A DNA stretch of 64,000 nt from Cellulomonas sp. JZ18 (GTDB taxonomy: Bacteria > Actinomycetota > Actinomycetes > Actinomycetales > Cellulomonadaceae): the NCBI RefSeq assembly GCF_009720485.1, contig NZ_CP045245.1, positions 2,418,001 through 2,482,000 on the forward strand, in the 5' to 3' direction. A program made the translations under genes and the position numbers. Position 1 is the first letter of the stretch. Each line of letters starts with the position of its first letter. Shown in pieces: positions 1 through 64,000 of this stretch. The notes beneath the pieces are model-generated. The model worked only from the letters and a program-made list of their open reading frames with translations, did not search any database and was not told the origin of the DNA.

Positions 1-2127
1 GACCTGGACCTTCTGCCCGATCTTGACGACGTCCTCGACGTTCTCGACGCGCTTGCCGCCCACGAGCTTGCGGATCTGCGAGATGTGCAGCAGACCGTCC
101 TTGCCCGGCGACAGCGAGATGAACGCGCCGAAGGTCGTCGTCTTCACCACGGTGCCGACGAAGCGCTCGCCGACCTCGGGCATGTGCGGGTTCGCGATCG
201 CGTTGATCGCCGCCCGCGCGGCCTCGGCGGACGGGCCGTCCGTCGCGCCGATGTAGACCGTGCCGTCGTCCTCGATGGAGATGTCGGCGCCGGTCTCCTC
301 CTGGATCTGGTTGATCATCTTGCCCTTGGGGCCGATGACCTCGCCGATCTTGTCGACCGGCACCTTCACCGTGATGACGCGCGGCGCGAACGGGCTCATC
401 TCGTCCGGCACGTCGATCGCCTCGGCGATGACGTCGAGGATCGCGAGGCGCGCCTCCTTGGCCTGCGTCAGCGCGCCGGCCAGGACGGAGGCCGGGATGC
501 CGTCGAGCTTGGTGTCGAGCTGGATGGCGGTGACGAACTCGCGCGTGCCGGCGACCTTGAAGTCCATGTCGCCGAACGCGTCCTCGGCGCCGAGGATGTC
601 GGTGAGCGCCGCGTAGCGGGTCTCACCGTCGACCGTGTCGGACACGAGACCCATCGCGATGCCCGCGACCGGCGCGCGCAGCGGCACACCGGCGTTGAGC
701 AGCGACAGCGTCGCGGCGCAGACGGAGCCCATCGACGTCGAGCCGTTGGAGCCGAGCGCCTCGGAGACCTGGCGGATCGCGTAGGGGAACTCCTCGCGCG
801 ACGGCAGGACCGGGACGATCGCGCGCTCGGCGAGCGCGCCGTGGCCGATCTCGCGGCGCTTCGGCGAACCGACGCGGCCCGTCTCGCCCGTGGAGAACGG
901 CGGGAAGTTGTAGTGGTGCATGTACCGCTTGCGCGTCTCCGGCGACAGCGTGTCGAGCTGCTGCTCCATCCGGAGCATGTTCAGCGTCGTGACGCCGAGG
1001 ATCTGCGTCTCGCCGCGCTCGAACAGCGCCGAGCCGTGCGTGCGGGGCAGCACCTCGACCTCGGCCGAGAGCGTGCGGATGTCGCGCAGGCCACGGCCGT
1101 CGATGCGGAAGCCGTCGGTGAGGATCCGCTGGCGGATGAGCTTCTTCTGCAGCGAGCGGTAGGCCGCGCCGACCTCCTTCTCGCGCCCCTCGAACTGGGC
1201 GGCGAGCTCGGCCTGGACCTCGGCCTTGATCTCGTCGAGACGGTTCTCGCGCTCCTGCTTGCCCGCGATCTGCAGCGCGGCGGACAGACGCTCGGTGGCG
1301 CCCTGCTCGACGGCGGCGTACACGTCGTCCTGGTAGTCCGGGAACGTCGGGAAGGTCTGCGTCTCCTTGGCGGACTGCGCCGCCAGCTCCATCTGCGCCG
1401 TGACCAGCGCCTTGATGAACGGCTTGGACGCCTCGAGGCCCTCGGCCACGACGGCCTCGGTCGGGGCGACGCCGCCCTCGTTCTTGATGAGGTTCCAGGA
1501 CTTCTCGGGCGCCTCGGCCTCGATCATCGCGATGGCGACGTCGCCGCCCTCGACGACGCGACCGGCGACGACGATCTCGAACGTGGCCCGCTCGCGCTCC
1601 GTGTAGCGCGGGAACGCGACCCACTGGCCGTCGATCAGCGCGATGCGCACGGCACCGACGGGACCGGAGAACGGCAGGCCGGAGATCTGGGTGCTGATCG
1701 ACGCGGCGTTGATCGCCAGCACGTCGTATGCGTCGTCGGGGTTGATCGACAGGACCGTCACGACGACCTGGACCTCGTTGCGCAGGCCCTTGACGAACAG
1801 GGGGCGCAGCGGGCGGTCGATCAGGCGGCAGGCGAGGATCGCCTCGGTCGAGGGACGGCCCTCGCGGCGGAAGAACGAGCCGGGGATCTTGCCGGCGGCG
1901 TACTGGCGCTCCTCGACGTCGACCGTCAGGGGGAAGAAGTCGAAGCCCTCGCGCGGGTGCTTGCCGGCCGTCGTGGCCGACAGCAGCATCGTGTCGTCGT
2001 CGAGGTAGGCGACGGCCGAGCCGGCGGCCTGCTTGGCGAGGCGGCCGGTCTCGAAGCGGACGGTGCGGGTGCCGAAGCGACCGTTGTCGATCGTGGCCTC
2101 GGCGAACTGGATCTCGGGACCCTCCAC
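1..2127 (-). CDS. pnp: polyribonucleotide nucleotidyltransferase (PNPase), 3' end cut by window edge
   Basis: PNPase degrades RNA phosphorolytically from the 3' end and, in actinobacteria, also adds 3' tails. The 709 codons present cover both RNase PH-like domains, a KH domain near residue 595 (motif [10 protein letters not shown]) and most of the C-terminal S1 domain (from about residue 647, with [13 protein letters not shown] near the edge). The stop lies beyond position 1. I chose the GTG at 2127 because a strong Shine-Dalgarno (AAAGGAGGGC) lies just upstream and the reading starts [10 protein letters not shown], as expected for the family. It lies directly downstream of rpsO, the classic rpsO-pnp order, with several hairpins in the gap. 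Identity is seen clearly in the translation; regulation by leader processing is inference. Confidence 0.97.
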
Positions 2128-2183
2128 GGGTGCCCTCCTTTGTCATCGAAGGCGCCGGCCTGACCGCGGCGGTCTTCGATCGA

Positions 2184-2215
2184 GGCCCCCGCACGCGAGG
2201 TGCGTCCCGGGGGCC
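2184..2215 (-). other. pnp leader hairpin
   Basis: GGCCCCC (2184-2190) pairs with GGGGGCC (2209-2215), and GCAC (2191-2194) pairs with GTGC (2200-2203), leaving a five-base bulge. It lies about 57 bases upstream of the pnp start. In other bacteria the pnp leader folds into a stem cut by RNase III for autoregulation. That role here is inference; the base pairing is seen directly. Confidence 0.5.
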
Positions 2216-2292
2216 ACTACCGAGGACCGGACGAGCGGGTCGGCGCGGTGGTTCCGTGCTGGTGGTGCGGCGGCACCCGTCAGGGTGCCCGG

Positions 2293-2336
2293 TCCTGCGC
2301 CCCGGGGCCGCCCGACGGACGGCCCCGGATGCAGGA
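2293..2336 (-). other. long imperfect hairpin between rpsO and pnp
   Basis: CCGGGGCCG (2302-2310) pairs with CGGCCCCGG (2320-2328), extended by TCCTGC (2293-2298) with GCAGGA (2331-2336) across small internal loops. It directly follows the rpsO terminator stem on the minus strand. It could be a second terminator or a processing stem for the rpsO-pnp transcript. Confidence 0.5.
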
Positions 2337-2365
2337 CCAGCCCGGACCGAGCGGTCCGGGCTGGT
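2336..2365 (-). terminator. rpsO terminator or attenuator hairpin
   Basis: This is a perfect 13-bp stem (ACCAGCCCGGACC at 2336-2348 with its complement at 2353-2365) with the four-base loop GAGC, ending 10 bases after the rpsO stop. There is no U-run, which is usual for terminators in high-GC actinobacteria. Confidence 0.75.
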
Positions 2366-2374
2366 GCGGTTCGG

Positions 2375-2644
2375 TCAGCGACGCAGGCCGAGCCGCTCGA
2401 TGATGCTGCGGTAGCGGTTGATGTCGACCTTCTGCAGGTAGCCCAGCAGACGGCGACGGCGACCGACGAGGAGCAGCAGACCACGACGGCTGTGGTGGTC
2501 GTGCTTGTGCGTCTTCAGGTGCTCCGTCAGGTCCTTGATGCGCTGCGTCAGGACGGCGATCTGGACCTCGGGCGAGCCGGTGTCGCCCTCGTGGGTGGCG
2601 TACTCGGCCATGATGGACTGCTTCGTGGCAGTGTCGAGCGACAC
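2375..2644 (-). CDS. rpsO: 30S ribosomal protein S15
   Basis: S15 is an 89-residue primary 16S rRNA-binding protein of the small subunit. The sequence carries the family signature in order: [17 protein letters not shown], then [19 protein letters not shown], then [21 protein letters not shown] set the start at the GTG at 2644, reading [12 protein letters not shown], because GAGGAG stands just upstream and the length then equals the family norm; an upstream in-frame start would add about 30 non-conserved residues. It is followed by a strong hairpin and pnp. Confidence 0.97.
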
Positions 2645-2732
2645 GGTGCTCCTCAGGATTCTCGTTGCGCGGTGCGCCGGGGCATGTCCACCCGGGCTCT
2701 CTCGGTCCGCGGCCGGTCGTACGGCGCTGACC

Positions 2733-2738
2733 ACTCTA
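2733..2738 (-). promoter_or_regulatory. possible -10 element of rpsO
   Basis: On the minus strand this reads TAGAGT, matching the TAnnnT -10 consensus of actinobacterial housekeeping promoters, about 90 bases upstream of the rpsO start. No convincing -35 was seen, so this is only a candidate. Confidence 0.3.
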
Positions 2739-2773
2739 CCAGCACGACCGCGTGCCGCCGCTGGTCAGGCCCG

Positions 2774-3790
2774 TCAGCCGTGCAGGACGCGCCGCACGTC
2801 CTCGACGTCGCGGGCCATCTGCACGAGCAGCGCGTCGACCCCGTCGAACCGGACGGTCGGGCGCAGCCGCTCCACGAGGTCGAGCACGACCTCCTCGTCG
2901 TACAGGTCGAGGTCCGTCCGGTCGAGCACGTACGCCTCGACCCGGCGCTCCACGCCGTCGAACGTGGGGTTCGTGCCGATGGACACCGCCGCCGGCAGCA
3001 CCCGGTCCGGGTCGTCGGCGCCGACCACGCTGCCGTCCGCGCGCCGCACGCGGCGCAGCCACCCCGCGTACACCCCGTCGGCCGGCACCATCCCGGTCGC
3101 GTCCCGCGAGAGGTTCGCCGTCGGGTAGCCCAGCTCGCGTCCGCGTGCGTCGCCGTGCACGACGAGGCCGCGCACCCGGTGCGGGCGCCCCAGCACGCGC
3201 GCCGCCTGCACGACGTCGCCCGCCGCCAGCAGCTCGCGGACCCACGTCGACGACCAGCGGCGGCGCAGCGCGTCCGCCGCCCGGTCCTCCGCGCTGCCGG
3301 GGTCCGCCGCCACGGACGGCGTGACGTCGTCGATGACCTCGACCGTGAAGCCGTACCGCTCCCCCAGCGCGCGCATCGTCGCGAGGTCGCCCGAGTTCTG
3401 CCAGCCGAAGCGCACGTCGCGCCCGACGACGACGGTCGCGGCGTGCAGCGCGTCCACGAGCCAGCGCCGCACGAACTCCTCGGGCGACTGGCGCGCGAAC
3501 TCCAGCGTGTAGGTGACCAGGAGCACCGCGTCGAGCCCGGTGCCCTCGAGCAGCTCGAGCCGGTCCTCGTCCCCCAGCAGCCGCGGTGGCGCGTCGTCGG
3601 GCCGGTGCACGGCGAGCGGGTGCGGCGTGAACGTCACCGCCACCGCGTGCGCGTGCGCCGCACGGGCGTCGGCCACCATGCGCGTCAGCACCGCGACGTG
3701 CCCGCGGTGCACGCCGTCGAAGTTCCCGATCGTCACGACCGACCGGCCCCAGTCGTCGGGCACCTGCGACAGCTCGGTCCAGACCTGCAC
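2774..3790 (-). CDS. ribF: bifunctional riboflavin kinase / FAD synthetase
   Basis: This 338-residue enzyme phosphorylates riboflavin to FMN and adenylylates FMN to FAD in the cytoplasm. The N-terminal FAD synthetase nucleotidyltransferase motif GNFDGVHRGH is at residues 22-31. The C-terminal flavokinase half begins near residue 200 with GRPHRVRGLVVHGDARGREL and the GYPTANL motif. Length is normal for the family. It starts with GTG (VQVWTELSQVPDDWG). It lies upstream of rpsO with about 130 bases between them. The usual actinobacterial order places ribF near truB; here the cellulase gene separates them. Confidence 0.96.
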   Translation of the reverse strand: MQVWTELSQVPDDWGRSVVTIGNFDGVHRGHVAVLTRMVADARAAHAHAVAVTFTPHPLAVHRPDDAPPRLLGDEDRLELLEGTGLDAVLLVTYTLEFARQSPEEFVRRWLVDALHAATVVVGRDVRFGWQNSGDLATMRALGERYGFTVEVIDDVTPSVAADPGSAEDRAADALRRRWSSTWVRELLAAGDVVQAARVLGRPHRVRGLVVHGDARGRELGYPTANLSRDATGMVPADGVYAGWLRRVRRADGSVVGADDPDRVLPAAVSIGTNPTFDGVERRVEAYVLDRTDLDLYDEEVVLDLVERLRPTVRFDGVDALLVQMARDVEDVRRVLHG

Positions 3791-3918
3791 CCACGCTCCC
3801 GGGTCGACGTCCCGCCCGCCGGTCGGCGGGTCCGACGGACAAGACTGCCACCTGCGGGGCGTCGCGCGTGCACCGCCCGCCCGCCCGGCCGGCGCCGGCG
3901 CACTCCCCGGCGCGCGGA

Positions 3919-3963
3919 CGCCCGCCCCGGTCCCCGTGACGTCGCACGGGACCGGGGCGGGCG
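3919..3963 (-). terminator. strong terminator after the GH9 cellulase
   Basis: Left arm 3919-3938 (CGCCCGCCCCGGTCCCCGTG) pairs with 3945-3963 with a single bulged C and a six-base loop. The stem is almost 20 bp and starts nine bases after the cellulase stop. It should insulate the highly expressed, inducible cellulase from ribF. Confidence 0.8.
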
Positions 3964-3971
3964 CCGGGGGG

Positions 3972-6900
3972 TCAGCGACCGAGGCGCACCGTGAGGGCGG
4001 CGGGCTGGGTCGCGGCCGAGCCTGCCGCGTTGGTGAACACGGCTCGGTACTGCGTCCCGTACGCGAGCGGCGTCACCGGCACGCGCAGGGTGCTGCTGCT
4101 CGCGAACGGCACCGGCAGCCACGGGCCGCGGAACCACCGCACCTGCCACCGCACCGACGGCGCGGGGTACCCCGTCGCCGCGGCGTCGAACGTGGCCCAC
4201 GAGCCCAGCCGCGCCGAGACGGCCGCCGGGTGCCGGGTCACCGCGGGTGCCACGCGCTGCACCGCCACGGCCGCCTCCTGCGACGTCGCCGTGCCGGCCG
4301 TGTTCGTGAACACCGCGCGGTACCGGGCGCCGTCCTCCTGCGCCGTGACCGTCACCGTGAGCGTGCCGGACGTGGCGCCGGGCACGTCCGTCCACGCGCC
4401 GGCGCCGCGGCGGACCTGCCACTGCACCGTCGGTGCCGGGGTGCCCGAGGCCGCCGCCGTGAGCGTCGCGGTGGCCCCGAGGGCCGCCGTGACGCCCTGC
4501 GGCTGCGTCGTCACCTCGGGCGCGACGGCGACCGGCGCCGCCTGCCCGTGGTCGGCGACGAACGAGGCGACCCAGGACAGGACCGAGTTCCAGTTGATGG
4601 TGATCTCGTTGGACGCCCACGAGGAGATCTCGTCGAGGTAGCACCGCGCGGGGGCGCAGCCCTGCGCGAAGGCGGCCTGCATCGTCGGGTCCCACGTGGA
4701 CGTCATCGAGTTGGGACCACCGGCGAGGGACCCGGCCGGCGGGTGCGGCAACGCGGGGTCGAGCTGCGCCGCGAACCAGCGGGAGTGCTGGTTCTGCGAG
4801 AACACCGACCCCCAGCCCGTCACGTAGGACTGGTTGAGCGCGTTGCGGCCGAAGAGGTAGTCGAGCCCCTCCAGCACGCCGTCGAGGTAGCGCTGCTCGC
4901 CCGTGAGGTCGTACGCCGTCGCGATGATGACGAGCACGTTCGCCACGGACGAGTTCGACCCCCACTCGTACTGCCCGCCCGGGGGCGAGTAGACCGAGCC
5001 CCAGGCGTGGGCCGCCTGCGTCTCGAGGTACCCGTCCGCCGCGGCGACGACCGACGCCCGCACGTCGGCCACGCCCGGGAGGTCGTTCGGCACGGTGGCC
5101 AGCGTCAGGCGCGCGAGCGGGCCCACGCTGCCCCAGCTGGCGCCGCCGTGCCCGAAGACGTCCGCGGTGTGCAGCGGGCTGCCGGTCACGTCGGCGGCGT
5201 ACTGCTCCTCGCCCGTCGTGACGAACAGCTCTGCCGCGGCCCAGTAGAACTCGTCCCGCACGTCACGGTCGTCGTAGGGACCGCCGCCGTCGGACCCGGC
5301 CTCGACCGGCGCGTACACGTCCGGGTGCGCCTGCGCGGCGGCGTACGCGTCGCGCGCCGCGGCCAGCAGCGTGTCGGCGAACGCCGCGTCGTACTCGCGG
5401 AACAGGCGCGCGCCCTGCGCCGCGACCGCGGCCAGGTTGAGCGTCGCCGCCGTCGACGGCCGGTGCAGCGACCGCACCTGCGGGTCGTCCGCCGGCATCA
5501 GCGGCAGGCCGGTCCACCCCTCGTCGTGGATCTTGTGGTGGACCAGGCCGGCGTACTCCCCCGCCGGCGCGACCATCTTGAGCATCCACTCGAGCTCCCA
5601 GCGCGCCTCGTCGAGGACGTCCGGGACGCCGTTGCCACGCTCGGGCAGCCGGAGCGTGCTGTCGCCCAGGGCACCCTCGCGGGCGCTCCCCGCCGTCAGG
5701 GTGCGCTCGTACGTCGAGAGCAGCTGCGCGACGGAGATGCCGCCGTTGACGACGTACTTGCCGTGGTCACCGGCGTCGTACCAGCCACCGGTGACGTCCA
5801 GCGTGTAGTCGCACGTCCACCCGTCGTAGTACTCGCGGGGGCCGATGCACGGCACGTCGGTGTCGCCCTTGTTCGGCGGGACCCCGACGTGCCCGGCCTC
5901 GCGGGCGTACTCCTCGCCCACGATCTCCGCCTCGATCGGCGTGCCCGACCGCGCGAGGTAGAAGTAGTTCAGCGCGTCGTAGCGCAGCTGCTCGTACAGG
6001 TCCGCCGCGATCGCGAACGGCCGGCTCGTCTCGCCGTCGGCCACGAGCGTGAAGCCCTCGCCGGTGACGTCGACGTCCGAGAAGTCCACGACGTGCACGT
6101 CGGCGTCGGAGGACTCGTCGTGCCCCGCAGGGGTCGTCGTGCCCTCGGCGACCGTCTCGCCGGAGGCGTCCAGCAGCTGCCACGGCAGCGCCTGCGTCGC
6201 GTCGGTCACCACGGTCGCCCGCTTCGGGCCGTGCGGCAGGTAGCCGACCTGGTTGACGCGCACCCGCGGCCCGGTGTCGGGCTCGTAGGGCGGCGGCGGC
6301 GTGGCGGACGTGGTCAACGACACCTCCGAGATGCAGAACTCGTACGCACCGGTCTTGCCGAGGTGGAACGCCAGCTGGCCCGGCGCCTCACCCTCGGCGG
6401 GGAACGTCAGCGAGCTCGTGAACGGGTAGTCGAGGGTCGTCGCCTCCGTGCCCAGCGGCGCCGAGGCCTGCTCGAAGGCCGTGCGGTAGGCCCCGCCGGC
6501 CTCGCCCACGATGACCCGGACGGGTGTGGCCGGCGTCGTGCGGGCCGTGAACGACAGGACGTAGTTCTCGCCCTCCTCGACCGGCAGGCCGGTGAACGCC
6601 AGACCCGCGTCCCACGGGTTCGACTGCCCGCCCGGCAGGTCGACGCACATCTCCCCGTCGGCGAAGCGCGGGTCGCTCGCGCCGTACAGCCCCCAGGGCC
6701 CCAGGCCCTCCGCGAAGGACGTGTGCGGCAGCAGCTCGGCGTCGCTGCTCAGCTCGACGTCGTCGAGGCAGAACGTCCACGCCTCGTCGGTGAAGCCGCC
6801 CAGCTGGAAGGCGATCTGCCCCTCGGGCGACTCGTCGGTCGCGGTGGCCGGGTAGCTCGCCGTCGCGGTGAACACCTCCTCGACGGGCGTCGGGGTGCTC

Positions 6901-7280
6901 GTGAGCGCGGGGCTCGTGTCGAGCACCGTCCCGTACGGCGCCCCGTTCTGGCCGATGAGGGCCCGGATCGTGACGTCGGTCGTCGCCGACGCCGTGTACG
7001 ACAGCGTGTACGTCGAGCCCTGCTCGATCGCCACCCCGTTGAGCACGACGCCGACCCCGTACTGCGCCGAGCCGGCCGGCACGTCGACGCACAGGGCGCC
7101 CGTGCTGGTGTCGACCTCCCCCTCGTGCCCGTATGCCACCCAGGCGCCGGGACCGTCGTCGAACGAGCCGTCACCGATCAGCGAACCCGCGGCGGGCACC
7201 GCCCCCGCGACCGCCAGCGCCGCTGCTGCGACGCCCGCGGACACCGCGCTCCGCGCGCGTCCCCTCGTGCGAGAAACCAC
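3972..7280 (-). CDS. cenC: secreted GH9 endoglucanase with two CBM4 and two C-terminal Ig-like domains (CenC type)
   Basis: This 1102-residue secreted cellulase cleaves beta-1,4-glucan. Domains in order: signal peptide (about 1-33, Arg-rich start then an Ala-rich core), CBM4 at about 34-180, second CBM4 at about 183-330, N-terminal Ig-like cellulase domain from about 339 (RVRVNQVGYLP), GH9 catalytic domain about 427-905, and two Ig-like modules (about 917-1000 and 1006-1102). Catalytic motifs are intact: WYDAGDHGKY near 498 with the conserved aspartates, HSRWF near 830, and NEITINWN near 890 with the proton-donor glutamate. Architecture and length match CenC of Cellulomonas fimi. The GTG start at 7280 follows AGGAGGA by five bases and gives the VVSRTRGRA leader. 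A CebR/CelR-type operator lies 16 bases upstream, so cellobiose induction is likely. Confidence 0.95.
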   Translation of the reverse strand: MVSRTRGRARSAVSAGVAAAALAVAGAVPAAGSLIGDGSFDDGPGAWVAYGHEGEVDTSTGALCVDVPAGSAQYGVGVVLNGVAIEQGSTYTLSYTASATTDVTIRALIGQNGAPYGTVLDTSPALTSTPTPVEEVFTATASYPATATDESPEGQIAFQLGGFTDEAWTFCLDDVELSSDAELLPHTSFAEGLGPWGLYGASDPRFADGEMCVDLPGGQSNPWDAGLAFTGLPVEEGENYVLSFTARTTPATPVRVIVGEAGGAYRTAFEQASAPLGTEATTLDYPFTSSLTFPAEGEAPGQLAFHLGKTGAYEFCISEVSLTTSATPPPPYEPDTGPRVRVNQVGYLPHGPKRATVVTDATQALPWQLLDASGETVAEGTTTPAGHDESSDADVHVVDFSDVDVTGEGFTLVADGETSRPFAIAADLYEQLRYDALNYFYLARSGTPIEAEIVGEEYAREAGHVGVPPNKGDTDVPCIGPREYYDGWTCDYTLDVTGGWYDAGDHGKYVVNGGISVAQLLSTYERTLTAGSAREGALGDSTLRLPERGNGVPDVLDEARWELEWMLKMVAPAGEYAGLVHHKIHDEGWTGLPLMPADDPQVRSLHRPSTAATLNLAAVAAQGARLFREYDAAFADTLLAAARDAYAAAQAHPDVYAPVEAGSDGGGPYDDRDVRDEFYWAAAELFVTTGEEQYAADVTGSPLHTADVFGHGGASWGSVGPLARLTLATVPNDLPGVADVRASVVAAADGYLETQAAHAWGSVYSPPGGQYEWGSNSSVANVLVIIATAYDLTGEQRYLDGVLEGLDYLFGRNALNQSYVTGWGSVFSQNQHSRWFAAQLDPALPHPPAGSLAGGPNSMTSTWDPTMQAAFAQGCAPARCYLDEISSWASNEITINWNSVLSWVASFVADHGQAAPVAVAPEVTTQPQGVTAALGATATLTAAASGTPAPTVQWQVRRGAGAWTDVPGATSGTLTVTVTAQEDGARYRAVFTNTAGTATSQEAAVAVQRVAPAVTRHPAAVSARLGSWATFDAAATGYPAPSVRWQVRWFRGPWLPVPFASSSTLRVPVTPLAYGTQYRAVFTNAAGSAATQPAALTVRLGR

Positions 7281-7295
7281 GTCGTTCCTCCTGTG

Positions 7296-7309
7296 TAGGA
7301 GCGCTCCCA
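7296..7309. promoter_or_regulatory. CebR/CelR-type operator upstream of the cellulase
   Basis: The sequence TAGGAGCGCTCCCA matches 13 of 14 bases of the palindrome TGGGAGCGCTCCCA bound by the LacI-family regulators CelR (Thermobifida) and CebR (Streptomyces). It lies 16 bases upstream of the cellulase GTG, just before the ribosome binding site, so a bound repressor would block initiation or elongation. Cellobiose normally releases these repressors. The match is seen directly; function is inferred from the known regulon. Confidence 0.85.
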
Positions 7310-7396
7310 CCTCGGTGTGGGGGCGCCTTCCGTCGTCCGGAGGGTAGACGGGATCCGGACGAACCGGAAGAGCCCGCGCGTCGCGCGACGCCGTAC

Positions 7397-7408
7397 CGAA
7401 ACGATTCG
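7397..7408. promoter_or_regulatory. second LacI-type palindrome in the cellulase promoter region
   Basis: CGAAACGATTCG is a short dyad (CGAA/TTCG arms around a central ACGA) resembling LacI-family operators with an AACGnTT core. It lies about 117 bases upstream of the cellulase start. It may be a second control site, but it is short and could be chance. Confidence 0.3.
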
Positions 7409-7468
7409 AGAGGAGGGGGCCGGGCGGACGAGGAGCGAGGGGCCACGGCCCGCCCCGCGTGCGCCCGG

Positions 7469-8482
7469 TCAGCCGGCGGGCGCCAGCACGATCTCCGCGC
7501 GCAGCAGGTCGCCGCGCCGCGACACCACGCCGACCAGGGTGCCGTCGGGGGCGATGGCGGCGACGGGGCCGTCAGGGGCGTCCCCCACGGGCACGCCCTG
7601 CCCGTAGGACAGCGCGCGCGCCTCGCGCTCGGTGAGCGCGCGGACGGGGAACGCCGCACGGGCCGCCTCCGCCATCGGCAGCACCTCGACCGCCACGTCG
7701 TCGGGCGTGGCGTCGAGCGCGTCGAGGGTCTGCGCGACGTCGAGCCCGTAGCCGCCGACGCGTGTGCGGCGCAGCGCCGTGAGGTGCCCGCCGACGCCGA
7801 GCGCGTCCCCGAGGTCACGGGCCAGCGCGCGCACGTACGTGCCGGAGGAGCAGGTGACCGCGACGTCGACGTCGAGCACGCGTACCTCGGTCCCGTCCGG
7901 TCCGGTGACCGCGGCGGGCACCGGCTCGCCGACGTCGAACCGGGCGACCGTCACGGGCCGCGCCGCGAGCTCGACCTGCTCGCCGTTGCGCACGCGCGCG
8001 TAGGCGCGCTGCCCGTCCACCTTGATCGCGGACACGGCGCTCGGCACCTGGAGCAGGTCCCCCGTGAGCGCGGCCGCGGCATGCCGCACCGCGTCCGGGG
8101 TGAGCGCGGAGGCGTCGGTGACCGTGAGGACCTCGCCCTCCGCGTCCTCCGTCGACGTCCGTACGCCCAGCCGCACGGTCGCCGTGTAGTCCTTGTCGGC
8201 ACCCGTGACGTAGGTCAGCAGGCGCGTGGCGCGGCCGACGCCGAGCACCAGGACGCCGGTCGCCATCGGGTCCAGCGTGCCCGCGTGGCCGACCTTGCGC
8301 GTCGAGGCGAGGCGCCGCACGCGCGCGACGACGTCGTGGCTCGTCCAGCCGGCCGGCTTGTCGACGACGAGGACGCCGTCCGCGGCGGTGGGACGGCGTG
8401 GTCGGTCGTCACGGCGCCCGGTGCGCCTGGTGCGCCCGGTCGCCGCACGGGCGTCCGGGGCGCCGGCAGTCGCGTCGGTCAT
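7469..8482 (-). CDS. truB: tRNA pseudouridine(55) synthase
   Basis: TruB converts U55 of tRNA to pseudouridine. The 337-residue protein has a basic, disordered N-terminal extension of about 35 residues, then [17 protein letters not shown] and the catalytic motif [14 protein letters not shown] with the nucleophile Asp71. Later motifs YTATVRLGV and [20 protein letters not shown] sequence are present. Its ATG overlaps the TGA of rbfA by four bases, so the two are translationally coupled. Confidence 0.95.
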
Positions 8483-8919
8483 GCGTCGGCGTCGTCGTCC
8501 TCGTCGGGACGGCGGTACGGGTCCGCGTCCCCGGCGGGACGCGCCTTCGCGGCGAGCGCGGCGACCTCCGCGTCACGGCGCGCGGCCTCGGACAGGGCCG
8601 CCTCGAGGTGCGCGGCCGTCTCCGGCACCGCGTCCAGGTGGAACGCGAGCGTCGGCGTGAGCCGGATGCCGGTCTGCTTGCCGACCTCGGAGCGGATCAG
8701 CCCCTTGGCGCTCTCCAGCGCCGCGGCGCTGCCGGTCCGCGCCTCCTCGTCGCCCAGCACCGTGTAGTACACGTCCGCGTGCTGCAGGTCACCGGTCACG
8801 CGCACGTCGGTGATCGTGACGAAGCCGAGCCGGGGGTCCTTGACCCGCGTGTCGATCATCCGCGCGACGACCTGCTGGATCCGCTCCGCGATCTTCCGCG
8901 CCCGAGCCGTGTCAGCCAT
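8479..8919 (-). CDS. rbfA: ribosome-binding factor A
   Basis: RbfA (146 residues) is a KH-fold factor that matures the 30S subunit and the 5' end of 16S rRNA. The sequence begins [18 protein letters not shown] and carries the family core [20 protein letters not shown] and [12 protein letters not shown]. The C-terminus is acidic ([11 protein letters not shown]). I set the start at 8919, where GGAAAGGAAG lies upstream; a longer in-frame reading adds about 40 residues unlike the family. It sits downstream of infB, separated by two strong terminator hairpins, and overlaps truB. Confidence 0.94.
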
Positions 8920-8989
8920 GGCACTTCCTTTCCCTAGCCCTCCCGACGAGAAGCCGGGCAGGTCCTCACAGCATGAGCGATGCGCCGGA

Positions 8990-9061
8990 GGGAGGGCGCG
9001 GCGGGCCGTGGTGGGCCTGGCACGGGCCGCCAGGCCCACGGTAGGCCCGCCGCGTCCTCCC
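8990..9061 (-). terminator. long double-stem hairpin downstream of infB
   Basis: The outer stem pairs 8990-9007 with 9044-9061, including the perfect CGCGGCGGGCC / GGCCCGCCGCG. The inner stem pairs GTGGGCCTGG (9011-9020) with CCAGGCCCAC (9030-9039). It lies between infB and rbfA and probably terminates or attenuates the nusA-infB transcript. Confidence 0.7.
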
Positions 9062-9072
9062 GGAGGCGCAGC

Positions 9073-9101
9073 GCGGGGGCGAGCCGACGGCCCGCCCCCG
9101 C
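9073..9101 (-). terminator. first terminator hairpin after infB
   Basis: This is a perfect nine-base stem, GCGGGGGCG (9073-9081) with CGCCCCCGC (9093-9101), and an 11-base loop. It ends ten bases after the infB stop and is followed by a longer hairpin, forming a tandem pair. Confidence 0.65.
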
Positions 9102-9111
9102 ACCCCGAGCA

Positions 9112-12020
9112 TCAGCTGCGCGGCTTCTCGCGCATCTCCCACGTCTCGATGACGTCGTCGACCTGCAGGTCGTTGTACGACCCCAGCCCGATACCGCACT
9201 CGAAGCCCTCGCGGACCTCGGTGGCGTCGTCCTTGAACCGCTTGAGCGACTCGATCGTGAGGTTGTCCCCCACGACCTTGCCGTTGCGCAGGACGCGCGC
9301 CCTGGAGTTGCGGACGATCGTGCCCGAGCGGACGAGCGACCCGGCGATGTTGCCGAACTTCGAGGAGCGGAACACCTCGCGCACCTCCGCGGTGCCGAGC
9401 TGCACCTCCTCGTACTCCGGCTTGAGCATCCCCTTGAGGGCGGCCTCGACGTCGTCGATCGCCTGGTAGATGACCGAGTAGAAGCGCACGTCGACGCCCT
9501 CGCGGTCGGCCAGGTCCTCGACGCGCTCCGCGAACTTCACGTTGAAGCCGATGATGATCGCGTTGTCGACCGTGGCGAGGTTGACGTCGTTCTGCGTGAT
9601 GGCACCCACACCGCGGTGGATGACGCGCAGGTCGACCTCGTCGCCGACGTCGATCTTGAGCAGCGCGTCCTCGAGCGCCTCGACGGCACCGGACACGTCG
9701 CCCTTGAGGACCAGGTTGAGGGTCTCGACCTTGCCCTGCTGCAGCGCCTGCGTGAAGTCCTCGAGGCTGATGCGCTTGCGGCGCTTGGCCAGGAGGGCGG
9801 CACGCTCGGCGGCCTCGCGCTTCTCGGCGATCTGACGGGCCGTGCGCTCGTCCGGGGCCACGAGGAACGTGTCGCCGGCGCTCGGCACGGACGCCAGGCC
9901 GAGGACCTGGACCGGACGCGCCGGCCCCGCCTCGGTGACGTTCTCGCCGTGCTCGTCGAACATCGCGCGGACGCGGCCGTGGGCCGTGCCGGCGACGATC
10001 GCGTCACCGACGTGCAGCGTGCCCGACTGGACCAGGACGGTCGCGACGGAGCCGCGGCCCTTGTCGAGGTTCGCCTCGATGGCGACGCCGCGCGCGTCCT
10101 TGTCGGGGTTCGCCCGCAGGTCGAGCGCCGCGTCGGCGGTGAGCAGCACGGCCTCGAGGAGGTCCTCGATGCCCATGCGCTGCTTCGCCGAGACGTTGAC
10201 GAACATCGTGTCGCCGCCGTACTCCTCGGCCACGAGGTTGTACTCGGTCAGCTGCTGGCGGATCTTGTCGGGGTTGGCCCCCTCCTTGTCCACCTTGTTG
10301 ACCGCCACGACGATCGGCACGTTCGCCGCCTGCGCGTGGTTGAGCGCCTCGATGGTCTGGGGCATCACGCCGTCGTCCGCCGCGACCACGAGGATCGCGA
10401 TGTCCGTCACCTGCGCACCACGGGCACGCATGGCGGTGAACGCCTCGTGACCCGGGGTGTCGATGAACGTGATGGCCCGCTCCTGGCCCTCGTGCTCGGT
10501 GCGCACCTGGTACGCACCGATGTGCTGGGTGATGCCGCCGGCCTCGCCCGCGACGACGTCCGTCGAGCGGATGGCGTCGAGGAGCTTCGTCTTGCCGTGG
10601 TCGACGTGACCCATGACCGTGACGACCGGCGGACGCGGCGCGAGGTCCTCGTCGGACTCCGCCTCGAGCTCGGCGTCGAGGTCGATGTCGAAGGACCCGA
10701 GCAGCTCGCGGTCCTCCTCCTCGGCCGACACCATCTCGATGACGTAGCCCAGCTCCTGGGCCAGCGTGCCGAACGTGTCCTCGTCGAGCGACTGCGTCGC
10801 CGTCGCCATCTCACCGAGGTGGAACAGCACGGTGACGAGCGCCGCCGGGTTCGCGTCGATCTTGTCGGCGAAGTCGTTCAGGGACGAGCCGTGCCGCAGC
10901 CGGATGACCGTCGAGCCGTTGCCGCGCGGGACGCTGACGCCGCCGAGCGACGGGGCCTGCATGGCCTCGAACTCCTGGCGCTTCGCCCGCTTCGACTTCC
11001 GCCCGCGGACGGGGCGACCACCGGCGCGACCGAACGCGCCCTGCGTGGAGCCGCGACCGGCGCCACCGGGACGACCGCCGCCACCGGGACGACCGCCGAA
11101 GCCGCCGCCACCGCCCGGCGCACCGCCGGGACGACCGCCGTAGCCGCCGCCACCGCCGCCGCGGCCGCCACCCGGGCCGCCGCGACCGGCACCGGCCGGG
11201 CGCTCGCCGGGACGACCGACGCCGCTGGAGGTGCGGCCGGGCATCATGCCCGGGTTCGGGCGCGGACCGCCCGGACGCGGCGCGGGACGCGGACCGCCGG
11301 GACGGTCCCCGGCCGAGGCCGCGGGCGCGCCGTCGGCCGCCTGCTGCCGGCGCTCGCCCGGGCGCGGCATGCCCTGCGAGGACGCGAACGGGTTGTTGCC
11401 GGGACGGGGACCACCGGGGCGCGGACCGCCCGGACGCGGACCGCCCGGTCGGTCGCCGCCACCCTGGCGACCCATGCCCTGCGACGGCGCGAACGGGTTG
11501 TTGCCCGGACGCGGGGCGCCGGGACGGCCACCGCCGCCGCCGGCAGGGCGCGGGGCGCCCGGACGCGCGGACGGCGCGGGACGGGCCGCGGGCGCCTGCG
11601 GCGTCGGGCCCTGGGGGTTGCGCGGTGCGGGTGCGGGGGCCTGCGGGGTGCGCGCCGCGGGAGCCGGGGCAGCCGGAGCGGCGGGCGCGGCGGGTGCCGG
11701 GCGCGGTGCCGGTGCGGGCGTGGACGCCGCCGGTGCGGAGGCCTCCGGCGCGGGGGCCGCGGGCGCTGCCGGGCGGCGGGCGCCGCCGGGGCCGCGGGGG
11801 CGGCGGGCGCCGCGGGGCGCGGCGCCGGTGCAGCCGGACGCGACGCGGACGAGCCGTTGCCGCCCGCGGGGTAGGTGTCGCGCAGCTTGCGCACGACGGG
11901 GGGCTCGATCGTCGAGGACGCCGAGCGGACGAACTCACCGAGCTCGCCGAGCTTGCTCATGAGGGTCTTGCTGTCGACTCCGAGCTCCTTGGCGAGCTCG
12001 TAGACGCGGACCTTGGCCAC
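9112..12020 (-). CDS. infB: translation initiation factor IF-2, with one apparent frameshift
   Basis: IF-2 is the GTPase that places initiator tRNA on the 30S subunit. The N-terminus reads [19 protein letters not shown] (IF2_N), followed by an Ala/Pro and then Gly/Arg/Pro-rich linker of about 300 residues. The GTPase domain follows (GHVDHGKT near residue 467, NKVDKEG), then domains II-IV ending in KPRS. The N-terminal and main parts lie in different frames. Adding one base to the four-G run at 11788-11791 (plus strand) joins them into a 969-residue protein and reads [12 protein letters not shown] across the join. The next G-run (11796-11800) is an alternative site. The gene should be essential, so an assembly error is likeliest. 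Confidence 0.93.
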
Positions 12021-12067
12021 ATCTCTCCTGTCTCGGCCCGCCCCGGACAGGGAGGACCGTCGTTAGT

Positions 12068-12109
12068 GCTGGGTACTCATCGCTGGGCACTCATCGCTGC
12101 GTGCTCATC
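12068..12109. repeat. three tandem 14-bp repeats at the end of ylxR
   Basis: The units GCTGGGTACTCATC, GCTGGGCACTCATC and GCTGCGTGCTCATC follow each other without gap (12068-12081, 12082-12095, 12096-12109). They cover the ylxR stop and part of the leader of infB. On the minus strand each begins GATGAG, so each unit offers an ATG in a new frame. This looks like a recent slippage duplication. Confidence 0.7.
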
Positions 12110-12477
12110 GGGTCGCCATCGGCTTCCAACCCGCTTTCCCTGTCGACGGTCGGCACCGGGATGTCCCCGGCGCCGTCGTGCTGCGGCTGTGGCTGCTGGT
12201 CGTCGGCGTGCCGTGCGACGGCTCCGGCGACCACCTCGGTGTCGAGCGGACCTGCGTGGCGCAGGGCCCGCCCGAACGCCCGCCGTCGGACGGCGAGCGC
12301 GAGACAGTGCTCCTCGGGGTGCAGCCAGGCACCCCGCCCCGGCATCCGGCGGCGCTCGTCCACGACGAGCACGGGCTCACCCGTGGCGTCGCGTCCCAGC
12401 ACCACCCTCAGCAGGGCCGATCTCGGGCCGGTCGAGCGGCACCCCACGCACGTGCGGACGGGACCCGGTTCGGGCAC
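12091..12477 (-). CDS. ylxR: YlxR family RNA-binding protein
   Basis: YlxR proteins (DUF448) are small nucleic-acid-binding proteins encoded between nusA and infB. The 128-residue reading contains VRTCVGCRSTGPRSALLRVV, then RRMPGRGAWLHP and a C-terminal basic helix (AVRRRAFGRALRH), which form the YlxR fold. The tail of about 40 residues is low complexity. I chose the GTG at 12477 (VPEPGPVRTC) as the first start next to the conserved core; no clear ribosome binding site supports it, so the start is uncertain. It is followed by infB 70 bases later. Confidence 0.85.
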   Translation of the reverse strand: MPEPGPVRTCVGCRSTGPRSALLRVVLGRDATGEPVLVVDERRRMPGRGAWLHPEEHCLALAVRRRAFGRALRHAGPLDTEVVAGAVARHADDQQPQPQHDGAGDIPVPTVDRESGLEADGDPMSTQR

Positions 12478-12560
12478 GGGATGCGCGGGATCGGGGTGCC
12501 GTCTGCTCGGCGAGGAGAGCCGGGCGTCCGACCCAGCCTCCGTCAGTCTACCGCGCCGGC

Positions 12561-13598
12561 TCACCGGACGTGACCGGACGTCCCGTCGGTCGCGCCGGCG
12601 GGACGGTCCTGACCCTCGGCGGGCTCCTGCGCGTCCGAGCGGATGTCGATGCGCCAGCCCGTCAGCTTGGCGGCGAGGCGGGCGTTCTGGCCCTCCTTGC
12701 CGATCGCGAGGGACAGCTGGTAGTCCGGCACGACGACGCGCGCGGCGCGCGCCTCGGGGTCGACGACCGTGACGGACAGCACACGCGCGGGCGACAGCGC
12801 GTGCGCCACCATCTCCGCCGGGTCGTCCGCGTGGTCGACGATGTCGATCTTCTCGCCGTGCAGCTCCGCCATGACCGCGCGCACGCGGCCGCCCATCGGG
12901 CCGATGCACGCACCCTTGGCGTTCACGCCGGCGACGGTCGCGCGGACCGCCATCTTCGTCCGGTGCCCGGCCTCGCGGGCGAGCGCCGTGATCTCGACCG
13001 TGCCGTCGGCGATCTCGGGCACCTCGAGCGCGAACAGCTTGCGCACGAGCATCGGGTGCGTCCGCGACAGCGTGATCTGTGGCCCTCGCGGGCCACGCGC
13101 CACGTCGAGCACGTACGCGCGCAGGCGCTCGCCGTGCACGTACCGCTCCCCGGGCACCTGCTCGTGCTGCGGCAGCACGGCCTCCACCCCTCCCACGTCG
13201 ACGAGCACGGTGCGCGGGTCGCGTCCCTGCTGGATGACGCCGCCCAGCACCTCGCCCGCCTTGCCGCGGAACTGCCCGAGGACCTGGTCGTCCTCGGCGT
13301 CCCGCAGGCGCTGGACGATGACCTGGCGGGCCGTGGACGTGGCGATGCGGCCGAAGCCCGCGGGCGTGTCGTCGTACTCGGGCGCCTCCGCCTCGGGGGC
13401 GTCGGCGTCGACCGGCTCCTTCGCCCACACCGTGACGTGCCCCGTGCGGCGGTCGACCTCCACCCGCGCGCGCTGCTGCGCCCCCGGCGTGCGGTGGTAC
13501 GCCGAGAGCAGAGCCTGCTCGATCGCCTCCACGAGCACGTCGAGGCTGATCTCCCGCTCCCGCTCGATCAGGCGCAGCGCCTGCATGTCGATGTCCAC
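12561..13598 (-). CDS. nusA: transcription termination/antitermination factor NusA
   Basis: NusA (345 residues) binds RNA polymerase and nascent RNA to modulate pausing and termination. The order is an N-terminal RNAP-binding domain ([18 protein letters not shown]), an S1 domain (HVTVWAKE region) and two KH domains ([18 protein letters not shown] and [17 protein letters not shown]). It lacks the C-terminal repeats of E. coli NusA, as usual in actinobacteria. The GTG start at 13598 sits one base after the rimP stop, with GGAGGG upstream inside rimP, so the pair is coupled. Confidence 0.96.
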
Positions 13599-13599
13599 G

Positions 13600-14145
13600 T
13601 CAGCCCTCCGTCTCCACGTCGTCGTCACCGGTGCCCACGCCGCTGAGGTCGACCTCGACCCGCCCGGAGCGCACGTCCGCCCACGGCACGGCGACGGGCG
13701 GCAGCTCCTTGGGGCGGCGCCCCTTGCCCGGGTCCGTCACCGGCACCACCACGACCTCCGGCTCCCCGCCCGCACCGACGTCGGACAGCCGGCCGGTCAC
13801 CGCGGTGCCGTCGCCGCGCACCAGCGTGACCTTGCGGCCCACCGCCCGGCGCCAGTGGCGCGGCTGGGTGAGCGGGCGGTCGACGCCGGGGCTGCTGACC
13901 TCGAGCGTGTACGCGCCGGGCAGCACGTCCGTCGCGTCGAGCGCGTCGGACACCGCCTGGGTCACCTCGCCGATGCGGTCGAGGTCCAGCTCGGCCTCGT
14001 CCCCGTCGGTCAGGTCGACGACGACGCGGACGACCGTCCGAGCCCCGGCACCGGCCACCTCCAGGCCCTCCAGCAGGAGCCCGGCCCCCGCGACGGCGGG
14101 CTCGACGACCTCACGCACCCGGGGTGCGGCTGCTGGCGCGACCAT
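13600..14145 (-). CDS. rimP: ribosome maturation factor RimP
   Basis: RimP (181 residues) is needed for 30S maturation. The sequence has the N-terminal alpha/beta domain ([20 protein letters not shown]), the signature [24 protein letters not shown] split over the domain boundary, and a C-terminal SH3-like domain. The ATG at 14145 follows AGGAGG by eight bases. It starts the rimP-nusA-ylxR-infB series and diverges from the DUF4439 gene. Confidence 0.95.
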
Positions 14146-14285
14146 GACGCGGCCTCCTGTCGGCTCTCGGCGCGGGCGGCACGAGCGGCGACCCTTGTGA
14201 CGTTGTGGGGACCAGCCTAACGACTCGCGGCGGGGCCCCCGACCCTGCGCGGCCGGGCGCACGCGGCGTGGGAGGATCGCCGCCG

Positions 14286-15335
14286 ATGGACCGCCCCGCC
14301 GCCCCCGCCCCCGTCCGCCGCGCCCGGCTGCGGCGCACCCTGGCCCTGGCCGCGCTCGTGCTGCCGCTGACGGCGTGCGGCCTGCGGCTCGAGACGCCCC
14401 CGCCCGCCGAGCCGAGCCCCGACGCGGTCGAGCAGGTCCGCGGCCGCACGGTGGCCGACGCGCTCGACCTCGCGGCCGACGCCGAGGGCCTGGCCGCGAC
14501 GACGCCCGAGGGGCCCGCGCGCGAGGTGCTGGAGGACGTGGTCGCGCACGCGGCGCGCCACGCCGCGGAGGCCGGCGGCGTCTACGACTCGGGCCTGCCG
14601 CGCCCCACGCCGTCGACGACCCCGACGCCACGCCCCGCGCCGGACGCCGGCACGCTGCTCGTGACCCTGGTCGAGGACGCGGCCACCGCGTCGGCCGACG
14701 CGGACGCGGTGCCGGACGGACCGCTCGCGCGCCTCGTGGCGTCGGTCGCCACGTCCCGCGCCGACCTCGCGCGACGGCTGTCCACGGCCACCGGCCTGCC
14801 GCTGCCCGCGGTCGACGAGGACCGGGACGAGCCGAGCGGGTCGGGGGCCTCCGCGGGCGCCTCACCGGCCCCCTCTCCGGACGCGACCCCCGCCACGGCC
14901 ACGGGCGCGCACGCCGACGCCCTCGCGGCCGTCGCCCTCGCCCACGACGAGGCGGGGTACGCCTACGAGGTGCTGGCGGCACGCCGCTCGGGCGACGCGC
15001 GCGAGGACGCACGGGCGGCCGCCGCCCGGCACCGCGCCGCCGGTGCGCGGTGGGCCGCCGCGGCCGGCGTCGTCGGCAGGAGCGACGACCCGCGCCGCTC
15101 CGCCTACGCGCTGCCCGCCGCGCTCGACGACCCGGTCGTGCTCGAGGACCTCGCGCGCCGCGTCGAGTCCGCCGTGACCGACGCGTACGCGACCGCCGTG
15201 GCGACGGCACCGGCCGGCGGCCGCGCGTCCCTCGTCGCGGGGCTGCGCGCGTCGCACGACGCGGCGACGGCACGGGGCGCGGCGCCGGTCGCCTTCCCGG
15301 GGCTCCCCGAGCTCGCGGGCGAGCCCGTCGGCTGA
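14286..15335 (+). CDS. DUF4439 ferritin-like lipoprotein
   Basis: This 349-residue protein begins with an Arg-rich N-terminus, a hydrophobic stretch and the lipobox LPLTACG with the lipid-acceptor cysteine at residue 31, so it should be anchored outside the membrane. The remainder is Ala-rich and helical, with a Pro/Thr/Ser linker in the middle (residues about 100-115 and 190-210). The last 130 residues (AHDEAGYAYEVLAARRSGDAR and following) match the DUF4439 ferritin-like domain found next to rimP in actinobacteria. No metal-ligand pattern can be confirmed and its function is unknown. The start at 14286 follows GGGAGG by about ten bases. Confidence 0.75.
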   Translation: MDRPAAPAPVRRARLRRTLALAALVLPLTACGLRLETPPPAEPSPDAVEQVRGRTVADALDLAADAEGLAATTPEGPAREVLEDVVAHAARHAAEAGGVYDSGLPRPTPSTTPTPRPAPDAGTLLVTLVEDAATASADADAVPDGPLARLVASVATSRADLARRLSTATGLPLPAVDEDRDEPSGSGASAGASPAPSPDATPATATGAHADALAAVALAHDEAGYAYEVLAARRSGDAREDARAAAARHRAAGARWAAAAGVVGRSDDPRRSAYALPAALDDPVVLEDLARRVESAVTDAYATAVATAPAGGRASLVAGLRASHDAATARGAAPVAFPGLPELAGEPVG

Positions 15336-15372
15336 GCGCCTCGGTCGAGCGCGTCGGTCGAGCGCCCCGCCG

Positions 15373-17165
15373 TCAGCCGGCCAGGAGCCCGTCGACCAGC
15401 TCGGCCACGTGGTCGGCGGCGGCCTCGACGGCCACCTGCTCGCCCGAGCCGCCGGCGCGCGGACGCACCTCGACGACGCCGTCCGCGAGGCCACGACCGA
15501 CGACGACGACGAGCGGCACGCCGAGCAGCTCCGCGTCCGCGAACTTGACGCCCGGCGACACCTTCGGCCGGTCGTCGTACAGGACCTCGACGCCGCGGGC
15601 CGCGAGCGTCGTGGCGAGCGCCTCGGCCGCCTCGAACACCGCCGCGTCCTTGCCCGTCGCGACCACGTGCACGTGCGCGGGCGCGACGTGCGCGGGCCAC
15701 GCGAGACCGCGCTCGTCGTGGTTCGCCTCGGCGAGCGCCGCCAGGACGCGCGTCACGCCGATGCCGTAGGAGCCCATGGTGACGACGACGGACTTGCCGT
15801 TCTGGTCGAGCACGGTCAGGCCCAGGGCCTGCGCGTACTTGCGGCCGAGCTGGAAGATGTGGCCGATCTCGATGCCGCGGGCGAGCTCGAGCGGACCCGA
15901 CCCGTCCGGCGCGGGGTCGCCCGCGCGCACCTCGGCGGCCTCGACGGTCCCGTCGGCCGTGAAGTCGCGCCCGGCGACGAGGTCGAAGACGTGCCGCCCG
16001 GGCTCGTTCGCACCCGTGATCCACCGCGTGCCGGGCACGACCCGGGGGTCGAGGAGGTAGCGCACGGACGTGCGCTTGCCGCCCTCGGCGACGGCGACGT
16101 TCGGCCCGAGCACGCCGGGACCGATGTACCCGCGCACGAGCTCCGGGTGCGCGGCGAAGTCCGCGTCGCCGGCCGGCTCGACCTCGGCCGGCGCCACGCC
16201 CGCCTCGAGCCGCTTGAGGTCGACCTCGCGGTCGCCCGGCAGGCCGACGACGACGAGCTCGCGCTCGCCCGTCGGGTGCACCAGCGCCAGCACGACGTTC
16301 TTCAGCGTGTCGGCGGCCGTCCAGGGCCGGTCCGCGCGCGGGACGTGCGCGTTGGCGTACGCCACCAGGGTCTCGATCGTCGGGGTGTCCGGCGTGTCCT
16401 CGACGTGCGCGGCGGGCGCGTCCGACCAGTCCAGCGGCGCCGGCGGGAGCGTCGTGACCGCCTCGACGTTGGCGGCGTACCCGCCCGCCGAGCGCACGAA
16501 CGTGTCCTCGCCGATCGGCGTCGGCGTCAGGAACTCCTCCGAGCGCGACCCGCCCATCGCGCCGGAGGTGGCCGCGACGATCACGTACTCCAGGCCGAGG
16601 CGGTCGAAGATGCGCTGGTACGCGCCCCGCTGCGCCTCGTACGACGCCGCCAGGCCCTCGTCGTCGACGTCGAACGAGTAGGCGTCCTTCATGACGAACT
16701 CGCGCCCGCGGATCAGGCCGGCCCGCGGCCGCGCCTCGTCGCGGTACTTCGTCTGGATCTGGAACAGCGCGAGCGGCAGGTCCTTGTACGAGGAGTACAG
16801 GTCCTTGACCAGGAGCGTGAACATCTCCTCGTGCGTCGGCGCGAGGAGGTAGTCGCCGTCCTTGCGGTCCTTGAGGCGGAAGATGTTCGGCCCGTACTCC
16901 GTCCAGCGACCCGTCGCCTCGTACGGCTCCTTCGGCAGCAGCGCCGGGAAGTGCACCTCCTGCGCCCCGATCGCCGTCATCTCCTCGCGGACGACCTGCT
17001 CGACCTTGGCCAGCACCCGCAGGCCCAGCGGCAGCCACGTGTAGATGCCGGGGCGGCGCGGCGGATGTACCCCGCGCGCACGAGGAGCTTGTGGCTGGCC
17101 ACCTCGGCGTCGGCGGGGTCCTCGCGCAGGGTGCGGACGAAGAGCGTGGACATGCGCAGGAGCAT
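15373..17165 (-). CDS. proS: proline--tRNA ligase, with one apparent frameshift
   Basis: ProRS charges tRNA-Pro. The protein has class II motifs ([20 protein letters not shown]), an inserted editing domain (about residues 230-400) and the anticodon-binding domain at the C-terminus. Reading starts [16 protein letters not shown] and continues to GYIRRAAP, then jumps frame. The main part resumes at GIYTWLPLG and [13 protein letters not shown]. One extra base in the four-G run at 17050-17053 (plus strand) repairs it to 597 residues, the usual length of the bacterial form. The gene should be essential, so I treat this as an assembly error. It converges with DUF4439 and diverges from the Fpg/Nei gene. 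Confidence 0.93.
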
Positions 17166-17252
17166 GGGACGGAGCCTAGTGGCCCGCGCGCACGCCTCCG
17201 CGCCGCGCCCGGGCGGGTGCGCGCTGTCGGTGGCGTGCGCCACGATGGGCCC

Positions 17253-18143
17253 GTGCCCGAGCTGCCCGAGGTCGAGGCGCTGGCGCAGTACCTGCGCGGG
17301 CGCACGGTCGGCCGCACCGTCACGCGCGTCGAGGTCGCGGCGATCAGCGCGCTGAAGACGTTCCGTCCGGCGCCGACGGCGTTGCGCGGCGGGGTCGTCC
17401 TGGACGTCGGCCGGCACGGCAAGTGGCTCGACACGGCCGTCGAGACGCCGGCGGACGGGGTGCTGCACCTCGTGTGGCACCTCTCGCGCGCCGGCTGGGT
17501 GCGCTGGTACGACGCCCTGCCCGAGCGCCCGGCCCGTCCCGGCAGGTCGCCGGTCGCGCTGCGGGTGGGGTTCGACGACGGCTCCGGGTTCGACCTGACG
17601 GAGGCCGGCACGCGCAAGCGGCTGGCCGTCCACGTCGTCGCCGACCCGGTCGACGTGCCGCAGGTCGCCACGCTCGGCGTCGAGCCGCTGTCGGAGGCGT
17701 TCACGCCGCAGCTGCTGGGTGAGCTGCTCGCGGCCCGCAACCAGCAGGTCAAGGGACTGCTGCGCGACCAGGGCACGATCGCCGGCATCGGCAACGCCTA
17801 CTCCGACGAGATCCTGCTCGTCACGCGGACCAGCCCGTTCGCGCCCACGCGGTCGTACGACGAGGCCCGCACCCAGCGGCTGCACGCGGCGATCCGCGCG
17901 GTGCTCACCGAGGCCGTCGCCGCCGCGTCGGGCAAGCCGGCCGCCGAGCTCAAGGACGCCAAGCGCCAGGGGATGCGCGTCCACGGCCGCACGGGCGAGC
18001 CCTGCCCCGGCTGGGACGGGGTGCCGTGCGGCGACATCGTGCACGAGGTGTCGTTCGCCGACTCGTCCCTGCAGTACTGCCCCACGTGCCAGACGGGGGG
18101 CAAGCCGCTCGCCGACCGGCGCCTGTCGCGCCTGCTGCGCTGA
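17253..18143 (+). CDS. Fpg/Nei family DNA glycosylase/AP lyase
   Basis: Base-excision repair enzyme (296 residues) that removes oxidised bases and nicks the abasic site. The GTG start gives [16 protein letters not shown]; the N-terminal Pro is the Schiff-base nucleophile and Glu3 the general acid. The DNA-binding H2TH motif lies around [20 protein letters not shown]. The C-terminal zinc finger contains [12 protein letters not shown] and YCPTCQTGG. The finger's first cysteine pair is spaced wider than in E. coli Fpg, so the exact subfamily (Fpg, Nei or an actinobacterial Fpg2-type) is open. It is divergent from proS. Confidence 0.92.
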
Positions 18144-18195
18144 CGGGCGCGCGTGCGCCGAGCGCCGCGGGCCTCCGGGGCCGACGCGCGGCGGC

Positions 18196-19101
18196 TCAGA
18201 ACAGCACGGTCGCGTACTCCCCCACCTGACGGAAGCCGACCGCGCGGTACGCGCGTACGGCGCGCGTGTTGTACCCGTTGACGTACAGCGACACCGTCGG
18301 CGCGAGCTCGGCGCGCGCTGTCTGCACGACGGCAGCCATCCCGCGCTCGGACAACCGCTCGCCCCGTCGCTCGGGGTCGACCCACACGCCCTGCACCTGC
18401 GCGACCCCGCCGGCCACCGCGGGCACCTCGGCCTTGAAGACGACCCGCGGCCGCCGCCAGCGGCCGCCGCCCGCCTCGACCCGGACGAACGACCGCCCCT
18501 GCTCGATGAGCAGCCGCACGCGCTGCTCGTAGGGGCCGCCCGGCCCGCTCGCCGGCGAGTAGCCGACCTCCTCGGTGAACATGCGCACGCACGCCGGGAG
18601 CACCGCGTCGTACTCCTCCGGCACCGAGCGGCGCACGGCGGGGTCGGGGGCCACCGCCGGCTCGTGGTCGATGACCATCGACGGCTGGCTCGCACGCACC
18701 TCCCGCTCGACCGGCCAGGAGCCCCGCAACCGCGACCACAGCCCCAGCACGGCGTCCGCCGGCCCCACGATCGAGGAGCAGCGCCGGCCGCGCAGACGGC
18801 CCAGCTCGGCGAACGCGTCGAGGGCGCGGGCCGCGCCCGCGTCGTCGTGCGGGACCAGGACCGGCACCAGGTTCGCCCCGACCCAGCAGATGCCGCGCAG
18901 ACCGTCGTCCTCGGCATAGCCCCACAGCTCGCCGCCCGCACGGCGCAGACCGGTCGCGGCCGCCTGCTCGAGGCGGCTCGCGGCGAGCACGGAGCCGACC
19001 GGGTCCGTCGCGCAGACGGCCAGCGCGGCCGGGACGTCGGCGTCCGTCAGGACCGCCGCTCCCGTGCGCCCCCCGAGCGCCGTCCCCTGCGCCGCCGTCA
19101 T
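18196..19101 (-). CDS. GNAT acetyltransferase with DUF4081 N-terminal domain
   Basis: This 301-residue protein has an N-terminal DUF4081-like half ([13 protein letters not shown], and [12 protein letters not shown]) and a C-terminal GNAT fold, with the acetyl-CoA-binding pattern [20 protein letters not shown] and the closing [20 protein letters not shown]. It corresponds in position to Rv2867c of M. tuberculosis, next to ispG and the M50 protease. The substrate is unknown. The ATG at 19101 is preferred because the longer reading adds a Gly/Ala/Pro stretch; no clear ribosome binding site is seen for either. Confidence 0.88.
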
Positions 19102-19210
19102 GAGGCGATTGTGCCCCAGCGGGTCGCAGGGCGCCCGGCCGGGCGCGGGCGCGCCCGCACCGGATCCCGTCACGCCCGCGACCGCTGCCGCGGGAGCGCC
19201 GCGGAGGGCG

Positions 19211-20368
19211 TCAACCGACGGACACCACGGGTGCGCCGCCGCCCTCGACGGGGTCCATGGAGTCGGCGATGCGCATGGCCTCCTCGATGAGCGTCTCGAC
19301 GATCATCGACTCCGGCACGGTCTTGACGACCTCGCCCTTGACGAAGATCTGCCCCTTGCCGTTGCCCGAGGCCACACCGAGGTCGGCCTCGCGCGCCTCG
19401 CCGGGACCGTTGACGACGCAGCCCATGACGGCGACGCGCAGCGGCACCTCCATGCCCTCGAGCCCGGCGGTGACCTTCTCCGCGAGCGTGTAGACGTCGA
19501 CCTGCGCCCGACCGCACGAGGGGCACGAGACGATCTCGAGCTTGCGCGGCCGCAGGTTGAGCGCCTGGAGGATCTGGATGCCGACCTTCACCTCCTCGAC
19601 CGGAGGCGCCGACAGCGAGACGCGGATGGTGTCGCCGATGCCCTTGCTCAGCAGGGCGCCGAACGCCGTGGCGGACTTGATGGTCCCCTGGAACGCGGGC
19701 CCGGCCTCGGTGACGCCGAGGTGCAGGGGCCAGTCGCCGCGCTCGGCCAGCAGCTCGTACGCGCGGACCATCACGACCGGGTCGTTGTGCTTGACCGAGA
19801 TCTTGAAGTCGTGGAAGCCGTGCTCCTCGAACAGCGAGGCCTCCCACACCGCCGACTCGACGAGCGCCTCGGGCGTCGCCTTGCCGTACTTCGCGAGCAG
19901 ACGCGGGTCGAGCGAGCCCGCGTTCACGCCGATGCGGATCGAGGTGCCCGCGTCGGCGGCCGCCTTCGCGATCTCCTTGACCTGGTCGTCGAACTTGCGG
20001 ATGTTGCCGGGGTTCACGCGGACGGCGGCGCAGCCGGCGTCGATCGCGGCGAACACGTACTTCGGCTGGAAGTGGATGTCGGCGATGACGGGGATCTGCG
20101 ACTTGCGCGCGATCGCCGGCAGCGCGTCGGCGTCGTCCTGGCTCGGCACCGCGACGCGCACGATGTCGCAGCCGGCGGCCGTCAGCTCGGCGATCTGCTG
20201 GAGGGTCGCGTTGATGTCGGTCGTCGGCGTGGTCGTCATCGACTGGACCGAGATCGGAGCGTCGCCGCCGACCTCGACCTTGCCGACGCGGATCTTGCGG
20301 GAGGGGCGGCGCGGGGCCAGGACCGGCGCCGGTGCCTGCGGCATGCCGAGGCTGATCGGGGTGCTCAC
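19211..20368 (-). CDS. ispG: 4-hydroxy-3-methylbut-2-en-1-yl diphosphate synthase
   Basis: IspG (GcpE) is the iron-sulfur enzyme of the MEP isoprenoid pathway that makes HMBPP from MEcPP. The 385-residue protein has the TIM-barrel start [15 protein letters not shown], the repeated RVNPGN motif, and the cluster ligands [10 protein letters not shown] (near 281-284) and [11 protein letters not shown] (near 316). It pairs functionally with dxr in the same neighbourhood. It sits about 105 bases downstream of the M50 protease in the same direction. Confidence 0.97.
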
Positions 20369-20473
20369 GCGTCCATCATCCCATCCGCCGGACGCGCACC
20401 GCCCGGTCGCGACCGACGTTCACGGACCCCTCACGCACGCGGCACGCACACCACCGCGCGGTCGTGGTGCACG

Positions 20474-21787
20474 TCACAGGATCGAGACCGGGTCGACGAT
20501 GTCGGCGTACACGAGCAGCAGCCCGACCGCGCCCAGCACCACGAAGACGGAGTACGCCAGCGGGACGAGACGCGCCGTGTCGAAGGGACGGGGGCGCTCG
20601 CGGCCGCGGACGCGGGCGACCTGCCGGCGCGCGCCCTCCCACAGCGCCGCGGCGACGTGCCCGCCGTCCAGCGGCGGCAGCGGGATGAGGTTGAAGACGA
20701 AGAGCGCGAGGTTGAGCATCGCGAGGGTCGCCAGCAGGCTCGCGGCACGCACGCCCGCGGACTCCTGCTCGAGCGACGCGATCTCCCCCGCGAACCGCCC
20801 GACGCCGACGATGCCGACGATGGAGGTCTCGTCGCGCTCGCCGCCCGTGAACGTCGTGCGCACCAGGTCGACGACGCGTCCGGGCAGCGTGCCGACGACC
20901 GACACGGTGTCCCACGTGCGGGCCGCCGTGAACGCGAGCGCCGAGCCCACGGACTGGCGCCGGACCTCCTCGGAGGGCGACACCCCGAGGAAGCCGACGG
21001 GCCGCGTCACGACCGTGCCGTCGTCGTCGGTCACGACGGTCCCGTCGTCCGCGACCACGGGACGCTCCGCCACGACCGGCGTCACGTCGAGCTCGACGCG
21101 GTCGCCGTCGCGCTCGACCACGACGGGGACCTGCTCGTCCCCGGTGCCGCGGATCAGGCCCGCCAGCTGCTCCCACGACGTCACCCGGGTGCCGTCGTAG
21201 GACACCACGGTGTCGCCGGGGCGCAGCCCGGCGGCGGCACCGGGCGCGGCCGCGTCCTGCGCCGTGCACCCCCGGTCGGCGGGGGCGTCGGCCGGGATGA
21301 CGCACTCCGAGACCGACGACAGCGTCGGCACGGGCGTGGGGATGCCGATGCCGACGTAGGCGACGACGACGAGCACGGCGGCGATGAGCAGGTTCATCAC
21401 CGGCCCGCCGAGCATGACGACGAGCTTCTTGGGCGTCGAGAGCCGGTAGAACGCGCGGTGGTCCTCCCCGGGTCGGATCTCCTCGGCGCTGGCCGCGCGT
21501 GCGTCGGCCGCCAGCCGCTGGCCCCAGGTGCGGGGCGCGGGCGCGTCCACGGCGTGGTCCGGCGGGTACATGCCGACGAGACGGACGAACCCGCCGAGCG
21601 GGATCGCCTTGAGGCCGTACTCGGTCTCGCCCCTGGTCCGGGACCACAGCGTCGGGCCGAAGCCGACCATGTACTGGCTCACGCGCACGCCGAAGCGCTT
21701 CGCGGGCACCATGTGCCCGATCTCGTGCAGCGCGATCGACGCCAGCAGCACGACGACGAACACGACCACGCCCAGCAGCGCCTCCAC
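20474..21787 (-). CDS. M50 site-2 metalloprotease (RseP/Rip1 family)
   Basis: Intramembrane zinc protease (437 residues) that cuts anti-sigma factors and other membrane proteins. The first membrane helix holds HEIGH (His21, Glu22, His25). A PDZ domain follows in the middle ([18 protein letters not shown]). The C-terminal membrane segment carries [13 protein letters not shown], the conserved Asp motif, near residue 370. The GTG at 21787 follows AGGAGG and is preferred to an in-frame GTG six codons earlier. In M. tuberculosis the same order dxr-rip1-gcpE occurs. Here an FAD oxidoreductase on the opposite strand lies between dxr and this gene. Confidence 0.94.
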
Positions 21788-21947
21788 GCACCCACCTCCT
21801 GGCACCCTGCGCCGACGGCGCGTCCTGCGGCGGCTGCGGGACGCCCGCCGCGCGCGGACAGGCTAGCCCGCGCGGCACCAGGGTGTGCGCAGCGCCTGGG
21901 AGCCGCCTGGGAGCGTCACCCGCGCGCCGCACCGGTACGTTGGCCCG

Positions 21948-23291
21948 GTGCACCCCCTCGACGGCCCCAGGCCCGCGGCGGGCGCTCCGCGCGAGGTCCT
22001 GTGGTGGGACCGCCTCGTCGCCGACGACCCCGCGGCCGCCCGCGCGCGCCCCCCGCTCGACGGCGACACCACGGCTGACGTGGTGGTGGTCGGCGCCGGC
22101 ACGACCGGCGTGTGGACGGCCTACTACCTGCTCGAGGCCGACCCCTCGCTCGACGTGCTCGTCCTCGACGCGGGGCTCGTGGGCGCGGCCGGGGGCGGAC
22201 GTGCGACCGGGGCCGCGCCGGCCGGTCCGGTCCTCGCCGACGCGCTGCGCACCGCGTCGGACGGCACCGGCACGGGTGCCGCGGGACGGACGCGGCGGGC
22301 GCTGCGCGCGGCCCTGCAGGACGCCGTCGTCGAGGTGGGCGGTGTGCTGGCCGCGGAGCAGGTCGACGCCGGCTTCCGCTACGGCGGGCTGGTGACCCTC
22401 GCGCGCACCGGTCCCGCCGTCGACCGGATCGCCTCCCGCGCCGCCGCCGCCCCCGCGACGGGGGACGACGTGCGCCTCCTCGACGCCCTGCGCGCGCAGG
22501 ACCACGTCCGCGCGGCCGACGTCCTGGCCGCCACGTGGACGCCCGACGCGGCGCACGTGGACCCCGTCCGGCTCCTGCGCGGACTCGCGCAGGTGCTTCA
22601 GGAGCGCGGGGCACGCGTGGTCGAGCGCACGCCGGCGCTCCGCGTCGCTCCCGGCGCCGTGGCGACGGCGCACGGCGTCGTCCGCAGCCGCCGTGTCGTC
22701 GTCACGACGGGCGCCACCCGGCTGGCGGGCGCACCCGGTCCTGCCGGCCTGCGGCGTGCGCGCACCCTCGCGACCGAGCCCCTGCCCGCCGACGTGTGGG
22801 AGGCCCTCGGCCTGGCGGCCGGCACGACCGTCGTCGAGGACCGGCACCGTCCGCTCGAGCTCGTCCGCACGGTCGACGACCGGCTCGTCGCCGCGGGGAC
22901 ACCCGCGGACCTGGGACGGGTCGCCGACCTGCTGCCTCCCGTGCGCGACCACGCGGTCACGCACGTGTGGGACACGGCGCAGGGGGTGACGGGCGACGGC
23001 GCGCCGGCCCTCGGCGTCGACCCGGCCGACGGCATCGCGTGGGCGGTCGGGGCGGGAGCCGACGGGCCCGCGGTCGGGAACCTCGCGGGGCGCACCCTGG
23101 CCGATCTCGTCACGGGCGCCGACTCCGCGCTCACCGAGCTGCCCTGGGTGCGCCGTCCACCTGCCGCGGCGCGGGGTCGCGGCGCCGCCGCCCTGGCTGC
23201 GGCGGTCGACGCCTGGTCCGACCGCGCCGAGGAACGTCGCGGGCGCACGCCGGCGCTGGCCCGGCTGCTCGCGTCCCGCCGCCCCGCCTGA
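21948..23291 (+). CDS. FAD-dependent oxidoreductase (DAO family)
   Basis: This 447-residue protein has an N-terminal FAD-binding Rossmann motif ADVVVVGAGTTGVWTAYYL at about residues 45-63, and the fold and length of D-amino acid oxidase/glycine oxidase-like enzymes. The C-terminal ADGIAWAVGAGADGPAVGNL resembles the second FAD contact region. The motif tail is GAGTTG rather than the commoner GGGxxG. The substrate cannot be told. It starts with GTG (VHPLDGPRPAAG), lies on the plus strand between two minus-strand genes and seems an insertion into the dxr-M50 block. Confidence 0.75.
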   Translation: MHPLDGPRPAAGAPREVLWWDRLVADDPAAARARPPLDGDTTADVVVVGAGTTGVWTAYYLLEADPSLDVLVLDAGLVGAAGGGRATGAAPAGPVLADALRTASDGTGTGAAGRTRRALRAALQDAVVEVGGVLAAEQVDAGFRYGGLVTLARTGPAVDRIASRAAAAPATGDDVRLLDALRAQDHVRAADVLAATWTPDAAHVDPVRLLRGLAQVLQERGARVVERTPALRVAPGAVATAHGVVRSRRVVVTTGATRLAGAPGPAGLRRARTLATEPLPADVWEALGLAAGTTVVEDRHRPLELVRTVDDRLVAAGTPADLGRVADLLPPVRDHAVTHVWDTAQGVTGDGAPALGVDPADGIAWAVGAGADGPAVGNLAGRTLADLVTGADSALTELPWVRRPPAAARGRGAAALAAAVDAWSDRAEERRGRTPALARLLASRRPA

Positions 23292-23328
23292 CCACGCCGG
23301 GAGACCCGGGGCAGCGGCGGCAGGGCGC

Positions 23329-24495
23329 TCAGGCCCGCGCCAGCACCTCGCGAGCGCGGGCGCGCGCCCACTCCTCCGCGGCGAGCACGGCGTCGAGGGT
23401 CAGGGCGGCGGCCGACGTGCCGACGTGCTCCTCGAGGACGCGCGCGACCGTGTCGACGACGTCGCCGAAGCCGATCCGGCCGGCCAGGAACGCCGCGACG
23501 CCCTCCTCGTTGGCCGCGTTGAAGACCGCCGGGTGGGTCGCCGACGCCGCCACGGCGTGCCGCGCCAACCGCACCGCCGGGAACACCTGCTCGTCCAGGG
23601 GCTCGAACGTCCAGGCGGTCGGCGCCCCCCAGTCGCAGGGCAGGGCCGCCCCCGGGACGCGCTCGGGCCAGGCCAGCCCGAGCGCGATGGGCAGGCGCAT
23701 GTCGGGCGGGGACGCCTGCGCGATCGTCGAGCCGTCGACGAACTCGACCATCGAGTGCACGACGGACTGGGGGTGCACCACGACGGCGATGTCGTCGACC
23801 GGCACGTCGAACAGCAGGTGCGCCTCGATCAGCTCGAGCCCCTTGTTGACCAGGCTCGCCGAGTTGACCGTCACGACCGGACCCATCGCCCACGTCGGGT
23901 GCGCGAGCGCCTGCGCGGGCGTCGCCGCCCGGACCGCGTCCGCGGTCCAGCCCCGGAACGGCCCTCCCGATGCGGTGAGGACGAGGCGCCGGACCTCGCC
24001 GCGCTCGCCGGAGCGCAGCGCCTGCGCCATCGCCGAGTGCTCGGAGTCGACGGGCACGATCTGGTCGGCACGGACGGCGGCGGCGTGCACGAGGGCGCCG
24101 CCGACGACGAGCGACTCCTTGTTCGCCAGCGCCAGCGTGCTGCCGCCGCGCAGCGCCGCGAGCGTGGGCAGCAGCCCGACCGACCCGGTGATCCCGTTGA
24201 GCACGACGTCCGCACCGCTCCCCGCCAGCTCCGCGGCGGCCTGCGGACCGGCCAGCACCTGCGTGCCGGGCAGGGCGTCGCGCACGCGGACGGCGGCGGT
24301 CTCGTCGGCCACCGCGACGACCGGGACGCGGTGGGTGCGCGCCTGCTCGACGAGGAGGTCGGTGTGCGCACCCCCCGCGGACAGGCCGGCGACCACGAAC
24401 CGCTCGGGCGCGCGGGCGACGATGTCGAGGGCCTGCGTCCCGATCGATCCGGTGGACCCGAGGACGACGACGCTGCGCTGGCTCACGCGGGTCAT
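23329..24495 (-). CDS. dxr: 1-deoxy-D-xylulose 5-phosphate reductoisomerase
   Basis: Dxr converts DXP to MEP with NADPH, the committed step of the MEP isoprenoid pathway. The 388-residue protein has the NADPH-binding GSTGSIG at residues 13-19, the active-site region [13 protein letters not shown] with the metal-ligand residues, and SGGPFRG. The C-terminal helical domain ends in a basic run. Length is normal. The ATG at 24495 is used; a GTG nine bases downstream is an alternative. It lies 40 bases after the DivIVA-domain gene, with a hairpin between. Confidence 0.96.
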
Positions 24496-24504
24496 CCTCG
24501 CAGA

Positions 24505-24528
24505 GCCCGCACGGTGCCCCGTGCGGGC
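24505..24528 (-). terminator. terminator hairpin between the DivIVA-domain gene and dxr
   Basis: This is a perfect ten-base stem, GCCCGCACGG (24505-24514) with CCGTGCGGGC (24519-24528), and a TGCC loop. It lies eight bases after the DivIVA-domain gene's stop, and only nine bases before the dxr start, so it may also affect dxr translation. Confidence 0.6.
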
Positions 24529-24535
24529 GGCCGCG

Positions 24536-25090
24536 TCACTCGACGCCGAGCAGGACCTCGACCGCGCGGGCGACGAACGCGTCGACCGGCCCCTCGGCGT
24601 AGCCGTTGCGCCCGGTCCGGCGGCGGAACGTCGCGGACCGGAGCTCGGCCGCGGTCAGCGGGGCCCCGGTGTCGAAGTACGCGATGAGGCGGTGGCAGAG
24701 CGCGTCCACGTCGGCGGGCTCGTAGCCCGGCTCCCGCCCCTGGGGCGGGGCGAACCGGTCGCCGTCGGGACGGCCCAGCCGCCCGTACAGGGTGCGCGCC
24801 TGCGCGCCCAGGTGCGCCATCCACGCGTCCTGGCCCTGCTCGGCGATGAACTGCGCCCGGTGCCGCGCGACGAAGGCGGCCTCCAGCCGGTCCAGCGCGG
24901 CGTCGACGGCGGCGGTGACGTACCCGCCGCGCACCATGTCGAAGGCGACGCCCCGCACCTGTGCGGACGACAGGCCCGTCGGGGGGCCCTGCTCGTAGAG
25001 CGAGCGCGCGTGGGCGAAGAACTCGTCCACCTCGTCGGGGTCGTACCCGCGCCGCAACCCGGTGACGGTACGGAACATCCCGTCGCTCAC
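24536..25090 (-). CDS. small DivIVA-domain-containing protein
   Basis: A 184-residue protein with two DivIVA-like short domains: [20 protein letters not shown] near the N-terminus and a second, [18 protein letters not shown], near residue 125. Between them lie helical regions. Such domains occur in actinobacterial proteins related to polar growth or cell division, but no function is known for this one. The GTG start overlaps the rlmN stop by four bases (GTGA), so translation is coupled to rlmN. It is in the position between rlmN and dxr. Confidence 0.75.
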
Positions 25091-26217
25091 TCGTCCTCCT
25101 CCGCGGCGAGCTGGCCGCACGCGCCGTCGATGTCGCTGCCCCGCGTGTCCCGGATGGTCGTGGGGATGCCGTGCGCGCGCAAGCGTGCCACGAACTCGCG
25201 CTCCACCTCGGGATCGCTCGCCGTCCAGCGCGAACCCGGCGTCGGGTTGAGCGGGATCGGGTTGCAGTGCACCCAGCCCGTGCCGCCGCGGGCGACGAGC
25301 TTCTCCCCCAGCAGGTCCGCGCGCCACGCGTGGTCGTTGACGTCCCGGATGAGCGCGTACTCGATGGACACGCGGCGGCCGGTGACGTCGAAGTACCGGC
25401 GGGCGGAGTCCAGCGCCTCGTCGACGGTCCAGCGCGTGTTGACCGGGACCAGCTCGCTGCGCAGCTCGTCGTCCGGGGCGTGCAGGGACAGCGCGAGGGT
25501 GACGGGGATGCCCTCCTTCGCGAGCTTGTCCATCGCGGGGACGAGGCCCACCGTCGACACCGTGATGTTGCGTGCCGACATGCCGAGACCGTCCGGCGTG
25601 GGCGCGACGAGCCGGCGGACCGTCGCCATGACGGTCTTGTAGTTCGCCAGCGGCTCGCCCATGCCCATGAAGACCACGTTCGTCAGGCGCGTCGCACCGC
25701 CCGGGATCTCACCGGCCGCGAGGGCGCGCGCCGCCTGCCGCACCTGCTCCACGACCTCGGCCGTGGACAGGTTGCGTGTGAGGCCCATCTGGCCGGTGGC
25801 GCAGAAGGCGCACGCGAGACCGCAGCCGACCTGGCTCGAGACGCACAGCGTCGCGCGGTTGGCGTAGCGCATCAGCACCGACTCGACCTTGGCGCCGTCG
25901 AACAGGCGGTACAGCGTCTTGACGGTCGTCCCCTGGTCGGCCGTCAGCGTGCGGCTCTCGGTGAGCAGCGGCGGGAACAGGTCGGCGACCAGGACGTCCC
26001 GGGTGGCCTTCGGCAGGTCCGTCATGGCCGCGGGGTCGGCGGTGAGGTGCGTGAAGTAGTGCGTCGCGAGCTGCTTGGCGCGGAAGGGCTTCTCGCCCAG
26101 CGCCTGCACCGCCTCGACGCGCTCCTCGGGCGTGAGGTCGACGAAGTGCCGCGGCGGCTTGCCGCGGGCGCCGCGCATGGGGGCGCTGAGATCCAGACGG
26201 ACCGGCGTGGGGTTCAC
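25087..26217 (-). CDS. rlmN: 23S rRNA (adenine(2503)-C(2))-methyltransferase
   Basis: RlmN is a radical SAM enzyme that methylates A2503 of 23S rRNA and A37 of some tRNAs. The 376-residue protein has the helical N-terminal RNA-binding domain and the cluster motif [14 protein letters not shown] near residue 130, then the GMGEPLANY motif. The second catalytic cysteine lies close to the C-terminus (DGACGQL). Start ATG at 26217. Confidence 0.96.
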
Positions 26218-26332
26218 GGCGGCGGCTCCTCTCCCGCGGGTGGCGGTCGGGACGGACGGACGGCGGCCCGGTGGGGCCGGGAGGACGGGCGGAGGGGCCG
26301 GGCGGGCGACGGTCGCGCTCGCTCGTGGCGGC

Positions 26333-27171
26333 TCAGCCCGCCGGGAGCAGGACGGTCAGCAGGACCCAGACCGTCGGGGCGGTGAGCAGCAGCGAGTCGA
26401 GACGGTCCAGGACACCCCCGTGCCCGGGCAGCAGACGGCCCATGTCCTTGAGCTCGAGGTCACGCTTGAGCATCGACTCCGCGAGGTCGCCGAGCGTCGC
26501 GCTCACGACCGTGCCGAGCCCGAGCAGGACGCCGACGAGCGGCTCGCCGTCGAACGCCACCTGCACGCCGACGACACCCACGACGCACGTGAGCACGACG
26601 GAGCCGAGCAGACCCTCCCAGGACTTCTTGGGGCTCACCGTCGGCGCGAGCGGGTGCCGGCCGAGCAGGCTCCCCACGGCGTACCCGCCGGTGTCGCAGG
26701 CGACGGCCAGCAGGATGAACAGCACGACCCGCGCGGGCCCGTCCGGCTCGGCCAGCATCAGCATGACGAAGCCCGCGAGGAACGGCAGGTAGGCGGCGGC
26801 GAACGTGGCGGCGGTCGCGTCCCGCAGCGCGGACTCGCCGCTGCCGTCGAGCACGCGCCACACGACGGCGCCGCCGACGGTGAGCAGGAACGCGACGAAC
26901 AGCGCCTCCGGGCCCGCGGTGTACGCGGAGACGAGGACACCGGCCGTCCCCACGAGCAGCGGCAGCAGGGGCAGGTGGACCGAGCGCCGGGTGAGCGCCT
27001 GCGCCAGCTCCCAGACGGCCGCCCCACGGCGAGGACCGCGAGGGCGACGAACGCCTCCTTGCGGATGAACAACGACGCCGCCACGGCGCCGAGCAGCACG
27101 ACGCCCACCGTGACCGCGGCCGGGAGGTCGCGTCCAGGGCTGGAGCTGCGGGGGGCGGCGAGCTGTGTCAT
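26333..27171 (-). CDS. cdsA: phosphatidate cytidylyltransferase, with one apparent frameshift
   Basis: CdsA makes CDP-diacylglycerol from phosphatidic acid and CTP at the membrane. The C-terminal part shows the family signature ([18 protein letters not shown] and [12 protein letters not shown], then [23 protein letters not shown] sequence with D-x-G-K replaced by KDMG), and several membrane segments. The first 55 residues ([17 protein letters not shown], then a membrane helix) are in another frame. One extra base in the four-C run at 27022-27025 (plus strand) joins them into 279 residues and reads [13 protein letters not shown] across the join. Its ATG overlaps the frr stop by one base. Confidence 0.92.
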
Positions 27172-27728
27172 CAGACCTCGAGCAGCTCGCTCTCCTTGGC
27201 GGCGAGGAGCTGGTCGACCAGGTCGACGTGGCGCTTGGTCAGGGCCTCGAGCTCCTTCTCCGCACGCACGACCTCGTCCTCGCCCGCCTCGCCGTCCTTC
27301 GCGATGCGGTCGAGCTCCTCCTTGGCACGCCGCCGGACGGAGCGCACGGAGATGCGCGCGTCCTCCGCCTTGCTCTTGGCGAGCTTGACGAAGTCCTTGC
27401 GACGCTCCGCGGTGAGGGCGGGCAGGACGACGCGCACGACGTTCCCGTCGTTCGTCGGGTTCACCCCGAGGTCGGAGTCGCGCAGCGCCTTCTCGATCGC
27501 CGACATCGACGACTTGTCGAAGGGCGAGACGAGGATCGTGCGCGCCTCGACGACGTTGAACGACGCGAGCTGCTGCAGCGGGGTGGGCGAGCCGTAGTAG
27601 TCGACGAACACCTTGGCGAACATCGCCGCGTTCGCACGGCCGGTGCGGATGGCGGCGAAGTCCTCCTTCGCGACCTCCACGGCCTTGTCCATCTTCTCCT
27701 CGGCCTCGAGGAGTGTGTCGTCGATCAC
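27171..27728 (-). CDS. frr: ribosome recycling factor
   Basis: RRF (185 residues) splits post-termination ribosomes with EF-G. The sequence has the family start [20 protein letters not shown], then [11 protein letters not shown] and the C-terminal helix region [20 protein letters not shown]. Length is standard. It is the middle of the pyrH-frr-cdsA cluster and overlaps cdsA by one base (TGATG). Confidence 0.97.
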
Positions 27729-27784
27729 CGGTGCTCCTTCATCGTGTCGTGCGGACCGCGCTGTGCGGTGCGGAGGGCGTGCGC

Positions 27785-28582
27785 TCAGCTCGCGGTGACG
27801 AGCGTCCCGATCTTCTCACCCTCGAGCGCACGCGTGACGTTGCCGTGCTCCTCGAGCCCGAAGACGCGCATCGGCACGTCGTTGTCGCGGCACAGGCTGA
27901 GGGCCGACGTGTCCATGACGCCGAGCTCCCCGACGATCGCGTCGGTGTACGTCAGGTGGTCGAGCTTGCGCGCGGTCGGGTCCCGGCGGGGGTCGGCGGT
28001 GTAGACGCCGTCCACGCCGTTCTTGCCCATGAGGACCTCCTGGCAGTGCGTCTCGAGCGCGCGCTGCACCGCCACGGTGTCGGTCGAGAAGTACGGCAGG
28101 CCCGCGCCGGCGCCGAAGATGACGACGCGGCCCTTCTCGAGGTGCCGGATCGCCCGCAGCGGGATGTACGGCTCGGCGACCTGGCCCATCGTGATCGCCG
28201 TCTGGACGCGCGTGCTCACGCCCGCCTGCTCGAGGAAGTCCTGCAGCGCGAGGCAGTTCATGACCGTGCCGAGCATGCCCATGTAGTCGGCGCGGGCGCG
28301 GTCCATGCCGCCGACCTGCAGCTCGGCGCCGCGGAAGAAGTTGCCGCCCCCGACGACGATCGCGACCTGCACGCCGTCGCGCACCGCCGCGGCGATCTCG
28401 CCCGCGATGCGGCGCACGACGGGCACGGCCAGGCCGACGGAGCCGCCGCCGAAGCTCTCGCCCGACAGCTTGAGCAGGACGCGCCGGCCCTGGACCTCCC
28501 CCGCGCTGCGCACGGGCACCCCCGGGGAGGACGTGCCGGTCTCGGGTGCGGCCTGCCGGCCGTCGGTCGGGTTCTCGGTCAC
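27785..28582 (-). CDS. pyrH: UMP kinase
   Basis: PyrH phosphorylates UMP to UDP. The 265-residue protein has an unusual 25-residue hydrophilic N-terminal extension, then [13 protein letters not shown] (phosphate binding), VGGGNFFRG (the GGGN loop) and the C-terminal [16 protein letters not shown]. It is between tsf and frr, as in most bacteria. Start ATG at 28582. Confidence 0.96.
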
Positions 28583-28670
28583 GGGTCCTCCTCGTCGGTC
28601 GCGCCGCGACGGGCGCGCGTGGCCCGCGGGGTCGACGCGCGGCGCCCGGCGGACCGCGGGCGCCCGGTGC

Positions 28671-28708
28671 GGCGGTGGCCCCGGTCCGTACGGACCGGGG
28701 CCACCGCC
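28671..28708 (-). terminator. perfect 38-bp palindrome after tsf
   Basis: 28671-28689 (GGCGGTGGCCCCGGTCCGT) is exactly repeated inverted at 28690-28708, a 19-bp stem with no spacer (a loop of about four bases forms at the centre). It begins 13 bases after the tsf stop and is the likely end of the rpsB-tsf transcript. Confidence 0.8.
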
Positions 28709-28720
28709 GTCACGACGTGC

Positions 28721-29566
28721 TCAGGCTCCGACGCGGAACCGCACGAAGCCGGTCACCGTGCCGCCGGCCTCGGCGAGCACCTGGCCGACCGTCTTCTTCG
28801 GGTCCTTCGCGAAGGCCTGGTCCAGCAGGACCGACTCCTTGAAGTAGCCGTTGAGGCGGCCCTCGACGATCTTCGGCAGCGCGGCCTCGGGCTTGCCCTC
28901 GTTGCGGGCCGTCTCCTCGGCGATGCGACGCTCGTTCTCGACGACGTCCGACGGGACCTCGTCCCGCGTCAGGTACGTCGGGGAGTAGGCGGCGACGTGG
29001 GTCGCGACGTCACGGGCGACCGAGGCACCGGCCGCGTCCGTGGCGACGAGGACGCCGACCTGCGGCGGCAGGTCCTTGTTCACCTTGTGCAGGTAGACCT
29101 CGACGTGCTCGCCGGCGAGGCGGGCGACGCGGCGCACGACGACCTTCTCGCCCAGCGTGGCGGCGGTCTCGTCGACCACCGTCTGCAGCGGCGTGCCGTC
29201 GGAGTCCGCCGCGAGCAGCGCGTCGGCGTCGGCGGCACCGGAGGCGACGGCCGTGGCCAGGACGCGCTCCGCGAGGGAGATGAACGTCTGGTTCTTCGCG
29301 ACGAAGTCGGTCTCCGAGTTGACCTCGACGAGCACGCCCGTCTGGCCCTCGCCGTCCGTGGTCGACGCGACGTTCGCCGCGACCAGACCGTCGGAGGCCG
29401 AGCGGCCCTCACGCTTGCCGACGCCCTTGAGACCCTTGACGCGGATGATCTCCAGCGCCTTGTCCGCGTCGCCCTCGGCCTCCTCGAGCGCCTTCTTGAC
29501 GTCGAGCATCCCGGCACCGGTCCGCTCGCGCAGCGCCTTGATGTCGGCCAGCGAGTAGTTCGCCAT
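28721..29566 (-). CDS. tsf: translation elongation factor Ts
   Basis: EF-Ts (281 residues) is the nucleotide exchange factor of EF-Tu. The sequence starts MANYSLADIKALRERTGAG with the family TGAGMLDVKKALEEAEGD and the core NSETDFVAKN, followed by the dimerisation domain. I set the start at 29566 because the family start is conserved; further upstream codons encode Pro/Arg-rich nonsense. It is downstream of rpsB with a strong hairpin in the gap. Confidence 0.97.
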   Translation of the reverse strand: MANYSLADIKALRERTGAGMLDVKKALEEAEGDADKALEIIRVKGLKGVGKREGRSASDGLVAANVASTTDGEGQTGVLVEVNSETDFVAKNQTFISLAERVLATAVASGAADADALLAADSDGTPLQTVVDETAATLGEKVVVRRVARLAGEHVEVYLHKVNKDLPPQVGVLVATDAAGASVARDVATHVAAYSPTYLTRDEVPSDVVENERRIAEETARNEGKPEAALPKIVEGRLNGYFKESVLLDQAFAKDPKKTVGQVLAEAGGTVTGFVRFRVGA

Positions 29567-29618
29567 CAGTTCCGTCCGTCCTTGAGTTCTCGGGTCCGGC
29601 CCGCTGGTCCGCGGGCCG

Positions 29619-29654
29619 AGCGGGTGCGGCGCGGTCGCTCGCGCCGCACCCGCT
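29619..29654 (-). terminator. rpsB-tsf intergenic attenuator hairpin
   Basis: AGCGGGTGCGGCGCG (29619-29633) pairs perfectly over 15 bases with its complement (29640-29654), six-base loop. It lies about 15 bases after the rpsB stop and about 53 bases before the tsf start. A smaller stem (GGCCCGC/GCGGGCC near 29598-29617) lies just downstream. Partial termination would lower tsf relative to rpsB; this is inference. Confidence 0.7.
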
Positions 29655-29669
29655 GGGTCACCAGGTGCG

Positions 29670-30647
29670 TCAGGCCTGCTCGTCCTGGGCGGCCTGCTCG
29701 CGCGCCGCGGCGTCCGCGGCGGCGTCGACGGCCGGGGCCGCGTCCTGGCCGGGCGCGGTCGCGGACTCGGCCGGGCCGGCCTCGCCCTCGGCGGCCTGCG
29801 GGTCGCCGGCGGCCGCGGCGGCCGCGTCCAGCTCGGCCGGCGCGAGCGCCGGGTCCTGCAGGCCGGCCTCGGCGCCGGCGAGGAGCTCGCGCTCCCACTC
29901 GGCGAGCGGCTCGGCGTCGGCGTCGGCGCCCTGCGTGGCGGCGGCGGCACCACCCGAGTGGCGCTTCATGAGGCCGTCGGCGGCCGCGTCGGCGATCACG
30001 CGGGTCAGCAGCTGCACGGCGCGGATCGCGTCGTCGTTGCCCGGGATCGGGTAGTCGACGACGTCCGGGTCGCAGTTGGTGTCGAGGATCGCGACGACCG
30101 GGATGCCGAGCTTGCGCGCCTCGTCGACGGCGAGGTGCTCCTTGTTGGTGTCGACGACCCAGATCGCCGAGGGGACCTTCGCCATGTCACGGATGCCGCC
30201 GAGCGTCTTCGCGAGCTTGTCCTTCTCGCGACGCAGGACGAGCAGCTCCTTCTTCGTCAGGCCCGAGGCCGCGACGTCGTCGAAGTCGATCTGCTCGAGC
30301 TCCTTGAGGCGCTGCAGACGCTTGTGGACGGTGGAGAAGTTGGTGAGCATGCCGCCCAGCCAGCGCTGGTTGACGTAGGGCATGCCGACGCGCGCGGCCT
30401 GCTCCGCGACCGGCTCCTGCGCCTGCTTCTTCGTGCCGACGAACAGGATCGAGCCGCCGTGCGAGACGGTCTGGCTCACGAAGTCGTACGCGCGGTCGAT
30501 GTACGACAGCGACTGCTGCAGGTCGACGATGTAGATGCCGTTGCGCTCGGTGAAGATGAAGCGCTTCATCTTGGGGTTCCAGCGGCGGGTCTGGTGCCCG
30601 AAGTGGACACCGCTCTCGAGCAGCTGGCGCATGGTCACGACGGCCAT
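29670..30647 (-). CDS. rpsB: 30S ribosomal protein S2
   Basis: S2 (325 residues) is a small-subunit protein. The sequence carries [42 protein letters not shown] and the conserved [20 protein letters not shown]. Beyond about residue 245 there is an Ala/Glu-rich acidic tail of about 75 residues, a common extension in actinobacterial S2. ATG at 30647 with GGGAGGA about eight bases upstream. Confidence 0.97.
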
Positions 30648-30989
30648 GACACGTCCTCCCGGCGCGCACCGGCCAGGCGCGCGCTCTCGTGCGGGCAGGG
30701 CCCGCGGTCTCGGTTGTCGGTCCGGCCGGCGGCCGGTCCCCTGGTGCCACCCGCCGCCCGCGCCGGGCCCGAGGGCCCGGACCGTGCGGGACGACGACCG
30801 GTCGGCGACCGGGTCATGGCACGCGAATTCGACCGGCACGGGCCGGTCGTAGGGGAAGTCTAGCCCACGCCGGCCGGTGCCCTGCCGGAGGGCCCGCGAG
30901 CCGCCCTCAGCCCGATCTCCGCACGCGCCCGTCCCGAGGCCAGACTCCCCCGCTCCCGGGCGCACCGGGCCACGGCCACCGTCGACGCC
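30648..30989. other. divergent leader region between rpsB and the M23-like gene
   Basis: This 342-base gap has no gene. It holds a perfect hairpin CCGGGCCC / GGGCCCGG (30763-30770, 30773-30780), a possible rpsB -10 TAGACT on the minus strand (AGTCTA at 30857-30862), which would give an rpsB leader of about 205 bases, and further GC-rich partial stems. S2 leaders are autoregulated in several bacteria; any such role here is inference. No promoter for the plus-strand gene was recognised. Confidence 0.4.
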
Positions 30990-31679
30990 ATGCCGCACAC
31001 CGCGCCCCCTCCTCCCCCGGCACCCGAGCCGGCCCGGCGTCGTCCACGACGCCGGGCGGTCGGTCGATCCGCCGCACCCTCGGGTCCGACGTCCGCCCGG
31101 CGGCGCCGGCACGGCGCACCGGCGGAGCGGCGCGGAACCACCGGACACGGCACCCGCCGGCGCGCGCGAGCCGGTGCCGTGCTGCCGGCGGTGCTCGTCC
31201 TCGCCGCCCTCGCCGGCGGGGCCGTCGCGCCGCCGTCCGGTGCCCGTCCCCCGGCCGCAGCGGCAGCGCCCGTGACGTACCGGCCCCCGGTGGGCGGCGT
31301 CCACGCCCCCAGTCGCCCCTTCGAGGCGCCGCCGGAGCGGTGGCTCGCCGGCCACCGTGGCGTCGACCTCAGCGCGGAGCCCGGCACGACGGTCGTGGCG
31401 CCGGCGGACGGCGTCGTGACGTTCGCGGGACCCGTCGCCGGACGCGGGGTCGTCACGGTGCTGCACGCCGACGGCCGCCGCAGCAGCGTCGAGCCGGTGA
31501 CGGCCGTCGTCGTCGCGGGGACCGCCGTGCGTGCCGGGGACGCGCTGGGCACTCTGGCGGAGGGTGGGCACTGCCGACGCGCCTGCCTGCACTGGGGCGT
31601 CCGCGAGGGCGAGCGGTACGTCGACCCGTGGAGCCTGCTGCCCGGGTCGGGCCCGGTCGTGCTGCTGCCCGTGCCCTGA
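30990..31679 (+). CDS. secreted M23-like (LytM fold) protein, probably not a normal peptidase
   Basis: A 229-residue protein with a Pro/Arg-rich N-terminus, a membrane or signal segment near residues 63-82 and a C-terminal M23 fold. The zinc-ligand motif [11 protein letters not shown] and a later LHWGV are present. The usual HxH motif reads CLH (RACLHWGVR), and the YxHL histidine position reads VEPV, so both catalytic histidines of LytM-type peptidases are replaced while the three zinc ligands remain. It may be a cell-wall-binding or regulatory member. The start at 30990 lacks a clear ribosome binding site, and a later start cannot be excluded. It is divergent from rpsB and converges with the sigma factor gene. 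Confidence 0.75.
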
Positions 31680-31726
31680 CGCTCCCTGGGCCTCGCTCGG
31701 CGGGTGCGAGCCTCGCTCGGCGGGGC

Positions 31727-32683
31727 TCAGCCGCGCTCGGCGTCGAGCAGGCGCGTGCGCAGCCGCACCATGGCGGCCGTGTGGATCTGGGAGATCCGCG
31801 ACTCCGTCACGCCGAGGACGCGGCCGATCTCCGCGAGCGTCATGCTCTCGTAGTAGTACAGGACCACGACCAGGCGCTCTCGCTCGCCGAGGCACTCGAT
31901 CGCGCGGGCGAGCAGGTACTTCGTCTCCTGCGCCTCGACGGAACCCGCGGGGTCCTCGGCGCGCCGGTCACCCAGGGTGTCGGCCAGGGTCCCGGCGCCG
32001 GGGCGGTCGTCGGACCCCGCGAGCAGCTCGTCGAGGGCCGCGATGTTGACGGCGGCGAGCTGGGTGTACACCGCGCGGAGCTCGTGCACGGGCAGGTCGA
32101 GCCGCTGGGCGACCTCGGTCTCCGTCGGGGCGCGGTGGAGGGTCGACTCGAGCTCGCCGTACGCCCGGTCGACCGCGCGCGCCTTCGTGCGCACCGAGCG
32201 CGGCACCCAGTCCATCGCGCGCAGCTCGTCGATGATCGCGCCGCGGATGCGCGAGGAGGCGTAGGACTCGAACTTCACGGCCCGGTCGGTGCGGTACTTC
32301 TCGATCGCGTCGATCAGCCCGAACATGCCGTACGACACGAGGTCCGCGTGCTCCACCGTCGAGGGCAGGCGCATCCCGATCCGGCCCGCCACGGCGGTGA
32401 CCAGCGGCACGTAGTGCAGGATCAGCTGCTCCCGCGAGCGCGGGCAGCGCTCCTGCGTGTAGCGCGTCCACAGCGCCTCGACGTCCGACGGCTCGGGGAC
32501 GGCGACCGGGGCGGCCACGCCCGCCAGCGCCGCGTCGGACGCCGTGGGGGCGGGCTCGTCCTCGACCGCGGGCACGGCGGCGACGCGCTGCTGGGGCACG
32601 ACGCCGGCCGGAGCGGTCCCGGGACGGTAGGTGCGCAGGGCGGTGGTGGCGAGCCCGACGGGGGCGTCCTGCAGTGCCGTCAT
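31727..32683 (-). CDS. FliA/WhiG family RNA polymerase sigma factor
   Basis: A 318-residue sigma-70-family factor of the group that controls motility genes or sporulation. After a 65-residue Ala/Pro/Val-rich N-terminus, region 2 ([20 protein letters not shown] and [16 protein letters not shown]), region 3 ([20 protein letters not shown]) and region 4 ([19 protein letters not shown]) follow. In a motile cellulolytic actinobacterium a flagellar role is plausible; no flagellar gene is in the window. ATG at 32683. It is downstream of xerC in the same direction. Confidence 0.9.
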
Positions 32684-32792
32684 CGTCGGCTCCGTCTCTG
32701 TGCTGGTGCCCGTGCGGGGCGAGGTGGGGCGGGCGGGGCGGGGCGGGCGAGGGCGGGCCGCGCGGGGCGTCCCGGCGGCAGGAGCGTGGCGT

Positions 32793-33719
32793 TCATGCCC
32801 GTGGGTGGGCGAGCCGGTGGGCGGAGCGCAGGCGCTCGGCGGAGACGTGGGTGTACCGCTGGGTCGTGGTGAGGCTCGCGTGGCCGAGCATCTCCTGCAC
32901 CGAGCGCAGGTCCGACCCGCCCTCGAGCAGGTGCGTGGCGGCGGTGTGGCGCAGCGCGTGCGGCGCGACGTCGTCGACGCCCACCGCCGCTGCGAGCGCG
33001 TGCACGACGGCGCGCACCTGCCGCTGGTCCACACGTCCGCCGCGCCGCCCGAGCAGGAGCGCCGACGGCGTGCCCTCGCGGACCAGGCGCGGGCGCGCCC
33101 GCGCGAGCCACGCGTCGACCGCACGCGCGGCCGGCAGGCCGAAGGGCACGACCCGCTCCTTGTCACCCTTGCCGACCACGCGCAGGGTCCGGCCGGCGAG
33201 GTCCACGTCCGACACGTCGGCACCGCACAGCTCGCCCACGCGCACGCCCGTGCCGTACAGGAGCTCCAGGGCGGCCCAGTCCCGCACGTGCACCGGGTCC
33301 TCGTCCTGGGCGCGCTCCCGTGCCGCGTCCAGCAGCCGCGTGACCGGCTCCACCGCGAGCACCGTCGGCAGGGGCGCGGCACCGCGCGCCGAGGCGAGCC
33401 GCAGGGTCGGGTCGCTGGCGAGCCGGCTCGTGTGCACGGCCCAGCGGAAGAACGTGCGCGCGGCGGCCGAGCGCCGCGCGAGGGTGGCCCGGCTGCGGTC
33501 GGCGCTCGCCATCGCGGCGAGCCAGCCGCGCAGCACGGTCAGGTCGACCTGGTCCAGGCGGGCCGCCCCGTGACGGACGGCGTACCCGAACAGGTGCTCC
33601 AGGTCGCCGAGGTAGGCCCGCACGGTGTTCTCCGACAGAGCACGCTGCGCACGCAGGTGGAGGGCGAAGTCGGCGAGCAGCTGCGCCCGCTCGGGCGCCT
33701 GCGCCGTGATCTCCGCCAT
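32793..33719 (-). CDS. xerC: site-specific tyrosine recombinase XerC
   Basis: XerC with XerD resolves chromosome dimers at dif. The 308-residue protein has an N-terminal SAM-like core-binding domain (LLADFALHLRAQRALSENT) and the catalytic domain with the conserved residues in GTGVRVGELC (Arg), HALRHTAATH (His, Arg), GHASLTTTQRYTHV (His and the nucleophile Tyr) and LLEGGSDLR. I take the ATG at 33719 (MAEITAQAPERAQ), where TAGGAG lies seven bases upstream; an ATG two codons earlier is too close to it. It is downstream of dprA, separated by an AT-richer stretch. Confidence 0.93.
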   Translation of the reverse strand: MAEITAQAPERAQLLADFALHLRAQRALSENTVRAYLGDLEHLFGYAVRHGAARLDQVDLTVLRGWLAAMASADRSRATLARRSAAARTFFRWAVHTSRLASDPTLRLASARGAAPLPTVLAVEPVTRLLDAARERAQDEDPVHVRDWAALELLYGTGVRVGELCGADVSDVDLAGRTLRVVGKGDKERVVPFGLPAARAVDAWLARARPRLVREGTPSALLLGRRGGRVDQRQVRAVVHALAAAVGVDDVAPHALRHTAATHLLEGGSDLRSVQEMLGHASLTTTQRYTHVSAERLRSAHRLAHPRA

Positions 33720-33734
33720 GAACATGCTCCTAAG

Positions 33735-33852
33735 GTGGCGTGCGTCACCGGGCCTTCACAAGACGCCCAGGAAACTACAAGAAAGCGCGATGACGGAATC
33801 CGCCGACAATGTCCGGTTCTGCAGGACGGATTCCCCTGAACGCCGCTTTTTT
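33735..33852. other. low-GC intergenic region with a nested hairpin
   Basis: The dprA-xerC gap is much richer in A and T than its surroundings (for example the run of eight T ending at 33853 and CTACAAGAAAG). GGAATCCG (33795-33802) pairs with CGGATTCC (33827-33834), with an inner GTCC/GGAC pair (33811-33814, 33824-33827). On the minus strand the stem follows an A-run directly after the dprA stop. It could be a terminator for dprA, a promoter region for xerC, or a remnant of transferred DNA. Confidence 0.5.
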
Positions 33853-35034
33853 TCACCCGGGGCGCTGCTCATGCCCGTCGGCCACCACCCAACCGGCGGC
33901 CTCGCGGCGCACCAGCCCGTCGAGCTCGAGCAGGCCGAGCATGTCACGCGCCTCGCCCGGCGTCGTGCCGGCGCGCACGGCCACCTCGTCCGCACCCCGA
34001 GCCCCTCGCCGCGGCAGCGCGTCGAGCACCCGGCGCGCGACCGGCGGCAGGCGGTCACGCGGCCCGTCGGGTGCGCTCGCCTCCGCCACCGCGTCCGTGC
34101 CGGCCTCCCCGGCGAGCTCGACGACCTCGGCGGCGTCCGTGACGCAGACGGCGACGCCGTCGCGCAGGAGCCGGTGACACCCGGCCGACGCCGCCGACGT
34201 CACCGGACCGGGCACGGCGCCCACCGGCCTGAGCAGACGTGCGGCGTGGTGGGCGGTGCTCGCCGCTCCCGACCGCCACGCCGCCTCCACGACCACCGTG
34301 GCACGCGCCGACGCCGCGATCAGCCGGTTGCGCTGCAGGAAGCGGCTGCGCGTGGGGACGGCACCGGGCGGGACCTCGCTGGCCACGGCACCGCCTGTGT
34401 GCACGACCTCCTCCAGCAGACGCGCGTTGCCGACGGGGTACGCGCGGTCGACACCACCGGCCAGCACCACGAGCGTCCGCCCCTCCCCCAGCAGCGCCCC
34501 GCGGTGCGCGCCGGCGTCGATCCCGTACGCACCGCCGGAGACCACCTGCCAGCCCCGCCGCGCCAGGTCGACGGCCAGGTCGACGGCGACGCGCTCGCCG
34601 TACGCGCTGCAGGCCCGGGCACCCACGAGCGCGACCGCCCGCTGGGACGCCGCAGGACCACCGCGCACCCACAGCGCGAAGGGCGCGGCGACGCCGAGGT
34701 CGTCGAGACCCGCGGGCCACTCCGCGTCCCCGGGGACGACCACACGAGCAGCGACGCGCGCCGCCGCCTCGCGGTCGCGCGCGGGCTCGACGCGGGCACG
34801 GCGCACCGCCCAGCGCGCGAGGCCGGCCGACACCCGTCGGCGCGTGCGGTCGCCCGTCGCACCGGCCGGCCCCTCGAGCGCGGCCCAGTCCGGCGCCCCC
34901 GCGGCGATCGCAGCGTCGACCCACGACAGCGCCCGGGCCGCACCGCACGCCTGGACGAGCGCGCCCGCGACCTCGTCACCGGGCTCCGCGAGGGCGCTCC
35001 ACACCGCCCGCGCGTCCCGCTCGTCCTCGGTCAC
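33853..35034 (-). CDS. dprA: DNA processing protein DprA
   Basis: DprA (393 residues) loads RecA on single-stranded DNA in transformation; in non-competent actinobacteria its role is unclear. The Rossmann core shows ALVGARACSAYG, SGGAYGIDAGAHRGAL, EVPPGAVPTRSRFLQRNRLI and the C-terminal winged-helix domain that ends RREAAGWVVADG. A long N-terminal domain precedes. The GTG start at 35034 overlaps the comM stop by four bases (GTGA), so the genes are coupled. Confidence 0.94.
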   Translation of the reverse strand: MTEDERDARAVWSALAEPGDEVAGALVQACGAARALSWVDAAIAAGAPDWAALEGPAGATGDRTRRRVSAGLARWAVRRARVEPARDREAAARVAARVVVPGDAEWPAGLDDLGVAAPFALWVRGGPAASQRAVALVGARACSAYGERVAVDLAVDLARRGWQVVSGGAYGIDAGAHRGALLGEGRTLVVLAGGVDRAYPVGNARLLEEVVHTGGAVASEVPPGAVPTRSRFLQRNRLIAASARATVVVEAAWRSGAASTAHHAARLLRPVGAVPGPVTSAASAGCHRLLRDGVAVCVTDAAEVVELAGEAGTDAVAEASAPDGPRDRLPPVARRVLDALPRRGARGADEVAVRAGTTPGEARDMLGLLELDGLVRREAAGWVVADGHEQRPG

Positions 35035-36551
35035 GCGCCGTGCCCCCGCGTCCGCAGGGCGAGCGCGCGGGCCACGTCCTCGCGCGCGGGCGCGACCCGC
35101 CCGTCGAGGTCGGCGACCGTCCACGCGACCCGCAGCACCCGGTCCGCGCCGCGCAGGCTGAGGGTGCCGCGGTCGACGGCACGGTGCAGGTCCGCCAGCA
35201 ACCGCCCGTCGGGACCGAGCCGGCTGTGCAGGGCGCGGGCGGGCACCTCGGCGTTGGTGCGCCACCCGGCATCCCGCCACCGGGCCCGCTGCGCCGCGCG
35301 CGCAGCCGCGACGCGTGCCGCGACCGCGGCGCTGCCCTCCCCCACGCCGTCGCTGGCGCGCGAGGGCTGGACGTCGAGCTGCAGGTCGACCCGGTCGAGG
35401 AGCGGACCGGACAGCTTCCCGAAGTACCGGCGCCGCTGCTCCGGTCGGCACGTGCAGTCGAGGCCCTTGCCCACAGCACGCCCGCACGGGCAGGGGTTGG
35501 CCGCGAGCACGAGCTGGAACCGGGCCGGGTACCGTGCGGCCCCCGCCGCGCGGTGCAGCACGATCTCGCCGTGCTCCAGCGGCTGGCGCAGGGTCTGCAG
35601 CACACCGGTCGTGAACTCCGGCGCCTCGTCGAGGAACAGCACGCCCCGGTGGGCGCGCGAGGCCGCCCCCGGACGCGGCAGGCCGGGCCCGCCGCCCACC
35701 ACGCTGGCCGCCGTCGCGGTGTGGTGCGGGTCCTCGAAGGGGGGCCGGCGCAGCAGCCCGAGGGAGGCGTCGAACGTCCCGGCCACCGAGTGCAGCGCCG
35801 TCACCTCGACCGCGTCGGCGTCCTCGAGGTCGGGCAGCAGCCCCGGCATCCGCGCCGCGAGCATCGTCTTGCCCGTCCCCGGCGGCCCGACGAGCAGGAG
35901 GTGGTGGCCCCCCGCAGCCGCCACCTCGACGCCCAGCCGTGCCTCCTCCTGCCCCCGCACGTCCGCCAGGTCGAGCACAGGGCCACCGGGCGGACCGGCC
36001 GCCGTCACCGCGGGGACGGCCTCGACGTCGGGCACGTCGACGTCCGCACCGTGCCGGGCCGCGACCTGCGCCAGGTGCTCCGCCGCGAGGATCTCGGCGC
36101 CCGGGACGAGCGCCGCCTCGGCGGCGTTCCCGGCGGGCACCACCACCCGGGGCCGGCCCGCTGCGACCGCCGCCGCCACCGCCGGCAGGACACCGCGCAC
36201 GGGGCGCACCCGCCCGTCCAGCCCCAGCTCCCCGACGTGGACCCACTGCGCGGCGCGCGCGGGATCGACGACGCCCGCGCCGGCGAGCGTCGCCACCGCG
36301 ACCGCCAGGTCGAACCCCGAGCCCGTCTTCGGCAGCGTCGCGGGCGACAGGTTCACGGTGATGCGGCGGTTGGGCCAGACGAGCCCCGACGAGGACACCG
36401 CGGCCCGGACGCGGTCGCGGGACTCCGCGAGCGCGGCGTCCGGCAGCCCGACCAGGGTGAAGGCCGGCAACGAGGCAGCCAGGTGCGCCTCGACCTCGAC
36501 GACGTGCCCGTGCAGGCCCAGCAGCGCGACGGCGCAGGTGCGCCCGAGCAC
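35031..36551 (-). CDS. comM: YifB/ComM family Mg-chelatase-like AAA ATPase
   Basis: A 506-residue AAA+ helicase of the YifB/ComM type, which promotes branch migration in recombination of transformed DNA. The N-terminal domain (VGLPDAALAESRDRVRAAV) is followed by the Walker A GPPGTGKTMLAARMPG, Walker B HRGVLFLDEAPEF, and the cysteine motif NPCPCGRAVGKGLDCTC. The GTG start at 36551 lies one base after the yraN stop. The order yraN-comM-dprA is common in actinobacteria. Confidence 0.94.
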   Translation of the reverse strand: MLGRTCAVALLGLHGHVVEVEAHLAASLPAFTLVGLPDAALAESRDRVRAAVSSSGLVWPNRRITVNLSPATLPKTGSGFDLAVAVATLAGAGVVDPARAAQWVHVGELGLDGRVRPVRGVLPAVAAAVAAGRPRVVVPAGNAAEAALVPGAEILAAEHLAQVAARHGADVDVPDVEAVPAVTAAGPPGGPVLDLADVRGQEEARLGVEVAAAGGHHLLLVGPPGTGKTMLAARMPGLLPDLEDADAVEVTALHSVAGTFDASLGLLRRPPFEDPHHTATAASVVGGGPGLPRPGAASRAHRGVLFLDEAPEFTTGVLQTLRQPLEHGEIVLHRAAGAARYPARFQLVLAANPCPCGRAVGKGLDCTCRPEQRRRYFGKLSGPLLDRVDLQLDVQPSRASDGVGEGSAAVAARVAAARAAQRARWRDAGWRTNAEVPARALHSRLGPDGRLLADLHRAVDRGTLSLRGADRVLRVAWTVADLDGRVAPAREDVARALALRTRGHGA

Positions 36552-36552
36552 G

Positions 36553-36918
36553 TCAGACCACCCCCACGAGGTGCTCGACGTGCGCACGGCCACGCGCGGG
36601 GAGGGTCACGGCGACGACGTCGACCCGCACCGAGCGCACCGGCGCGTCGTGCGCGCGCAACCACGCCGCCGTCAGCCGGCGCAGCCGCGCGAGCTTGCGG
36701 GCCGTGACCGCCTCCGCGGGGTGCCCGTAGCGCGCCGACCGCCGCGTCTTGACCTCGATGGCGACGAGCTCGTCGCCGTCGAGCGCGACGATGTCGAGCT
36801 CACCCTCCGGACACCGCCAGTTGCGGTCGAGCACCCGCCACCCGGCCTCCGTGACGAACCTCGCCGCCACGTCCTCGCCGTACCGTCCCACCGCGTCCGT
36901 CGCTCGCACGCCGACCAC
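36553..36918 (-). CDS. yraN: YraN family (UPF0102) nuclease-fold protein
   Basis: A 121-residue protein with the restriction-endonuclease-like fold: GRYGEDVAARFVTEAGWRVL, then GELDIVALDGDELVAIEVKT with the acidic and Lys residues of a PD-(D/E)xK site. Its role is thought to be linked to DNA recombination by its constant neighbourhood with comM and dprA, but no activity is established. It is adjacent to comM with one base between. Confidence 0.92.
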   Translation of the reverse strand: MVGVRATDAVGRYGEDVAARFVTEAGWRVLDRNWRCPEGELDIVALDGDELVAIEVKTRRSARYGHPAEAVTARKLARLRRLTAAWLRAHDAPVRSVRVDVVAVTLPARGRAHVEHLVGVV

Positions 36919-37036
36919 CTCCGGCCACGACCCTGGCCGGTGCGGGCGGGAGCCGGCGGCGGCAGCGGGTCGGGCGGTGGGCGGCCGCGCGCCGACGAGG
37001 GCTGTGGTCGGCTCGCCGAGCCCGGTGCGGACGCGG

Positions 37037-37360
37037 TCAGCGCGGGAAGGCGGTCCCCGAACCCAGGTCGAGCTCGGCCTTGGCGAGCTCCTCGACGTTC
37101 ACGTCCTTGAACGTGACGACGCGCACCGACTTCACGAACCGGGCCGAGCGGTACACGTCCCACACCCACGCGTCGACCAGCGAGAGCTCGAAGTACACCT
37201 CGCCGGCGGCCGAGCGGACCTGCAGGTCCACGTGGTTGGCCAGGTAGAAGCGCCGCTCCGTCTCGACGACGTACGAGAAGAGCCCGACCACGTCCCGGTA
37301 CTCGCGGTAGAGCGCGAGCTCCATGTCGGTCTCGTAGTTCTCCAGGTCCTCGGCGCTCAC
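37037..37360 (-). CDS. DUF2469 family protein
   Basis: A 107-residue protein matching the actinobacterial DUF2469 family, found between rnhB and yraN. The sequence starts SAEDLENYETDMELALYREY and is soluble, with the core EVYFELSLVDAWVWDVYRSA and VVTFKDVNVEELAKAELDL. Function is unknown. The GTG at 37360 is used; the extension upstream (RHGMGDDGP) is not conserved. Confidence 0.9.
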   Translation of the reverse strand: MSAEDLENYETDMELALYREYRDVVGLFSYVVETERRFYLANHVDLQVRSAAGEVYFELSLVDAWVWDVYRSARFVKSVRVVTFKDVNVEELAKAELDLGSGTAFPR

Positions 37361-37420
37361 GGGACCATCATCCCCCATCCCGTGCCGGGGCACGGGACTG
37401 CGCGGGTCGCGCCGTGCCCC

Positions 37421-38260
37421 TCAGACGAGCCGCAGGTCCTCGGTCAGCAGACCGTCGAGGGTCCAGCCGGGACCTCGCGTCTGCGGGGGCGGCGCGACCG
37501 TCTCGGGCAGCCGCCACGAGCGGCGGTGCAGGGGGCTCGGGCCGTGCAGACGCAGGCCCGCCAGGTGGTCGGGTGCCGCGTAGCCCTTGTTCTCGTGCCA
37601 GCCGTAGTGGGGGTGGTCGTCGGCGTGCCGCACCATCAGCGCGTCGCGCTCGCACTTGGCCAGGACGCTGGCCGCCGCGACGCTCGCGCACGTGCGGTCC
37701 GCCTTCACGCGCAGCCGCACGGCGGGCACGGGCACGTCCTGCCGGTCGCCGAACAGCTCGTCCTGCGTGCCGAACAGGTCGGGAGCGGGCGGGGTCAGCC
37801 AGTCGTGCGCACCGTCGAGCACCACGACGTCGACGCGCTCGACGACGGTCAGGACGGCTGCCAGCGCGCGCGTCCCGGCCAGCCGCAGCGCGGCGACGAT
37901 CCCGCGCTCGTCGATCTCCTGCGCGCTCGCGTGCGCCACCGCCCGGGCCACGCCCCACCGGCCGAGCGCGGGCAGCAGCTGCTCGCGCGCGGCCGGGGTG
38001 AGCAGCTTGGAGTCCGCGACGCCGCGCGGTGCCGAGCGGGTGCCGGAGTCGACCACGACGACGCCGACGGTCACCGGACCGGCGAGCGACCCGCGGCCCA
38101 CCTCGTCCATCCCCGCCACGTACGTGTGCCCCTCGCGCAGCAGGGCGCGCTCGTGACGCAGGTGCGGCACGGGCCGCGAGGACGGGCGCGCCGCGCGCGG
38201 CTGCCGCACCGGCGCGGTGGTCGCGGGCGCGGCGGCGGGAGACGGGTCGGTGAGAGTCAT
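37421..38260 (-). CDS. rnhB: ribonuclease HII
   Basis: RNase HII (279 residues) cleaves RNA in RNA-DNA hybrids and single ribonucleotides. The Ala/Pro-rich N-terminal extension of about 40 residues is followed by [12 protein letters not shown] (Asp and Glu ligands), DGAHDWL (Asp) and [19 protein letters not shown] (Asp). The tail beyond the core is longer than in E. coli. ATG at 38260; lepB ends 14 bases upstream. Confidence 0.94.
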
Positions 38261-38274
38261 GCAGGATCCGGAGG

Positions 38275-39168
38275 TCAGGACGGGTCGGGGACGCCGGCGA
38301 ACGTGTCCGACGGGTTGCGCAGCACGGTCACGCGGTCGAGCGGCCACACGGTGACGAACGCGACGCCGACGATGTTGTCCATCGGCACGGAGCCGCCGCC
38401 GGGACGCCCCTGGTTGAAGCGCGAGTCCGCCGAACGCTGGCGGTTGTCCCCCATCACCCAGACCGAGCGCTCGGGCACGACCACGTCGAACGGCTCCTCG
38501 CTCGGCTGGGCGCCGGCAGCCAGGTACGGCTCGTCGATCGGGACGCCGTTGACGGTGACGGGCTCACCGGGGCCCGCACAGGCCACACGGTCCCCCGGCA
38601 GCCCGATGACCCGCTTCACGAGGTGCTCGCCGGCGTCCTGGGGCAGCAGACCGATCCAGGTCAGGCCGTCCTCGACGGCGGCGGCCACGGGACCGCGCGG
38701 CTCCTCCGCCGTGGGCGGCAGCCAACCACCGGGGTCCTTGAAGACGACGACGTCACCGCGGCGCAGATCGCGCGGTCCGGGAGTGAGCTTGCTGACGAGG
38801 ATCCGGTCGTTCTCGATGAGGGTGTCGTGCATCGACTGCGACGGGATGAAGAACGCCTGCACCAGGAACGTCTTGACGACCAGCGACAGCACGAGCGCGC
38901 TGACGAGGATGATCGCCGTCTCGCGCACCCACGACCAGGCGCCGGAGCGTCGGGCCCGGCCGGCCTCGCGCGCGTGCTCGCGCCGTCGACGGCGGCTGCC
39001 CGCGACCTCGGGGTCGTGCGCCGGCTCCGGCGCGACCCGTCCGTCGCCGCCGGCCGCCGCACCCGTCGGGGGCCACGGCGGCCGCCCGTTCCCGGCACGG
39101 GCGTCGGCGCCCTGCCCGGGGGTCGGCACCGACCCCAGCTGCTCGGCGCGTCGCTCGCTCACGGTCAC
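38275..39168 (-). CDS. lepB: signal peptidase I
   Basis: The general type I signal peptidase, which cuts Sec and Tat signal peptides outside the membrane. The 297-residue protein has a basic/Pro-rich cytoplasmic N-terminus of about 85 residues, a membrane helix ([18 protein letters not shown]), the catalytic Ser in PSQSMHDTL and Lys in [12 protein letters not shown], plus [16 protein letters not shown]. The start is uncertain: GTG at 39168 is used and a second GTG two codons later is possible. Contrast with the Ser-His type SipW-like enzyme at 56449. Confidence 0.93.
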
Positions 39169-39261
39169 ACTCTCGCACGCGGGCGCGTCCGACGGGGCAC
39201 CTGCCCGCCCGCCGGGCCGTCCCACCGGCCGCCTCCTGCGCGACCGTGCGCGGTGGGGACG

Positions 39262-39301
39262 ACGACGGGCGGCCACCGCAGCTGCGGTGACCGCCCGTCG
39301 T
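39262..39301 (-). terminator. rplS terminator, long nearly perfect hairpin
   Basis: ACGACGGGCGG (39262-39272) pairs with CCGCCCGTCGT (39291-39301). After one mismatch the perfect inverted repeat CACCGCAG / CTGCGGTG (39274-39281, 39282-39289) follows. The whole is 40 bases with a minimal loop and begins 15 bases after the rplS stop. Confidence 0.8.
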
Positions 39302-39315
39302 GGGAGGTGCGGTGC

Positions 39316-39678
39316 TCAGCCCTTGGCCGGGGCCTGCTCGCGCTTCTCCTTGATCTTCGCCTTCTTGCCCCGCAGCGCGCGCAGGTAGTACAGCTTCGCG
39401 CGGCGGACGTCACCGCGGGTGACGACCTCGATGGAGTCGAGCGTCGGCGAGTGGACGGGGAACGTGCGCTCCACGCCGACGCCGAAGCTGATCTTGCGGA
39501 TCGTGAAGGTCTCGCGCACGCCGGCACCCTGGCGGGCGATGACGACGCCCTGGAACGCCTGGATACGAGAGCGGTTGCCCTCGACGACCTTGACGTTGAC
39601 CTTGAGCGAGTCGCCGGGACGGAACTCCGGGACGTCGGTGCGCAGCGAGGCTGCGTCGAGCGCGTCGAGCGTCTGCAT
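39316..39678 (-). CDS. rplS: 50S ribosomal protein L19
   Basis: L19 (120 residues) lies at the subunit interface. The family core is visible: [39 protein letters not shown] and [20 protein letters not shown]. The tail is basic ([16 protein letters not shown]). It is in the usual rpsP-rimM-trmD-rplS order, here separated from trmD by about 215 bases, likely with its own promoter. Confidence 0.97.
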
Positions 39679-39894
39679 GAGGTGTCACTTCCCCGCCCTG
39701 CCGCAGGTCAGGAGCGTGATCGACGGGCGCACGCGCTGCCGGGGCAGGGCAGGCGCCCGAGGGGGTTCCGGATTCGGTGGGACGGACCGCGGCCGGGCCG
39801 GGTCCGTGCGTCGTGGGCGCTCTCCCCTGCGGCAGAGAGGCGACCGACGCGCACCGACCGACCAGTCTGCCACAGCCGGGGCCCGCGGACCGAA

Positions 39895-40704
39895 TCAGGG
39901 CTCGCCCACACGCTCCAGGGCGTCCCCGCCCGGGTCCACGCGCACGAGCCGGCCCTCCCGCACGTCCCAGCCCAGCGCCGCCAGCACCGCGCGGTCGTGC
40001 CGGTCCAGTGCGGCGGGGTCGAGCGCGGCCACGAGGTCGGGCCGGCGCGCGGCCGTCCGCTCGAGGGCGCGGTCGCGGCGCCAGCGCTCGATCCGGGCGT
40101 GGTGCCCGGACAGCAGCACGTCCGGCACGGCACGTCCGGCCCACTGCGCGGGCTTGGTGTACACGGGGTACTCGAGCAGACCGGCCGCGCCGTGCGACTC
40201 CTCGACCAGGGAGGCGGGGTTGCCCACGACGCCCGGCAGCAGGCGCGCGACCGCCTCGACGACCACGAGCGCGGCGACCTCACCGCCGTTGAGCACGTAG
40301 TCGCCGAGCGACAGCTCGGTGACGCGCACGCGCTCGCCGTAGTGCTCGGCCACGCGCGCGTCGATCCCCTCGTACCGGCCGCACGCGACGACGAGGTGCT
40401 CCTCGCGGGCGAGCCGCTCGGCGGTGCGCTGCGTGAAGACCTCGCCGGCGGGCGACGGGACGATGAGGTGCGCCCCGTCGTCGAGCACGTCGTCGAGGGC
40501 GCGACCCCACACGTCGGGCCGCATCACCATGCCGGCTCCGCCGCCGAACGGCGTGTCGTCGACCGTGCGGTGCCGGTCGTCCGTCCACGCGCGCAGGTCG
40601 TGCACGCGCAGGTCCAGCAGCCCCGCGGTGCGCGCCTTGCCGACGAGCGACAGGTCGAGCGCGGCCAGGTACTCGGGGAAGATCGAGACGACGTCGACGC
40701 GCAC
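39895..40704 (-). CDS. trmD: tRNA (guanine(37)-N1)-methyltransferase
   Basis: TrmD methylates G37 of tRNAs read with a G at position 36 and prevents frameshifting. The 269-residue protein has the SPOUT knot with [16 protein letters not shown] and [17 protein letters not shown], and [14 protein letters not shown]. The GTG start at 40704 sits one base after the rimM stop. Length is slightly longer than in E. coli (255). Confidence 0.97.
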
Positions 40705-40705
40705 G

Positions 40706-41254
40706 TCAGCCCTCGTCGCCGGTCGGCTCGTCGACCACCAGCCGTGCGGCGTCGGCCGCGAGCAGGCCGCCCGGCGGGTCGAGGACCACGCGTCCGGCGG
40801 CCACGTCGACGACCGGCACGATCGCCTCGACGAACGGCACGAGGGTGCGCGTGCCGTCGGACTCGCGCACCACGAGCAGGTCCTGGGCGGGCAGGTGCTC
40901 GAGCCCGACGACCTCGCCGAGCAGGCGCCCGTCCGCCACGTGCTCGGCGCGCAGGCCGACGAGCTCGTGCTCGTACCAGCCGTCGTCGTCGGCGTCGTCG
41001 TCGCTGTCGACCAGGAGCTCGACACCGCGCAGCGCCTCGGCCGCGGTGCGGTCGCCCGCCTCCGCGAAGGTCACGTACCAGCGCTCCTGGGCCCGGCGCA
41101 CGCGCGCGACGGTCAGCGGCCCCGCCGACGCGGGCTCCGTGGCCAGGCGCGCCCCCTCGACGAGCCGCCGCTCGGGCACGTCCGACCGGACGTCCAGCGC
41201 GACCTCGCCGCGCAGGCCGTGGGCCCGCCCGATCCGGGCGACCGTCAGCTGCAT
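40706..41254 (-). CDS. rimM: ribosome maturation factor RimM
   Basis: RimM (182 residues) aids 30S head assembly. The sequence starts [21 protein letters not shown], the family N-terminal domain, and has the PRC-barrel region [22 protein letters not shown]. An acidic run ([12 protein letters not shown]) is in the middle. Located between khpA and trmD, as usual. Confidence 0.95.
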
Positions 41255-41322
41255 CGTGCTCTCCCTCCCCCGCCCGCCTGCCGGCACCGGGGCTTCTCGG
41301 TCACGGGCGGGCCCGGTGACGG

Positions 41323-41361
41323 CCGACGGCCCGGCCCCTCGAGGAGGGACCGGGCCGTCGG
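41323..41361 (-). terminator. hairpin downstream of khpA
   Basis: The 12-base stem 41323-41334 with 41350-41361 (core CGACGGCCCGG) continues, after one mismatch, with CCC/GGG and a seven-base loop. It begins eight bases after the khpA stop and about 70 bases before the rimM start. It likely separates rpsP-khpA from rimM-trmD expression. Confidence 0.7.
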
Positions 41362-41369
41362 GATGCTTC

Positions 41370-41609
41370 TCAGCGCCGGTCGACGTCGACCACGTCGACG
41401 CGGACCGGGCCGTCGGTCGACAGCGCGCCCACGACCGTGCGCAGGGCACGGGCGGTACGGCCGCCGCGACCGATGACGCGCCCGAGGTCCTCGGGGTGCA
41501 CACGCACCTCGAGCATCTCCCCGCGGCGCTGCGACGAGGCACGCACGCGCACGTCGTCCGGGTGGTCGACGATGCCCCGCACCAGGTGCTCGAGCGCGTC
41601 GGCGAGCAT
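41370..41609 (-). CDS. khpA: KH-domain RNA-binding protein KhpA
   Basis: A 79-residue single KH-domain protein with the GRGG loop in VIGRGGRTARALRTVV. KhpA-type proteins bind RNA, often together with KhpB, and their gene sits after rpsP. Its ATG overlaps the rpsP stop by one base (TGATG), so translation is coupled. Confidence 0.94.
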   Translation of the reverse strand: MLADALEHLVRGIVDHPDDVRVRASSQRRGEMLEVRVHPEDLGRVIGRGGRTARALRTVVGALSTDGPVRVDVVDVDRR

Positions 41610-42034
41610 CAGGCCTGCTCGTCCTCGGCGGGCGCCTCGGCGTCCGCAGCGGGAGCGGCGGCCTTCTGCTCGGCGGCGCGGGCCTTGGCCTTCTCGGCGT
41701 CGGCCGAGGCGGCCTCGACGGCGGCCGCGGCGTCGGCCTTCGGCGCCTTCGTCCGCAGCGTGCCCTCGGCACCCGGCAGGCCCTTGAACTTCTGCCAGTC
41801 GCCGGTGACCTTGAGCAGCGCGAGGACCTGCTCGGTCGGCTGCGCGCCGACGCCGAGCCAGTACTGCGCACGGTCCGAGTTCACGTCGATGAGCGACGGC
41901 TCCTCGGTCGGGTGGTACTTGCCGATCTCCTCGATCACGCGGCCGTCGCGCTTGGTGCGCGAGTCGGCGACGACGATGCGGTAGTACGGCGCGCGGATCT
42001 TGCCCAGACGCTTGAGGCGGATCTTCGTGGCCAC
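41609..42034 (-). CDS. rpsP: 30S ribosomal protein S16
   Basis: S16 (141 residues) begins [19 protein letters not shown] and contains [20 protein letters not shown] and [18 protein letters not shown]. The Ala/Glu/Lys-rich tail of about 55 residues is an actinobacterial extension. The GTG start at 42034 has AGGAG about ten bases upstream. Confidence 0.96.
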
Positions 42035-42161
42035 GAGGTGGTGTCTCCTGATGTCTGCTGGGGTGGCGTCGCGGTCGGCACCCGTGGGGAGGGCGCGCCG
42101 GTCCGGCCGAGGACGCAGCGGGCACAGGTAGAGGGGCTGTGCGCGCCGAGTACAGCCGACC

Positions 42162-42167
42162 ATTGTG
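42162..42167 (-). promoter_or_regulatory. possible -10 element of rpsP
   Basis: On the minus strand CACAAT stands in the context CTGGCACAATGG, a typical actinobacterial promoter shape, about 128 bases upstream of the rpsP start. No good -35 was identified, so this is a candidate only. Confidence 0.35.
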
Positions 42168-42253
42168 CCAGACATCGGGGCCCCGGTGAGCACGCGCCGT
42201 GCCGCGGTGCTCACAGAGCCGCACCCGCCCGGCGTCACCCGGCGACCGGTACG

Positions 42254-43344
42254 TCAGCGGTGGCGCACCCCGCGCAGGACGACGGCCGCCGGCGCGACCA
42301 GCGCGCGCACGTCCGCGCGCGGGTCCGCGTCGTAGACGACGACGTCGGCGCTGGCCCCCTCGGCGATGCCCTCCGCCCCGAGCCACGCGCGCGTGCGCCA
42401 GCTCGCGGCGGCGACGACGTCGCGGGCGGGGATCCCGGCCTCGACCATCTCGGCCGCCTCGTCCGCGATCCGGCCGTGGCCGATCGTGCCGCCCGCGTCG
42501 GTGCCGACGAGCACGCGGACACCCGCGTCGTGCAGGTCGCGCACGTGCTGCAGCCGCCGCGTGTGCATCCGCCGCATCCGCGCCGCGAAGCGCGGGTAGC
42601 GGGCCTCCCCTGCGCGGCGATCGCCTCGAACTGCGCGACCTGGAGCAGCGTCGCGGTCACGGGGACCCCGGCGGCGGCGATGCGCTCGACCTGGTCGGGG
42701 GTGGCACCCGTCGCGTGCTCGAGGCAGTCGACGCCCGCGGCGAGCAGCGGGTCGAGCGCCTCCGTCGAGAACGTGTGGGCCGTCACGCGCGCCCCGGCCT
42801 CGTGCGCGGCGGCCACGGCGGCGGCCAGCACGTCGTCCGGCCACAACGGGCGCAGGTCGCCGTCGGGTCCGAGGTCGCGGTCGATCCAGTCGGCGACGAG
42901 CTTGACCCAGCCGTCACCGCGCGCGGCCTCCTCGCGCACCGCCGCCGGCAGCTCCTCGACCGCGACGAGCTCGCGGCCGTAGTGCCGCAGGTACCGCTTG
43001 GGCCGCGCGAGGTGGCGGCCGGCGCGGATCAGCCGGGGCAGGTCGGCGCGTGCGTGCACCCAGCCGGTGTCGGCGGGCGACCCCGCGTCGCGCACGAGCA
43101 GGACGCCCGAGTCGCGGTCCGCGAGGGCCTGCCGCTCGGCCGTCGCCGCGTCCACGGCGCCGTCCGACGCGAGGCCGATGTGGCAGTGCACGTCGACGAG
43201 ACCGGGCAGCACCCACCCCTCGAGCACGGCGTCCGGCACGCCCGCGGGACGTTCGAGGGTCAGCCGGTCGCCGACGACCCACGCCTCACCGACCTCGTGC
43301 TCGTCCCCGAGCACGACGGTCCCCCGCAGGTGCGTGACGCCCAC
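42254..43344 (-). CDS. metal-dependent amidohydrolase, with one frameshift
   Basis: An amidohydrolase-superfamily protein (dihydroorotase/imidazolonepropionase-like barrel). The N-terminal half has GWVLPGLVDVHCHIGLASDG (metal-ligand HxH), GDGWVKLVADWIDRD (likely the Lys ligand), AHTFSTEALDPLL and CLEHATG. The second half continues in another frame with ARYPRFAARMRRMHTRRL, GTDAGGTIGHG and the C-terminal ADVVVYDADPR. One extra base in the four-C run at 42607-42610 (plus strand) gives a 363-residue protein. The substrate is unknown. Unlike infB, proS and cdsA this gene need not be essential, so a real mutation is possible; the shared pattern still favours an assembly error. It starts with GTG next to ffh. 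Confidence 0.82.
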
Positions 43345-43352
43345 GCCGGCGC

Positions 43353-44954
43353 TCAGCGGCCGCCGAAGAGCTTGTCGAGCCCGGCCGGCAGCTGCAGGTC
43401 CGCGGGGTCCGGCGCCTGCGCCGCACGGCCGCCGATCCCGAACGCCGAGCCGGCCGGGGCCTGCCCGGCGGCGCGTGCCGCGGCGGCCTTCTCCTGCTCC
43501 GCGCGCTTCGCCGGGTTGCCGGAGCGGGCACCCTTCGCACGCTTGGCCGGCGCCTGCTTGCCCCGCGACTTCTTGCCGCCCATGCCCGGCAGGTTCCCCA
43601 TGCCCGGGGGCATGCCCGGCATGCCGCCGCCCTTGGCCATCTGGCGCATCATCTTCTTCGCGCCCTCGAACCGCTCGAGCAGCTGGTTGATCTCGCTCGG
43701 GGTGGTCCCGGAGCCGCGGGCGATGCGTGCACGGCGGGAGCCGTTGATGATCTTCGGGTTCTGCCGCTCGCCGGGGGTCATCGAGCGGATCATCGCCTCG
43801 ATGCGGTCCACCTCGCGCTCGTCGAAGTTCTCCAGCGCCTCGCGCATCTGCCCCATGCCGGGCAGCATCCCGAACATCTTCTTGATCGAGCCCATGTTGC
43901 GCAGCTGCTGCATCTGCACGAGGAAGTCCTCGAGCGTGAAGTCCTCGCCGCCGACGAGCTTGCCGGCCATCTTCTCGGCCTGGTCGGCGTCGAACGCCTT
44001 CTCGGCCTGCTCGATGAGGGTGAGCACGTCACCCATGTCGAGGATGCGCGACGCCATGCGGTCGGGGTGGAAGACCTCGAAGTCGGTGAGCTTCTCACCC
44101 GTCGAGGCGAACATGATCGGCCGGCCCGTCACGCTCGCGATCGACAGCGCGGCACCACCGCGCGCGTCGCCGTCGAGCTTGGACAGCACGACGCCCGTGA
44201 AGCCGACGCCGTCCTGGAACGCCTGCGCCGTGGTGACGGCGTCCTGGCCGATCATCGCGTCGACGACGAAGAGGACCTCGTCCGGCTGCACGGCGTCGCG
44301 GATGTCGGCGGCCTGCCGCATGAGCTCGGCGTCGACGCCGAGACGACCCGCGGTGTCGACGATGAGGACGTCGTGCTGGCGCCGGCGCGCCTCCTCCAGG
44401 CCCGAGCGGGCGACGGAGACGGGGTCGGCACCGGCCGGCAGGACGTCGTCCGCCCCCTGGTTGCCCGGGTGCGGCGCGTGCACCGGCACGCCCGCGCGCT
44501 CGCCGACGACCTGCAGCTGCGTGACGGCGTTCGGACGCTGGAGGTCCGCCGCGACGAGCATCGGGGTGTGCCCCGAGCCCTTGAGCCACTGCGCGAGCTT
44601 GCCCGCGAGCGTCGTCTTGCCCGCACCCTGCAGACCGGCGAGCAGGATCACCGTCGGCGGCTGCTTGGCGAAGACCAGGGTCCGCGTCTGCCCGCCGAGG
44701 ATCGCCACCAGCTCGTCGTTGACGATCTTGACGACCTGCTGCGCGGGGTTCAGCGCGCGCGAGACCTCGGCGGACAGCGCGCGCTCGCGCACCGCACCGG
44801 TGAACTGGCGGACGACCGGCACGGCCACGTCGGCGTCGAGGAGGGCACGACGGATCTCACGGATCGTCGCGTCGATGTCCGCCTCCGAGAGCCTGCCCTT
44901 CGAGCGCAGGTTCTTGAAGGTCGACGTGAGACGGTCGGAGAGGGTGGCGAACAC
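43353..44954 (-). CDS. ffh: signal recognition particle protein Ffh
   Basis: Ffh (533 residues) binds signal peptides of nascent membrane proteins and 4.5S RNA. The N domain is followed by the GTPase domain with GLQGAGKTTLAGKL, DTAGRLGVDAELM and TKLDGDARGGAAL, then the Met-rich M domain with MPGMPPGMGNLPGMGGKK. A tail of about 50 residues rich in Ala/Lys/Gln extends the C-terminus. Together with ftsY (48678) both halves of the targeting pathway are in the window. Confidence 0.97.
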   Translation of the reverse strand: MFATLSDRLTSTFKNLRSKGRLSEADIDATIREIRRALLDADVAVPVVRQFTGAVRERALSAEVSRALNPAQQVVKIVNDELVAILGGQTRTLVFAKQPPTVILLAGLQGAGKTTLAGKLAQWLKGSGHTPMLVAADLQRPNAVTQLQVVGERAGVPVHAPHPGNQGADDVLPAGADPVSVARSGLEEARRRQHDVLIVDTAGRLGVDAELMRQAADIRDAVQPDEVLFVVDAMIGQDAVTTAQAFQDGVGFTGVVLSKLDGDARGGAALSIASVTGRPIMFASTGEKLTDFEVFHPDRMASRILDMGDVLTLIEQAEKAFDADQAEKMAGKLVGGEDFTLEDFLVQMQQLRNMGSIKKMFGMLPGMGQMREALENFDEREVDRIEAMIRSMTPGERQNPKIINGSRRARIARGSGTTPSEINQLLERFEGAKKMMRQMAKGGGMPGMPPGMGNLPGMGGKKSRGKQAPAKRAKGARSGNPAKRAEQEKAAAARAAGQAPAGSAFGIGGRAAQAPDPADLQLPAGLDKLFGGR

Positions 44955-44981
44955 CGGACCTCGCTGCGGGAAGCGGACGGG

Positions 44982-46769
44982 CTACGGACGGTCCAGGGTA
45001 CCTGCCAGGGCGCGCAGACCCCGGGCGGTGAGGTCGTCGACGAGCCGCTCCCGCCACGCGGTCCACGCCGCGGGGCCGGCCGCGGACGCGTCCGCCTCGG
45101 TCAGCGCGCGCAGGAGCACGAGCAGGTCGGCTCGGTGGTCGACGGCGTCGAGGAGGCGCGTGAGCGTCGCGGGGTCGTCCGGGTCCGCACCGGTCGCGAG
45201 CTCGGCCAGCGTGAGGTGCTCACGCACCAGGCGCGCCACGTCGGCCGCGACCCGCGGCCCGAACCCCATCCGCTCCACGACGGGACCGGCCAGGCGCGCA
45301 CCCTCGACGGAGTGGTCCCCGGCGCCGGCGCGCTTGCCGATGTCGTGCAGCAGCGCGGCGAGCAGCAGCGTGTCCGGCGCCTCGACCGCCCGGCGGTCCC
45401 GCCCCGCCCTCGCGACCGTCTCCACGAGGTGCCGGTCGACGGTGTGCCGGTGGACCGGCGAGCGCTGCGGCCGGTTGCGCACGCCCGCCCACTCGGGGAT
45501 CCACGTCGTGACGACCCCGGCGAGGTCCAGCGCCTCCCACACGGGCACCTGCGCGGGCCCGGAGGCCAGCAGGTGCAGCAGGTGCGCACGCGCGGCGCGC
45601 GGCCACGGCACCGGCAGCGGCGGCGTCGCCTCCAGGCTCGCGACCGTGACGGGCGACAGGACGAGGCCCGTGCGCGCCGCCGTCGCCGCGGCGCGCAACG
45701 ACAGCACGGGGTCGTCGGCCGGACGCGCGTCCACGCCGAGCACCAGCTCCCCGTCGTGCTCGACCAGCCCTTCCGCGATCTGGCGCAGCCGCGGCGGCGT
45801 GCGCCGGCCCCGCACGAGCACGGGCCGGCGCGCCGGGCGCTGCAGCGCCTGCCGGGCGTTGCGGGCGGTGGTGTCGAGCGCGTACGAGATGACCCGCCCC
45901 GCCTCGGCCACCGACGCGAGCAGGTCGTCCCGGTCGTCGAACCCGACGAGCGCGGCGACCTCGTCCTGGTCGACGAGCAGCAGCCGGTTGGTGTGCCGGC
46001 GCGTCACCACCTGCACGGCGTCGCGGACGTCGAGCAGGTGCGCGTACGCGTGGTCGACCGCGCCGTGCGGCCGGTCCGTCAGCCACGTCGCCGCCAGCGC
46101 GGACAGCACGACGGCGTCCCGGATGCCGCCGCGCGCCTCCTTGAGGTCCGGCTCGAGCAGGTAGGCCAGCTCGCCGTGCCGCTCGGCGCGCTGCCGGGTG
46201 GACGCCAGGAGCTCGGGCAGGCGCCGGCGCGCGGCCGAGCGCCAGTCCGCCAGCAGCGCCGACCGGGCCCGCGCGACGACGACGCCGTCCCCCGCGACCG
46301 GCTGCAGCTCGAGCAGCCCCACCGCCGCCGGCAGGTCCTTCGACGCGACCTGCCGGCACTGCGCGAGCGAGCGCACCGCGTGGTCCAGGTCGAGGTTCGC
46401 GTCCCAGATGGGGTACCACAGGCGCTGCGCGAGCGCCGCGATCTCGTCGGGGCCGTGCCCGCGCCCCTCGTGCACGAGCAGCAGGTCGAGGTCCGACACG
46501 GGGCTCGCGTCACCACGGCCGACGCTCCCGACGACGCCGAGCGCGACCCCGGGCACGTCCCGCCCCTCGGTGACCTCGTCCCAGAGCCGGGCGAGCGCCC
46601 CCACCACGAGGTCCGCGACGGCGCGCCGACGGGCGACCCCGTCCGTGCCCGGTCCCGTCATCCGTGCGGCGGTCGTGAGCCGGGCGGCACGCAGGTCCCG
46701 CACCCCGAGCGGGTGCGGGACCTGCGGCGACCCGGCGGCGCCCGTCGCGGGCGGCCGTCCCGTCGTCAT
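44982..46769 (-). CDS. glnD: GlnD-type PII nucleotidyltransferase without ACT domains
   Basis: GlnD modifies PII protein in response to glutamine. The 595-residue protein has the nucleotidyltransferase motif [20 protein letters not shown], a GlnD helical domain, and an HD domain with [20 protein letters not shown]. It ends with [12 protein letters not shown] at a TAG only 27 bases before ffh. Bacterial GlnD proteins such as that of E. coli carry two ACT glutamine-sensing domains of about 150-180 residues after the HD domain; none is seen and no space remains for them. In Streptomyces GlnD adenylylates GlnK. Starting ATG at 46769. It lies downstream of amtB and glnB as in the amtB-glnK-glnD operon. 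Confidence 0.9.
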
Positions 46770-46791
46770 GTGCTGTGCGCGACCGTCCTGC

Positions 46792-48443
<1,652 letters not shown>

Positions 48444-48506
48444 CGAGATCGCCTCTCCCCTCGCCAGCCGGGGGTGGCTGGTCGGCGACAACGGTCGCGG
48501 AGAGGC

Positions 48507-48544
48507 GTTTCACCGGCGCACGCGCGCGGTTTCCGGGACGTGAC
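48507..48544 (-). promoter_or_regulatory. GlnR box upstream of amtB
   Basis: On the minus strand GTCAC-n6-GAAAC-n6-CGTGC-n6-GAAAC stands with exact 11-base spacing, matching three of the four half-sites of the GlnR consensus gTnAC-n6-GaAAC-n6-GtnAC-n6-GAAAC known from Streptomyces. It starts 64 bases upstream of the amtB start. A further half-pair GAAAC-n6-TTCAC lies at 48560-48575 (minus). GlnR activates amtB-glnK-glnD on nitrogen limitation. Confidence 0.75.
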
Positions 48545-48626
48545 ATGCGGCCCGGCGGTGTGAACATCGTGTTTCCACCCGGGCGATCGTCCAGCACTCG
48601 GGACGGCGCACCGCGCGGGTGCGCGT

Positions 48627-48666
48627 GCGCGGCGCGGGCACCGGCGGACCGGCACCCGCGCCGCGC
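48627..48666 (-). terminator. ftsY terminator hairpin
   Basis: GCGCGGCGCGGG (48627-48638) pairs perfectly with CCCGCGCCGCGC (48655-48666), with a further CCGG/CCGG pairing inside. It begins 12 bases after the ftsY stop. Confidence 0.65.
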
Positions 48667-48677
48667 GCCGGGCGGGG

Positions 48678-49901
48678 TCAGTCCCCCAGCAGGCCGTCCA
48701 CGAACGCCTCGGGGTCGAACGGCGCGAGGTCGTCCGGCCCCTCGCCGAGGCCGACGAGCTTGACCGGGACGCCGAGCTCGCGCTGCACCGCGACGACGAT
48801 GCCGCCTCGGGCGGTGCCGTCGAGCTTGGTCAGGACGATGCCCGTCACCCCCGCGACCTCGCCGAAGACGCGCGCCTGCTGCAGCCCGTTCTGCCCCGTG
48901 GTCGCGTCGAGGACGAGCAGGACCTCCGACAGCGGCACGTCACGGCTCAGCACGCGGGTGATCTTGCCCAGCTCGTCCATAAGGCCGGCCTTGTTCTGCA
49001 GGCGCCCGGCGGTGTCGACCAGGACGACGTCCGCACGCTCCTGGCGGCCCGTGCGCAGCGCGTCGAACGCCACCGAGGCCGGGTCCGCGCCGTCCCGGTC
49101 CGACCGGACGGTGCGCACCCCGACCCGCGAGCCCCACGTCTCGAGCTGGTCGGCGGCCGCGGCGCGGAACGTGTCCGCCGCACCGAGCACGACCGTGCGC
49201 CCGTCCGCGACCAGCACGCGCGCCAGCTTGCCCACGGTCGTCGTCTTGCCGGTGCCGTTGACGCCCACGACCAGCACCACGGCGGGCACCGGCTCGCCGT
49301 CCGCGGTCGTGACGGGCGCGGTGCGCAGGGACCGGTCCAGGCTCGGGTCGACCAGCGCGAGCAGCTGCTCGCGCAGGACCGCACGCACCTGCACGGGGTC
49401 CGAGTGCCCCTCGACCCGCACGCGCGTGCGCAGCGCCTGCATGATCTCGTCGGTCGGGCCGGCCCCGACGTCCGCCAGCAGGAGGGTCTCCTCCAGCTCG
49501 TCCCAGTCGTCCTCCGTGAGCTGGTCGCGCGAGAGGACCGACAGCAGGCGGGTGCCCAGCGGGGAGCCCGAGCGGGCGAGCCGCTCGCGCAGGCGGCGCA
49601 GCCGCCCGGCGGTGGGCGCCGGCGTCTCCAGCGGCGGGGCGACGAGGTCCTCGACGGAGATGTCCTCGACGGTGGCGCCCTCCACCGCGCCGCTCGTGCC
49701 GTCGACCGCGACGTCCGGCGGCACGACCGGCGTCGGGACCACCGGACGGTCGACGACGTCGGTGGCCGTGCGCGTCGCGTCGGGCCGCGCGTCCGGGCGC
49801 TGGTCGCCGCCGCGGCGCCGCCGCACGAGCAGCGCCGCGGCCGCGCCGGCCACCAGCACGGGGGCGCCGACGAGGTAGGGCAGGAGGTCGTTGAGGTCCA
49901 C
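48678..49901 (-). CDS. ftsY: signal recognition particle receptor FtsY
   Basis: FtsY (407 residues) is the membrane receptor of SRP. It has an N-terminal hydrophobic segment (LPYLVGAPVLVAGAAAALL), an acidic/Pro linker, then the NG domain: GVNGTGKTTTVGKLARVL, DTAGRLQNKAGLM and TKLDGTARGGIVV. The GTG start (49901) is immediately preceded by a seven-base inverted repeat (49902-49918) and no Shine-Dalgarno is visible, so the mRNA may be leaderless. It pairs with ffh. Confidence 0.95.
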   Translation of the reverse strand: MDLNDLLPYLVGAPVLVAGAAAALLVRRRRGGDQRPDARPDATRTATDVVDRPVVPTPVVPPDVAVDGTSGAVEGATVEDISVEDLVAPPLETPAPTAGRLRRLRERLARSGSPLGTRLLSVLSRDQLTEDDWDELEETLLLADVGAGPTDEIMQALRTRVRVEGHSDPVQVRAVLREQLLALVDPSLDRSLRTAPVTTADGEPVPAVVLVVGVNGTGKTTTVGKLARVLVADGRTVVLGAADTFRAAAADQLETWGSRVGVRTVRSDRDGADPASVAFDALRTGRQERADVVLVDTAGRLQNKAGLMDELGKITRVLSRDVPLSEVLLVLDATTGQNGLQQARVFGEVAGVTGIVLTKLDGTARGGIVVAVQRELGVPVKLVGLGEGPDDLAPFDPEAFVDGLLGD

Positions 49902-49983
49902 GCGGACAGTCTGTCCGCACGGCGGCGCCCGCCGCGACCGGGTGCGGCGTGAGCGGGGCCACGCACCTGCCCGCGCACGCCCG

Positions 49984-50013
49984 CGCGGGCGGCGGGAGCA
50001 CCCGCCGCCCGCG
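49984..50013 (-). terminator. terminator after the small membrane protein gene
   Basis: CGCGGGCGGCGGG (49984-49996) pairs perfectly over 13 bases with its complement (50001-50013), loop AGCA. It starts 20 bases after the stop of the gene at 50034. Confidence 0.75.
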
Positions 50014-50033
50014 ACGGGGCGTGCGCCGCCGGG

Positions 50034-50354
50034 TCAGGCGCCCCGGCGCACCCGCAGCGTCTGGGCGACCCGGTGCAGGTCGTCCGTGAGCTCGTCGACG
50101 TCGACGTAGCCGTCGCCGGCCTGGACGTTCGCCCGCAGGAAGTCGGCGAGCGACACGTCCTGCGGCTCGACCGCCAGGGCGGCGGCCAGCGCGTCGTCGG
50201 TGTCCGGCGAGCGACGCGCGCGCAGGCCACGACGGAACGCCTGCCAGGGGGACTCGACACCGCCCGGCGCGTCATCGCTGCTCACGCGGGCGAGCAGCAG
50301 CACCGCGACGGCGGCGAGCAGCACGAGGAGGACCACGAGAACCACGACGATCAT
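50034..50354 (-). CDS. small membrane protein of unknown function
   Basis: A 106-residue protein with a single N-terminal membrane helix (MIVVVLVVLLVLLAAVAVLL) and a soluble rest with charged helices (WQAFRRGLRARRSPDTDD, and DELTDDLHRVAQTLRVRRGA). I do not recognise a family. It is between ftsY and smc in the same direction with a terminator behind it. The ATG at 50354 begins right at the helix; upstream codons read out of a Pro/Arg-rich stretch. Confidence 0.65.
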   Translation of the reverse strand: MIVVVLVVLLVLLAAVAVLLLARVSSDDAPGGVESPWQAFRRGLRARRSPDTDDALAAALAVEPQDVSLADFLRANVQAGDGYVDVDELTDDLHRVAQTLRVRRGA

Positions 50355-50496
50355 GGGACCAATGGTCCGCCGCCCCGGCGGGCGTCGCACGCCTGCCGCA
50401 CCGTGGCGTCCACCACTCCACACGACCTTCACAGCGCGTGCGGAGGGTGCGTGCGAGGGGCGCACGTGGGGCGGCGGCCGTCCCGGCGCGCGGCCC

Positions 50497-53400
50497 TCAG
50501 GCCGGCTGCTCCTCGCGCATCCGCTGGCTGATGACGGTCGTCACCCCGTCGCCGCGCATGGTGACCCCGTAGAGCGCGTCGGCGATCTCCATCGTGCGCT
50601 TCTGGTGCGTGACGACGATGAGCTGCGAGTCGCGCTGGAGCTCGCGGAAGATCTCCAGCAGCCGGCCCAGGTTCGCGTCGTCGAGCGCCGCCTCGACCTC
50701 GTCCATGACGTAGAACGGGCTCGGCCGGGCCTTGAAGATCGCGACGAGCAGCGCGACGGCCGTGAGCGACCGCTCGCCGCCGGACAGCAGCGACAGTCGC
50801 TTGACCTTCTTGCCCGCAGGCCGGGCCTCGACCTCGATGCCGGTCGTCAGCATGTCGTCCGGGTCGGTGAGCACGAGGCGGCCCTCGCCGCCGGGGAACA
50901 GGCGCGGGAAGACGTCGTCGAAGGCCGCCGCCGTGTCCCGGTACGCCTCCGCGAAGACGCGCTCCACGCGCTCGTCGATCTCCTTGACGATCTCGAGCAG
51001 GTCCGCGCGGGACTTCTTGAGGTCCGCGAGCTGCTCCGTGAGGAACCGGTGCCGCTCCTCCAGCGCGGCGAACTCCTCGAGCGCGAGCGGGTTGACCCGG
51101 CCCAGCTGGGCGAGCCCGCGCTCGGCGGCCCGCAGCCGCTTCTCCTGCTCCGCGCGCACGTAGGGCACCGCCGTCGGCGCGCCGGACTCCGGCTCCGCGC
51201 CGGGGGGCAGCACGACCGGCACGTCCCGGTGCGGGCCGAACTCCTCGACGAGGACGTCGGGGTCCAGGCCCAGGTCCTCGACGGAGCGGGTCTCGAGCTG
51301 CTCGATGCGCAGGCGCTGCTGCGTCCGCGCGACCTCGTCGCGGTGCGCGACGTCGGTCAGCTCGGCCAGCTCGCGGGCGAGGACGTCGACGCGGCCGCGC
51401 ACGTCCGCGATGCGGCGCTCCCGCTCGGCACGCGCGGCCTCCGCCGCGTCGCGCTCGTCGGCTGCACGCTGCAGCGCCCGCTCGAGCAGGGCCGTGGCGC
51501 GCACCGCGCCGGTGTGCACGGCTGACGCGACCGCCGCCTGCCGACGGCGCTCCCGCTCGCGCGCCGCGGCCCGCTCACGCGCGGCCCGCTCGGCGGCTGC
51601 CGCCCGCTCGAGCCCCTCGGCGCGGCCGGCCAGCGCCCGCGCGCGCTCCTCGCTCGTGCGCAGCGTCAGCCGCGCCTCGGTCTCGCGCGAGCGCGCCGCC
51701 GTCGCCGCGGCGGCGGCCCCGTCCCGGCGCGTCGTCGCCGCCGCGATCTCCGCCTCGGTGTCCTCGGGCTGCTGCTCGGCGGCCGCGAGGCGCTGCGTGA
51801 GCTCGGCGAGCGCGGCGTGGTCCTCCGCCAGCCGGCTGTCCGCCGCCTCGAGCGACCGCTCCACCCGCTCCGCCTCGGCGCGGGCCGCCCGGGCCGCGGA
51901 GCCGAGCTGACCCAGCTGCTCCGCGACGGCCGCGAGCGCGGCGTCGGACTCGTTGAGCCGGTCCAGCGCGGCGTCGACGGCGTCCTGGGCGGCGCCGCGC
52001 TCCTCACGGGCGGCGGCGAGCTCGAAGCGCAGCCGCTCGGCCGTCGCGGCAGCCCGTGCGCCCGTCTCACGGGCGGTCTCGAGCGCCGCCTGCAGGTGCA
52101 GGGCGGACGGCGCGGACGCGGAGCCGCCCGACGCCCGGAAGCGGGACAGGACGTCACCCGTGCGCGTGGCGACGACGAGGTGGGGGTGCGCGGCGACGAG
52201 GGGACGCGCGGCGGCGAGGTCGTCCACGACGACGACGTCCGCGAGCAGCGCGTGCACGGCGTCGCGGACGGACGCGGGCGCCTGGACCAGGTCGACCGCG
52301 CGGTCGACGCCGTCCGGCAGCGGCACGGCGGGCGCCGTGTCCGCCCCCGCGACGAGCAGCGCCGCCCGGCCCGCGTCCTCGGTGCGCAGGTGCCGGATCG
52401 CGTCGACCGCGGCGTCGACCGACTCGACCGCGACGGCGTCGGCGAGGGCGCCGAGCGCGGCGACGACCGCCTCCTCGTCCCGCGGCTCGACCTGGAGCAG
52501 CGCCGCGACCGAACCGACCACACCGGGCAGGTCGTCGGCGGCGAGCAGCGCACCGGCGCCGTCCTTGCGGCTCAGCGACATCTCGAGCGTCTCCGCCCGC
52601 GAGGCCTGCTGGTCGCGCTCGCGCTCCGCCGCGCGCAGGGCCTCCTCGAGGGCCGCGACCCGGGCGACCGCCTCGTCGAGCGCCTCGGCGGCGGCCTCGT
52701 GCGCGGCGTCGAGCCCCTCCTCCCCCTCCTCCACGCCGGCGACCTGGGTCTCGAGGGCCGCGAACCGGGTCGTCGCGTCGCGAGCACGCTCCTCCGCCGC
52801 CGCGAGGGACTCGCGCAGCCGCCCGATCTCGGCCTCGGTCGCCTCGACGCGGCTGCGGCGGGCGGCGACCTGCCCCGCCAGACGCGCCACGCCCTCGCGC
52901 CGGTCCGCCGCGGCGCGCTGCAGGTCCGCGAGCGCCCGCTCCGCCGCCGTCGCGGCAGCCTCGGCCGCCTGGCGGTCGTCGGTCGCGGCGGCCACCGCGG
53001 CGCGCGCCGACGCCACCTCCGTCGCCAGCTCCTGCTCGGCCGCCCGCACGCGCGCCGCCTGCGCCTCCAGGTCGGCGGGGTCCTGCCCGGGCGCACGCTC
53101 GGCCGCCGCGGCGCCGAGCAGGCGGGCACGGTCGGCGGCGAGCGACGCCGTGCCGCGCAGGCGCTCGCGCAGCGACGACAGCCGGTACCAGACGTCGCTC
53201 GCCTCGCTCACGGCCGGCGCCGCCTCGGCCGCCTCCCGCTCCAGGGCCGCCAGCTCCTCGCGGGCGACGGTCAGCCGCGCCTCGACGTCCTCGCGGCGGG
53301 TGCGCAGCGCGGACTCGTCGGCGATCTCCTGCTCGAGCTGGGCGCGCAGCTGGGCGAGGTCGTCCGCCAGCAGCCGCGCACGGGCGTCGCGCAGGTCCGC

Positions 53401-54057
53401 CTGCACGACCGCGGCCTTGCGCGCGACCTCCGCCTGCCGGCCCAGCGGCCCGAGCTGCCGGCGGATCTCCGCCGTGAGGTCCGCCAGACGCGTGAGGTTG
53501 CCCTGCATCGCGTCGAGCTTGCGCAGCGCCTTCTCCTTGCGCTTGCGGTGCTTGAGGACGCCCGCCGCCTCCTCGATGAAGCCACGTCGCTCCTCAGGCG
53601 TCGCACGCAGCACGGCGTCGAGCTGCCCCTGCCCGACGATGACGTGCATCTCGCGTCCCAGGCCCGAGTCGCTCAGCAGGTCCTGGATGTCGAGCAGCCG
53701 GCAGGGTCGGCCGTTGATCGCGTACTCGGAGCCGCCGTTGCGGAACAGCGTCCGGGAGATCGTCACCTCGGAGTACTCGATCGGCAGCGCGCCGTCGCTG
53801 TTGTCGATCGTGAGCGAGACCTCGGCCCGGCCGAGCGGCGGACGGCCCGACGTGCCGGCGAAGATGACGTCCTCCATCTTCCCGCCGCGCAGCGACTTGG
53901 CGCCCTGCTCCCCCATCACCCACGCCAGCGCGTCCACGACGTTCGACTTGCCGGAGCCGTTCGGCCCGACGACGCAGGTGATGCCCGGCTCGAGGCTCAG
54001 CGTCGTCGCGGAGGCGAACGACTTGAACCCGCGCAGGGTCAGGGTCTTCAGGTGCAC
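50497..54057 (-). CDS. smc: chromosome segregation protein SMC
   Basis: SMC (1186 residues) is the ATPase of the bacterial condensin. Walker A GPNGSGKS is at residues 31-38, a coiled-coil arm precedes and follows a central hinge (roughly 500-640), and the ABC signature LSGGERSLTAVAL (near 1088) precedes Walker B VMDEVEAALDD (near 1118). The arms are rich in Ala, Arg and Glu heptads, as expected. GTG-type start reading MHLKTLTLRGFKSFASATT. The neighbour ftsY is a common partner. Confidence 0.97.
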   Translation of the reverse strand: MHLKTLTLRGFKSFASATTLSLEPGITCVVGPNGSGKSNVVDALAWVMGEQGAKSLRGGKMEDVIFAGTSGRPPLGRAEVSLTIDNSDGALPIEYSEVTISRTLFRNGGSEYAINGRPCRLLDIQDLLSDSGLGREMHVIVGQGQLDAVLRATPEERRGFIEEAAGVLKHRKRKEKALRKLDAMQGNLTRLADLTAEIRRQLGPLGRQAEVARKAAVVQADLRDARARLLADDLAQLRAQLEQEIADESALRTRREDVEARLTVAREELAALEREAAEAAPAVSEASDVWYRLSSLRERLRGTASLAADRARLLGAAAAERAPGQDPADLEAQAARVRAAEQELATEVASARAAVAAATDDRQAAEAAATAAERALADLQRAAADRREGVARLAGQVAARRSRVEATEAEIGRLRESLAAAEERARDATTRFAALETQVAGVEEGEEGLDAAHEAAAEALDEAVARVAALEEALRAAERERDQQASRAETLEMSLSRKDGAGALLAADDLPGVVGSVAALLQVEPRDEEAVVAALGALADAVAVESVDAAVDAIRHLRTEDAGRAALLVAGADTAPAVPLPDGVDRAVDLVQAPASVRDAVHALLADVVVVDDLAAARPLVAAHPHLVVATRTGDVLSRFRASGGSASAPSALHLQAALETARETGARAAATAERLRFELAAAREERGAAQDAVDAALDRLNESDAALAAVAEQLGQLGSAARAARAEAERVERSLEAADSRLAEDHAALAELTQRLAAAEQQPEDTEAEIAAATTRRDGAAAAATAARSRETEARLTLRTSEERARALAGRAEGLERAAAAERAARERAAARERERRRQAAVASAVHTGAVRATALLERALQRAADERDAAEAARAERERRIADVRGRVDVLARELAELTDVAHRDEVARTQQRLRIEQLETRSVEDLGLDPDVLVEEFGPHRDVPVVLPPGAEPESGAPTAVPYVRAEQEKRLRAAERGLAQLGRVNPLALEEFAALEERHRFLTEQLADLKKSRADLLEIVKEIDERVERVFAEAYRDTAAAFDDVFPRLFPGGEGRLVLTDPDDMLTTGIEVEARPAGKKVKRLSLLSGGERSLTAVALLVAIFKARPSPFYVMDEVEAALDDANLGRLLEIFRELQRDSQLIVVTHQKRTMEIADALYGVTMRGDGVTTVISQRMREEQPA

Positions 54058-54092
54058 GGGCTGAGCCTAGGCAACGCGGGCCCGCGCACGAC

Positions 54093-54133
54093 GACGCCCC
54101 GCCCGGGCGGCGGCGAGCCGGGGGCGGGGCGTC
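54093..54133 (-). terminator. ndk terminator
   Basis: GACGCCCCGCCC (54093-54104) pairs with GGGCGGGGCGTC (54122-54133), a perfect 12-base stem with a 17-base GC-rich loop. It begins ten bases after the ndk stop. Confidence 0.75.
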
Positions 54134-54143
54134 GGGACGCGCG

Positions 54144-54578
54144 TCAGAGGTGCGGGAACCAGAGGGCGATCTCGCGAGCGGCGGACTCCTCGCCGTCCGA
54201 GCCGTGCACGATGTTCTCGATCAGCTTGGTGCCCCAGTCGCGGGCGAGGTCGCCGCGGATGGTGCCGGGGGCCGCGACGGTCGGGTCGGTCGCGCCCGCG
54301 AGCGAGCGGAAGCCCTCGATCACGCGGTGCCCCTCGACGACAGCGGCGAGCACGGGGCCCGACCGCATGAAGTCGATGAGCGCCTGGACGAACGGCTTGC
54401 CGGCGTGCTCGGCGTAGTGCTCGGCGAGGAGCGCCTCGTCGGCCTGGCGCAGCTCGACGGCGACGAGCGTGTAGCCCTTCGCCTCGATGCGGCGCAGGAC
54501 CTCGCCGACGTGCCCGCGCCGGACGCCGTCGGGCTTGACCAGGACGAGGGTGCGCTGCGGGAGGGGTGCGTCTGCCAT
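54144..54578 (-). CDS. ndk: nucleoside diphosphate kinase
   Basis: Ndk (144 residues) transfers the gamma phosphate between nucleoside triphosphates. The sequence starts MADAPLPQRTLVLVKPDGVRRG, has the active-site ENIVHGSDGEESAAREI with the phosphorylated His and normal length. The ATG at 54578 is used; the longer reading upstream has no homology. It is separated from the DUF4233 gene by the SipW operon. Confidence 0.97.
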   Translation of the reverse strand: MADAPLPQRTLVLVKPDGVRRGHVGEVLRRIEAKGYTLVAVELRQADEALLAEHYAEHAGKPFVQALIDFMRSGPVLAAVVEGHRVIEGFRSLAGATDPTVAAPGTIRGDLARDWGTKLIENIVHGSDGEESAAREIALWFPHL

Positions 54579-54585
54579 GGCGGTA

Positions 54586-54591
54586 ACCCTA
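54586..54591 (-). promoter_or_regulatory. possible ndk -10, leaderless arrangement
   Basis: On the minus strand TAGGGT ends seven bases before the ndk ATG. That spacing would place the transcription start at or near the ATG, as in leaderless actinobacterial mRNAs. No -35 is certain. Confidence 0.35.
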
Positions 54592-54642
54592 GCGGGGGAC
54601 GTCCGCCAGGGGCCGGTCGTGCCCCAGCCGCTCGCCTGTACC

Positions 54643-55263
54643 TCACGGCTGGCAGAGCACAGGGCCCTGCACGTTCTGGCCTGCCGCCGTCCGGATTCGG
54701 ATCTGCACCATCGTGCTGCCCGCACCGAGCGTTCCGCTCACCTCGGGCAGCGCGGCGCACCGAGACGAGACGCTGCTCACGCCCTGCCCGTCGGTCTGGA
54801 ACCCCACGAGCTCGGCGCCGGTCCACGACCACCAGTCCGGCTGCCCGCCCACGGGTAGACGGGCGGTGAAGTCGACGTAGTAGCCGACCGGCACCGGCTC
54901 CTGGACCTCGCTGCCTGCGTTGATGCCGATCGTGACTTGGCTCTGGTACTCCTGCCAGTACACGTTGCCCCACTGGGCGCCGTCCGGGTAGAGGGACAGG
55001 TTGAGGTGCATGGTGCAGGTGTGCTCGGGCGCGACCTGATGCGTCGTGGCATCGCGTACGACGCACTCGTGAACGAGCTGGGGTGGCTGCGGCGTGGCGG
55101 TCCAGGTGCCCAGGCTGACGTCGGTGCGCACGTTCACGTCATCCGTCCACGCGGCGGACGTGCCGGTCGTGACGCGCGAGGCCGCGACCAGTCCTGCGAC
55201 CAGCAGGCCGAGGACGACGAGCATCGCCCAGACAGGGCGAGTGCGGGGCCGGAGGCGAGTCAT
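54643..55263 (-). CDS. exported protein of the SipW operon with TSAAWTDD signal motif
   Basis: A 206-residue protein. The N-terminus is Arg-rich (MTRLRPRTRP), then a membrane segment (VWAMLVVLGLLVAGLVAAS) and the motif GTSAAWTDD, seen also in the two other exported proteins of this operon. This matches SipW-dependent alternate signal peptides. The rest is beta-rich with two or more cysteines (HECVVRDATT, HTCTMHLNLS, SSRCAALP, PVLCQP) that could form disulfides outside the cell. No enzymatic motif is seen. The ATG overlaps the stop of the preceding gene by four bases. Confidence 0.78.
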   Translation of the reverse strand: MTRLRPRTRPVWAMLVVLGLLVAGLVAASRVTTGTSAAWTDDVNVRTDVSLGTWTATPQPPQLVHECVVRDATTHQVAPEHTCTMHLNLSLYPDGAQWGNVYWQEYQSQVTIGINAGSEVQEPVPVGYYVDFTARLPVGGQPDWWSWTGAELVGFQTDGQGVSSVSSRCAALPEVSGTLGAGSTMVQIRIRTAAGQNVQGPVLCQP

Positions 55264-55805
55264 GCGGTGCTCCCAAGGACGACGATCTCGAGGCCGGTCA
55301 GCACCTGGCCCGCGCAGTCGCCGGGTGTGGCGTCGGGTGCGACACGGAAGGTCACGGTGGTGGTGGTGACGGCCGGTGCGGCGGGGCCGTCCGGGCCGGC
55401 CGGCAGCTGGTTCGTCGGCAGCGAGCCGAGCTCGACGTCGACGCACGCGCCGCCGAGGCCGGCGCTGTCGGTCACCCACTGCAGCCGCAGCGGGACGGTC
55501 GAGGCGTTCCAGAGGTGGAGGGTCCGCGTGACCGGGGCGTCGGGTGTCAGGCCGGTGACCGCGTCGAGCACGACCGCGGTCGCGCCGTCGTCCCCCGGCA
55601 CGTACGTCACCCCGTCCGTCGACCCGCGCAGGTCGACCGCGGTGGCCGCGGAGGCCGAGGCGGAGAACCACGCATCGTCGGTCCAGGCGGCGCTCGTGCT
55701 CGCGACGCCGGCCCCCGTGGCGAGCCCGAGCCCGAGCACGGCGGCCACGGCGGGCAGCCGGCGACGGCGCACGGTGCGTCCGTCCTCGTCCGCGGTCGTG
55801 CTCAC
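55260..55805 (-). CDS. exported protein of the SipW operon with TSAAWTDD signal motif
   Basis: A 181-residue protein with a basic N-terminus (RTVRRRRLP), hydrophobic core (VAAVLGLGLATGAGVA) and the motif STSAAWTDDAWFSASASA, almost the same as in the 57059 gene. The body is Thr/Val-rich and beta-like (TRTLHLWNASTVPLRLQWVT, DCAGQVLTGLEIVVLGS). It resembles the alternate signal-mediated exported proteins (TasA/camelysin-like) of actinobacteria. GTG start at 55805 with GAGGAGGGA upstream; overlaps the neighbours by four bases on both sides, so expression is coupled. Confidence 0.8.
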   Translation of the reverse strand: MSTTADEDGRTVRRRRLPAVAAVLGLGLATGAGVASTSAAWTDDAWFSASASAATAVDLRGSTDGVTYVPGDDGATAVVLDAVTGLTPDAPVTRTLHLWNASTVPLRLQWVTDSAGLGGACVDVELGSLPTNQLPAGPDGPAAPAVTTTTVTFRVAPDATPGDCAGQVLTGLEIVVLGSTA

Positions 55806-56452
55806 GGTTCCCTCCTCGGGAAATGGTGGGGCGTCGGCAGGACCGGTGAGGGGTCGTCGTCCGCGGGCTCGGGCGTCGTCGTCTCGTCGTCGCGCCGGCG
55901 GCGCCGGGCAGCCACGAGCAGGAGGAGCCCCACGAGCGCGGCCGCGAGCGCGGCCAGCAGTAGTGGCAGGGCGTCGGCGCCGGTGAGCGCCAGCGGACCT
56001 CGAGACCCGCGCTGCCCGACCTCCGGTCCGGTGGTGGCGTCGGCGACCACGAGGTGGCCGTCGAGGCTGTAGGTCGCGCCGGGCGCGATGTCGTCGAGCG
56101 CCCTGACCCGAACCGTGAGGTCGTAGTCGCCCGCGGCGACCCGGACCCCGACCGCGTCGGGCGTGACCGGGACGCGCTCGCCCGTCGCACGCGACGAGAG
56201 CCACGCGTCCCACTCGACACCCGTGCCCGGGCGCAGGGCTGTGGTCGTCACCTCGGTGACGACCGCGTCGCGGCTGAGCCGCAGCCCCCAGGCGTGGCTG
56301 TCCACCGACCCGGGCAGCAACCCCGTGAAGGTGGCCCGCAGGGGCGCGGTGCGCGTCGAGGCGGTGGCACTCCCGCCGCCGACCAGCAGGGAGACGAGGG
56401 CGAGGACGACCGCGAGCACGAGGCTCGAGGCCGCGCCCCGGCGCGCGCTCAC
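55802..56452 (-). CDS. surface protein with LAxTG-like C-terminal sorting region
   Basis: A 216-residue exported protein. Signal peptide (ARRGAASSLVLAVVLALVSLL) to about residue 31, a beta-rich body, then LALTGADALP at about 153-162, a membrane helix (LLLAALAAALVGLLLLVA) and RRRRRDDE. LAxTG is the sequence used by class E sortases of actinobacteria. Unlike most sortase substrates, a tail of about 30 Pro/Asp/Thr-rich residues follows the Arg run. No sortase is in the window. GTG start overlaps the signal peptidase gene by four bases. Body lacks a known domain I can name. Confidence 0.78.
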   Translation of the reverse strand: MSARRGAASSLVLAVVLALVSLLVGGGSATASTRTAPLRATFTGLLPGSVDSHAWGLRLSRDAVVTEVTTTALRPGTGVEWDAWLSSRATGERVPVTPDAVGVRVAAGDYDLTVRVRALDDIAPGATYSLDGHLVVADATTGPEVGQRGSRGPLALTGADALPLLLAALAAALVGLLLLVAARRRRRDDETTTPEPADDDPSPVLPTPHHFPRREP

Positions 56453-57003
56453 GACCGCACCTCCTCCGGCACGGACCCCTGCCCCTCCGGCACCACGACC
56501 GCCGACGCTGCCTGCGGCGTCGTCGGCGGCAGGAGGCTGAGGCCCAGTAGTGCGGCGAGCGCGACGCCGAACGGGATCGCGACGGACGGCTGCGTCACGC
56601 GCGCGAGGACGTCGCCGCCCCCGCTGACCTGGGCGACCGGCTGCCACACGCGGTCGCCGACCACGTACGTGCCCCCGTCGGGCGACACGTTCGCGTCGCC
56701 CTTCATGCGCACGTCCCAGCGCCCGTCGCCCGACGGCTCCACGGAGACGACCCGGTGCGACACCAGCCGCCCGGTGTGCTCGTCCCTGATCGTCGCGACG
56801 TCGCCCACCTGCAGCTCGTCGGTGGGCGTCGGCACGGCGAGCAGGAGGTCGCCGGTCATGATCCGCGGCTCCATGGATCCGGAGATCACGACGAGCGGCT
56901 TGACCAGCCCGAGTGCGCTCGCGGCCCACACGAGGACCGACAGCACGCCGACGGCCGCGACGGCCCAGACCGCCGCGCTGCCGACAGCCTTCAGGATCCG
57001 CAT
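56449..57003 (-). CDS. sipW: SipW-type signal peptidase I
   Basis: A 184-residue membrane signal peptidase of the archaeal/ER (SipW) type. An N-terminal helix (KAVGSAAVWAVAAVGVLSVL) is followed by the catalytic SGSMEPRIMTGD (Ser43) and LVSHRVVSVE, where His83 takes the place of the Lys general base of LepB. A second helix lies near the C-terminus. This type of enzyme processes TasA and related proteins in Bacillus. The operon neighbours with shared signal motifs are its likely substrates. ATG at 57003, GGGGAG about six bases upstream. Confidence 0.9.
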   Translation of the reverse strand: MRILKAVGSAAVWAVAAVGVLSVLVWAASALGLVKPLVVISGSMEPRIMTGDLLLAVPTPTDELQVGDVATIRDEHTGRLVSHRVVSVEPSGDGRWDVRMKGDANVSPDGGTYVVGDRVWQPVAQVSGGGDVLARVTQPSVAIPFGVALAALLGLSLLPPTTPQAASAVVVPEGQGSVPEEVRS

Positions 57004-57058
57004 CTCCGCTCCCCAGGTCACGGGGGGCCGGCGCGCGCGCCGGCCCCCGCGTCGTCGG

Positions 57059-57676
57059 TCAGTTGGTGACCGTGCCGGTGAAGGTCACGGTCATGTCACC
57101 GGTCGCACCGAAGTAGCCGGTGTCGGCGTTGGTCCAGTGGGGTGCGGCCAGACGCAGGACCACGGTGGTGCCGGCGTCCGGCGCGAGGGGGCCGACGGTC
57201 TGGGAGTCGCTGGTCCCCGGCAGTGGCTCCGTGCCGGCCGAGTTGAGCAGGGACACCTCGACCGGCTTGGGGCCGTCGAAGAGCCCGCCCGCGGTCTGCT
57301 TCGCGAACGTGCCGGTGACGCTCAGCGGCAGCTCGCCGTCGTTGTGCAGGTACAGCGTGACGTCGCGCGTCTCCCCGGGCACGAAGCCGGCCAGCTGGTT
57401 CGCGGGGACGGAGATGTTCACCGCACCGGACACGTCGTCCGCCTCGACGAGCTTGTCGGCGGACAGACCCCCGAGCAGCTCGATGTCCCCACCGTCGACG
57501 GCGCTCGCGGACGCAGTGAACCAGGCGTCGTCCGTCCACGCGGCGGAGGTCAGCGCCGCGCCGATGCCCAGGAGGGCGACGCCGGCCAGGGAGTACTTCG
57601 CGATCGCGGCCTTCCGACGCTTGCGCTCGTCGCGCTCGGTGGTCGAGGTGACGTCGGGGGACGGCGTGGTGGTCAT
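57059..57676 (-). CDS. TasA/camelysin-like exported protein
   Basis: A 205-residue protein, first in the operon. The basic N-terminus (ERDERKRRKAAIAKY) is followed by a hydrophobic segment (SLAGVALLGIGAALT) and the motif TSAAWTDDAWFTASASAVDGG, then a beta-rich body (VNISVPANQLAGFVPGETR and DVTLYLHNDGELPLSVTGTF). It fits the SipW-dependent exported protein family of actinobacteria (RER_14450-like). Likely a structural surface or matrix protein. The ATG at 57676 has GAGGAGC upstream. The sipW gene follows 55 bases later. Confidence 0.85.
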   Translation of the reverse strand: MTTTPSPDVTSTTERDERKRRKAAIAKYSLAGVALLGIGAALTSAAWTDDAWFTASASAVDGGDIELLGGLSADKLVEADDVSGAVNISVPANQLAGFVPGETRDVTLYLHNDGELPLSVTGTFAKQTAGGLFDGPKPVEVSLLNSAGTEPLPGTSDSQTVGPLAPDAGTTVVLRLAAPHWTNADTGYFGATGDMTVTFTGTVTN

Positions 57677-57981
57677 GGTCAGCTCCTCGCTCCGCTCACC
57701 CGACCGGGCGCTTGTGCTGGCGGCCGGGTCTGTGCATCAACAGGTACGGAACCAGGGTGCGCCGCCCTTCTCGGGCACGATTGGGCCGTTGGACCTACGT
57801 CCAGGACACCCGTCCAGATGACCTGCGAGGACGCGTCCTCGATCCGTCACGCATCCGCGTCACTTTCACCCGCTGCGCGCGCCGGGCGGGGACCCGCGAA
57901 CGCCGAAGAGCCCTGACGGCCCGGTCCGGGAGGACCGCCGTCAGGGCTCTGCCGGGCTTCCGGCGCGGTGCGAACGGGGCG
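57677..57981. other. promoter region of the SipW operon
   Basis: The 305-base gap holds the DUF4233 terminator (57907-57950) and, nearer to the operon, an inverted repeat TGGAC-CTAC-GTCCA (57790-57803) with a further GTCCA at 57812-57816. On the minus strand TTGATG (around 57735) could be a -35, but no clear -10 follows. No gene was seen. The repeat may be a regulator-binding site. Confidence 0.4.
57907..57950 (-). terminator. DUF4233 terminator hairpin
   Basis: AGAGCCCTGACGGC (57907-57920) pairs perfectly over 14 bases with GCCGTCAGGGCTCT (57937-57950), and the loop forms a second stem GGTCC/GGACC. It starts 31 bases after the DUF4233 stop and separates that gene from the SipW operon promoter. 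Confidence 0.75.
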
Positions 57982-58368
57982 TCAGCCGGCCGGGTGGGCC
58001 GCGTCGTACTCCGCCCGCTCGCGGTCGATCCGCCCGCCGAGGCGCAGCGAGACGACCCACAGCACGACGAAGACGCCGCCGATCACGAACATCATCGGGA
58101 CGAGCACGCCGAACCCGAGGACGGCCAGCTGGGCGACCGTCCCCGCGACGTAGCCGCCCGGGCGGCCGACGTAGCCGGCGAGCAGCAGGAGCACGAGGGC
58201 GGTCACGCCGCCGAGGGTCCACACGGTGGCGGGCGGGGCGACCCGCAGCCCGTAGGCCACGAGCGTCGCGAAGAACACCAGGAGCGCCTCGAGGATCAGC
58301 GTCATCTGGGTGAACTGCGGCTTCGCGGGCCGCTTGCGACCGCCCCGGCCGCCACCGTGCATGCTCAT
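57982..58368 (-). CDS. DUF4233 membrane protein
   Basis: A 128-residue membrane protein with a basic N-terminus and about four hydrophobic helices (LILEALLVFFATLVAYGL, VTALVLLLLAGYV, TVAQLAVLGFGVLVPMM, VIGGVFVVLWVVSL). It matches DUF4233, which in M. tuberculosis (Rv2446c) lies between folC (Rv2447c) and ndkA (Rv2445c). Function unknown. Here the MFS exporter lies 9 bases upstream in the same direction. Confidence 0.85.
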   Translation of the reverse strand: MSMHGGGRGGRKRPAKPQFTQMTLILEALLVFFATLVAYGLRVAPPATVWTLGGVTALVLLLLAGYVGRPGGYVAGTVAQLAVLGFGVLVPMMFVIGGVFVVLWVVSLRLGGRIDRERAEYDAAHPAG

Positions 58369-58377
58369 CGGACCAGG

Positions 58378-60144
<1,767 letters not shown>

Positions 60145-60193
60145 TCACGGCGACGCTGCCGGGTCTCGGGCGCGGGGGCGTCCCCCGCTCCGT

Positions 60194-60829
60194 TCAGGCG
60201 GTGACGATGGCGCGCAGGTCGGCGAGGACGTCGCGGGCGTGGCCCGCCGGGTCGCCGTCGCCGCCGGCGGCCTCCCAGCGCACGAACGTGCTGTGCACGA
60301 GCACGAGCACGAGCCCTGCGACGGTGTCCGCCAGGTGTGGGGAGGCCGCGCCGAGCCGGGCGCGGACCACCTCGAGCAGACGGTCCTTCTGCTGGTCCAT
60401 CCAGGCGACGTGGTGGGCCATGAGACGCGGGTGCTCGGCCGCGAGCTCGATGGCGCGGTGCATGCGCTCGTGCCCGAGCGGCGGGTCCTCGAGCACGGGC
60501 GCGAGGAGCGCGAAGAGGTCCTCGAGCAGGTGCCCCGTCGGGCCGCCGGCCACGAACGCGGCGGCCGCGCCCTCGTCGAGGGCCCACGGCGCGTGCCCGA
60601 GCACCGCGTCGTCCTTCGTCGGGAAGTAGTTGAAGAACGTCCGCGGCGAGACGCCCGCCTCCGCGCAGACCATCTCGACGGTCACGCCGTCCAGGCCGTG
60701 CTCACGGACCAGCCGGTGCGTCGCGTCGACGAGCGCCACGCGACGCTGTGCCTTCTTGCGCTCCCGCAGCCCGCCCACCACGGCCGCCGGGTCGGCGGCC
60801 GCGTCAGGAGCGGGCTGAGGGGTCGTCAC
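60194..60829 (-). CDS. TetR family transcriptional regulator
   Basis: A 211-residue regulator. The N-terminal HTH reads LVREHGLDGVTVEMVCAEAG and VSPRTFFNYFPTKDD, typical of TetR. The C-terminal ligand domain has little sequence similarity that I can recognise. The GTG at 60829 (VTTPQPAPD) is chosen because the tandem operators lie further upstream; a GTG at 60844 is possible. It probably represses itself and the MFS exporter. Confidence 0.9.
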   Translation of the reverse strand: MTTPQPAPDAAADPAAVVGGLRERKKAQRRVALVDATHRLVREHGLDGVTVEMVCAEAGVSPRTFFNYFPTKDDAVLGHAPWALDEGAAAAFVAGGPTGHLLEDLFALLAPVLEDPPLGHERMHRAIELAAEHPRLMAHHVAWMDQQKDRLLEVVRARLGAASPHLADTVAGLVLVLVHSTFVRWEAAGGDGDPAGHARDVLADLRAIVTA

Positions 60830-60847
60830 ACCCGCATCATGCACTCG

Positions 60848-60878
60848 CTGCAAGTTTGCAGTCAATGCATATTTGCAG
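60848..60878. promoter_or_regulatory. tandem TetR operator
   Basis: Two 14-base sites are 17 bases apart centre to centre: CTGCAAGTTTGCAG (60848-60861, a perfect inverted repeat CTGCAA-GT-TTGCAG) and ATGCATATTTGCAG (60865-60878, on the minus strand CTGCAAATATGCAT). They lie just upstream of the TetR start. Such a pair suits cooperative binding by two regulator dimers. The bases are seen; the regulator-site link is inference from position. Confidence 0.7.
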
Positions 60879-60907
60879 CGGATGCACCGTGAGGGGCCCG
60901 GGAGCGG

Positions 60908-61651
60908 CTACTCCTCCCCGAACCCGTCCTCGACGGCGCTGACGAAGCGCTGCACCGCCGCGGCGGCCTGCGGCCCCTCACCGACCACCTCGAGCCGTGC
61001 GCCCTGCCCCGCGCCGAGCTTCATCAGCTCCAGGACGCTCGCCCCGTTGGCGCCGTTGACGCGCACCCGCGCGTCGTACCCCGCCAGGGCCCGCGCGAGC
61101 ACCGCGGCGGGCCGGGCGTGCAGGCCGAGCCGGTTGCGCACCACCGCCGACGCGCGCACCACCCCGTCCGCGTCGGTGACGGGCGCGCCGTCGCTCCCGG
61201 CCACGCCGTCGCGGGCGGCCGCGTCGGCGCCCCCCGGGGTGAACCCCGCGAAGGTGCCGCCCGCGTCGTGCGCCGAGGCCAGCACGGCCTCGAGGTCGCC
61301 CCCGCCGTGCGCCGTGACCCCCGCGGCCACGGCACCCTCGACGAACGGCGCGTCGGCGAGCCGCACCCGCTCCGCGAGGTCGGGGTCGACGGCCTCGAGC
61401 ACGGACTCGGTCGTCATGACGGCGGAGCCCAGGTCGGTCAGCACCACCACGGCACGACCGTCGGCCGCCGCGTCGTGCACCGCCGCCTCGACGCGGTCGA
61501 AGCTCGTGCCGATCCCGCCGTTGTCGAGCCCGCCGGCCGGGACGATGCGGACCCCGGGCGCCATCTGCGCGGCGACCTCGGCCGTCCCCTCCGCGAGCGC
61601 ACGCGAGTGCGACACCAGCACGAGCGCGACCCGCGCCCACCGCTCCCCCAT
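60908..61651 (-). CDS. dhaM: dihydroxyacetone kinase phosphotransfer subunit DhaM fused to HPr
   Basis: DhaM passes phosphate from the PTS to DhaL. The 247-residue protein has the EIIA-Man-like domain (LVSHSRALAEGTAEVA, active His15; GGLDNGGIGTS) and a C-terminal HPr domain (NRLGLHARPAAVLARAL, His near 177; NGASVLELMKLGAGQG). It lacks the EI-like domain of E. coli DhaM, so the general EI is needed. Fusion with HPr alone is seen in some gram-positives. ATG at 61651. Confidence 0.9.
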   Translation of the reverse strand: MGERWARVALVLVSHSRALAEGTAEVAAQMAPGVRIVPAGGLDNGGIGTSFDRVEAAVHDAAADGRAVVVLTDLGSAVMTTESVLEAVDPDLAERVRLADAPFVEGAVAAGVTAHGGGDLEAVLASAHDAGGTFAGFTPGGADAAARDGVAGSDGAPVTDADGVVRASAVVRNRLGLHARPAAVLARALAGYDARVRVNGANGASVLELMKLGAGQGARLEVVGEGPQAAAAVQRFVSAVEDGFGEE

Positions 61652-61704
61652 CGACCGTCCCTCTCCTCGCCCGTCGCGTGCGCCCCGCACGCGCCCTGCA
61701 CCCC

Positions 61705-62346
61705 TCAGCCGGCCGCGGCGGCGGCGTCCGCCGCGGCCGCCAGGATGAGCTCGCTCGACCGCGCCCCGGGGTCCAGGTGCCCCGCGGAGCGCTCGCCGAG
61801 GTAGCTCGCGCGGCCCTTCGTCGCGACCAGCGGCACGGTCGCCTCCGCGCCCTCGTGCGCGGCGCGGGCGGCCGAGGCGAGCACCTCCGAGGGCGGCGCG
61901 CCGTGGTCCGCCGCCTCGACCGCGGCGGCGACCGCCGGGGTCCACGCGTCGACCATGGTCTTCTCACCCGGGCCCGCCTTGCCCCGCGTCACGACGCCGT
62001 CGAGCGCGGCCTCCAGCAGCGCGACGACGCCCCCGCTGTCCAGCGTGGTCGTCGCCGTGGCCTTGGACGCACGCAGGTACGCGGTGCCGTACAGCGGCCC
62101 GGCGGCGCCGCCCACCGTCGACATGAGCGTCGTCGCGACGAGCCGCAGCACGTCGCCGATCTGCGCCGGCGGCTCCTCGAGCGCGTCGAGCTTGGCCAGG
62201 ACGGCGGCGAAGCCCCGGCGGAGGTTCTCCCCGTGGTCACCGTCGCCGATGAGCCGGTCGAGCTCGACGAGCTCGTCCCGGTGCTCCGTCACGGTGGCCG
62301 CCGACCGGCGTACCCAGTCGACCGCCCACGCCACGTCCAGCGTCAT
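61705..62346 (-). CDS. dhaL: dihydroxyacetone kinase ADP-binding subunit DhaL
   Basis: DhaL (213 residues) carries a tightly bound ADP that takes phosphate from DhaM and gives it to dihydroxyacetone bound on DhaK. The Mg-ADP motif LIGDGDHGENLRRG is near residue 32-45. The tail KGRASYLGERSAGHLDPGA is the family's C-terminal signature. ATG at 62346; 44 bases after dhaK. Confidence 0.93.
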   Translation of the reverse strand: MTLDVAWAVDWVRRSAATVTEHRDELVELDRLIGDGDHGENLRRGFAAVLAKLDALEEPPAQIGDVLRLVATTLMSTVGGAAGPLYGTAYLRASKATATTTLDSGGVVALLEAALDGVVTRGKAGPGEKTMVDAWTPAVAAAVEAADHGAPPSEVLASAARAAHEGAEATVPLVATKGRASYLGERSAGHLDPGARSSELILAAAADAAAAAG

Positions 62347-62390
62347 CGGCTCTCCTCCTCAGGCGTCCGCGCCCACGGCGCCGCTCGCCG

Positions 62391-63386
62391 TCACCAGCGC
62401 AGTGCGGCGGTGTGCACGGGGGCGTCCCAGAGCGCGGTCAGCTCGTCGTCCAGACGCAGGACGGTGACCGACGCACCCTGCATCTCCAGCGAAGTCACGT
62501 AGTTGCCGACGAGCGAGCGGGTCACCTCGACCCCGCGCTCGGAGAGCAACGCGCGTGCCCGACGATAGACGACGTACAGCTCCGAGGCGGGCGTGCCGCC
62601 CATGCCGTTCACGAGCAGCAGCACCTGCTCGCCCCCGCGCAGGCCCAGGTCCTCGACGACGGGGGTGAGCAGCATCTCGGTGATCTCGTCCGCGCTCGCC
62701 AGGGGGACCCGCCGGCGCCCCGGCTCGCCGTGGATGCCGATGCCGACCTCGATCTCGTCCTCGGGCAGGTCGAAGCTCGGGCGGCCCGCGTGCGGGACCG
62801 TGCACGCCGTGAGCGCGACCCCCATGGACCGCACGTTCGCCACGACGCGCTCGGCCACGGCCGCGACCGCGTCGAGGTCGTCGCCGCGCTCGGCGGCGGC
62901 GCCGGCGATCTTCTCCACCGCCACGGTTCCGGCGACGCCGCGGCGGCCGGCCGTGTACAGGGAGTCCTCGACGGCGACGTCGTCGTTCACGAGCACCGAG
63001 CGGACCGTGATGCCGTCGGCCTCCGCCAGCTCGGCCGCGGTCTCGAAGTTGAGGACGTCCCCGGTGTAGTTCTTCACGATCGTCAGGACGCCCGCACCAC
63101 CGTCCGCCGCCGCGATCGCGGGCGCGACCTGGTCCGGGGTCGGCGACGTGAACATCGCGCCGGGCACGGCCGCGTCGAGCATCCCGACGCCGACGAAGCC
63201 GCCGTGCAGCGGCTCGTGCCCGCTGCCCCCGCCGCTGACCAGCCCGACCTTGCCGGGGACGGCGCCGCCGGTGCGCGTGAGGAACAGCGGGTCGCGGTGC
63301 ACCCGCACGAGGTCGGCGTGTGCGAGGCCGAAGCCCTCGACCGACTCGACGACGACGTCCTGCGGGTCGTTGATGAGCTTCTTCAC
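62391..63386 (-). CDS. dhaK: dihydroxyacetone kinase substrate-binding subunit DhaK
   Basis: DhaK (331 residues) binds dihydroxyacetone covalently. The start [11 protein letters not shown] is typical, then [15 protein letters not shown], and the covalent His lies in [10 protein letters not shown] near residue 218. The end [20 protein letters not shown] is a family motif. The GTG at 63386 has AGGAGG six bases upstream. With dhaL and dhaM this gives a complete PTS-dependent pathway that feeds dihydroxyacetone phosphate into glycolysis. Confidence 0.94.
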
Positions 63387-63522
63387 TCGCGTCCTCCTGG
63401 CTCGGGCCGCCGCACACGACGTGCGGGGGCGGCGTCGTCCCCGCACAGCCCACCTTCGGTGGCACCCCGTCGCCGGTCAAGACGACGCGGCGGGACGGGG
63501 CGCGCCTCCTGCGCGTCGCCGC

Positions 63523-63549
63523 ACCGGCGCGGCGGTGTCCCGCGCCGGT
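63523..63549 (-). terminator. folC terminator hairpin
   Basis: ACCGGCGCGG (63523-63532) pairs with CCGCGCCGGT (63540-63549), a perfect ten-base stem with a seven-base loop, starting 18 bases after the folC stop. A shorter stem GTGCGGGG/CCCCGCAC (63421-63428, 63439-63446) lies in the dhaK leader. Confidence 0.65.
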
Positions 63550-63567
63550 ACGGTGCGCCCACGCCCG

Positions 63568-64000
63568 TCAGTCGCGGCCGAGCAGGACGCGCGCCTCCGC
63601 GACGAGCAGGATCGAGCCGGTGACCAGCACGCCGGCGCCGCGCTCCACCTCCCCCTCGGCCCGCTGCACCGCGATGTCGACCGCGTCGGGCAGGCGCGGC
63701 GCGACGTGCACGCGGTCCTCCCCGAACACCTCGACGGCGATCTCCGCGAGGTCGTCCACGTCGAGGGCCCGCTCGGACGTCGCCTGCGTGACGACGACCT
63801 CGTCGAGGACCGGCTCGAGGATCGACAGCATCGCCTCCGGGTCCTTGTCCGCCATGACGCCGACGACGCCGACGAGCCGCTGGAACGCGAACGCCTCCTC
63901 GACGGCCGCGACGAGCGCCTCGGTGCCCGCGGGGTTGTGCGCGCCGTCGACGAGCACGGTCGGGCTCGACCGGACGACCTCGAGCCGGCCCGGCGACGAG
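63568..64000 (-). CDS. folC: folylpolyglutamate/dihydrofolate synthase FolC, 5' end cut by window edge
   Basis: FolC adds glutamate to folates and makes dihydrofolate. Only the C-terminal 143 residues are present. They begin SPGRLEVVRSSPTVLVDGAHNPAG (the VDGAHNPAG motif is diagnostic of the Mur-ligase-like C-terminal domain) and end VTGSILLVAEARVLLGRD. The start is beyond position 64000. In other actinobacteria DUF4233 and ndk follow directly; here dhaKLM and the tetR-MFS pair intervene. Confidence 0.92.
   Translation of the reverse strand, partial: SSPGRLEVVRSSPTVLVDGAHNPAGTEALVAAVEEAFAFQRLVGVVGVMADKDPEAMLSILEPVLDEVVVTQATSERALDVDDLAEIAVEVFGEDRVHVAPRLPDAVDIAVQRAEGEVERGAGVLVTGSILLVAEARVLLGRD

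Follow-up and report, generated by a model that had tools for sequence, protein, structure and literature searches.

The closest described system is the tapA-sipW-tasA operon of Bacillus subtilis, where a SipW-type signal peptidase is encoded together with its substrates. These are TasA, a biofilm fibre protein with an N-terminal donor strand and a proline box, and the minor protein TapA, which has a donor strand on a different domain. According to the accessible parts of the sources, TasA-like fibres have been described for Bacillus and archaea, and TasA-like systems are phylogenetically widespread including archaea (PMC10903470). Thus, the kind of system is already known and the actinobacterial operon that we describe here would be a variant of it. 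In Bacillus cereus, two TasA-like paralogues and a partner (TasA-CalY-CapP) are all processed by SipW; the available part of that study describes a sortase-independent system with a chaperone-like partner and mentions no LAxTG gene (PMC13082335). A TasA-like fibre also forms the bundling pili of the archaeon Pyrobaculum calidifontis, as far as the accessible part of the source goes. Chaperone-usher pili (FimA, PapG, CsuA/B) resemble these fibres in the donor-strand exchange of Ig-like subunits with a similar fold, for which we do not claim homology; they are Gram-negative and need a chaperone and an usher. Chaperone-usher pili have lectin tips, which are acceptors, whereas the lectins described below would be donors. 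In NCBIfam, the model TIGR04088 covers 34 positions of a signal, without function or operon. A search of the open-licence literature returned no description of this operon in actinobacteria, and for SipW and Cellulomonas together it returned, in the parts accessible, only work on B. subtilis on cellulose.

The window, i.e. the whole stretch of DNA analysed here, comprises 64,000 nucleotides of Cellulomonas sp. JZ18. Five genes running in the same direction occupy positions 54643-57676 on its minus strand (Table 1), all present as a preliminary description of the sequence had placed them. The 4-base overlaps reported there are exact at three junctions: 56449-56452 (sipW and LALTG gene), 55802-55805 (LALTG gene and gene 4) and 55260-55263 (genes 4 and 5). 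At the fourth junction, gene 1 and sipW are separated by 55 nt, and this gap contains a strong GC hairpin that was absent from the preliminary description. The motif TSAAWTDD is found behind a hydrophobic stretch in the products of genes 1, 4 and 5. A small membrane-protein gene (57982-58368) lies upstream of the operon, as do genes that we take to be MFS-like and TetR-like, and downstream are presumably a nucleoside diphosphate kinase-like and an smc-like gene.

Table 1. Features of the operon in the window (positions count from the first letter of the window).
Feature	Position	Strand	Description
Gene 1 (class A), putative major fibre subunit	57059..57676	-	205 aa; TasA-like beta-sandwich body (predicted) behind a SipW-type signal peptide and a donor strand that is N-terminal in the mature protein (about residues 45-59)
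GC hairpin in the gap between gene 1 and sipW	57020..57052	-	folding compared with shuffles
sipW, ER/archaeal-type signal peptidase I	56449..57003	-	184 aa; Ser43/His83
LALTG wall-anchor protein (putative)	55802..56452	-	216 aa; ordinary-looking signal peptide, LLPG box, LALTG + hydrophobic stretch + RRRR, Pro-rich tail
Gene 4 (class A'), minor gene 1 paralogue	55260..55805	-	181 aa; SipW-type signal + donor strand
Gene 5 (class C), putative fibre end protein	54643..55263	-	206 aa; SipW-type signal + donor strand on separate cysteine-containing domain

We consider it quite probable that the five genes specify an actinobacterial donor-strand fibre of the TasA type. The gene order, the family relations, the sequence signature, the predicted fold of gene 1 and the sortase class were computed; cleavage, polymerisation, tethering and polarity we infer. 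Cleavage by SipW, probably within TSA-AWTDD, would remove the signal peptides from the products of genes 1, 4 and 5 and leave the N-terminal strand AWTDDxWFxAxAxA free. The strand of one gene 1 subunit would then complete the beta-sandwich of the next subunit, as in TasA, giving a fibre made mostly of the gene 1 product with the gene 4 product as a minor subunit. Because the strand of gene 5 is attached to a different domain, its product could close the one groove still empty at the end of the fibre, as TapA does in Bacillus, or form a tip. The wall-bound LALTG protein, having an LLPG box and no donor strand, may tether the fibre, perhaps as the acceptor of its last free strand.

A scan of GTDB contigs with an alignment of SipW resulted in 47 loci, 38 of which (L057-L093 and L103) are of the actinobacterial type. 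When comparing the gene order among these 38, we find a relative of gene 1 directly upstream of sipW in 35 loci; the homologues are thus linked in relatives, contrary to the case, raised in the preliminary description against its own reading, that they are unlinked everywhere. The three exceptions are L067, which ends at the contig edge, and L091 and L093, which carry other SipW-signal proteins at this place. As the same order recurs in relatives, the five-gene arrangement exceeds chance. The earlier reading of a TasA-like, SipW-type export operon with an LAxTG protein is supported. Minimal loci consist of a gene 1 relative, sipW and a class C gene (e.g. L077, L080, L085 and L089). Exact 4-nt overlaps occur at 43 of the 59 junctions after sipW, in a script count that includes a few junctions with an unlisted gene between, has the sipW of L059 entered by hand and leaves L074, whose gene order was read separately, outside. 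They occur at one of 34 junctions between gene 1 relatives and sipW, a doubtful case (L058) that is probably a long-frame artefact, with a 62-nt gap according to the hairpin analysis; gene calls in the relatives are script-made. With eight candidates scored per genome, the gene 1 profile matches at least 76 of 396 genomes of the order and at least 20 of 109 genera (E up to 1e-6), which are hence lower bounds. Among the 76 genomes, 18 score better than 1e-29 and the other 58 no better than 2e-15; from the few inspected, the weaker-scoring group look like a more distant subfamily.

Some loci deviate from this picture. In one relative, two tandem gene 1-type copies precede sipW (L043:3769-5108). 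In four actinobacterial loci (L045, L046, L047 and L093), a SipW-like peptidase is paired with secreted proteins, several of them behind a SipW-like signal, and we take these proteins to resemble RCC1-type beta-propellers. The operon of L086 (recorded as Sphaerisporangium cinnabarinum) is nearly identical to that of Cellulosimicrobium funkei (L085), and L074 (recorded as Planococcus) carries a Microbacterium-like operon; both records may be misnamed.

Relative to tapA-sipW-tasA, the Cellulomonas operon has another gene order, a shorter subunit (205 aa compared to 261) and an extra paralogue. New relative to TasA are the sortase-type anchor gene, the exchangeable end proteins and the hairpin between gene 1 and sipW. 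In the window, this hairpin has a z of -2.70 (86-nt stretch), and 4 of 100 shuffles fold as well. Across 36 such gaps (the window and 35 loci), 15 are matched by at most 5 of 100 dinucleotide shuffles; these are 13 of the 16 Cellulomonas gaps (window counted, genus as given in the records) compared to 2 of the 20 others. The stem sequences vary between species. We propose that the hairpin may act as a partial terminator or 3' stabiliser that keeps the gene 1 message more abundant, and such extra message would suit the role of a major subunit.

The signal peptidase is of the SipW type, as previously described: it passes TIGR02228 with 66.0 bits (cut-off 51.85). Its Ser/His active site was confirmed as well, as Ser43 and His83 do not vary among the 11 sequences aligned and both regions align with human SEC11A (7p2p, E 2.6e-12). 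The equivalog model of the Bacillus SipW (NF046067) gave 42.8 bits, far under its cut-off of 190. LepB, encoded at 38275-39276, differs from the window SipW in a sequence that we take to be of the Ser/Lys type. That the peptidase is dedicated to this operon is plausible from linkage but not proven, since the genome has three SipW-like matches in all (the window, C1:826605 and C1:3421960).

The other two matches lie in different surroundings. The peptidase at C1:826605 is also of the SipW type (TIGR02228, 64.6 bits) and adjoins a 258-aa protein (locus L148, C1:823500-830500, with genes at 3491-4264 and 2743-3468, both minus). This protein has a weak TasA/M73 match (TasA 19.2 bits, cut-off 450; SipW signal 18.7, cut-off 19), so that the genome may contain two TasA-like systems. 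The peptidase at C1:3421960 (locus L149, C1:3418000-3426000) lies near a presumed kinase-like gene, which resembles that upstream of the fibre operon in the relatives L033, L034, L037 and L038, and near a gene that we take to encode a LuxR-type response regulator; these neighbours suggest two-component control of such operons. The DNA motif for the SipW-type signal recurs, with two mismatches each, at two more sites of the genome (C1:3013568-3013588, minus, and C1:3303929-3303949, plus).

By profile comparison, gene 1 is a relative of the Bacillus biofilm fibre protein TasA. Its profile matches TasA with an E of 4.5e-6, or 1.3e-8 with wider relatives, and none of 150 shuffled profiles reach either value. 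Both the donor strand of TasA and the proline box that this strand touches lie within the matched region. With the wider profile, the match including the donor strand persists without the signal peptide and without L148; with the profile of the gene 1 family and without the signal peptide, TasA is matched at the proline box only. The preliminary description had pointed to TasA/CalY families, which holds for the profile comparison of gene 1 but not for the curated models PF12389 and NF046066, as these match none of genes 1, 4 and 5. For the RER_14450-type family, also named there, the NCBIfam search gave no hit at E up to 1, in a library where the presence of the model is unconfirmed. TIGR04088 matches none of genes 1, 4 and 5 at E up to 1, whereas 17 of the 42 relatives of gene 1 are matched by it at E up to 0.01. 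Gene 4 matches gene 1 relatives of neighbouring species in BLASTP, and its identity to gene 1 in the alignment is 35%. The predicted model of gene 1 has a confident beta-sandwich body with a disordered donor strand; its Foldseek matches are weak, with the Pyrobaculum fibre 7ueg at rank 10 (E 5.2e-3).

PF12389 is named Peptidase_M73, and JGI labels some relatives as 'predicted ribosomally synthesized peptide with SipW-like signal peptide'; the operon could accordingly export a camelysin-like metalloprotease or an antimicrobial, with the products of genes 1 and 4 as secreted enzymes or peptides. We regard this as very improbable. Genes 1, 4 and 5 have no meaningful Pfam or NCBIfam family, and the invariant columns of the gene 1 family are Ala, Gly, Thr, Trp, Phe and Asn, without a conserved His/Glu pair. 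Enzymes or peptides of this kind also fit poorly with a wall-anchor gene and lectin partners.

The donor strand appears to be shared between the exported proteins. In classes A (n=32), A' (n=10) and common C (n=22), the positions +4 to +13 after the Trp are occupied by hydrophobic and polar residues in alternation, to a degree that none of 2000 within-sequence shuffles reaches in any of the three classes; the alternation is non-significant in five lectins (95 of 2000 shuffles) and in three large C proteins (502 of 2000). These figures, for which two of the 32 class C proteins (L091 and L093) were excluded, are not probabilities, as the sequences are related. The gene 5 family matches TasA only in the donor strand, over 24 columns (nominal E 0.0062; 0 of 150 shuffles). 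The family of anchors, aligned from 16 anchor proteins with those of L059, L074, L079, L082 and L088 set aside, matches TasA only in the proline box, over 25 columns (nominal E 0.019; 1 of 150 shuffles, with the reversed profile close). Both matches are weak alone, yet each lies at the part that the fibre model would predict. Nearly all anchors have the motif [LMVF]xPG (14 of 15), but so do a part of the class C proteins (10 of 31) and, within the stretch searched, of the A (19 of 29) and A' proteins (6 of 11); as it is also common outside the anchors, the motif alone is loose.

A simpler explanation for the shared N-terminus is that SipW exports separate soluble or wall proteins without any fibre, the conserved residues being a recognition sequence only. 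One peptidase must read three substrates, which could alone conserve TSAAWTD, and both the weak Foldseek matches and the restriction of the signal-free gene 1 family match to the proline box are in line with this. However, in A, A' and C conservation and alternation continue for about 13 residues after the Trp, and signal cleavage usually needs fewer conserved residues than that. Furthermore, with the wider profiles the match to TasA runs through the donor strand even when the signal peptide is left out. We thus consider separate exported proteins unlikely and the donor-strand fibre the better reading.

Gene 5 is a member of the common C family, for which there is no Pfam family; it has 21-32% identity to 18 relatives and a moderate predicted model (mean pLDDT 67.8, residues 40-58 under 50). 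Different from tapA-sipW-tasA, the end proteins are exchangeable among the actinobacterial loci. In five loci (L058, L060, L062, L063 and L071), a class C gene of the operon combines a SipW-type signal and strand with a ricin-type beta-trefoil lectin (PF00652, 47.5-55.4 bits, cut-off 29). The scan covered 28 of the 32 class C proteins, and 5 of them have the lectin; one protein of L063 and those of L088, L091 and L093 were outside the scan. The window operon has no lectin. The ricin-type beta-trefoil is here an ordinary carbohydrate-binding fold, for which we do not claim a toxin role. Since a beta-trefoil should fold without an extra N-terminal strand, we read the strand of the lectins as a plug.

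Also different from tapA-sipW-tasA is the anchor gene. In 20 of the 38 loci the gene next after sipW ends in an LxxTG-type sorting signal, which is LAxTG in 17 of the 20. In the window, the LALTG protein lacks the AWTD strand, and its sorting signal scores 16.8 bits with TIGR01167 (cut-off 15.9) and 16.5 with PF00746, under the cut-off of 20. One PF04203 sortase was found in the genome, and it belongs to class E (NF033747, 249.6 bits). Class E sortases use LAXTG signals, according to the accessible part of PMC5148588, and the LALTG protein is likely a substrate of this enzyme. In Cellulomonas persica (L057:6615 onward) and C. gelida (L067:705 onward), the protein at the anchor position keeps a hydrophobic tail and has no sorting motif in its last 75 residues, as if membrane anchoring had taken over from wall anchoring.

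The roles of gene 5 and the LALTG protein could also be assigned differently within the main reading. Gene 5 might be a cell-proximal, TapA-like starter, with the LALTG protein as a separate wall protein or an assembly factor. In the available parts of the sources, TapA co-localises with the membrane and is proposed as the first-strand donor (PMC9674648, PMC10151520). The core of gene 1 relative, sipW and class C gene occurs without an anchor gene in some loci, and the similarity between anchors and TasA is weak. On the other hand, the anchor gene adjoins sipW in 20 of the 20 loci that have one, and the xPG box is found in 14 of 15 scanned anchors. We consider this assignment doubtful. A further reading, which we put forward tentatively, as one possibility, is a sortase-anchored, lectin-tipped Gram-positive donor-strand pilus with complementary ends, consisting of donor-only end proteins (gene 5 type or lectin), subunits that are donor and acceptor (genes 1 and 4) and an acceptor-only LAxTG base; fibres, polarity and lectin tips we infer. 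Such a pilus would need neither chaperone nor usher, as exposing the strand would be the work of the signal peptidase itself, and the logic of its ends would be the reverse of that in chaperone-usher pili with their acceptor tips.

If the fibre reading is true, a group of actinobacteria including cellulose degraders builds TasA-like fibres that would be fixed to the wall via a class E sortase and would carry swapped end domains including lectins. This would show how a donor-strand fibre is anchored and tipped in a cell with one membrane, and it would make testable how such bacteria hold surfaces or plant polymers.
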